Shown: one piece after another, positions 1 to 40,102 of the stretch
Layout: each line of letters opens with the position of its first letter
Numbering within the stretch: position 1 is the first letter of the stretch
The notes under the pieces: generated by a model
Told to the model about the DNA's origin: nothing
The model's database searches: none
The model's input: the letters and a program-made list of their open reading frames with translations, nothing else
Assembly: GCA_014584375.1 (NCBI GenBank)
Contig: JACTMZ010000139.1
Location: forward strand, 1 to 40,102
From: Verrucomicrobiota bacterium
GTDB lineage: Bacteria; Verrucomicrobiota; Verrucomicrobiia; Chthoniobacterales; JACTMZ01
Direction of reading: 5' to 3'
DNA: 40,102 nt
Position numbers and translations under genes: made by a program

Positions 1-10
1 TTTTACCGAA

Positions 11-1186
11 GTGAACGCCGCCATTGGAGCCGAGCTTTTTTCGGATGATAACCTTTGGGATGACAACGCCGCTGCGACAGCGGAGCGATTGCATTTGCCC
101 GAGGAATCAAAGACCAGCACCGATTCCAGTTATCGGCAATATCCGGGCGAATCGGATAAATTTTTTGGAGCACGTCCGCGTTCCAAGGCGCTTTATGGCG
201 AGGGCGGATTGGTTTCGGGAATTTCCATCGTGTTTGCAAACAAGGGAGATTCCGTGACGAGCAGCGAATCCAAATTAAAAACCAACAAGGAACATCGTGA
301 AAGGCAGTCGCAAATTCAGGATTACAAGCGCAATATTCAGCAGGATAAAAAGACGCTGACAGACACATTGACGGCACTTTTTGGGGAGCCCGCCGCCGAC
401 CGTTTTGCGGCGGGAAAGAGAGGCGGTGATTCGGTGATCCGATGGGATTGGAAAGGGCATGCTTTTCTCCTTTCCGCCCCCCGTGATGAATATGTGAGCC
501 TGCGTATTGTTTCCACAACCGTGGCGGACACCCAGGGCAAAAGCCGACTGTCCGACGCGGAAATGCGGGAGCGGTTGTTGGCCCGCATCGAAAGGCGTCC
601 CAATGGCGATGTGCTTCTGAATGACATGCCGATGGTTGATCAGGGTCCCAAGGGCTATTGTGTGCCGGCGACTTGGGAGAGGATGATGCGGTATATGGGC
701 GTGCCGGCGGATATGTACGTGCTTGCCATGGTCGGTGACTCCGGAGAAGGCGGGGGAACCAATCCCATGAAATTGCGCAACGGAGCCACGGCGGCCATTA
801 CGGCGGCGGGACGGCGTTCCTTGCCCGTTTCCATGAAGCTGAATGTCGCCAATGTCTCCCGTTACATTGATCGCGGCATTCCCATTATGTGGGGCATGTT
901 TTCAACGGACGATTACAACAAGGCCACGATGTCACGCATGAAGGATCGGACGGGAATGACAGATACGAAGGCTTGGGGAGAAACGCTTCAGGCGGCGCGA
1001 AAGGATGCCAGAAAGTTTCAACCGGATAAAGGCACAGGGCATGTCTGCCTCATTATCGGTTACAACAAGGATACTGGAGAATTGTGTGTTTCGGATTCCT
1101 GGGGGGCAAAATTCAAAGAGCGCTGGATAACCGAAGAAGAAGCCCAGGCGGTGACACAAAACGATTTTTTTGTGATTGAAATTTGA
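11..1186 (+). CDS. C39/papain-like cysteine peptidase domain protein (5' end probably outside window)
   Basis: Frame is open to the left edge. Motifs: MVDQGPKGYCVPATWERMMRYMG (oxyanion Q and catalytic C), GTGHVCLIIGYN (H) and CVSDSWG (N/D region), typical of the C39-like fold. Confidence 0.7.
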   Translation: MNAAIGAELFSDDNLWDDNAAATAERLHLPEESKTSTDSSYRQYPGESDKFFGARPRSKALYGEGGLVSGISIVFANKGDSVTSSESKLKTNKEHRERQSQIQDYKRNIQQDKKTLTDTLTALFGEPAADRFAAGKRGGDSVIRWDWKGHAFLLSAPRDEYVSLRIVSTTVADTQGKSRLSDAEMRERLLARIERRPNGDVLLNDMPMVDQGPKGYCVPATWERMMRYMGVPADMYVLAMVGDSGEGGGTNPMKLRNGATAAITAAGRRSLPVSMKLNVANVSRYIDRGIPIMWGMFSTDDYNKATMSRMKDRTGMTDTKAWGETLQAARKDARKFQPDKGTGHVCLIIGYNKDTGELCVSDSWGAKFKERWITEEEAQAVTQNDFFVIEI

Positions 1187-1238
1187 TTTTTTTGGCGGTG
1201 GCTTGTCCCCCGTCCGGTGCGTCGTTTAACCTTGCGGC

Positions 1239-4200
1239 ATGGCGGATTTGGATTTTGCGCATCTTCACCTGCATACGGAGTATTCGATGCTGGACGGTTC
1301 GGTGCGGGTGGGCGATTTGATGCGCAAGGTGAAGGCCGACGGAATGAAATCCGTGGCGATGACCGATCACGGGGTGCTGTATGGTGCGGTGAAATTTTAC
1401 AAGGAGGCGCATGAAGCGGGAGTTCGCCCTGTGCTGGGGTGCGAGCTTTATGTGGCACCGGGATCCATGCGGGACAAAAAGTCTTCCTCGGGAAGGGACG
1501 CCGCCTTCCATCTCACGGTGCTGGCGGAAAACAATGAGGGATGGAACAACCTGATTAAGCTGGTCAGCGCGGCACATCTCGAGGGTTTCTATTACAAGCC
1601 CCGGGTGGACAAGGAGCTTCTCGCGCAGCACGCCGGGGGATTGATCGGATTGAGCGGATGTCTCAAGGGTGAAATCAACAGCGCCATTGCGGGCGGTGAT
1701 CCGAAACGTGCATTGGCTTTGACCGGGGAATACGCCGACATATTCGGCAGGGACAGTTTTTTTCTCGAACTGCACGATCATGGAATGGATGTGCAACGCG
1801 AATGCAACAGGCAGCTCATTCGCTGGGGAAAGGATCTCGGGCTTGGTCTGGCGGCGGCCAATGACGTTCATTTTCTGGAGCGTTCGCATCATGAGGCGCA
1901 TGATGTGATGGTTTGCATCGGCACCGGATCCATGGTGCATGACGAGCGCCGCCTGCGTTATTCGCCGGAGCTTTATTTAAAAACACCGAATGAAATGGCG
2001 GCGCTTTTTGGGGAGGTTCCCGAAGCCTTGTCCAACACGGTGCGCATTGCGGAACGCTGCAATGTCACCATGGAATTCGGCAAACCGCGCTTCCCGGTTT
2101 TTCATCCGCCTGCGGAGAAAACACGCGAGGGATATTTGCGCGAATTGTGCGAAGAGGGCTTTGTTCAGCGCTATGGGGAAAACGCCGGGCCGGAGCTGCG
2201 TCAGCGGCTCGATTACGAGTTGGGCGTCCTGGAAAAACTCGGCTTCACCAGTTACTTCCTTATTGTTTGGGATTTCATTCACTATGCCAGACAACGCGGG
2301 ATTCCCGTCGGCCCGGGTCGCGGCTCGGCTGCCGGAAGCATGGTGGCCTATGTGCTGGGGATCACCGGCCTCGACCCCGTGCGCTACGGACTAATATTCG
2401 AACGCTTTCTTAATCCGGAGCGGGTCAGTCCTCCGGATATTGACGTGGATTTTTGTCAGGCGCGCCGGGGGGAGGTGATTGAATACGTACGCAACAAATA
2501 CGGCGAACGCTGCGTTTCCCAAATTGTCACGTTCAACCAGCTCGGTCCAAAAAGCGTCGTTCGCGACGTGGCACGCGTCCTTGGAATGAGCTATGGCGAC
2601 GGCGACCGCATCGCCAAGATGATCCCCAATGAACTCAACATCACCCTGACAGCGGCGCGCGAAAAAAGCCCGGAGCTGAAGGCGGCCCTGGAATCAGAGC
2701 CCGGCACGCAACAGATCTGGAGCTATTCAACCGTGCTGGAAGGGCTGTCGCGCAATGTGGGCATCCACGCAGCCGGGGTGGTCATTGGCGACCGTGATTT
2801 GTCCGAAACGATTCCTTTGTGCCGTGGCAAGGAAAACGAGGTGGTGACGCAGTATTCCATGGAGCCACTGACGGATCTCGGAATGCTCAAAATGGATTTT
2901 CTCGGACTCAAAACCCTCACCGTCACTCGTGATGCGGAGGAGATGATTCGCATGAAAGATCCATCGTTTTCCATCGAATCCATTCCCTTGGATGATCAGG
3001 CCGCCTTTGACGTTCTCAATCGTGGGGAACCCGTCGGCATATTTCAGTTTGAAGGCGGCATGTCGCGCTATTGCAAACATTTTGGATTCACCAGTCTTGA
3101 TGACATGAACGCGCTGTGCGCCCTTTATCGTCCGGGCCCGATGGAGTTGATTCCCGATTACATCAAGCGGAAAAAAGGGGAGACGAAAATCCATTACGAT
3201 CATCCCTTGCTGGAACAGGTGGCCAAGGAGACATACGGCATTCTCGTTTATCAGGAGCAGGTTCAGCAGGCCGCCAATTTGCTCGCTGGTTACAGCCTCG
3301 GTCAGGCCGACCTTTTGCGCCGTGCCATGGGAAAAAAGGATCGTGAGAAAATGGCGAAGGAGCGCAAGGTGTTCATCGCCGGATGTGAAAAGCACAATGC
3401 CATTCCGGAAAAAAAGGCGTCCGCCATTTTCGATCTTTTGGAAAAATTCGCCAATTACGGATTCAACAAAAGCCACAGCGCGGCCTACTCGCTCATCAGC
3501 TACCGCATGTGCTGGCTCAAGGCGCATTACCCGGTGGAATTCATGTGTGCGGTGCTGAGCAATGAGGTGGATGATACGGATAAAATTTCCTACTACGTGG
3601 ATGAAGTGAAGCGGATGGGCCTCGTCCTTTTACCGCCGGATTTGAACAAGAGCCTGCTGAAGTTTGCGCCGGAATCACACGAGGGGACGGAGGCTGTTCG
3701 TTTTGGATTAAGCGGCGTGAAAAACGTCGGTGCCGGCGCCATGGCCGCCGTCATTGCCGAGAGAGAAAGCAACGGCCCCTTCGCCTCACTGGATGATTTT
3801 GCCTCGCGAATGGATCCAAAGGCAATCAATCGCAAGGCGCTGGAATGCCTGATCAAATGCGGTGCCTTTGATTTCACCGGTGAGGATCGCGCCGGAATGG
3901 TTGCAGATTTGGAAATGACACTTTCCGCCAGTGCCTCCCGCCATCGCGACATTGCAGCCGGTCAGCAAAGCCTTTTTGGCGAGGAAGCCCTGCCTCTTGT
4001 GCCCCGGGCGACCTCGCGTCGACATGTCACGCCCTTCACCGAAAACGAACTACTTTCATTCGAAAAGGAGCTCTTGGGTTTTTATGTCACAGCACATCCG
4101 CTCGATCCCTACAGGGAGGTTTTGGAAACGGGGAAATTCACCCGCATTGCTGACTTGGAGGAACAGGATGACAGGGCCACAGTCAAAATCGCCGGCTTGA

Positions 4201-4655
4201 TCTCTTCGGTGCTGAAAAGATTTACAAAATCAAGCGGCAAACCCTACGCGTTTTTTGTGCTGGAAGACTTCACGGGGAAACTGGAAGTGCGATCCTGGAA
4301 TGATACTTACGAAAAATTTTCCTCGCATCTCGTTCCGGGTAAAATCGTGAAAATCACGGGGCGTCTGGATAAACGCGGCGACAAGCCAGGTGTGACGGTG
4401 CAGGAAATCGCCATATTGCAGCCACCACCCGGCGGCGAAACACCGGTGGTGCTGCGCCTTCCCTGCGGACGCTGTGGACGCCGGGAAATTGAGGAAATTC
4501 GCTCGGCCGTATCCGTCTATCCCGGACGCCGTCCACTGGTTTTGGAATTTGTGGCGAGGGACGGTGCCGTGCGGCGAATGCGGGCATCCGCTCAATTCAA
4601 AGTCGGCGACGAAGCACGACTTCGCGCCAGTTTGAAAAACCTGCTCACGGACTGA
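1239..4655 (+). CDS. dnaE: DNA polymerase III subunit alpha
   Basis: 1138 aa. N-terminal PHP domain (LHLHTEYSMLDG, MTDHGVLYGAV), polymerase motifs GPGRGSAAGSMVAYVLGIT and PDIDVDFCQARRGEVIEYV, and C-terminal HhH/OB region. Confidence 0.97.
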   Translation: MADLDFAHLHLHTEYSMLDGSVRVGDLMRKVKADGMKSVAMTDHGVLYGAVKFYKEAHEAGVRPVLGCELYVAPGSMRDKKSSSGRDAAFHLTVLAENNEGWNNLIKLVSAAHLEGFYYKPRVDKELLAQHAGGLIGLSGCLKGEINSAIAGGDPKRALALTGEYADIFGRDSFFLELHDHGMDVQRECNRQLIRWGKDLGLGLAAANDVHFLERSHHEAHDVMVCIGTGSMVHDERRLRYSPELYLKTPNEMAALFGEVPEALSNTVRIAERCNVTMEFGKPRFPVFHPPAEKTREGYLRELCEEGFVQRYGENAGPELRQRLDYELGVLEKLGFTSYFLIVWDFIHYARQRGIPVGPGRGSAAGSMVAYVLGITGLDPVRYGLIFERFLNPERVSPPDIDVDFCQARRGEVIEYVRNKYGERCVSQIVTFNQLGPKSVVRDVARVLGMSYGDGDRIAKMIPNELNITLTAAREKSPELKAALESEPGTQQIWSYSTVLEGLSRNVGIHAAGVVIGDRDLSETIPLCRGKENEVVTQYSMEPLTDLGMLKMDFLGLKTLTVTRDAEEMIRMKDPSFSIESIPLDDQAAFDVLNRGEPVGIFQFEGGMSRYCKHFGFTSLDDMNALCALYRPGPMELIPDYIKRKKGETKIHYDHPLLEQVAKETYGILVYQEQVQQAANLLAGYSLGQADLLRRAMGKKDREKMAKERKVFIAGCEKHNAIPEKKASAIFDLLEKFANYGFNKSHSAAYSLISYRMCWLKAHYPVEFMCAVLSNEVDDTDKISYYVDEVKRMGLVLLPPDLNKSLLKFAPESHEGTEAVRFGLSGVKNVGAGAMAAVIAERESNGPFASLDDFASRMDPKAINRKALECLIKCGAFDFTGEDRAGMVADLEMTLSASASRHRDIAAGQQSLFGEEALPLVPRATSRRHVTPFTENELLSFEKELLGFYVTAHPLDPYREVLETGKFTRIADLEEQDDRATVKIAGLISSVLKRFTKSSGKPYAFFVLEDFTGKLEVRSWNDTYEKFSSHLVPGKIVKITGRLDKRGDKPGVTVQEIAILQPPPGGETPVVLRLPCGRCGRREIEEIRSAVSVYPGRRPLVLEFVARDGAVRRMRASAQFKVGDEARLRASLKNLLTD

Positions 4656-5093
4656 TCAGCGGTTTTTCAATGCGTCAGCAACAGCTGCGCCGATGGGACG
4701 CGCATCCCCGCCACCAAGTTGCTCGTTGATGTCTTCAAGACGCCGGATCAAATCAATCACCTCGCGTCGGGCATACGGCCCACCGGCCGCCGCACAAAAA
4801 TGCGTGCGACACCCAAACGGACGATCCTCGTAAATCAGGCAGCGCAATGTCCGGGCGTCAAGCAGGGGACAGGAGCCGTCCGCAGGGGAGGGAAGTGATT
4901 TGCGTCCCGTGGCTCGGAAAGCCCGGGCGGCCAGCAAGGCTTCACCCCGTGTAAGCCGTGGCGTTTTGCCGGTTATGCGAAATTGACAGCATTCCGCGCG
5001 CATTTCGCAGTTGCGCTCAATCGGACGCCTCTCCAATTCGCGATAGATGGCGCGAACTTCGCCGAGCGCGGAATCATCCGTCCGCGATTGCAT
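4656..5093 (-). CDS. YkgJ-type cysteine cluster protein
   Basis: 145 aa. Cysteine pattern NCEMRAECCQFRITGKTPRLTRGEA ... CPLLDARTLRCLIYEDRPFGCRTHFC is typical of putative Zn/Fe-chelating YkgJ/CxxCxxCC proteins. Confidence 0.8.
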   Translation of the reverse strand: MQSRTDDSALGEVRAIYRELERRPIERNCEMRAECCQFRITGKTPRLTRGEALLAARAFRATGRKSLPSPADGSCPLLDARTLRCLIYEDRPFGCRTHFCAAAGGPYARREVIDLIRRLEDINEQLGGGDARPIGAAVADALKNR

Positions 5094-5096
5094 TTT

Positions 5097-5672
5097 TTAA
5101 TGACGGCATCCGCAGCTGTCACCGCCATGCCCGCCGCAACACTCGTCATCCTCCTCATGGTCATCGTCATGATGGTGGTGACCGCAGCCGCAACCCTCGT
5201 GTCCGTGTTCATGATGAACGTGGCCGTGGGCAAGCTCTTCCGATGTCGCCGGACGCACATCGCGAATGGTGACTTGAAAAGTCAGCGTCTCCCCTGCGAG
5301 AGGGTGGTTGGCATCCACGGTGATATTGTCTCCCTCCACGGCGACGACAACGACATTATCCGCTCCATGCTCGCTCGTGGCGCGAAAGCGCATTCCGGGC
5401 TTGATGTCAGCGTCGGTCGGAAAAATGGAACGACTCACCGTTCCCATGCGTTTCTCATCACGCAGGCCGTAAGCCTCGACGGGTGGAACGACCACCTGGA
5501 TTTCATCGCCGGCGGCCTTGCCTTCCAGTGCTTTTTCCAACCCGGGAATGATGCTGGAATATCCATGTACATAAGCCATGGGGCCGCTGCCCTCCGAACT
5601 GTCGAGCAATTCGGAGCGACTGTTGCGAACCTGATAATCAAAATAAACGGCCTGATCCTTGGTGACTTTCAT
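5097..5672 (-). CDS. slyD: FKBP-type peptidyl-prolyl isomerase, SlyD-like, with His/Cys-rich tail
   Basis: VTKDQAVYFDYQVRNSRSELLDSSEGSGPMAYVHGYSSIIPGLEKALEGKAAGDE, ending in ...GHVHHEHGHEGCGCGHHHHDDDHEEDDECCGGHGGDSCGCRH. Confidence 0.92.
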   Translation of the reverse strand: MKVTKDQAVYFDYQVRNSRSELLDSSEGSGPMAYVHGYSSIIPGLEKALEGKAAGDEIQVVVPPVEAYGLRDEKRMGTVSRSIFPTDADIKPGMRFRATSEHGADNVVVVAVEGDNITVDANHPLAGETLTFQVTIRDVRPATSEELAHGHVHHEHGHEGCGCGHHHHDDDHEEDDECCGGHGGDSCGCRH

Positions 5673-5779
5673 AAATGAATTTTTGGTTTTTTAAGAATTG
5701 AAATCGAATGAATCATTTTGACTGAAAATCACGATCTGAAAACCGCAAATTTCAGTTTTAAAATGGATCGGTAAATTTT

Positions 5780-6904
5780 TTACGCCGGTTGAGGAAGGCG
5801 GCGGTCGAGGTCGGCGAGAATTGCGACAAGTTGACGGGTTTCCCGGCGCCAGTTTTCAATAACCTTGCGGGAAATCTCGGCCTGCTCTGCCATGGCTTTT
5901 TCCAACGCGGCATAATTTGCCGCGAGGCGTTCGCTCAGATGGGCGAACGTTTGATGTGCCTGCTGACCGAGAATGGTGGCGATGGTTTCGGAATGATGAT
6001 TTTTTTCCTCCGCACGGCGGCGGGCTTCCGTCATTTCCGCCAGCAGGATTTTTTCCGCAGGCACCCGGCGCAGATTGCTGACCAAGCCGACTTTTTCCAG
6101 CGCCCAGATCGTCCATTTTGTCGGGTCAAAATTACTTGGCTTCACGCCATTGCGATAGTCGTGCTGAAACTCGTGATGGTAGTTGTGATAGCCCTCGCCG
6201 AAGGTGAAGAGCGCCATGATTGCGCTGTCACGCGCGGTATGACGGGAGGAATACGGCTGTTTGCCAATGGTGTGACAAAGGGAATTGATGAAAAACGTGC
6301 AATGTTGCACGAGGAAAACACGAAATACACCCGCAAGCAAAAAGGCGCCCAGCGCGCCCGCCCAGCCGTTCCACAGATACCCCAAAAAAGTGGGGAGGGC
6401 GAAGCCCACGACAAAGGCGATGGGAATGCACCAGCGATGTTGCCACATCACCAGGCGGTCACGCTTGAGATCGGCCACATTGTCCATCGTCTCCGGCGTC
6501 AATTTGAAAAACAACCAGCCAATGTGCGCCCAGAGAAACCCTTTGGAAATGTCATAGGGATCATCCTCGTGATCCACAAACTTGTGATGCTTGCGATGAT
6601 CGGAACTCCAATCCAAAACGGAATTCTCAAAGGCGCAGGCGCCAAAAATCAGGGTCGTCAGCCGAACCGGCAGCTTCGCCTTGAAGGAAAGATGCGAAAA
6701 CAAACGATGGTAGCCGAGAGTGATGCTCAGGCCCGTGGCAATATAGAAAAACAGGAAGAGCCCGACCTGAAACCAATCCAATCCAAACCGCCAGATGTAG
6801 AGCGGCACAGCCACAATGGAGAGAATGTTGATGACGGCAAGAAAGGCGCTTGTGACCCAGTTGATGCGGGACCAAGGAATGCGCTGACGAAGGGATGCGT
6901 GCAT
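5780..6904 (-). CDS. acyl-CoA/lipid desaturase (delta-9 type)
   Basis: His boxes GYHRLFSH, DHRKHHKF and HNYHHEF, with TM segments. Start placed at internal ATG 6904 (MHASLRQRIPW); the ORF track extends to 7063. Confidence 0.9.
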   Translation of the reverse strand: MHASLRQRIPWSRINWVTSAFLAVINILSIVAVPLYIWRFGLDWFQVGLFLFFYIATGLSITLGYHRLFSHLSFKAKLPVRLTTLIFGACAFENSVLDWSSDHRKHHKFVDHEDDPYDISKGFLWAHIGWLFFKLTPETMDNVADLKRDRLVMWQHRWCIPIAFVVGFALPTFLGYLWNGWAGALGAFLLAGVFRVFLVQHCTFFINSLCHTIGKQPYSSRHTARDSAIMALFTFGEGYHNYHHEFQHDYRNGVKPSNFDPTKWTIWALEKVGLVSNLRRVPAEKILLAEMTEARRRAEEKNHHSETIATILGQQAHQTFAHLSERLAANYAALEKAMAEQAEISRKVIENWRRETRQLVAILADLDRRLPQPA

Positions 6905-7151
6905 GGAATGTAAAATGGAAAACCGGGCAATGAAATGAATGGGACACGGTAGAGGCCGTTTCCCTCTGGCGCAAGTAGCAATTGCCTTCAACGCGCTTGA
7001 AATTTCAAGTTTATCAGCCTTCGCGGGCGATCGCGCTGTCGGGGCATGACGCCGAGGTGACAATTAACCGCTCGGTGGTTGAGGGCAAGAAGCCGCCGCT
7101 TCTGCGCCGCAAGCAGGACAAGGATGCTGCCTGATTTTGCCCCGCTGGAAG

Positions 7152-7170
7152 TTATCTCGAAATGAGATAA
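7152..7170 (-). terminator. 7-bp perfect hairpin overlapping the stop codon of the GH5-like gene
   Basis: Minus strand TTATCTC-ATTTC-GAGATAA; the TAA stop is 7154-7152. Confidence 0.4.
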
Positions 7171-9362
7171 TAGGGCGTTCCGGGCAGAAGGTCGAATGAG
7201 GCGGCGGTTCCGATTTTTTCCACGGGATGGCCGTTGAGATCCAGGGCGGTGACCTTGAGTTGGCCCGCGTCGCGGCGGGACAGGCGGATGGTTCCCTCAA
7301 GTTTTCTGATGAGCCAGGGATCCCGCCCGATATTGGTGATTCGGAAGGTGCCATCACCGGCGGGCTCGGTGGAGAATTGGCTCGGTTTTTCCTCGCTCAT
7401 GGCCTGCACGAGAATGCGGGAGGATTGGGAAAGCGGACGTTCGTCAAGCGCAACGGCAAGAATTTGCCCGGTCTCCATCGGGGATTCCAGGGTGAGGGCT
7501 GACAGACGAATGATCCCGGCTTCCCGGAGGTTCCCGCCTGCTCCCTGTGCGGCAGGGGCGTTTAGCGTGAGGAGGCCTTTTCCATAGTCCAGCTTGAGTT
7601 CGGAAGTCGAACTGGTGACAGTCTGTTCTTTCCGGTTGATGAAGGGTGATGGATTTTTGATTTTCGGTGCGCCACCTTGGTCACTGATGGGAATATTGAC
7701 GCGTCCCACGAAATAAATCAGCGGATCGAGCGCGCTGGCGGCATCCTTTGTCGTTCCGCCTTTCACGTCTGCCTCGCGGAGTTCGTCCAGATTGGCCTTC
7801 TGCAAAAAACTCGCGCCTTTCAGGGCCAGGATGTCGCGGATTTTGAGAGGGATCTCGGCCATGATCTCCCCGGGCTTGATGAGGCCCTGCCGGTAAATCC
7901 TGGCGATGGCGGGAAATTGACCCAATTGAGTCGGTGCAGCCAGGGTCCACGGCTGCATAAAAAATCCCGGCTTCACGCTCCAGCGGAAGGAGTCGAAGGC
8001 GAAATGAACGATGCTGTCCGTGTCTTGTAGCGCGCCATAGAGGCCGAGGATGAGGGGCGCTTCGCCGCGATGGCGATTCGGACGGTTCCAGGCGATCTCG
8101 GAAATCATGGATGGGCGGCCATTGAACGTGGGATCCATGACGGGATTGTTGAATGCCTTGGGCCTGTTTGGTTGGGGGGGATCGAAGCGCAGGGCGCTTA
8201 CGTTGGAGTAGGTGTGGCCGTCGCGGAGAGACCACGCAGCGTGAGTCCCCTTGTGGTTGCAGCCGAAATAGCCGTGGTGATCAATGAAATCCCCCGACAT
8301 GTAGCTTAGTTTTTCAAGCGGACCGAGAATGGTGTTGTCGGCGGTGGTCCAGTTGCTGGCCGTGATGAGTCCCTTGAAGCCGAGCTTGCGAAGATAAGCG
8401 ACCGTCTCCCTGTAGAAGGACTCCTGAACTTCAAAAAGGAACGCGGCGGTGTCCTGGTCGCGTTTCGTTTTATGGGTGACCATCTCATAAAGTTCGCGGA
8501 ATCCGAGGCGTCCGGAGGCCGGGTCGTCGCGCGTGTGCCGGCTGTTCCAAGCTTTCAGGGCCGCGTTGAGGGAGCCATATTTGGCCGTGGCCCAGTCGCC
8601 AAAGCGCTTCTCCAGCTTGCGCATTTGCGGGCCGGGGACATTGTCATAATTGAAGGTCCAAAAAAAGAACGAGTCCTCGTTGACAAGTTCGATGCCCATG
8701 AGGGCGGGCTCGTCGAGCAGGCGGGTGCCGGATGATGTTGGGGCGGTGAGGATTTCCTTCCACCAGTCCCGATAAAGTTGCTGAAATTCCGGCTCGAAAT
8801 AGAGCAGGGCAAAGGGATGCTTTTGGCCGTTGTAGCCCTCCCTCCAGCCAGATCCCGCTTCGGGCGTCATCCAGAGTGGAAAATAAATCGAGAGCAGGGT
8901 GTAGATGCCTTCGGCTTTCAGGGCGGCGATCAACTGGCCACGCTTTCCAGCGTCATCGGGATTCAACGCGCCGGTCTTTTCGTCGAAAACCGAGTGGTGT
9001 TCCCGCACGAGATTGACGCCGTATTTCGCCAGCATCCGCGCGCTTTTTGCAAATTCCGAGGTTTCCTTTGTGCCGATTCCGTTCACACCCCAAAAACGGA
9101 CGGGGTGTCCGGTGCTGGAATGCACGAAGCGTCCGTCGCGGGCGACGATTCGGCCTTTTTCACCGGCGAACTTTTCATTGAGGGAACGCAGATCAATCGG
9201 GCTGGCTCGAAAATCATCCTTGGGGGGATTCCATGCCACCCATTCATGGTTGTCCGCAGCCTGTGAATCCGGAGCCTCATTCTGTTGATGGGACTTCAGG
9301 TTTTCCGAGTGCGAAAGATGGGGCAGAATGGCAAGTCCAACGGCAAGGGGGAGAAGACGCAT
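7152..9362 (-). CDS. secreted glycoside hydrolase, GH5/cellulase-like (clan GH-A-like)
   Basis: 736 aa. N-terminal signal-like MRLLPLAVGLAILPHLSHS; RFWGVNGIGTKETSEFAKSARMLAKYGVNLVREHH; DEPALMGIELVNEDSFFFWTF (catalytic NE-like). Confidence 0.7.
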   Translation of the reverse strand: MRLLPLAVGLAILPHLSHSENLKSHQQNEAPDSQAADNHEWVAWNPPKDDFRASPIDLRSLNEKFAGEKGRIVARDGRFVHSSTGHPVRFWGVNGIGTKETSEFAKSARMLAKYGVNLVREHHSVFDEKTGALNPDDAGKRGQLIAALKAEGIYTLLSIYFPLWMTPEAGSGWREGYNGQKHPFALLYFEPEFQQLYRDWWKEILTAPTSSGTRLLDEPALMGIELVNEDSFFFWTFNYDNVPGPQMRKLEKRFGDWATAKYGSLNAALKAWNSRHTRDDPASGRLGFRELYEMVTHKTKRDQDTAAFLFEVQESFYRETVAYLRKLGFKGLITASNWTTADNTILGPLEKLSYMSGDFIDHHGYFGCNHKGTHAAWSLRDGHTYSNVSALRFDPPQPNRPKAFNNPVMDPTFNGRPSMISEIAWNRPNRHRGEAPLILGLYGALQDTDSIVHFAFDSFRWSVKPGFFMQPWTLAAPTQLGQFPAIARIYRQGLIKPGEIMAEIPLKIRDILALKGASFLQKANLDELREADVKGGTTKDAASALDPLIYFVGRVNIPISDQGGAPKIKNPSPFINRKEQTVTSSTSELKLDYGKGLLTLNAPAAQGAGGNLREAGIIRLSALTLESPMETGQILAVALDERPLSQSSRILVQAMSEEKPSQFSTEPAGDGTFRITNIGRDPWLIRKLEGTIRLSRRDAGQLKVTALDLNGHPVEKIGTAASFDLLPGTPYYLISR

Positions 9363-9379
9363 GGAAAGAGGCTGTTTGG

Positions 9380-10177
9380 TTAAAGGCCAACAACATCAAA
9401 CGAGGAAAATTCAAAATCCGTGTAGTCCCCGCGCAACCCTGTTGTGCCTTCCTCGATGAGCAGCGGTGGCCGGGCCGCCGTCAACGACGGATCTCCGATT
9501 TTCTCGGAATCCTTCGCGCGAAGCACTTCCTGTCCGTCAATTTTTATCCAAATCTCAGCCGGGGTTCCCTGGATGCCCACCGCCACGTTATGCCATCCCG
9601 GTTTCCCAAGGGGGTTGGAGATCTGTGTGTAGGGGCTCAATGGATAATAATAGCCCCCGTTTTCCGTTCCTTCCGCCTGGTGATCCCGACCTTCAAGTTT
9701 CTTCTTGATGACGATCCTTCCGTCCGCACGGAAGATGCTTGCGTAGTAAAGATTGAATTGATCGCGGTAGCGCAGAAAAACATGTACGCCGTGCCAATCC
9801 TCGGGCTTTTCGGAGCAAACACGGTTTACCTTAACGCGAAAGTGGACCTCGTAATCCTTCGGCAGGGGTTTGTCGGGATTTGCCAGCAGGCGGAAGACCT
9901 GGCTGTTTTCCATGGGATCGGAAAGATCACCCGTCCAGCCGAAGCCGGGTCGGAGGTGCAATGTGCCGGAATTAACATACCATCGTCCAGGGACGGACTT
10001 GGGTTCCTTCCAAACCTCCTCTTTTTCGCCGGAGAAATCATCCTTAAAAAGAATGCGATGCGCGGGCTGCAGATGGGAAGGCTTGTTCGCGGAGGCCGGA
10101 TGGAAAATTGTGCAGAGGAAAAGCGCGGGCAGTAATATCGGGAGGGTTTTAACGGGAAGTTTTTTCATGGAAGCCAT
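9380..10177 (-). CDS. secreted DUF1080/LamG-like concanavalin-fold protein
   Basis: 265 aa. Signal-like N-terminus; LFKDDFSGEKEEVWKEPKSVPGRWYVNSGTLHL ... WHNVAVGIQGTPAEIWIKIDGQEVLRAKD resembles a jelly-roll sugar-binding/hydrolase fold. Confidence 0.6.
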   Translation of the reverse strand: MASMKKLPVKTLPILLPALFLCTIFHPASANKPSHLQPAHRILFKDDFSGEKEEVWKEPKSVPGRWYVNSGTLHLRPGFGWTGDLSDPMENSQVFRLLANPDKPLPKDYEVHFRVKVNRVCSEKPEDWHGVHVFLRYRDQFNLYYASIFRADGRIVIKKKLEGRDHQAEGTENGGYYYPLSPYTQISNPLGKPGWHNVAVGIQGTPAEIWIKIDGQEVLRAKDSEKIGDPSLTAARPPLLIEEGTTGLRGDYTDFEFSSFDVVGL

Positions 10178-10180
10178 GTG

Positions 10181-11476
10181 TCATAGATAATCGAGGGCAT
10201 GATAAATCCACGTTTGGGATGGCATTGCGGCGTCAAGTGTTGCGGCCTCGTTTTCCTTTGTCCCGTGGAGGGTGGCGGCTTCATTCGCCAGTGCATGACG
10301 GAGGCTCAGCCTTCGAAAAAAGAGTCTTTGCAGGGCATCATCCCGGAGCCCGAGTGTTGGGGAGGTTTTGGTGGGTTTGTTTACAGAGAGGTCTCCGCTG
10401 GGCGCCCAAATTTTGAAGGAGGGCTTCCGGGGGCCAACTGTCAGGCGGGCGGCTCGCGCGGTGGGATTGAGCATCATGCCGAGAAGTACAGGTGAGCGGA
10501 CGGATTCCTCCTTCACCCAGGGAAGGACGGCGGAGCGCAGGGGAGAAGCCGCCGATGTCGGGAATACCACTTTGCTCTGGCCCGCATGTCGCCATGCGGC
10601 TTCGAGAAGCGTGTCCACGGCATCCTCCCCGCCCGGTTGCGTGGCCATCTCGAGGATTTTCAGGGTATCCGGCAAGATGCGATCCCGTCCGAGCAGGGCA
10701 TACCCCGTTGTTCGTCCGCGCGTCCGAGTTTCCAAGAGCAGGAAATCATGCGGACGGGAAAAGAAATAACTCGAACGCAGGGCGCGCTCGTAAAACCCCG
10801 GCGTTCGGGCCCAATAGCCGCCCATGGAACCATGGGCCTTGATGAAGATGTCCCGCAGTACGTTTCCGCGGGCAAGGATGGCTTGTTCGTCGCTGGTGAT
10901 GGTCACATTGCCCTGCGCCACCCGGCGGCGGCGCAGGCGGAGGATGGTTGCAAACATCAGATCCTGGAATCCCGCTTTTTTATAGAAGGCATAACCGGCC
11001 GTGCGCTCACCTCCCGTGCGAAAAACCATCAGTGCGTCCACCCGTCCGCGCAGTGTCTTCGCGGCCACCTGTGTCAGGGCGGAACCCACGCCCATGCCCC
11101 GGCAGCCGGAATGTGTTCCCACGGCATGCAGGAAGGCCGCCCGGCAGGTTTCGGAAGGGCCGAGTTGAAATTCCCGTATCGCCAGGGGAAGCGCCGCCAC
11201 CGCAATTCCATCGAGCAGTCCCACACAGGCGGTCAGCCCTTCCACCGAATCAAACTGTTTGCGCGTGATGGGAGGAAAAATCCGGTTTCGCAAATCCAGC
11301 ATTCGGTCAATGTCGCGGCCTCGTGCTTCGCGATAGCGAATTTTGTTCAGGGCGATGTTTTCCAAGGTATTTTCGTCGGTTGACACAGGGGGCAGGATGG
11401 TTGTGGTTTTCGCAATCGTCAATGTGGGCGGGCGGCGTTGGCCCGCCACAGCTCCGCCGGGACACCTGTTTTCCAA
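10181..11476 (-). CDS. GNAT family N-acetyltransferase-like protein (possibly tandem GNAT)
   Basis: IRYREARGRDIDRMLDLRNRIFPP and CRGMGVGSALTQVAAKTLRGR (motif A). The N-terminal ~30 aa are doubtful; GTG at about 11386 is an alternative start. Confidence 0.65.
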   Translation of the reverse strand: MENRCPGGAVAGQRRPPTLTIAKTTTILPPVSTDENTLENIALNKIRYREARGRDIDRMLDLRNRIFPPITRKQFDSVEGLTACVGLLDGIAVAALPLAIREFQLGPSETCRAAFLHAVGTHSGCRGMGVGSALTQVAAKTLRGRVDALMVFRTGGERTAGYAFYKKAGFQDLMFATILRLRRRRVAQGNVTITSDEQAILARGNVLRDIFIKAHGSMGGYWARTPGFYERALRSSYFFSRPHDFLLLETRTRGRTTGYALLGRDRILPDTLKILEMATQPGGEDAVDTLLEAAWRHAGQSKVVFPTSAASPLRSAVLPWVKEESVRSPVLLGMMLNPTARAARLTVGPRKPSFKIWAPSGDLSVNKPTKTSPTLGLRDDALQRLFFRRLSLRHALANEAATLHGTKENEAATLDAAMPSQTWIYHALDYL

Positions 11477-11521
11477 GGGGCGGCGGGGCTGTTATGTAAA
11501 AGCTCCAAGACGCGGGGCGAG

Positions 11522-12748
11522 TCAGGCGAACGGGGCGGCATTGAGAGTTTCCTCCAAGTTCAGTGAATACAGGGTGGACGCATCGCATGTGTCGCCGGGA
11601 ACGGCCCAGGGTGTTCCTGTTTCTGAGAACAGCATTCCGGATTCGATGCCGCGGTGAATCAGGGACACAATTCCTGGTACGTTCACACCGGGGTCGTCGT
11701 TCACAGTGTATGAATTTTTATATTTTGGAGCGATGGAGTGAATTTTTCCCGAAGAAACCCATGCGCCATTGGTTGTCAGTGTAAAACCGCGTGTGTCAGC
11801 CAGGCGAACACATGGAATGTCTGTTTCTCCCTGCAAATTGCGTAAAAAATTCAGGACGTTTCCTGGGAGCGGGAGTTCCCCGCTGTCCTTGGCGGGAAGG
11901 TCAAGCGGGAGACTGCTGGAAATGGTCTCGCCTTCCAAGCGCGCCCAGCCCCGGGTGCCCCGGATTTCCAAGGTGTGCGGAATGATTTCCTTGGAGGCGT
12001 GGGTGGCGGCAAAGAAGAAGGATATTCCCGAGTCGAGAAATCCCTTCACACACGATGAGTCGTAGCTTTCGATCTCCGCGCCCCGGTAAAGCTCCGCCCG
12101 AATTTCCCGGGGGCTTGCATAAGCGTTTTCTCCCGCCCCCCCGAGATACATGATGTTTTGCAGGACGTGCGCGAGGGCGTTTGTCATGGGCCCGTCAAAA
12201 ACCGGTTCGCCATGCAGTGTCACCCGTCCTGCCCAAGTGGCGCGGGTGTAGTAGGCCCGCTGTCGCGGTGCGCTTCCGCCGCCGCGAATGCTGACAAGCT
12301 TTCCGAGTTTCCCTTTGGCGATGATTTGCTTGAGTTGCTGGACTGGCTTGGAATGAACCAATTGAAAACCGACGCACACCCGTTCCTCACCGTCAAGGGC
12401 GATCAATTCGTCGAGCTGCTGGATGAGTGGTACAGGCGGCTTTTCAAGATAGACATGCAGGCCGCGGTGGAGCGCCAGCTTCGTCATCGAAAAATGTCGG
12501 GGGATTGGCGCCGCGACGATTACAGCATCGAGTTTTTCCCCGTCCAACATCTGCTCCATGGAGGCGTATCCCCGGATTCCCTTTTCCTCAAGTTGGAGAA
12601 GTTTCTCGGAAAAAGGATCCGCCGCCGCGACAATCCGAGCGTTTGATCGCCCGCCAAGGGCGTCCAGCGCTGCGATGTGGCGTTTTCCATAACCTCCGGC
12701 CCCCACCAGCCCCAGCCTCAAAAAACTCATGGGTTTTGCATTTTGCAT
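11522..12748 (-). CDS. Gfo/Idh/MocA family oxidoreductase
   Basis: N-terminal Rossmann motif LRLGLVGAGGYGKRHIAAL; VYLEKPPVPLIQQLDELI (EKP motif). Confidence 0.88.
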   Translation of the reverse strand: MQNAKPMSFLRLGLVGAGGYGKRHIAALDALGGRSNARIVAAADPFSEKLLQLEEKGIRGYASMEQMLDGEKLDAVIVAAPIPRHFSMTKLALHRGLHVYLEKPPVPLIQQLDELIALDGEERVCVGFQLVHSKPVQQLKQIIAKGKLGKLVSIRGGGSAPRQRAYYTRATWAGRVTLHGEPVFDGPMTNALAHVLQNIMYLGGAGENAYASPREIRAELYRGAEIESYDSSCVKGFLDSGISFFFAATHASKEIIPHTLEIRGTRGWARLEGETISSSLPLDLPAKDSGELPLPGNVLNFLRNLQGETDIPCVRLADTRGFTLTTNGAWVSSGKIHSIAPKYKNSYTVNDDPGVNVPGIVSLIHRGIESGMLFSETGTPWAVPGDTCDASTLYSLNLEETLNAAPFA

Positions 12749-12765
12749 AAAGGATCCTATACCCG

Positions 12766-12785
12766 TCCGGTTGCGGTAAGCCGGA
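12766..12785 (-). terminator. short hairpin downstream of PEP-CTERM gene
   Basis: TCCGGTT-gcggta-AGCCGGA, 6 of 7 pairs plus one T-G pair, in the 69-bp gap before the Gfo/Idh gene. No U-tract. Confidence 0.3.
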
Positions 12786-12817
12786 GGGGATATGATGTTG
12801 GCAGGGTTTTGATAATA

Positions 12818-13804
12818 TTAACCCAAGCGCGACGAACGTCGCCGCCAGAGCACAAGGCCCAATGCGAAGCAGGATCCCAGCAGCATCATGCCTGTGATCC
12901 TCGGCTCGGGCACAGGCGAGTAGGTTATCAGGACGTCATCCAGGAAGATGGCCGCCCCTGTCGCGTTTGTTGGAGGGTTGCCTGAGGTTGTGCCGCTCAT
13001 AAAAGCGAAGGTGTCAAAACTGTTGTAATAATTCGTTGTGTCCGTGGTGGAAAAATTAATCAGCGTGGCATTCGTGGAATCCTTCATGAGGATGTTCAGG
13101 GACATATTGGTGGCGCTGTCCGCTGTGAGGGTGAGGGTGAAATAGTAAGTGTCGCCATTTGTAAGGCCAAGGCCCGAGGTGCTGCCGGAAAGCGTGGAAA
13201 AGGCCGAAGGGGTGAAGAGCGAATTGGTTGTCACTGTACGCGCCCGCAGGGTGGAGCCGTTGGTGGCGGTGCCAAAATTGCTGATTAAGGCGTATCCCGT
13301 GTAATCGGCGTAAACCCCGTTTGTGGGGGCGTTGCCGAGATTGTCAGCAGTCACCCGGTTGCTGCCGGAATCAAACAGGCCAAAACGCAAATCCGAGGTG
13401 GTTTCATAGCCGGACGACATAAATGAAAATGAGACGGACAGGGAATCGCCGACACCAAGCGTTTGGGTTCCGGAGTCCGTGAAGTAAACGACCGTCTGTC
13501 GCTGGACGCCATCGGTGAGCAGTCTGAGGGTGCTGTTTGTCACAATCAAAGTGGAACCACCGCCGCCGGCATACCAGTGCGCTGAATCTGGGAGATTTTG
13601 GTTGGTGCGCGTGCTGTTTGTGAAGGTGTCATTCAATAGCACCTGAGCATGCAGGGGAATGGAGGACAAGAGCAGGGTGACAAGACTTGCGAGGAGTGCC
13701 GTGGAAAGTCCGGATTTCCGTTGTTTTTCGCAGGATGTTCCTGGAATGGCGTGGGTGGATGGCTTCATGAGCGTGGGGTTTCGGGTGTGTGTGGGAGGCT
13801 TCAT
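12818..13804 (-). CDS. PEP-CTERM sorting domain-containing secreted protein
   Basis: C-terminus SPVPEPRITGMMLLGSCFALGLVLWRRRSSRLG (PEP, TM, Arg-rich). Ser/Thr/Asn-rich body and N-terminal hydrophobic segment. Confidence 0.85.
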   Translation of the reverse strand: MKPPTHTRNPTLMKPSTHAIPGTSCEKQRKSGLSTALLASLVTLLLSSIPLHAQVLLNDTFTNSTRTNQNLPDSAHWYAGGGGSTLIVTNSTLRLLTDGVQRQTVVYFTDSGTQTLGVGDSLSVSFSFMSSGYETTSDLRFGLFDSGSNRVTADNLGNAPTNGVYADYTGYALISNFGTATNGSTLRARTVTTNSLFTPSAFSTLSGSTSGLGLTNGDTYYFTLTLTADSATNMSLNILMKDSTNATLINFSTTDTTNYYNSFDTFAFMSGTTSGNPPTNATGAAIFLDDVLITYSPVPEPRITGMMLLGSCFALGLVLWRRRSSRLG

Positions 13805-13841
13805 AACGCCTGCACAATAGCACGCAGTTTTTTTGTTCCAA

Positions 13842-13859
13842 GTAACGTTTAAGTGTTAC
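13842..13859. promoter_or_regulatory. imperfect 18-bp palindrome upstream of PEP-CTERM gene, candidate LacI-family operator
   Basis: GTAACGTTTAAGTGTTAC: outer 5-bp arms GTAAC/GTTAC perfect, central TTAA symmetric; 38 bp upstream of the start codon at 13804. Confidence 0.4.
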
Positions 13860-14045
13860 ATAAAAGCCAAATTCAACTCTTGCCGGAAGGAGGAGAATGG
13901 GAACGAATTTTTCCATGGAAGTGTCCGACGCGTATTCAATGAGAGCGTTGTGTAGCGAGGCGCGCCACAGATTAAGGAAAGCCGAGCCGCACCGGCGATG
14001 CTCCCGGAGCGTGGCGCTGCGCGTTTATTTCAAGAAGGAGGACAA

Positions 14046-15113
14046 TTATTTTGAAGGGCGCTTTGGACGAACCTTGAGTTTGCCCTTTGTCGGATTCTTT
14101 TTGCGTGCGCGAAGGGTGTCGCCTTCAACCCATTGGCTTTCGAGGAGAACGCGCTGCGGGTGGAGTGGAACGCCCCGTTCGTTGCGTATGAGCATGCCCG
14201 AAAGCAAATTGACGGCGATGGCACCGATCATGGTGGCATTTTCCACGACACCGCTAAATTTCCGTTTCCCCGCACGGGGGGAAATGTGCGCGATGCCGAG
14301 ATCCCGGGGGACACGCACGCCGAGTTCGGTCAGCCATTTGTCCACCGGACGGTATCCGACGGTAATCAGGGCATCGGGGTGATGCCGCCGATACCAAGAG
14401 ACAAAGGCTTCGCGTTCAAAATTGGTGGGCAGGCATGGCGGAATTTTGTCCGACTTTGGCATCTTGCTTTGTTCCACCAGAAAGGCCGCGCTATAATTGC
14501 AATCAATCCGTTCGTCATGTTTCCCGGGCAAGGCAAGGCCGATGCGGCGATACCCGCGCGACCGGAGTTCGCGCAGCAGGAGCAGCATGGAACGATAATG
14601 GTGGTTCGAGACCAAATTAAGAATCGGCGACTCCAGTGTATAACCGAAGGTTACGGCTGAGAATTGCTTCCAGTCCAGGCACAGGCACCCGTGCGTTGCG
14701 GGGAGGGGAGCAATGAGCAGGCCCCGCACATTGCGGGCCACAAGCACCGAGGAGAGTTTCTTTTCCGCCATTCCCTGGGGGCCCACAAGGAAGGTGTCGA
14801 GATTGTATCCCAGTTTCTCGGCCCTCTCCTTTGCTCCAACATAATAGAGGTGATGATCGGAATCCTTGGATGTGTCGGATCGCATATGCACCCATGCAAG
14901 GGTGGATCGGTAATGAGTCGGGCGATTGGCCTGGCGGTAGGCGATGAGTGAGGAAAGCATCGGATCGGGCCGGTAGCCGACCTTGGCAGCAGCTTTGAGA
15001 ATCCGGGTGCGGGTGGCCTTTGGCAGGCTGGGATCGTTGCGAAAGGCCAGGGATACGGAGGTCTGGCTGACATTGGCCAGGCGGGCCACGTCCTTCTGGG
15101 TTGCGCGTTTCAT
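14046..15113 (-). CDS. LacI family transcriptional regulator
   Basis: MKRATQKDVARLANVSQTSVSLAFRNDPSLPKATRTRILKAAAKVGYRPDPMLSSLIAYR is a canonical LacI HTH. Start set to ATG at 15113; the ORF track extends to 15287. Confidence 0.92.
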   Translation of the reverse strand: MKRATQKDVARLANVSQTSVSLAFRNDPSLPKATRTRILKAAAKVGYRPDPMLSSLIAYRQANRPTHYRSTLAWVHMRSDTSKDSDHHLYYVGAKERAEKLGYNLDTFLVGPQGMAEKKLSSVLVARNVRGLLIAPLPATHGCLCLDWKQFSAVTFGYTLESPILNLVSNHHYRSMLLLLRELRSRGYRRIGLALPGKHDERIDCNYSAAFLVEQSKMPKSDKIPPCLPTNFEREAFVSWYRRHHPDALITVGYRPVDKWLTELGVRVPRDLGIAHISPRAGKRKFSGVVENATMIGAIAVNLLSGMLIRNERGVPLHPQRVLLESQWVEGDTLRARKKNPTKGKLKVRPKRPSK

Positions 15114-15168
15114 GGGAGGTGACCTTGATATTAACAACCCATGCTGAATTCGCAATATGGGCCTTGGG

Positions 15169-16653
15169 TCACGCCGGGGAACCCGTGCGGCGGCCCTCCC
15201 GCGCCATCCTGGCATGGAGAGCGCGTAGTTTGCCGAAGCGATAGTTGTTCTCCAGTTCCATTTCAGCAGGATAAATTTCTCCGGCATTCAGTGTGGCAAA
15301 ACGTTTCGCGAGCGCCGGGATTTCCTTCATTAATGGATTGAGCTTCGCAACCACGCCTGGAATCCGCTTGTTTGTGAAGTCTGTCCGATGGCATGCCTCT
15401 TCGACGTGCCGGAACTGCAAATGATGCCGCCGCAATTCGGCCATGAGGAGAAAATGACGAAATTCCGCCGCGTGGCGCTTCGGCTGGAGGCCGGTCAGAA
15501 TGCGGCAGGCCCGGGTGGCGAGGAGAGCCGCCGCACCCCAATGGTCCGAACGGGCTTCCAATTCCCCCAAAAACAGCGCCTCCGCAAGCCGACGCCCGCC
15601 GCTCCGGGCGAGACCGAAACGCTCTTCCCCATACTCCATGATGAATTCCTCCCCGTTCAGCGGTGCGTGCTGCCAAACCGCCCGGGCGAATGCCGCAAGC
15701 AGGACGCGGTGGCCGACCAGCGGGTAAACACGGCGGATGGGAAGCAATTCCGTCACGTCCCGTTCCGAATTCCATTCGTATCCGTATGCCCCGGAGGTGG
15801 ACCATGAGGTCAGGAGAATCCCCTCAAAACCGGTTTTTCGGGCATAGGGAACATAGTCCCTGAAATTGTCAAAATGCCGCTTCCAGCAGGTGATCCAATG
15901 ATTGTCGGGTGAGGAACGCAATGCCGCCGCACCCCAGAACGAAAAGCGATCCCGTGGCAGCCGGCGCGGATCGCCGAAGCGGTCAATCGGCCACCCGTAG
16001 TTCCAGTCCACGAACACGGTTTCCTTCGGCATTTTGTCGGCGGCATCGGGATGCCGGAGCAGCATGTCCGCCCAGAGCATCGGCACCTTGCCCATGCGGG
16101 AAACCCGCGATGCAATGCGTCGAAAATAATCCACGTAAAGCGCGGAGAGTCCCTCCTTTTCCGCCTTCTTCCGACAGCGTTCGCAGCGGCCAAGCAAATA
16201 CGTCTCATCGCCGCCAATGTGGAGGTAAGGGGAGGGATGCAGGCGCGCAATCTCCTCAAAAATTTCCCCAAAAACCTCCAGGGCCGGACGTTCCCGCCGG
16301 GGGCAGATCTGGCACAGGTCTTTCCGATCCTCGCGCAGCGCGGCGTATCGCTCGTGCCGCAGGATATATTCGACGTGGCCGAAACACTGCTGCACTGGAA
16401 TGACGGAAAGGCCAAGCTCCCGGCAATACTTCACAAATCCGGCGACCTCTTCCTCCGTGTAGGCAAACCCATTGGAAATTACCGCGTGTCGGCGAAAGGG
16501 GAAGCTCGCCTCCCATTCCATGACCATCGTGTTGTAGCCGAGGCTTGCGATGTCCCTCGCCAGGCGTCGAAGCGCGGGCATTGGCATCACCTGAACGCGC
16601 AAATCCACATGCAGCCCCACAACAGGAAAACTTGGAGACGTGTTTGAATTCAT
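15169..16653 (-). CDS. GH20-like beta-N-acetylhexosaminidase family protein
   Basis: LHIGGDETYLLGRCERC (GH20 H-x-G-G-D-E signature); GLHVDLRVQVMPMPALRRLARDIASLGYNTMVMEWEASFPF. No signal peptide seen. ATG at 16653 preferred over TTG at 16674. Confidence 0.75.
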   Translation of the reverse strand: MNSNTSPSFPVVGLHVDLRVQVMPMPALRRLARDIASLGYNTMVMEWEASFPFRRHAVISNGFAYTEEEVAGFVKYCRELGLSVIPVQQCFGHVEYILRHERYAALREDRKDLCQICPRRERPALEVFGEIFEEIARLHPSPYLHIGGDETYLLGRCERCRKKAEKEGLSALYVDYFRRIASRVSRMGKVPMLWADMLLRHPDAADKMPKETVFVDWNYGWPIDRFGDPRRLPRDRFSFWGAAALRSSPDNHWITCWKRHFDNFRDYVPYARKTGFEGILLTSWSTSGAYGYEWNSERDVTELLPIRRVYPLVGHRVLLAAFARAVWQHAPLNGEEFIMEYGEERFGLARSGGRRLAEALFLGELEARSDHWGAAALLATRACRILTGLQPKRHAAEFRHFLLMAELRRHHLQFRHVEEACHRTDFTNKRIPGVVAKLNPLMKEIPALAKRFATLNAGEIYPAEMELENNYRFGKLRALHARMAREGRRTGSPA

Positions 16654-16770
16654 AAGTATCCGAGTGGTTACCAAGGCACCCGCGTCCCGTCAAAGCGCAT
16701 TTCATGTGGCGGCAGCTTGCGGGGGTGTCAAACGACCCTGCCTTTGCTCATACATAACAGTAAGGGGTTT

Positions 16771-16819
16771 CCTTGGTGAAAGTCGTCGCGCACCGCCTCT
16801 CCGGGCGTCTTCACCAAGG
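16771..16819. repeat. perfect 10-bp inverted repeat (CCTTGGTGAA ... TTCACCAAGG, 29-nt spacer) between divergent glycan operons
   Basis: Arms 16771-16780 and 16810-16819 are exact reverse complements. Confidence 0.75.
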
Positions 16820-16862
16820 GTGGGGGAATTGACAGCTTCATCCAATCAAATACCGTCGCGCC

Positions 16863-17546
16863 ATGATCCCGCGACACCCCCCGATCTTGGCCGTTATTGT
16901 TGCCTTCGTACTCTGTGCCGCTCTTCCAGATTGGGCGGACGGCGAAGTCTTAAGCGATAATTTCGATTCCGGCAACGTGGTCAATACCGCGCCGTCCGGC
17001 TGGACCTCCAACAAGGTGGCATCCGCCGATGACCGGATGCAGGTGGTTGACAAGACAACGATGGAACCTTTTTCACCTCCGTTTTGTGTTGAGCTTGCCG
17101 ATGAATCCGGGCCCGAGCAGGGAAGTAATCCGTTTATCATTCGAGATTTTACCCCCATCTCGGACGGGAGTCTCACCTGCCGGATTCAGATTCCCGTGGT
17201 CGCAGCGGCCCCGGCAATCGTCGAACTCTGGCATCGTGGCACATCGGGAAGTCAGGCGGTTTTTCGTGTGACGTTTGAATCGAATGGTCGCCTTTCCTAC
17301 AAGGAAGGATCGGCGGATCCCTCGGCGAAGGGAGTGCCGACAGAGGTGCGGTGGACGCCAGGGCAGTGGATGAGTCTGGAAATCCGCTGGACGGGTGACA
17401 ATAAAGTGACAGCAACGCTGGACGGCGTTCCGTTTGCGGAGGACGTTCCGGCCGAGAACGGGCCGCCCTCGGGAATCAAGTTTCGGGCGGGCGGGGATAG
17501 CATCTCCGGCCAGAAGGTCTACATTGACGATGTTGTTGTCCAATAA
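16863..17546 (+). CDS. secreted LamG/DUF1080-like protein
   Basis: Signal-like MIPRHPPILAVIVAFVLCAALPDWADG; EVLSDNFDSGNVVNTAPSGWT ... KVYIDDVVVQ beta-sandwich pattern. Confidence 0.6.
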   Translation: MIPRHPPILAVIVAFVLCAALPDWADGEVLSDNFDSGNVVNTAPSGWTSNKVASADDRMQVVDKTTMEPFSPPFCVELADESGPEQGSNPFIIRDFTPISDGSLTCRIQIPVVAAAPAIVELWHRGTSGSQAVFRVTFESNGRLSYKEGSADPSAKGVPTEVRWTPGQWMSLEIRWTGDNKVTATLDGVPFAEDVPAENGPPSGIKFRAGGDSISGQKVYIDDVVVQ

Positions 17547-17561
17547 GGAGCGGATTAAGTC

Positions 17562-18251
17562 ATGTCCCGCCAACAAAACAGCTTGGGAAGTATGGCAAGC
17601 CGTCGGGCCTTCACTCTTGTTGAAATGCTCACGGCTGTCGCCATCATTGCCGTGCTTGCGTTGTTCACCGTTACGGGCATGGGGACTCTGACCCGGCAAG
17701 CCCAGAACACGATATGCGAGTCGAATCTTCGTCAAATTTACCTTGTCCTGAATGCCTACGCCCTGGATCACTGCGGAGAGTATCCGGCGATCAGGGACAT
17801 CGGTCCACCACAGGTGTATTGGTACATGGCCCTTGCTTCCTATGCGGGAGGGAAGAACAAGGCTGGACAGAATTACGGAGACAGCCGTGATGTTGCTTCC
17901 ATTTTCCGGTGTCCCGGAGCCAAGGCGGATTTCCTCGCGCCAAGCGACTCGGTCATTTTCCGTTCCTATGTGGCGTCAGATCTTATGCGAACCGGCAAGA
18001 CGGGGTGGGACAAGCCCATCCGGGGCGCCATGGTTCCCAACCCGTCCCGATCCCTTATCTGCGTGGACGGCGCGAAAACAACCTCCGGTACAGATTATGC
18101 CTGTGATTCCGGGAACATCTTTAACAATGTGAAATTCAGTTACCGACACGGCGGTGGCAATACGGCTCATGCCAACGGACTTTTTTTTGACGGTCATGTG
18201 GAACCATTGAAGTCGGGCAGCATCACGAGGGAGATGTGGGACAAGCCCTGA
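17562..18251 (+). CDS. prepilin-like protein (type II secretion pseudopilin-like, H-X-DG type C-terminus)
   Basis: RRAFTLVEMLTAVAIIAVLALFTVTGM (class III prepilin N-terminus); C-terminal YRHGGGNTAHANGLFFDGHVEPL. Confidence 0.85.
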   Translation: MSRQQNSLGSMASRRAFTLVEMLTAVAIIAVLALFTVTGMGTLTRQAQNTICESNLRQIYLVLNAYALDHCGEYPAIRDIGPPQVYWYMALASYAGGKNKAGQNYGDSRDVASIFRCPGAKADFLAPSDSVIFRSYVASDLMRTGKTGWDKPIRGAMVPNPSRSLICVDGAKTTSGTDYACDSGNIFNNVKFSYRHGGGNTAHANGLFFDGHVEPLKSGSITREMWDKP

Positions 18252-20092
18252 TCATAATGGCGCGGTCATTTTTTGCATTTCCTTTTATTCCAATGAGTAG
18301 TGTTTTATCTCCAGAAATTGAAAAACATCCGGTGTCTCCGCAGCTTGGAAAGTTTCCCTTTGCTGGATTTCTGGAAGATTTTGATATTTGGGAATATATT
18401 CCCCTGGATCAGGGGGGACGCCTCGCGCATCTTGCGCTGATTGGATCCGAGAAGGATGCCGACATTACCCGTGAGGTGCGCCGTCCGGGTTTTTTTGATC
18501 AATGGGGGCCGGCGGGCGTCTGGGACGCTTTGGAAGACATCGCGCGCGAGAAAAGCGTGTGGCTCAACCGGTGGTATTTTCTTCCCCCGATGGCGCGGGA
18601 GTTCCAGCGCACAAAGGATCGCAACATTCTGACCGATCTTATTGCCTTCGTGGAGCGCTGGTGGCGAGACAATCCTGTTCCCCAGGACCTGCCAGCCTAT
18701 TTTTCCATCGGCAAATACAACTGGCGGGACATGCAGGTGGCATGGAGGACGCTAAATTTGATTTGGTGTTATTTTCTGATCGCGCCGGAACTGGAGCCGC
18801 AAACCGAGTCCTTTTTCCGCCACGTCATCGAGGAACATGCTCGCGTCCTGCTTGCCGATTTCGGCGAGCAGCCCCTGCACGAAAACAACCATCAGTCCCA
18901 CGGGGCGCTGGTGATGCTGGCTGCGGGCGCGCTCTTTCCCGAGTTCCCGGATTCGCTGAAACTGGTTCGTCGCGCCACGCACATCCTCGAATATCACCTG
19001 GAACACGCATTTTATCCCGACGGCAATTCCATTGAACTCTGCCCGGGCTACTTTCCCTTTATCACTTCCATCTTCCGCGACGCCTGGCTGCTGTGCGATG
19101 CCAATGGAATTGAGCCTCCCAAGCGGTGCCGGGAACGGCTGGCGCAATTCCGCGGAATTTTGCTCGCCATGGCGCAGCCGGATGGAACGATGCCGCCCAT
19201 CAACGATTCCAGCGAAGTTAACACGGTTCCGTCGCTCACCATACTGGATCGGATTTTCGGTGCGGATGACAAATCCGCCGGATCGCACTGCCTGCATTCC
19301 TCCGGACAGGCCGTGATGCGGTCCGGGGATTGGTATTCCTTCCTTGATGCCGGAGACCTGATGCTGTGGCATTGGCACGGGGGGAAGCTCGGATTTCATC
19401 TCTGGCATGGCGGAGAGCCGATCGTGGTGGACAGCGGAGTGAGCGATTATGACAATCCGCGCCGGCTCTCATGGTATTGCACCCCGGAGGCGCACAACAC
19501 GCTTCTCGTGGACGGTCGTGGGGATCGCGACCGCGACACGATTACATTTTCCGAAAAGGCCCGGATCGGGGCCGGAGTCACAGCCTGGGAATCCGACGCC
19601 CGCCGCGATTTCGCGACCATGGAGCACGGGGGCTTCCACGGAGTGCGGTGGGTGCGCCATTTTCTTCTGCTAAAGACCGGCGCTTTTGTCGTTGTGGATC
19701 GCGTATTGGCTTCGGAACCGCATGATTATACATGGCTGTTTCATTTCAGCCCGGGCGAGGTCGCTTCGGTGAAGTCCGGGTTTCAAACGCGGTTTGCGCG
19801 TCGAAATCTGGCGCTGCTCTCCTCAATCGGGGAAAACGGACGACTTGCCGAAGGCTGGGTTCATCGCAATGGCAAAGACCACGCGGCCCAGGTTGCGCAA
19901 TTTTTCCATCGTGCCGCCTCGACGGTGCAGGCGTTCTGTTTCACCCCTGTGGAAGAGGGATTTCGTTTCGTCAAAATCACCGCCCCTGATCCCGCCGGGG
20001 TGGTTTCCATGCGAATCCTTTCGGAAAAATCCGAGTATAATTTCGTCCTGCCCTCCTTGAACAATTCAAGAATCGAAACACACACCCCATGA
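18236..20092 (+). CDS. heparinase II/III family protein
   Basis: HENNHQSHGALVMLAAGALFPEF, LWHGGEPIVVDSGVSDYDNP, TPEAHNTLLVDGRGDRDR. The real start may be ATG 18293. Confidence 0.85.
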   Translation: MGQALIIMARSFFAFPFIPMSSVLSPEIEKHPVSPQLGKFPFAGFLEDFDIWEYIPLDQGGRLAHLALIGSEKDADITREVRRPGFFDQWGPAGVWDALEDIAREKSVWLNRWYFLPPMAREFQRTKDRNILTDLIAFVERWWRDNPVPQDLPAYFSIGKYNWRDMQVAWRTLNLIWCYFLIAPELEPQTESFFRHVIEEHARVLLADFGEQPLHENNHQSHGALVMLAAGALFPEFPDSLKLVRRATHILEYHLEHAFYPDGNSIELCPGYFPFITSIFRDAWLLCDANGIEPPKRCRERLAQFRGILLAMAQPDGTMPPINDSSEVNTVPSLTILDRIFGADDKSAGSHCLHSSGQAVMRSGDWYSFLDAGDLMLWHWHGGKLGFHLWHGGEPIVVDSGVSDYDNPRRLSWYCTPEAHNTLLVDGRGDRDRDTITFSEKARIGAGVTAWESDARRDFATMEHGGFHGVRWVRHFLLLKTGAFVVVDRVLASEPHDYTWLFHFSPGEVASVKSGFQTRFARRNLALLSSIGENGRLAEGWVHRNGKDHAAQVAQFFHRAASTVQAFCFTPVEEGFRFVKITAPDPAGVVSMRILSEKSEYNFVLPSLNNSRIETHTP

Positions 20093-21321
20093 AATATTTA
20101 TTCCTTTCCTTGGTGCTTCTCTGTGCGCTTGCGGCGGCTTCGCTTTGCCAAGCTGCATCCGAACCGGCGCGACCCGTCACTTTTCTCATCTCGCCCGATC
20201 ACTACCTCTCCATGCGCCAAACCATCCAAAATGCCCCCGAGCCATGGATGAAGACGGCGCTTGACTCACTGCGGGGCGAGGCGGAAAAGGCGATGTCCAA
20301 GGGGCCGTGGTCGGTGATGGACAAAAATGACACCCAGCTTCCTCCTTCCGGGGACAAGCATGATTTCTACAGTCTGAGCATCTATTGGTGGGAAACTCCC
20401 GACGGCACTTGGGTATGGCGCGACGGCGAGAGGAATCCGGCCTCCATTTTGCCGGATGAGGCGGGTCTGCAACAGCTTTTCAGCACTGTGAAGATTTTGA
20501 GCAACGCCGCGTGGTTTCTTGATGAACCTCGTTATGGAGAAAAGGCCGCCTCGCTTCTCCGGCACTGGTTTCTCGACCCGGAAACCGCCATGAATCCCAA
20601 CCTGAACTTCGCAGGAGCCATCCCGGGGAAATCCACCGGGCGCGGCGTTGGCATTCACCGTTTCAAGGATTTTGCCTTTATCATTGATGCCATTGGCCTT
20701 CTGCACGCCATGGGGGTTTGGAGCGATAAGGACCAGGAAAACATGCGCCAATGGGTGGGCAAATTCGCGGAATGGGCCAACACCAGCAAGCTGGGGCTCG
20801 ATGAAAAAAAGGCGCTCAACAACCACTCGGTTTTCTATGGCAGTATGATGCTGGCCTCCGCGCTCTATACGGAGAATGAACCGTTGATCAAGGAATACTT
20901 GGAATCGTATTTTCAGAAGCAACTGATCACTCAGATTGCCAAGGACGGCAATCTTCCCCAGGAAATGAAGCGCACGCATCCCATTCACTATTTTACTTAT
21001 ACCCTGATGGGTTTTGGCATGTATGCCGAGACGGCGCGCAATCTTGGTGTTGATTATTATGATTTCGTCGGGCCCGACGGTCAAACCCTGCGGGCCGCTT
21101 TCAATTATCTGCTGCCTTATTGGGAGGGGAAAACCCCTTGGCCGAAAAAGGAGGATCCGATGCTGGATTATCGCGTTTTCATCACCGCAAGGCTCGGGGC
21201 ACTGCGCCTGAATGAACCTGCGTTTGAGACCTATCTCGAAACCAGCTTTCCCACCACATGGGCCAGGGATTATCGCAACCTTCTGTGGCCGCCGCCCGCG
21301 ACGGTCAATCAGGGGGAATAA
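20089..21321 (+). CDS. alginate lyase family (PL-type) secreted protein
   Basis: Signal peptide MKYLFLSLVLLCALAAASLCQA; YSLSIYWWETPDGTWVWRDGERNP; LNNHSVFYGSMMLASALYT (NNH motif). 4-nt ATGA overlap with the previous gene. Confidence 0.85.
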   Translation: MKYLFLSLVLLCALAAASLCQAASEPARPVTFLISPDHYLSMRQTIQNAPEPWMKTALDSLRGEAEKAMSKGPWSVMDKNDTQLPPSGDKHDFYSLSIYWWETPDGTWVWRDGERNPASILPDEAGLQQLFSTVKILSNAAWFLDEPRYGEKAASLLRHWFLDPETAMNPNLNFAGAIPGKSTGRGVGIHRFKDFAFIIDAIGLLHAMGVWSDKDQENMRQWVGKFAEWANTSKLGLDEKKALNNHSVFYGSMMLASALYTENEPLIKEYLESYFQKQLITQIAKDGNLPQEMKRTHPIHYFTYTLMGFGMYAETARNLGVDYYDFVGPDGQTLRAAFNYLLPYWEGKTPWPKKEDPMLDYRVFITARLGALRLNEPAFETYLETSFPTTWARDYRNLLWPPPATVNQGE

Positions 21322-21336
21322 TAACCCGGAGCTGCT

Positions 21337-22830
21337 TTGCCGATGGAAGCCGTCACACCCGAGGCACCCCCCGCACGGAAAACGTGGTCGGTCGGCACCC
21401 TTGTCTATACCTCGGGAGGATTGGCGGGACTCTTCGTTCTTTTGTTGCTGGGGGATTTCGCCTGGTCCATGCGGGATCGCTCCGTGGGCCAGATGGCCCA
21501 ATGGTACCTGAGCGAACTCAAGGTCCCCAGTCTCCTCTTCGCCATTCTCATCAGTTCGCTTCCCGCAGTGATCGGCCTGATCCTCGGGCCGGTTATCAGC
21601 GTCCGTTCCGACCGTCATCGCGGACGGTGGGGGCGCCGTATTCCCTACCTGCTTGTCACCACGCCACTGGCGGTCTTTGGCATGTTGGGCCTCGGTCTCT
21701 CCCCCCTGATTACGCGGGGTGTTCATTCTGCCCTGTCCGAGGACCAGCCTTTCGGTTCATGGCTGCATGGTGCCATCGGGGGAAGTTCCTCCGGTGCGTG
21801 GTTTATTGCACAGATGCAAAACGAAATCGTGGTTGCAGTGATTTGCTTTTCCGTGTTTTGGACGGCATTCGAGGTCGCAACCATCGCTGGTCAGGCGGTC
21901 TTTGGCGGCTTGATCAACGATGTGGTGCCCGCCCCCCTTCTCGGGCGGTTCTATGGCCTCTTCCGTGCGATCAGCCTTATTGATGGAATGATTTTTAATC
22001 AACTGATCTTTGGGCATGTGACGTCCCATTATACCCTGATCCTCATTGCCATCGGCATACTCTACGGCACATGTTTCATGGCGGTGTGTTTGATGATCAA
22101 GGAGGGGGAATACCCGCCGCCCGAACCTGCGGCACCCGGAGGCCGGGTGCTCACGCGCGGGTGGGGCGAAGTTCGGCGTTACCTTCGTGAGTGCTTCAGC
22201 CACCGGTATTACATTCTGGTGTTTTTCCTGTTGATGTTCGCTCACCTTACCTTTCTTCCCGTCAACACATTCAACATGCCCTTCGCACGAAGTTTGGACA
22301 TTGATCCCCAGCATTATGGTCATTTTTATTTTCGCACTTACCTGATTTCGCTTTGCCTAGCCTTCCCGCTGGGTTGGCTTGTGGACAAAGTGCATCCCCT
22401 GCGCGTGGTCATTGGATCGCTGATAGCCTATGCCTGCGTCACCTTCTGGGGGGCGTTTTTTATTTCCAGCCCGACGGTATTTTTGTACACTGTCATGGCA
22501 CATGGCGTCATTTCCGGATGCTACTGGACGTCCGCCGCCTCCCTTCCCAACCGCTTGTTCCCGGCCTCGCGGTTTGCGCAATTTGCCTCCGCCGCCGGCA
22601 TCCTTAGTTCCGTGGCGGGCATTATGATGGCGCCCTCGTTGGGGCTCATCATTGACGCCACTGGAAGGGCCTACCGCTTTGCTTATCTCGGAGGATTCTT
22701 CATTACCCTCACGGCCCTCTTTTTTGCCTGGCGCGTTTATGGACGCTTTATGGCGCTGGGCGGCCCAGCCAACTATCAGGCTCCTGATCCCGACCTTGGG
22801 TTGGGGACTGGTTCTCACTCCGAAAAATGA
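21337..22830 (+). CDS. MFS transporter, GPH-type sugar symporter-like
   Basis: About 12 hydrophobic segments; GPVISVRSDRHRGRWGRRIPYLL (GPH-family loop 2-3 motif). Confidence 0.85.
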   Translation: MPMEAVTPEAPPARKTWSVGTLVYTSGGLAGLFVLLLLGDFAWSMRDRSVGQMAQWYLSELKVPSLLFAILISSLPAVIGLILGPVISVRSDRHRGRWGRRIPYLLVTTPLAVFGMLGLGLSPLITRGVHSALSEDQPFGSWLHGAIGGSSSGAWFIAQMQNEIVVAVICFSVFWTAFEVATIAGQAVFGGLINDVVPAPLLGRFYGLFRAISLIDGMIFNQLIFGHVTSHYTLILIAIGILYGTCFMAVCLMIKEGEYPPPEPAAPGGRVLTRGWGEVRRYLRECFSHRYYILVFFLLMFAHLTFLPVNTFNMPFARSLDIDPQHYGHFYFRTYLISLCLAFPLGWLVDKVHPLRVVIGSLIAYACVTFWGAFFISSPTVFLYTVMAHGVISGCYWTSAASLPNRLFPASRFAQFASAAGILSSVAGIMMAPSLGLIIDATGRAYRFAYLGGFFITLTALFFAWRVYGRFMALGGPANYQAPDPDLGLGTGSHSEK

Positions 22831-22862
22831 ACGGGTAAGACGCCGGGGGGTGGTTGTTTAAT

Positions 22863-23876
22863 TTAAGGCACAAAAATTGCACACATCGGTTTGCTGACTT
22901 TGAGTGCGATCTCTGTTTTTCCGAGATGGCCAGTTAGCGGATCAAGGGGGTAAAGACGCACTTCATTTGCGGAGCGCCAGGCAACGGCGAGCCATTTTCC
23001 GGAAGGATCACAAATGGCATGTTGCGGATCTGCGAGTCCGTCCTGCATCAACCATTTGGGCGAATGCAAAGCCCCTTTATTTACAGAATAAGTCACAACC
23101 GAATGCTGTCCGCGATTTGTCGCGTAACACGCTTTGCCGGATGGGTGAAATGCAATTTCCGCAGCATATGTGGTGCCTTCGAAATCCGCAGGCAGCATGG
23201 TGTAATCCTTGCGGTTTTGCAGACTGCCAGTTTGTTTGTCGTATGAAAATACGGACAATGTGTTGTCCAGCTCGTTGACGGCGATGGCGATATTTCCGTT
23301 TGGAGAAAATTCAAAATGACGCGGACCTGCACCCGGCGCGGTTTTTACATGCAGGGACTTATTTTCCTGCAATTTGGAATCAACAATATCGAATGCCCAG
23401 ATCATGTCTGTTCCAAGATCGGCAACGTGCAACACATCGCGTCCGGGTGCGAACGTGACACCGTGCGGATGCGGTTTGTCCTGCCGTTTTTCATCCACAC
23501 CGGAGCCTTCCGGCTGAAAAACCGATGAGGCTTCCTCCAGACTGCCGTTTTCCCTGAGGGGAAACAGTGCAACACCGCTATTGTAATTGCTGACCGCGAG
23601 AAAACGTCCGTGTGGATCCACCGCCAAATGACACGGAACCGCTCCTTGGGAATCCACGGTGTTGATCAGCGTCAGCAAACCATCGGCTTCAATCGTAAAT
23701 GCAAGTACTTTTGCGTCCTCTTCATTGAGCGAATACAGCACACGTTTCTTGGGATGATATGCGAGAAAAAAGCTTTTGCCCGCTGCCGCAACGCGCTGTT
23801 CGGAAAGCATTCCGGTTTCAACTTCAAAATGTGCGACTTGAATGCCGCTGTCGGAAGATGCGGTGTAGATGAGCAT
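22863..23876 (-). CDS. lactonase family protein (6-phosphogluconolactonase YbhE-like, 7-bladed beta-propeller)
   Basis: DKPHPHGVTFAPGRDVLHVADLGTDMIWAFDI; GPRHFEFSPNGNIAIAVNELDNTLSVFSYD. Confidence 0.9.
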   Translation of the reverse strand: MLIYTASSDSGIQVAHFEVETGMLSEQRVAAAGKSFFLAYHPKKRVLYSLNEEDAKVLAFTIEADGLLTLINTVDSQGAVPCHLAVDPHGRFLAVSNYNSGVALFPLRENGSLEEASSVFQPEGSGVDEKRQDKPHPHGVTFAPGRDVLHVADLGTDMIWAFDIVDSKLQENKSLHVKTAPGAGPRHFEFSPNGNIAIAVNELDNTLSVFSYDKQTGSLQNRKDYTMLPADFEGTTYAAEIAFHPSGKACYATNRGQHSVVTYSVNKGALHSPKWLMQDGLADPQHAICDPSGKWLAVAWRSANEVRLYPLDPLTGHLGKTEIALKVSKPMCAIFVP

Positions 23877-24020
23877 GGAGAAAAAAGGGACAGCTCCACG
23901 ATTTTAAATCCTACGAATAAGAAGGAGAGGTTTTTCTTTCCATAAACAAGGCGGCAACTGGGAGCGCGGAGTGAAGGGGAGGCCTGACTGAAGTATTACT
24001 GCGTGGATTTTTAGCCGAAT

Positions 24021-24425
24021 CTAGGAGTGAAGTAGATTGAGCTTTTTGATTTGATGGAGGATTTTTGCAAGCTGCCTGCCGGTTGGAGTGAGGCTGTATT
24101 CGACATGGGGAATTTTGCCGGGAAACTCCTTTCGCTGGATAATGCCAAATTCCAAAAGTTTTCGCAGACGTTCGTTGAGAATTTTTTTTGAAATGCCGGG
24201 AATATAACGCTCCAATTCACCGGGGCGTTTTATATTTTCGTGAATGGCCGCAACAACTCCTGCAGACCATTTGCAGCCAATGATGTCCTCCAGGCAATGA
24301 TAAGCGGAGCGTTCCCCAAGGCTGAGGAATTTCTTTGGAGCTTTCATCGGGGCATGTTCATAAAGGTTCATTCCGTCGTCAATATGGCAACCATTTTGTG
24401 CCCGGTTGCGCCAATTTTGACTCAT
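24021..24425 (-). CDS. HxlR family winged-helix transcriptional regulator
   Basis: CLEDIIGCKWSAGVVAAIHENIKRPGELERYIPGISKKILNERLRKLLEFGIIQRKEFPGKIPHVEYSLTPTGRQL. Start taken at ATG 24425. Confidence 0.9.
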   Translation of the reverse strand: MSQNWRNRAQNGCHIDDGMNLYEHAPMKAPKKFLSLGERSAYHCLEDIIGCKWSAGVVAAIHENIKRPGELERYIPGISKKILNERLRKLLEFGIIQRKEFPGKIPHVEYSLTPTGRQLAKILHQIKKLNLLHS

Positions 24426-24440
24426 CTCAAAATGAGCGGT

Positions 24441-24460
24441 GAAGGTCATCAATGGCCTTC
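24441..24460. promoter_or_regulatory. near-perfect 20-bp palindrome, candidate HxlR operator
   Basis: GAAGGTCAT-CA-ATGGCCTTC: 8 of 9 arm positions complementary, in the 63-bp gap between divergent HxlR and thioredoxin-like genes. Confidence 0.6.
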
Positions 24461-24488
24461 GATATAAAACCAAACGAAAACATATATT

Positions 24489-24728
24489 ATGAAAACCAAA
24501 GCTATATTCTACCATGCGGGATGCCCTGTATGCGTTGATGCCGAAACAAACCTCGCCCTTGCACTCGATGCCTCACGCTTCGATGTGGAAGTCGTCCATC
24601 TCGGAAGCGATAAATCCCGCATTGCGGAAGCCGAAGCCAGCGGGGTGAAATCCGTTCCAGCGCTCGTGTTGGGCGGAAGCCCCTACCATATCAACTTCGG
24701 GGCGGATATTTCCGCACTCAAAGTCTGA
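24489..24728 (+). CDS. small thioredoxin/glutaredoxin-fold protein with CPVC motif
   Basis: 79 aa: MKTKAIFYHAGCPVCVDAETNLALALDASRFDVEVVHLG ... GVKSVPALVLGG (cis-Pro region VPAL). Confidence 0.85.
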   Translation: MKTKAIFYHAGCPVCVDAETNLALALDASRFDVEVVHLGSDKSRIAEAEASGVKSVPALVLGGSPYHINFGADISALKV

Positions 24729-24738
24729 TCTCCAATGC

Positions 24739-24768
24739 GTCCGGCCGGTCTCACAGCCGGTCGGACGA
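24739..24768 (+). terminator. GC-rich hairpin downstream of thioredoxin-like gene, no U-tract
   Basis: CGTCCGGCCGG-tctcacag-CCGGTCGGACG: 11-bp stem with one G-T pair, 8-nt loop, starting 10 nt after the stop codon. Confidence 0.5.
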
Positions 24769-24886
24769 CATTTGCCGTGGCTGCGAGCGGTGTAAGAATT
24801 AATCCCTGCGAGGAGCGGCAGATTTATGCGAAGTCCCTTCGCTACGGCGGCCAGGGCAATACGGGCGCGTCACCAGGGGGCGCGGT

Positions 24887-25660
24887 CTAGCCGGTCAGTT
24901 CCTGTTTCGCATTATTCCGAATACACCGGTCAAAGAAATCGAAGGCGACGGAATGATGGCATTCGTGCGAGCCGTCAAAGATTTGAAAATAAAAGTTCTC
25001 CGGATTGTGCGTTTCAATTTTCTGCGCCAGCAGCCAACTGTGCGAGAAGGGAACACTGCGGTCATGCCGACCGTGTGACAGAAGGAGGTTTTTATTCGCG
25101 AGAATCTCCGCGTAAAAAATCGGGGAACGATCGCGGTATTGCGCTTCCGTTTCCGCTCCCGGCGCGCCGCCGCAGACGGATGCAATATGGGCGCTGTAAG
25201 CAGGGTTTTGGCCATGCCATGCAGCAAGGTCGGTGATGGGGCACCAACTGGAAACAGCCGTCCATTCAAATTCCTCCCTCGCAGCGGTCATCAGTCCCAT
25301 GTGGCCGCCGCCGCTGCCGCCGTGAAGAAATACAGGTCTGCTTCCCAGATCGAGCCGTCTTTGCGCCTCCCTCGTTGCATCCACAATGTCACGACAAGCG
25401 AGCGCGGATCCACCCGCCTGCGTCGCACGCGGATTATCCGTCAAATTGGGACCGCGAAACTCCGGCAGCAGCAGCGCCCAGTTTCTTTCCCCGCAAATCG
25501 GCTGCATCGCATTCCATTGATTAAAACGGTCCGCGCTCCATGTGTGCAATCCGACCACCAGGGCCGACGGCTTGACGGGAGACCACAGCAGGGACGGTTC
25601 GGCAGATCCATCCAGGGAGTTGGTGACAAGGATTTCCTGAAAAGCGGGCGGCTGGCTCAT
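24887..25660 (-). CDS. alpha/beta hydrolase (prolyl oligopeptidase/esterase-like)
   Basis: VFLHGGSGGGHMGLMTAAR (G-x-S-x-G-like nucleophile elbow), HGRHDRSVPFSHSWLLA, DGSHECHHSVAFDFF. Start set at ATG 25660. Confidence 0.8.
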   Translation of the reverse strand: MSQPPAFQEILVTNSLDGSAEPSLLWSPVKPSALVVGLHTWSADRFNQWNAMQPICGERNWALLLPEFRGPNLTDNPRATQAGGSALACRDIVDATREAQRRLDLGSRPVFLHGGSGGGHMGLMTAAREEFEWTAVSSWCPITDLAAWHGQNPAYSAHIASVCGGAPGAETEAQYRDRSPIFYAEILANKNLLLSHGRHDRSVPFSHSWLLAQKIETHNPENFYFQIFDGSHECHHSVAFDFFDRCIRNNAKQELTG

Positions 25661-25792
25661 GGGCGGAATATTTCGGAAGGCCCGCCGGTGTGTCAAGTGG
25701 CCGGCGCGCGACAAACCGAATTGGGTCGCTGAAAAAAATTGGAAATACGGGCTCCCTTGATGCGCATTGCTCGGGTAGTATTGCAACTTCAC

Positions 25793-28021
25793 ATGGCGAG
25801 TGACATTCAGACTTTGCACACGGAGCTCCTGGCCAAGGGGCTTGCGTCCGCCTTGGACACTCCGGAAACACAGCGCGATTTGCAGGGGGCTTTGGCTCAT
25901 GCCAACGGGATTCCCGAGGAGCAGGCACTTGAATGGCTGGCCCTGCAATTTGAAATGCTGCCCCTGCGCGCAACCCGCCCCTCAATTTCCACCCAGTGCG
26001 AGACGGTATTTCGCTCGTTTGCCACGGGTGACCGTCGGGAGAATTCCACGCCATGGATTCCCGTAGGCACGGTCGGCCCGCTGCTCATTTGCGGTCATTA
26101 CAACCCGACGGCCTCCGATACATGGGACGTTCCCCGCGCCTTCATGATTCCCGTGCTGATTGAGCAGGAGCAGTACGCCGAATACCTGAAAATTCTCGAC
26201 GAAAGAATCAAGGTGCGCCCGATCAGTCCGAAAACTCCGCACCCTGCACCCGTCCCGCCGGAAAAAGGTTGCTCACCCGAAACCGCCCTCAAATGGCTGC
26301 TCACGGAATATCCGTTTTCCGAAGAGGAAAAGGCGCGCTTCTCGGATGCCCTTGAAAAGCTCGCCGGCGTCGGTGCCCAGCATGTCATGGGCGCCAAATC
26401 CCTGCCATCCGGCCTGGGCGCTGCGCTGCGGCACCTCTGCACCGGGGAAAAAGTCTTCAATGCGGCGCTGGCACCCCGTCAATCCGAATTCCCCGAAAGC
26501 CTGCTGGAAAAACACTCCGTGTTTCCCTTGTTCATCGGTGCCCGCACCGTTTATTTGCTCAGCAACCAAAAGGAAATTTTTGCCTTTGAAGACGAATGGC
26601 TGGCGTCCAACGAGGACAACCGTGAGTTTCGCCCCGTCCTCGACGAAAAGGAGTCCGTCCTCCGCACCATCAATCGTGATCGCAGTGTTGCCGCCGCATC
26701 GGGATCGGCAGCGGTCGAAACCGGACTGACGGAATCCGGCGTCGAGAACATTGTGGACATTGATCCGCGCGAGACCGGGCGCATCAATCCCGCGAGCATC
26801 AACACCACCGCTGAACAGGCTCTCCACTGGGTCTTCAACCGCTCGATCACCGGACGCGCCAGCGATCTGCACATCGAAAAGTACTACAACATGGCCCGGT
26901 TTCGCGCGCGGATTGACGGTGATCTTGTCACGCTTTTTTCCGCGCCCGAGGAAATGCTGCCGCGCTACATCAGCCTCATTAAAAATTATTCCAACATGGG
27001 GCAGGAGAGGCAGGCTGCGCAGGACGGACGTTTTTCCCTGCGTCTCGGTAAGCGGCGCGTGGATTGCCGTGTCTCCGCCATTCCCTGCCGCAAGGATCAG
27101 CAAAAAATCACCATTCGTTATCTCGAGAAGGAGGGCGGCGTTCGCAAACTCAGCGAACTTAACCTTTCAAAACGCAATCTCGATTTGTTTCAATCCTCCA
27201 TGAGCCGCGATCAGGGGCTCATTCTGATCACCGGTCCCACGGGAAGCGGAAAAACCACGACGCTTTATGCCCTGCTCAACAGCGTCAATAGCGAAAATCT
27301 CAACATTCAGACCATCGAAGACCCGATTGAGTACGAGATTGAAGGACTCAATCAAACCCAGACCGATCCGGTTCACGGCATTGATTTCGCCCAAGGGCTG
27401 CGTCGTCTGATGCGCGCTGATCCGGACATCATTCTCATCGGCGAGTGTCGTGACGAGGAAACCGCCAGCGCCGCTGTGAACGCCGCGCTCACCGGGCATC
27501 TGGTTCTCACGACCCTGCATGCCAACGATTGTCTGCGCGCGGTGAGCCGTTTTATTTCCATGGGAGTGCCTCCCTATCTGCTGGCCGACTCCCTGGCGCT
27601 CTCGCAGGCACAGCGCCTTGTTCGCCGCCTGTGCGGCCAGTGCAAGCGCATGGCTCCACTCACGCCGGAACAGCGCCGACTTTTTGAGGTCAACAAAACA
27701 CCGCTGCCAAAGGGAACCAATCACATTTTCGAGGCTGGAGGATGTCCGGACTGCCGCGAAACCGGCTACAGCGGGCGTATTGCGCTGATGGAGCTGTGCC
27801 CGATTGGCAATGAAATCGCCGATCTTATCGCGGTCAACGCCCCCCAGGGAGAAATGCGCAAAATCGCCATGACGCAGGGATTTCGCACGCTTTATCAAGT
27901 GGGGCTTGGGCAGGTGGCTGAGGGGTGGACGACCCTGGATGAAATCAAATGCCTGGCCTACACCGCTGTTTCCCCAGAGGAAACGGCGGCACCCGAGTCG
28001 GACATCGGGATGGAAATCTGA
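25793..28021 (+). CDS. GspE/PilB-family secretion/pilus assembly ATPase
   Basis: Walker A GPTGSGKTTTLYALLNSV, Asp box TIEDPIEYEIEGLNQTQ, Walker B DPDIILIGECRDEETA, Cys4 zinc site CGQCKRM...CPDC. Long divergent N-terminus. ATG 25793 preferred to the ORF-track start at 25739. Confidence 0.92.
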   Translation: MASDIQTLHTELLAKGLASALDTPETQRDLQGALAHANGIPEEQALEWLALQFEMLPLRATRPSISTQCETVFRSFATGDRRENSTPWIPVGTVGPLLICGHYNPTASDTWDVPRAFMIPVLIEQEQYAEYLKILDERIKVRPISPKTPHPAPVPPEKGCSPETALKWLLTEYPFSEEEKARFSDALEKLAGVGAQHVMGAKSLPSGLGAALRHLCTGEKVFNAALAPRQSEFPESLLEKHSVFPLFIGARTVYLLSNQKEIFAFEDEWLASNEDNREFRPVLDEKESVLRTINRDRSVAAASGSAAVETGLTESGVENIVDIDPRETGRINPASINTTAEQALHWVFNRSITGRASDLHIEKYYNMARFRARIDGDLVTLFSAPEEMLPRYISLIKNYSNMGQERQAAQDGRFSLRLGKRRVDCRVSAIPCRKDQQKITIRYLEKEGGVRKLSELNLSKRNLDLFQSSMSRDQGLILITGPTGSGKTTTLYALLNSVNSENLNIQTIEDPIEYEIEGLNQTQTDPVHGIDFAQGLRRLMRADPDIILIGECRDEETASAAVNAALTGHLVLTTLHANDCLRAVSRFISMGVPPYLLADSLALSQAQRLVRRLCGQCKRMAPLTPEQRRLFEVNKTPLPKGTNHIFEAGGCPDCRETGYSGRIALMELCPIGNEIADLIAVNAPQGEMRKIAMTQGFRTLYQVGLGQVAEGWTTLDEIKCLAYTAVSPEETAAPESDIGMEI

Positions 28022-28050
28022 CGGGTGACATTTCGTCGCCCGTCAGATTT
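28014..28050 (+). terminator. 16-bp stem hairpin overlapping gspE-like stop codon
   Basis: AAATCTGACGGGTGAC-ATTTC-GTCGCCCGTCAGATTT: 15 Watson-Crick pairs plus one T-G pair. No downstream T-run. Confidence 0.65.
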
Positions 28051-28130
28051 GGCTTTAATGGAAAAAGGGAAATGGCTATAAAAGCCGATACTTTTATTCC
28101 CTTCGCGAAGAATTTTAAAAATCAATCCTT

Positions 28131-28889
28131 ATGAAAAAAAGCCAGCCACAAGTTGTCATTGATAAAAACAAACAAATCTCCGGAGCCGCTGCGGCGGAGC
28201 TGGGCGCAAAGCTCATTCGTCAGGCGATCAAGCAACGCGGGCGCGCCAACATCATCGTTGCCACGGGAGCCTCGCAGTTTGAAATGCTGCAAAACTTAAT
28301 AAAGGCCAAGGGGATTGATTGGACCAAAGTGACGGCGTTTCACCTTGATGAATATGTGGGCGTTTCCATTACGCACCCCGCGTCATTTCGAAAATATCTT
28401 TGGGAGCGTTTTGTTTCACAGCTTCCGCTTCCGCTGGCCGGGTTCCATTACATCAGCGGCGAAGGCAATCCGCAGGCCGAGTGCAAGCGCGTTGGCGAAC
28501 TCATTAAGAAGCATCCGATTGACGTCTGTTTTGCGGGCATTGGTGAGAACGGTCATCTCGCGTTCAACGATCCGCCGGCGGATTTCAAGGCCACTGCACC
28601 GTATCTCGTAGTGGATCTCGACGAAGCATGTCGCAAGCAGCAGATGGGGGAAGGGTGGTTTAAGACACTTGCCCAAGTTCCGAAAAAAGCCATCTCAATG
28701 TCCATTCGTCAGGTGATGAAATCCAAGGCGATCATTTGCACCGTGCCCGACAAGCGCAAGGCGCAGGCGGTGAAGGACAATCTCACCGGCAAGGTCACGC
28801 CGATGCATCCATCCTCGATTTTGCAGCGGCACAAGGCGGCGTGGTGTTTCCTCGACAAGGACTCCGCCTCCCTTTTGGAAAAGGCCTGA
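28131..28889 (+). CDS. nagB: glucosamine-6-phosphate deaminase (NagB/RpiA/SWI4 family)
   Basis: VTAFHLDEYVGVSITHPASFRKYLWERF; CFAGIGENGHLAFNDPPADF. Confidence 0.9.
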   Translation: MKKSQPQVVIDKNKQISGAAAAELGAKLIRQAIKQRGRANIIVATGASQFEMLQNLIKAKGIDWTKVTAFHLDEYVGVSITHPASFRKYLWERFVSQLPLPLAGFHYISGEGNPQAECKRVGELIKKHPIDVCFAGIGENGHLAFNDPPADFKATAPYLVVDLDEACRKQQMGEGWFKTLAQVPKKAISMSIRQVMKSKAIICTVPDKRKAQAVKDNLTGKVTPMHPSSILQRHKAAWCFLDKDSASLLEKA

Positions 28890-28898
28890 CCACCCGAA

Positions 28899-29831
28899 AT
28901 GCACTCCAGCCTTTTCGACATTCAAATCAACGGCTTCGCCGGCGTTGACTTTCAATCTACCGATTTCACCGCCGCCGATGTGCGGCACGCAGTGGACGCT
29001 CTCGCGAAACATCAAACGCTGCGATTTTTCCCAACGTTTATCACCGACACGATGGAGAGGCTTGAGGCGAAATTCGCGCGATTTGAGGAAATTCGCCGCC
29101 AGGATGCCGTCGTCCGCGAAGCCGCCTGCGGCTACCATTTGGAAGGTCCCTGGCTGAGCCCCGAACCGGGTTTCTGCGGTGCCCACAACCCAAAATACAT
29201 GGGAGCGCCGAATTATGCGGACTTCCAACGTCTGCAATCCGCCGCCGGTGGCAACATCCGTCTGCTGACCGTGGCGCCCGAATGGCCCGGCAGCGCGGAG
29301 TTTATCCGGAAAGTTGTCGCCGATGGTGTCGCCGTCTCCCTTGGGCACACCGATGCGAATGACGCCGCCATTGATGCGGCTGTCGAGGCGGGGGCGCGAT
29401 TTTGCACGCATCTTGGCAATGGCGCTCCGAAAATCATGAACCGACACGACAATGTGACTCAGCGGCTGTTGGCACGTGACGAGCTGATTGCATTTTTCAT
29501 TCCCGACGGAATTCACCTTCCTCCGTCCGTGTTAAAAAATTTTTATCGCGCCAAACCCGAGGGGCGTGCCTTGTTTACAACCGATTGCATGTCGGCGGCC
29601 GGCGCCCCCAATGGAACCTATCGCATTGGCGAAATCGAGGTGTACGTGAATTCCGACCGCATTGTTCGTCAGCCCGGCGGCGAGGGATTTGCAGGCTCGG
29701 CTCTCACCCCCGACGAAGGCGTGACCAATGTCGCCCGCTGGCTCGGCACGGGGGATGAAATGGCCCGCGCGCTTTTTTCGACTGACGTCGCCGACGCCTT
29801 CGGCATCCGCCTGCCGCAAATTCATCCGTAA
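28899..29831 (+). CDS. nagA: N-acetylglucosamine-6-phosphate deacetylase-like amidohydrolase (short form)
   Basis: LFDIQINGFAGVDF, YHLEGPWLSPEPGFCGAHNP, VAVSLGHTDANDAAIDAAVEAGARFCTHLGNG, LFTTDCMSAAG. Confidence 0.8.
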   Translation: MHSSLFDIQINGFAGVDFQSTDFTAADVRHAVDALAKHQTLRFFPTFITDTMERLEAKFARFEEIRRQDAVVREAACGYHLEGPWLSPEPGFCGAHNPKYMGAPNYADFQRLQSAAGGNIRLLTVAPEWPGSAEFIRKVVADGVAVSLGHTDANDAAIDAAVEAGARFCTHLGNGAPKIMNRHDNVTQRLLARDELIAFFIPDGIHLPPSVLKNFYRAKPEGRALFTTDCMSAAGAPNGTYRIGEIEVYVNSDRIVRQPGGEGFAGSALTPDEGVTNVARWLGTGDEMARALFSTDVADAFGIRLPQIHP

Positions 29832-29837
29832 TTTATC

Positions 29838-31166
29838 ATGAGCAAAAAAAAGACCCGTTACGCCGTCGTGGGAACAGGCGGCAGAGTTGGCATGTTCACC
29901 CATCCGATCGCCGGACGCTTCAAGGATGACGCCGAACTTGTCGGCCTCTGCGATCCAAGTGAAGTCCGTCGCACTTATCAACAGCGGCAGCTTTCCGAAG
30001 AATTCGGCGTTCCTCCAATTCCGACCTATGCGGATTTCGATCTTATGATGCGGGAGCAAAAGCCGGACACGGTGATTGTTTGCACGCCGGATTGTTACCA
30101 CCACGAATACATCGTCCGAAGTCTCGATGCCGGAGCGGATGTCATCTCGGAAAAACCGATGACCATTGACGCCGAAAAGTGTCAGGCCATTTTTGACGCG
30201 GTGAAACGCACAGGACGTTCCGTGCGCACGACGTTCAACGTGCGGTGGAGTCCGGGAGCCACCCGGGTTCGCGAGCTGATTGCGGAGGGTGCGATCGGAC
30301 GTATTATGCACGTGGATTACGAATATTTGCTCAACACCTCACATGGGGCCGACTACTTCCGCCGCTGGCACAGTCACAAGGAGATTTCCGGAGGTTTGCT
30401 GCTGCACAAATCAACCCATCATTTCGACCTGATCAACTGGTGGATCAACGGAATTCCTTCGCGCGTGTTCGCCATGGGCGATCTGGTGTTTTACGGGAAA
30501 AAGAATGCAGAAGCCCGTGGCGATGGTGCCTTCACGCGCTACGAACGCTACACCGGCGAACCGGAAGCCGCGAAAGATCCGTTCCGCCTGACCCTCGACG
30601 AAGATCCGCATTTGCGAAACCTCTACCTCGATGCGGAAAAGGAAACCGGCTATATCCGCGATCAAAATGTGTTCCGCGACGGCATTGACATCGAGGACAG
30701 CATGAGCGTCATGGTCAAATACCGCGACGGCGCGGTGTTGACGTATTCACTCAACGCGTATTGTCCTCGTGAGGGCTTCCGGGCATCCATCTCCGGAGAT
30801 CGTGGACGCATTGAATACAGCGAAGAGCATGCGAGCCACATCATCACGGGAGACGCAAAAAGCGCGGGGGACATTGGTCCGACCAGAAAGTTGATTTTGC
30901 AAAAACTTTTTGAGGCACCGCAGGAAATCGCCATTCCGTCCGCCGAAGGCGGCCACGGGGGCGGGGATCCTCTGCTTCAGGAACAAATGTTCTCGCATTC
31001 GGCGCCGAAAGATCCCTTCGGTCGCAGCGCCGGACATGAGCAGGGGGCGGCCTCCCTGCTTATCGGAGCAGCTGCAAACAAGTCCATGTCCACGGGGCTC
31101 CCGGTGAATATTGATGACTTGGTGAAGCTCAATCCGTCAGCCAAGGTTTTGTCCGATCTTATCTGA
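29838..31166 (+). CDS. Gfo/Idh/MocA family oxidoreductase
   Basis: YAVVGTGGRVGMFTHPIAGRF, DVISEKPMTIDAEKCQAIFDAVKRTGR, NVRWSPGATRVRELIAEGAIGRI. Confidence 0.9.
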   Translation: MSKKKTRYAVVGTGGRVGMFTHPIAGRFKDDAELVGLCDPSEVRRTYQQRQLSEEFGVPPIPTYADFDLMMREQKPDTVIVCTPDCYHHEYIVRSLDAGADVISEKPMTIDAEKCQAIFDAVKRTGRSVRTTFNVRWSPGATRVRELIAEGAIGRIMHVDYEYLLNTSHGADYFRRWHSHKEISGGLLLHKSTHHFDLINWWINGIPSRVFAMGDLVFYGKKNAEARGDGAFTRYERYTGEPEAAKDPFRLTLDEDPHLRNLYLDAEKETGYIRDQNVFRDGIDIEDSMSVMVKYRDGAVLTYSLNAYCPREGFRASISGDRGRIEYSEEHASHIITGDAKSAGDIGPTRKLILQKLFEAPQEIAIPSAEGGHGGGDPLLQEQMFSHSAPKDPFGRSAGHEQGAASLLIGAAANKSMSTGLPVNIDDLVKLNPSAKVLSDLI

Positions 31167-31168
31167 TC

Positions 31169-31801
31169 ATGCGGCTGCTTTTTCAGGGCGACTCCATCAC
31201 CGACTGTCAACGGGAGCGTGAGGTGGATGGGCCGGGCGATCCGCTGGGGCACGGTTATCCGTCCCGCATCGCACGCTCATTCACGCCGGAACAGGACTGC
31301 GAAACATTGAACCGGGGCATCAGCGGCAATCGTATCGTGGATCTTTACGCACGATGGAAAATTGACACCCTGATCCTGAAGCCGGATGTGATCAGCATCC
31401 TTGCCGGCGTCAATGACACATGGCATGAAAAAAAATATGGCAACGGGGTGGAAGTGGATCGTTACGCGCAGATCTATCGGCTGCTGCTGGAGTGGACGTT
31501 GAACGTCCTTCCGAATGTGAAGCTCGTCCTTTGCGAACCCTTTGTCCTGCCCTGCGGAAAAGTCACGTCGGAATGGCGTCCGGAGATTGACGCCCGGGGA
31601 GAGGTTGTTGAGAAGTTGGCCCGGGATTTCGGCGCGATTTTCGTGCCGTTCCAAAGTGAGTTTGACAAAGCCCTGACCCAACACCCGGCGGATTATTGGG
31701 CTGCTGACGGCATTCATCCGACGCCATCGGGCCATGAATTGATGGCCTCCTGCTGGCTGCGTCACGCCGGCTCGCTTATTGCGAAAAAAGCGGTGAAGTG
31801 A
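31169..31801 (+). CDS. SGNH/GDSL hydrolase family esterase
   Basis: LLFQGDSITDC, RGISGNRIVDL, ILAGVNDTWHE, AADGIHPTPSGHELMA (blocks I, II, III, V). Confidence 0.9.
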   Translation: MRLLFQGDSITDCQREREVDGPGDPLGHGYPSRIARSFTPEQDCETLNRGISGNRIVDLYARWKIDTLILKPDVISILAGVNDTWHEKKYGNGVEVDRYAQIYRLLLEWTLNVLPNVKLVLCEPFVLPCGKVTSEWRPEIDARGEVVEKLARDFGAIFVPFQSEFDKALTQHPADYWAADGIHPTPSGHELMASCWLRHAGSLIAKKAVK

Positions 31802-31885
31802 TTCTGATTTTTTGAATTCGACCGGAGAACAGGGTCAAGCTTCTTGCCTGAAACAAACCGTTCGGTGAGTCTCGCTTTGGGTTTT

Positions 31886-33061
31886 ATGACAAGAGCGATC
31901 ACAACCATTCTTATTCCGTCGGGCAAATTTTGCTTCGTCCTGATTTTATGGGGCGCACTCCTTGCCTTGGCTCCGGCTTCGGGGCAGGCGGAGATTGTTC
32001 GTTCCGAAGAAGCAGATTTTCGAATTGAAACCGTGGCCGAAGGACTGAATTCCCCCTGGGGAATGGTCAAACTCCCGGACGGACGCTTTCTTGTCACCGA
32101 GCGTCCCGGTCGGTTGCGCATCATTGAAAACGGCGTCTTGCTTCCGGAGCCGGTGGAGGGAATTCCGGAGGTTTGGGCTGTTGGCCAGGGCGGCTTGTTG
32201 GACATTCGACTTCATCCCGACCACACCCGCAACGGCTGGATCTACCTCGCGTTTTCCAAGCCTTCCGAAAAGGGCGCGCTCACCTCGGTGATTCGCGGAC
32301 GACTTAAGGGAAATCGCTTCGTGGATGTGGAAACCATTTTTGATCCGCCGCCGGAAGAGGCATCGAAGGCGGCGATCCATTTCGGATGCCGAATTGTTTT
32401 TGACGACAAAGGGCATGTCTTTTTTTCCATCGGAGATCGCGGTGATGTCACCACTCCGGCCAATCAGGCGCAGCGCCTCGACAACGTCAAAGGCAAGATT
32501 CACCGGCTTATGGACGATGGAAGCATTCCTGCGGACAACCCCTTCGTCACAACGGACGGAGCACGTCCGTCAATCTGGTCCTATGGCAATCGCAATCCGC
32601 AGGGCCTGGCCGTTCAGCCGGGAACCGGACTGCTCTGGGAGAGCGAACACGGGCCGAGGGGAGGGGATGAGCTCAACATCATTCAAAAGGGAAAAAACTA
32701 CGGTTGGCCGACGGTCACTGCCGGCATCAATTACAACGGTTCCCCGATCACCGAACGCACTTCGGCTCCGGGCATGGAAAATCCCGTGAAGCAGTGGACT
32801 CCATCCCCCGCTGTGTGCGGCATGGCGTTTTACACCGGCAATGCCTTTCCACGATGGAAGGGCAACCTTTTTGTAACGGCGCTGGCTCATGCCAAACTTT
32901 TTCGACTCAAACTCAATGGCTCCGCTGTCGAACATCAGGAGGAACTGCTTGCGAACACCGGACGGGTGCGCGACGTGCGATGCTTCGATGATGGCCACCT
33001 TTATGTGATCTACGATCAGGGGAAAATCGTCCGCCTCGTTCCGACAAAACAGGAGCATTGA
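31886..33061 (+). CDS. PQQ-dependent sugar dehydrogenase (aldose sugar dehydrogenase-like)
   Basis: IETVAEGLNSPWGMVKLPDGRFLVTERPGRLRII, WSYGNRNPQGLAVQPGTGLLWESEHGPRGGDELNIIQKGKNYGWP. Signal-like N-terminus. ATG 31886 preferred over TTG 31844. Confidence 0.88.
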   Translation: MTRAITTILIPSGKFCFVLILWGALLALAPASGQAEIVRSEEADFRIETVAEGLNSPWGMVKLPDGRFLVTERPGRLRIIENGVLLPEPVEGIPEVWAVGQGGLLDIRLHPDHTRNGWIYLAFSKPSEKGALTSVIRGRLKGNRFVDVETIFDPPPEEASKAAIHFGCRIVFDDKGHVFFSIGDRGDVTTPANQAQRLDNVKGKIHRLMDDGSIPADNPFVTTDGARPSIWSYGNRNPQGLAVQPGTGLLWESEHGPRGGDELNIIQKGKNYGWPTVTAGINYNGSPITERTSAPGMENPVKQWTPSPAVCGMAFYTGNAFPRWKGNLFVTALAHAKLFRLKLNGSAVEHQEELLANTGRVRDVRCFDDGHLYVIYDQGKIVRLVPTKQEH

Positions 33062-33122
33062 ATGTCCCTGCTTTTGACGCTCGAAATCCGGCGGAAACAG
33101 CAGTAATTCTTGCCCGGTTTCA

Positions 33123-35519
33123 ATGAACGCTCCACATTCGGGGAAAAGGCACACCATCGCCGATCACGAGGGAATTTTATCCGTGGAATCGCAGGCGGAT
33201 GGAGAACGCGTCAACATTGCCTTTGATTCGCATAAAATTTCCGAAACCGAACTTCGTAAAATCACACGCGAGCATTTTTCTCCGGATATTCGCGCCACTT
33301 CCGACGGCATCCGGCGCTGTGTCATGCAACTGGACGGCGACGCCTGCGAGGCCGCCGCCGCAAAGCTCGAGCGGCGGATGGAAAAAACACCGGGCGTCCG
33401 GCGTGCGACGGCGACTTACATCGGGCGCGTGCTCTGCCTGACCTTTGACACTGCCGTTTCCTCAGAGGAAACAGTATTGCGCGATGCGCGTCTGGCCGGC
33501 GCGAAAATCCAGCCTTTGGATGACCGTCCACGCAGGCGCGGCGGAATATGGACGCAAATAGTGACGGGCGATCTCAACGAGGAAATTTTTTGCGCCCTGG
33601 CATTTGTTTTTCTTGTGTCCGGAGCCGTCGCCGAACACGCAGTGGGCAAAAGTACGATGGTCCTGTGGCTTTATGCCGGGGCTTATCTTTTTGGCGGACA
33701 GCACGGCGTTCGCTCCGCGATTGCGTCGCTGCGGGAGCGGACTTTGGATATTGATCTGCTGATGGTGCTGGCCGCTCTGGGGGCGGCGGCGGTGGGTGCG
33801 CCGTTTGAGGGGGCGCTTTTGCTTTTCCTTTTCAGCCTTTCACACATTCTGCAGCATCACGCGCTGCATCGCACCCAGCGGGCCATTGAATCACTGCTGA
33901 CCCTGCGTCCGGAAAACGCCCTGCGAAAGACGGCATCCGGTTTGGAGTTGGTTGCGATTGAATCCCTCGACGTCGGTGACACCATCGTTGTGCGTCCCGG
34001 CGAGTTGATGCCGGTGGACGGCATTGTGGTTGAAGGGCGCGGCGGTGTGGATGAATCCAGTCTCACGGGGGAATCCATGCCGGCTTGGAAGGAGCCCGGT
34101 GCGCCGGTGTTTGCGGGAACGGTGAATCAATCCGGCGGGTTGGAAATTCACACGGTCAAAAAATCGGAGGATTCGACGCTGGCCAAAATGGTTCGACTTG
34201 TGGCCGAAGCCCAGGCGGAAAAATCCGGGACGCAGCACTTCCTTGAAAAAGCCGAGCAAACCTACGCCGCCATTGTCATCGCCTTCACCATCGCCGTTTT
34301 TTTGATTCCATGGATTTTTTGGGGGGAATCCTTTGATGCCGCATTTTATCGGGCCATGACCCTGATGGTCGTCGCATCGCCCTGCGCCCTCATCATCAGC
34401 ACTCCGGCCACGGTTCTCTCCGCCATCGGCGGCGCCGCACGCCGTGGCATCCTTGTCAAAGGCGGACGTCACCTCGAAACCGCCGCACGCATCAACATCG
34501 TCTGCTTCGACAAAACGGGAACACTCACCGTCGGACGTCCGCAAGTCACCGATATTTTGACGCCGGGCGGACGGCATTTGTCCGGTGATGGCAATCCAAC
34601 AGGCGAAGCGGCGCGCGTTTTAAAAATTTGCGCCGCGATGGAAATGAAATCCGAGCACCCGCTGGCGGCGGCCATTGTGGCGGCTGCGGATGACGCCGGA
34701 TTGGAGACGCCCGTCGCCACGGCGTTTCAGTCGTTGACGGGCAAGGGGGCCGAGGCTGAGGTTGAAGGCGCGCGCCACATCGTCGGAAGCGGACGCCTTT
34801 TTGGCGAGTTGTCAGCGGGCGGAATGGAAGTTTTTGCGTCCGATGTTGCAAAACTTCAGGAACGCGGAAAGACCTGCGTTTACTTGGGGGTGCGAACCTC
34901 CGGCGGAGACGTTCGCGTTCTTGCCGTGTTTGCGCTGGCTGACACCATTCGCCCCGAAGCGCGTCAAATCGCCGGGCGCCTGCATGCCCTGGGAGTCAAA
35001 AAGGTCGTCATGCTTACGGGTGATCAGCATGCGGTCGCGGCGGCGATTGCGGAGGAGGCGGGAATTGACGAATATCGTGCGGAACTTTTGCCCGCTGACA
35101 AAGTGCGCTGCATCCGGCGGCTTAAGGAAGAGGGGGTGGTTCTGATGATTGGCGACGGAATCAACGACGCTCCGGCTCTTGCCGCCGCCAATCTCGGCGT
35201 CGCCATGGGTGCGGCGGGATCGGACATTGCCATGGAAACTGCTGATGTCGTCCTTATGGGCGACCGACTGGAAAACATCGCCATTCTTGTCGGCATGGCG
35301 CGCCATGCAAAGCGCGTGCTTGTTCAAAACCTGACCTTTGCCTCGGGAGTGATTCTGCTTCTCGTGGCGGCGGCCCTTGGCCTGGCCCTTCCACTGCCCG
35401 CCGGCGTCGTGGGGCACGAGGGAAGTACGGTGCTTGTCTGCCTCAATGGGCTGCGACTTCTCGGCTATCGTCCGAAAAAATCAGCAAACGCCGCTTCAAC
35501 GAAAAAAAATCAGCCGTAA
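33123..35519 (+). CDS. heavy-metal translocating P1B-type ATPase (SPC/HEGST motifs, P1B-4-like)
   Basis: DKTGTLTVGRPQ, VVASPCALIISTPATVLSAIGGAARRGILVKGG, MIGDGINDAPALAAANLGVAMG, GHEGSTVLVCLNGLRLL. Confidence 0.93.
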   Translation: MNAPHSGKRHTIADHEGILSVESQADGERVNIAFDSHKISETELRKITREHFSPDIRATSDGIRRCVMQLDGDACEAAAAKLERRMEKTPGVRRATATYIGRVLCLTFDTAVSSEETVLRDARLAGAKIQPLDDRPRRRGGIWTQIVTGDLNEEIFCALAFVFLVSGAVAEHAVGKSTMVLWLYAGAYLFGGQHGVRSAIASLRERTLDIDLLMVLAALGAAAVGAPFEGALLLFLFSLSHILQHHALHRTQRAIESLLTLRPENALRKTASGLELVAIESLDVGDTIVVRPGELMPVDGIVVEGRGGVDESSLTGESMPAWKEPGAPVFAGTVNQSGGLEIHTVKKSEDSTLAKMVRLVAEAQAEKSGTQHFLEKAEQTYAAIVIAFTIAVFLIPWIFWGESFDAAFYRAMTLMVVASPCALIISTPATVLSAIGGAARRGILVKGGRHLETAARINIVCFDKTGTLTVGRPQVTDILTPGGRHLSGDGNPTGEAARVLKICAAMEMKSEHPLAAAIVAAADDAGLETPVATAFQSLTGKGAEAEVEGARHIVGSGRLFGELSAGGMEVFASDVAKLQERGKTCVYLGVRTSGGDVRVLAVFALADTIRPEARQIAGRLHALGVKKVVMLTGDQHAVAAAIAEEAGIDEYRAELLPADKVRCIRRLKEEGVVLMIGDGINDAPALAAANLGVAMGAAGSDIAMETADVVLMGDRLENIAILVGMARHAKRVLVQNLTFASGVILLLVAAALGLALPLPAGVVGHEGSTVLVCLNGLRLLGYRPKKSANAASTKKNQP

Positions 35520-35584
35520 TCATCCCGCGTTGTCATCCGTCGCCGGGCACGCTAAACACTTTGCGATCAACCTTCCTCCTGTTC

Positions 35585-36211
35585 ATGAGCAAATATCAAA
35601 CCTACCTCATTTTCGGTGCGCCTGGCAGCGGCAAGGGAACGCAAGGGCGGGCGATCGGCACCATTCCAGGCTACTACCATTTTGCCTGCGGCGATGTTTT
35701 TCGTTCCCTGGATTTAAAAACACCACTGGGGCAGAAGTTTTTGGAGTACTCAAGCCGGGGTGAACTTGTTCCCGATGAAATCACCATCCAACTTTGGAAA
35801 ATCCGAATGGATTTGCTGGTGGAGGCGCACACATTTGATCCAGACAATCATTTTCTCATTCTCGACGGAATTCCCCGCAACGTGCGTCAGGCGCAAATGC
35901 TGGAAGACACCATCAGCGTGCGACGCGTCGTGCATTTGTCATGTCCCGATCGCAGCAAACTCGCCCACCGTCTCAGAAAACGCGCCCTTCGCGACAATCG
36001 TTTTGACGATGCCAATGAGACGGTGATCAAACACCGCCTGGAAACATACGATCAGGAATCCCTCCCGGTTTTGAAGCATTACGGCGACAAACTCGTCACG
36101 CGGTTCGATGCCACACAGCCGGCGATCGTCGTTTTGTCGCAAATCACCTCCTTGCTGGTTGAGGATCGCGCGGCGATGGCCGCCGAGGGGAATTTCCCGG
36201 TTCAGGCATGA
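35585..36211 (+). CDS. adk: adenylate kinase family nucleoside monophosphate kinase
   Basis: YLIFGAPGSGKGTQGRAIG (P-loop), FACGDVFRSLDLKTPLGQKFLEYSSRGELVPDEI, FLILDGIPRNVRQAQ. Start set at ATG 35585. Confidence 0.85.
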   Translation: MSKYQTYLIFGAPGSGKGTQGRAIGTIPGYYHFACGDVFRSLDLKTPLGQKFLEYSSRGELVPDEITIQLWKIRMDLLVEAHTFDPDNHFLILDGIPRNVRQAQMLEDTISVRRVVHLSCPDRSKLAHRLRKRALRDNRFDDANETVIKHRLETYDQESLPVLKHYGDKLVTRFDATQPAIVVLSQITSLLVEDRAAMAAEGNFPVQA

Positions 36212-36432
36212 GCAGACAGTTTGAAAATTTGCGCGCCAGCAGTTTGTACTGCCGTCGGTGCGGCAAAGCCATGCCGGTGAGGGAAAGGCTGCTTCTTATT
36301 TTGCCGGACAAGGAAATTTACGACTATCGCTGCACGGTCTGTGCCGACTCCCTCGGTCAGCGTGAAGTCGGCGCGGGAGAACTTGCGCGGCATCGTCTCG
36401 TTTCCGGACTTACCGGAAAGCCGCTGCGATGA
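36208..36432 (+). CDS. small Cys4 zinc-ribbon-like protein, uncharacterised
   Basis: 74 aa with two CxxC knuckles (YCRRCGKAMP ... YRCTVCADSLG). ATGA overlaps with both neighbours support translation. Confidence 0.7.
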   Translation: MSRQFENLRASSLYCRRCGKAMPVRERLLLILPDKEIYDYRCTVCADSLGQREVGAGELARHRLVSGLTGKPLR

Positions 36433-37349
36433 ATGTCGTTTATTTCGGAAGTGGTGACATCGGATTGCCGTCGCTTCGCCTGCTATTGAACAATCCGGCT
36501 GTCAATCTGCTCGCCGTGGTCACGCAGCCTGACCGACCGTCCGGTCGCGGCCTCGAAGTCCGCCCTTCAAACATCAAAAAACTCGCGCTTTCGCATAACG
36601 TCGCCGTATTGCAGCCGAAAAAAATCAAAGCTGCGGAGGCGATGGCAGACATCGCCGCCCTGAATCCCGATTTGATCGTGGTCATGGCTTACGGACAAAT
36701 TTTGCCACGCAGCATTCTGGACATTGCCCGTTTTGGTGCACTCAATTTGCACGCGTCCCTGCTGCCGCGACATCGTGGGGCGGCGCCGGTGAATGCGGCA
36801 ATTCTCGCCGGAGACCGCATGGGAGGAATTACGGTCATGTGGATGGATGAAGGCCTTGATACCGGCGACATTTTGCTTCAGCAAACCCTCAATTTGGCTT
36901 CCGACGAAACTGCGGGCACCCTGCACGACCGGCTTGCCGAATTGGCTCCCGATGCTCTGAATCAGGCATTGGAACGCATCAGAACCGGCGATGCGCCGCG
37001 CATCAGACAGGATGAAAAACTCGCCACTTACGCGCCAAAATTGGATCGAAGTTCGGGACGAATTGACTGGAGTTTGGACGCGGTGGAAATCGAACGCCGC
37101 ATTCGGGCTTTTCATCCCTGGCCCGGCTCCACTGCGGAATTTACGCTGGCGGATGGCGGGACGGTTGCGGTGAAAATTCACAAGGCTGTCGCCGAGGAAG
37201 GCGTGGCAGAGCGTGGAAATATTTTGGAAGATTTGCGAGTCGGTTGCGGCGACGGCCTGTTGCGCATCCTCGAATTGCAGCCATCCGGCGGAAAAAAAAT
37301 GGATGCCTCATCATTTTTGCGCGGGCGTCCAGTGATCCATGCCCGGTGA
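36429..37349 (+). CDS. fmt: methionyl-tRNA formyltransferase
   Basis: NVVYFGSGDIGLPSLRLLL, VVTQPDRPSGRGLEVRPSNIKKLA, ALNLHASLLPRHRGAAPVNAAILAGD, GITVMWMDEGLDTGDIL. Confidence 0.95.
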   Translation: MNVVYFGSGDIGLPSLRLLLNNPAVNLLAVVTQPDRPSGRGLEVRPSNIKKLALSHNVAVLQPKKIKAAEAMADIAALNPDLIVVMAYGQILPRSILDIARFGALNLHASLLPRHRGAAPVNAAILAGDRMGGITVMWMDEGLDTGDILLQQTLNLASDETAGTLHDRLAELAPDALNQALERIRTGDAPRIRQDEKLATYAPKLDRSSGRIDWSLDAVEIERRIRAFHPWPGSTAEFTLADGGTVAVKIHKAVAEEGVAERGNILEDLRVGCGDGLLRILELQPSGGKKMDASSFLRGRPVIHAR

Positions 37350-37357
37350 CGGGCATG
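37338..37357 (+). terminator. 8-bp perfect hairpin with the fmt stop codon in a GTGA (GNRA-type) loop
   Basis: CATGCCCG-GTGA-CGGGCATG; fmt TGA is 37347-37349. No U-tract. Confidence 0.5.
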
Positions 37358-37419
37358 CGGTGTTTGGCCTTTCAAACAAGAACGACGACAGGTCATTATC
37401 TTGATGTTTTGAAATCGCA

Positions 37420-39300
37420 ATGAAACCTCTTTCTCCCCAGGAATGGACGCGCATTGTTCGTCCCGGCGGACGGGTGTTCATCGGCGGTGGCGCTTCGGTT
37501 CCCTTCGCCTTGGTGGAGTCATTTCTTTCCGCAGCCGACAGCTACAAGGATGTGGAAATCGTCCATATTTACGGATTGGGGGATTCGCCGTGGATTGATC
37601 CGAAATATGACGGCATTATTCGCACCAACTCGTTTTTTTTGACACGCCGTTTGCGTGAGGCCGTGGAGCGCGGTCAGGCGGACTACACGCCCTGTCCGCT
37701 TTCCGAAATCGCCTCGCTGTTCCGCAGAGGCCCGCTGCCATTGGATGTGGCGCTCATCCAAGTGAGTCCGCCCGATGCCGATGGATATTGTTCGCTGGGA
37801 GTCAGTGTGGATGTCGTGCGTTCCGCCGCAGACCACGCCCGCACAGTGGTGGCGCAAATCAATTCCAAAATGCCCAAAACCTGCGGCGATTCCAAAATTT
37901 CCGTCCGCAAAATCGCCCACTATATTGAATGCAGCGCCGACCTTCCCGAGGCCGAAGCGGCGGAAACCGATGAACGTCACATCCGAATCGGACGCTATGC
38001 CGCGCAATTGATTGAGGACGGGGCGACGATCCAACTTGGGCTGGGCAACACACCGCAGGCCGTGGCGCGCGCCCTTAAAAAACACCGGCATCTTGGCATT
38101 CACAGCGGATTGTTTAACGACGCGTTGATGGAGTTGGTAAAATGTGGCGCAGCGGACGGCTCAATGAAGTCGTTTCATCCCGGGAAAATCATTGCCAGCC
38201 ACATTGTGGGAAGCCGCAAACTTTACAAATTTGTGGATCGCAACGAAGCCTTTGAGATGCGCCCGAGCGAGTGGGTTTACGATCCCGTCCGCATCGCCCG
38301 CAACAATCGAATGACATCCATCAACGGAGCACGGGAAATTGATCTCACCGGGCAGGTTGTCCGAGACTCCAGCGGACATCGCTTTTACGGCGGCATTGGG
38401 GCGTTGCAGGATTTTGTTCGCGGCGCGGGACGAAGCAAGGGCGGGCGTCCGATCATCGTTCTGACCTCGACCTGCGACGAGGGCATTCATTCACGGATTG
38501 TCGCGGATCTTCAGGCCGGCAGCGGGGTCAGCACCGGGCGCGGTGATGTACATTATGTGGTGACTGAATTCGGCGTGGCTGCATTGCATGGGCGCAGCAT
38601 TCGCGAACGCGTGGCGCGCCTGGTGGAAATTGCCCATCCCACCCATCGGGAAAAACTTCTGGCGGGCGCAAGAACGCGGGGATGGTTGCCAAAATTTTTC
38701 ACGATGCCGCCGGCTGTCACGGCGATCACCGGAGGAAACGTGGAAAGCGCCTGGATCAAATTTCACAAAAAGCGCTTTTTATTGCGACCCCTGTTTCCCA
38801 GCGACATGTGGAAAATACAGGAATTCTTCTACACACATGATGAAGAGACCGTGCGTTTGCGCTACGGATATCAACGCAATCGCATGACAGGAGAATCGGC
38901 ATACAAACTGGCGGCGGTTGATCAGCGCCGGGATCTTGCGTTTGGATTGTTCGAGGAGGCGCATGAGCAGGAGGAATTGCGTGCGATTGGACGTTATTAC
39001 CTTGATCCCGGAGGCAAATCCGCCGAAGTGGCCTTCGTGGTGCATGAGGATTCCCGCAAACTCGGCATGGCGGGATTTCTTTTGGGAAAGCTCGCGCAGA
39101 TCGCCCGCACGCGCGGGATCACCCATTTCTGGGCAAGCGTGCTTCCGGAAAACCGGGCGATGAAGAACCTTTTTCTTGCGGTCGGCGGACGCAATGTGTC
39201 GGACGACGGCGGAGAGGAGGAAATTCACGTTCCCCTGGAGGGAATATTGCGGTTGCGTCCGCAATTTTTAAAACGGAAACGAATTGTCGGCGACGAATGA
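37420..39300 (+). CDS. acetyl-CoA hydrolase/CoA-transferase domain fused to C-terminal GNAT acetyltransferase
   Basis: CoA-transferase motifs GGGASVPFALVESF, LIQVSPPDADGYCSLGVSVD, FYGGIGALQDFVRGAGRSKGGRPIIVL. C-terminal GNAT: IGRYYLDPGGKSAEVAFVVHEDSRKLGMAGFLLGKLAQIARTRGITHFWASVLPENRAMKNLFLAVGG. Confidence 0.9.
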   Translation: MKPLSPQEWTRIVRPGGRVFIGGGASVPFALVESFLSAADSYKDVEIVHIYGLGDSPWIDPKYDGIIRTNSFFLTRRLREAVERGQADYTPCPLSEIASLFRRGPLPLDVALIQVSPPDADGYCSLGVSVDVVRSAADHARTVVAQINSKMPKTCGDSKISVRKIAHYIECSADLPEAEAAETDERHIRIGRYAAQLIEDGATIQLGLGNTPQAVARALKKHRHLGIHSGLFNDALMELVKCGAADGSMKSFHPGKIIASHIVGSRKLYKFVDRNEAFEMRPSEWVYDPVRIARNNRMTSINGAREIDLTGQVVRDSSGHRFYGGIGALQDFVRGAGRSKGGRPIIVLTSTCDEGIHSRIVADLQAGSGVSTGRGDVHYVVTEFGVAALHGRSIRERVARLVEIAHPTHREKLLAGARTRGWLPKFFTMPPAVTAITGGNVESAWIKFHKKRFLLRPLFPSDMWKIQEFFYTHDEETVRLRYGYQRNRMTGESAYKLAAVDQRRDLAFGLFEEAHEQEELRAIGRYYLDPGGKSAEVAFVVHEDSRKLGMAGFLLGKLAQIARTRGITHFWASVLPENRAMKNLFLAVGGRNVSDDGGEEEIHVPLEGILRLRPQFLKRKRIVGDE

Positions 39301-40102
39301 AGCGGGAAGGGAAACGCAGAATTGGCATTCATTATGACGCCCGATACGAGCGGCATGATACCGGGCCGTTCCATCCCGAGTCCGTCGAACGTTATCGGGC
39401 CTTGACCGCCGCGCTGGAGGATTTGCCGGAATCCTTCGTTAAAATCCCCGGGCGTGTTGCCACGGCGGAGGAAATTAAGCTGGCGCATGCTCCGTGGTAT
39501 TTCGACATCGTTCGCCAGGACACGGAAAACTTTGCCGAACAACTTCGCACCGGTGACACCATGATTTGCTCGGAGAGCTGCGATGTGGCACTGGAGGCTT
39601 GCGGCGCCGTGCTGAACGCCGTTGATTTCGTCATGCGCGGAGAATTGGACTCCGCGTTTTGCGCCGTACGTCCGCCGGGACATCATGCGACATCCGAGCG
39701 CGGCATGGGTTTTTGTATTTTTAATAATGTGGCGGTCGCCGCCAAACACCTTCAAAAAAAGCACGACGTCAAACGGGTCGCCATCGTGGATTGGGATGTT
39801 CACCATGGCAATGGCACGGAGGCGATTTTTTTGGAGGATCCCAATGTTCTCTATATTTCGCTGCACGAGCAGGGAATCTATCCGTTTACGGGCGGGGAAA
39901 ATGAGGTCGGCAAGGGAGCGGGCAAGGGGACAACGTTGAATATTCCGCTGGCGAAAAATTCCGATGGCGATGCGGCCCTGCTTGCCTGGGATGAAAAAAT
40001 CACTCCGGCGATTGACGCCTTTCAACCCGCGTTTTTGCTGATTTCCGCAGGATTCGACGCTCGTGAACATGATCCGGTCGGCGATTTGCGCTGGAAGGAT
40101 GA
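39297..40102 (+). CDS. histone deacetylase family protein (class II HDAC/AcuC/AphA-like), 3' truncated by window end
   Basis: Not in ORF track because no stop occurs in the window. Manual translation MKREGKRRIGIHYDARYERHDTGPFHPESVERYRAL ... AVRPPGHHATSERGMGFCIFNNVAVAAKHL ... VAIVDWDVHHGNGTEAIFLEDPNVLYISLHEQG ... LLISAGFDAREHDP. Confidence 0.93.
   Translation, partial: MKREGKRRIGIHYDARYERHDTGPFHPESVERYRALTAALEDLPESFVKIPGRVATAEEIKLAHAPWYFDIVRQDTENFAEQLRTGDTMICSESCDVALEACGAVLNAVDFVMRGELDSAFCAVRPPGHHATSERGMGFCIFNNVAVAAKHLQKKHDVKRVAIVDWDVHHGNGTEAIFLEDPNVLYISLHEQGIYPFTGGENEVGKGAGKGTTLNIPLAKNSDGDAALLAWDEKITPAIDAFQPAFLLISAGFDAREHDPVGDLRWKD

Follow-up and report, generated by a model that had tools for sequence, protein, structure and literature searches.

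The window, by which we mean the entire 40102-bp contig under analysis (C182 of genome G000), belongs to a Verrucomicrobiota genome that is 89% complete. Two overlapping genes occupy its distal end, encoding a fusion of a CoA-transferase-like (CoAT) domain with a GNAT acetyltransferase domain, followed by a deacetylase of the HDAC family:

37420..39300, + strand: CoA-transferase-GNAT fusion gene, 626 aa, ATG start (open reading frame, Pfam, structure-database sequence match)
39297..40102, + strand: class II (HDAC6-like) deacetylase gene, reaching the contig end after 268 aa (open reading frame, Pfam, PDB matches)
39297..39300, + strand: ATGA stop/start overlap between the fusion and HDAC genes (sequence)

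The end of the 626-aa fusion at 39300, the HDAC start at 39297 and the ATGA overlap agree with what the first-pass annotation described. That annotation also remarked that the HDAC was missing from the supplied list of open reading frames; the contig end, which cuts the gene at 268 aa, probably explains this. The possibility of an HDAC pseudogene was rejected, as the reading frame is interrupted merely by the contig end. Pfam analysis of the fusion identified AcetylCoA_hydro (residues 13-171), AcetylCoA_hyd_C (264-415) and GNAT (452-589), and the HDAC frame matched Hist_deacetyl at 267.9 bits. The gene upstream of the pair is fmt, and acsA is not adjacent. In the genome collection, the closest relatives carry the labels Chthoniobacterales and Terrimicrobiaceae, both within Verrucomicrobiota.

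Searches of 390 genomes from the phylum and 385 from the class, two partly overlapping sets, yielded 21 members of the window's clade. The HDAC forms a single open reading frame with the CoAT and GNAT domains in seven of them (931-956 aa), lies directly downstream or overlaps in 12, the window included, is found 2 kb downstream in one, and is absent from the vicinity in one. A second sample, obtained by scanning named genomes and sharing genomes with the 21-member set, comprised 50 loci of this type: 15 fused, 28 adjacent, one with the HDAC at 2 kb, three unlinked and three cut by a contig end. At the fused loci, all three domains are carried by one polypeptide of 902-964 aa, and Pfam confirmed each domain in all six fused proteins scanned. 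This form occurs, among others, in cultured Rubritalea, Haloferula and Coraliomargarita; the fused loci include those of Rubritalea marina, R. profundi, Haloferula luteola, H. rosea and Coraliomargarita sp. Among the split pairs, the HDAC starts within the ATGA of the fusion stop in 24 of 29, and the overlap suggests that the GNAT and HDAC genes share one operon. At the three unlinked loci (genomes G637, G653 and G654), an HDAC of the same clade is encoded elsewhere in each genome. Furthermore, pairwise identities of the CoAT-GNAT protein and of the HDAC are closely correlated over 20 taxa (r = 0.95), a value reached in none of 2000 permutations.

The adjacency of the fusion and the HDAC is therefore far beyond chance, and coincidental adjacency was rejected on the basis of the fusions and the conserved linkage. 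The first-pass annotation had stated that a lack of conserved adjacency in related genomes would refute its idea; the idea withstood this test, since the linkage is conserved, single-chain fusions are numerous and the two families diverge in parallel. No third gene, AcuB included, recurred beside the pair in the neighbourhood comparison of relatives, in which the remaining recurrent matches were shadow frames within the pair itself; a wider conserved operon was rejected accordingly. Plasmid spread and virus carriage were also considered and dismissed: neither the fusion nor the triple fusion was covered to 80% by any plasmid record, and the window protein had no match in viral contigs.

Within the fusion, the N-terminal domain presents the following features:

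37426..38703, + strand: residues 3-428, 4-hydroxybutyrate CoA-transferase-like domain lacking the catalytic Glu (Pfam, sequence and Foldseek matches)
38107..38109, + strand: Gly230 codon, at the site of the catalytic Glu of Family I CoA-transferases (RipA Glu249) (alignment)
38362..38367, + strand: Arg315-Asp316; in the Gly230 clade, Arg stands where Ala is otherwise conserved, and Asp316 is kept (alignment)

The domain matches 9vag in sequence (E 1.5e-121), and its predicted fold matches 3gk7 (Foldseek E 8.6e-46), placing it by both sequence and fold with Family I CoA-transferases of the 4-hydroxybutyrate type, but the catalytic Glu is replaced by Gly230. Enzymes of this family act through that Glu, which in RipA is Glu249, 22 residues past Val227 of the Gly-Val-Gly loop (PMC3180442). 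In the window, Gly230 aligns with RipA Glu249 and lies 22 residues past Leu208 of Gly-Leu-Gly. Position 230 is Gly in all 21 clade members, whereas the 49 other CoAT-GNAT fusions and the six stand-alone CoATs sampled all have Glu there. The Gly clade forms one side of a single branch with 100/100 support, which amounts to one change, and three substitutions near active-site motifs in the sequence, I208L, A315R and S324G, were fixed together with the loss of Glu. The domain has not decayed despite this loss: within the clade, mean pairwise identity is 63% for the CoAT domain, the best conserved of the three, against 58% for both the GNAT domain and the HDAC. The structure matches include PDB 4eub, the CoA-transferase AarC carrying E294A and solved with CoA bound; a site without the Glu can therefore still hold CoA. 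The altered active-site segment, residues 316-340, was modelled with low confidence, and an alignment-free model of a 960-aa triple fusion (pLDDT 40) was too poor for use.

Gly at this position was considered as a feature unique to the clade, an idea that was discarded because Gly occupies the catalytic column in stand-alone relatives from other phyla too, together with Glu at the Asp316 column. The scan that returned them used patterns including Gly at that site and is uninformative on its frequency. These stand-alone CoATs (loci L184-L194, from Alphaproteobacteria, Nocardia, Acinetobacter and others), which mostly have Glu at the Asp316 column, may be active. Because such relatives share the Gly, inactivity of the window's domain is something we infer. 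Lacking the catalytic Glu of its family, the domain is more likely to sense or bind than to turn over its ligand, and it may be catalytically inactive and now act as a sensor.

The C-terminal part of the fusion carries the candidate writer:

38752..39297, + strand: Pat-like GNAT domain, residues 445-626 (Pfam, PDB sequence matches)
39025..39027, + strand: Glu536 of AEVAF, at the position of the acidic residue in Pat-type acetyltransferases (alignment)
39055..39072, + strand: acetyl-CoA P-loop RKLGMA, R-x-x-G-x-A (sequence; motif per PMC8556138)

R546-KLGMA551 conforms to the P-loop pattern R/Q-x-x-G-x-G/A, and Glu536, at the position of the Pat catalytic Glu, is kept in all 70 fusions. All eight PDB sequence matches of the domain are Pat-type protein acetyltransferases (9it0/9isq, 4nxy/4u5y and mycobacterial Pat), of which 9it0 is E. 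coli PatZ. The 4nxy/4u5y entries, named acyl-CoA synthetase in the database, are what we take to be the Streptomyces PatA GNAT. Based on these resemblances, the domain likely attaches acetyl groups to proteins.

The downstream gene retains the His pair and the Asp/His/Asp Zn ligands of a class II HDAC or Zn deacetylase:

39669..39686, + strand: RPPGHH, catalytic His pair (motif alignment)
39789..39806, + strand: DWDVHH, Zn ligands Asp and His (motif alignment)
40044..40061, + strand: SAGFDA, Zn ligand Asp (motif alignment)

The RPPGHH, DWDVHHGNGT and SAGFDA motifs, which the first-pass annotation had described as intact, are all present in the window's reading frame. The region of the catalytic Tyr (GGY) lies beyond the contig end; aligned full-length relatives of the clade have EGGY there, and the catalytic motifs are found in full-length relatives. 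A full-length HDAC taken from the fused form matched single-domain HDAC6 structures at about 1e-55 to 1e-51 and bacterial HDAH enzymes at 8e-60, whereas the match to the acetylpolyamine amidohydrolase 3men_A was much weaker (E 8e-35). The HDAC thus likely removes acetyl groups from proteins. In two triple fusions of Coraliomargarita/Puniceicoccaceae (L045, L046), the HDAC domain has DVHFGNGT in place of DVHHGNGT, and a short segment following SLHE is missing.

CoAT-GNAT fusions that keep the Glu occur in other lineages of the phylum. At the Glu-type loci whose upstream genes were scanned (L060, L064, L067, L072), these genes encode ADP-forming acyl-CoA ligases that overlap the fusion or nearly so; no acyl-CoA ligase gene was found linked to the Gly-type module. 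For a minority of Glu-type fusions, an HDAC gene is found close by; most of these HDACs belong to a different class, AcuC-like by its motifs, and some lie directly downstream (L110, L114 and L118 are among the Glu-type loci). The Glu-type loci look like a second kind of acyl-CoA/acetylation operon. Additionally, two genomes of one other family (L055, L058) combine a Glu-type fusion with an overlapping downstream HDAC that is divergent and class II-like, apparently a separate linkage event. That fusions of one kind are linked to different HDACs speaks for deacetylation as a shared need.

Taken as a whole, we judge it rather probable that the two genes constitute one module for reversible protein acylation, with a dead CoA-transferase as its acyl-CoA sensor and with writer and eraser coupled or fused. 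The Pat-type GNAT would acetylate metabolic enzymes on lysine, with AMP-forming acyl-CoA ligases as the most likely targets, and the HDAC would take the mark off. The inactive CoA-transferase would stand in for the dead acyl-CoA synthetase of Pat as acyl-CoA sensor, and the ratio of writer to eraser would be fixed by translational coupling or by fusion into the 902-964-aa chain. AMP-forming acyl-CoA ligases are the likely substrates because the window's genome, at 89% completeness, encodes an MbcS/Acs-like acyl-CoA ligase, in which the motif PKTVSGKTRR occurs, and only one HDAC, with no SIR2 detected. In that genome (L197:1066-4105), the ligase gene is divergent from a gene of the acetyl-CoA hydrolase/transferase family whose YTE motif is intact. 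The first-pass annotation had envisaged a unit combining acetyl-CoA handling with acetylation and deacetylation. Given the resemblance of the GNAT to protein lysine acetyltransferases and of the HDAC to protein deacetylases, the writing and erasing of acylation is the best reading, but the acetyl-CoA handling calls for revision, as the missing catalytic Glu favours ligand sensing or binding over turnover. More tentatively, and at somewhat less than even odds in our estimation, the dead CoA-transferase would sense an acyl-CoA and shift a single polypeptide between its GNAT and HDAC activities, making the single-chain sensor-writer-eraser a further architectural type of bacterial protein acetyltransferase whose inactive CoA-enzyme sensor evolved independently of Pat.

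The CoAT domain might alternatively still be an enzyme, a transferase or thioesterase employing another nucleophile such as Asp316, with acyl-CoA turnover coupled to protein acylation and deacylation; its strong conservation, the Glu at the Asp316 column of stand-alone Gly-type CoATs and the ADP-forming acyl-CoA ligases adjoining Glu-type fusions fit this possibility. Asp316 is, however, common to Glu-type enzymes as well and so is not a new nucleophile, and the positions near the active site in the sequence (208, 315 and 324) changed together with the Glu. We regard continued catalysis as unlikely.

It is less probable still that the GNAT and HDAC have small molecules, such as polyamines or other amines, as substrates instead of proteins: HDAC-fold amidohydrolases do include acetylpolyamine enzymes, and 3men_A is among the matches, but HDAC6 and HDAH score far above it, the GNAT matches solely protein acetyltransferases, and related fusions in other lineages are linked to a different, AcuC-looking class of HDAC. 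Short gene overlaps are common in bacteria, and the pair could on that ground represent plain co-transcription of two unrelated housekeeping genes; three-domain fusions in several genera contradict this account, the neighbourhoods are otherwise unconserved, and the two families diverge in parallel, which together make it very improbable.

The reversible module proposed here joins elements with precedents, as reversible lysine acetylation by a linked GNAT and HDAC (AcuABC) and the joining of inactive CoA-enzyme domains to GNATs are already known. The open-access literature searched contained no relevant paper on a CoA-transferase/GNAT or GNAT/HDAC protein, and neither a dead CoA-transferase as GNAT partner nor a bacterial chain combining writer and eraser was found in it, which does not prove their absence. 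Compared with 4-hydroxybutyrate/butyryl CoA-transferases (RipA, AbfT), residues 3-428 are alike in sequence and predicted fold but differ in the Glu-to-Gly replacement, the altered nearby positions and the fused GNAT. The Glu-intact fusions of the phylum share the same two domains, with an HDAC linked in a minority; they differ in keeping the Glu, in the upstream ADP-forming acyl-CoA ligase of the examples scanned and in an HDAC that is usually of another class.

Like Bacillus AcuABC, the module encodes a GNAT writer together with a Zn-dependent HDAC eraser and has a candidate sensor element, which in Bacillus is AcuB. Unlike AcuABC, it has no AcuB-like (CBS-ACT) gene and no acsA alongside, its candidate sensor is in cis, its HDAC is of the HDAC6-like class II, and a single chain can carry both writer and eraser. 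What keeps acetylation and deacetylation from undoing each other is an active question in work on AcuB (PMC13121692, PMC13039410); with both activities and a candidate metabolite sensor in one protein, it could be addressed in a single purified polypeptide, and the module could be a self-contained protein-acetylation switch. The GNAT of Type I/II proteins is joined to an acyl-CoA synthetase domain that is inactive and binds acetyl-CoA (PMC8556138). The present fusion resembles these proteins (Salmonella/E. coli Pat/PatZ, Streptomyces PatA) in combining a large CoA-enzyme-derived domain, minus its catalytic residue, with a Pat-type GNAT. It differs in that this domain is a Family I CoA-transferase rather than an inactive NDP-forming acyl-CoA synthetase and in that an HDAC is coupled or fused to it, and it would be the second instance, apparently of independent origin, in which a CoA-metabolising enzyme has lost its catalytic residue while linked to a Pat-type GNAT.
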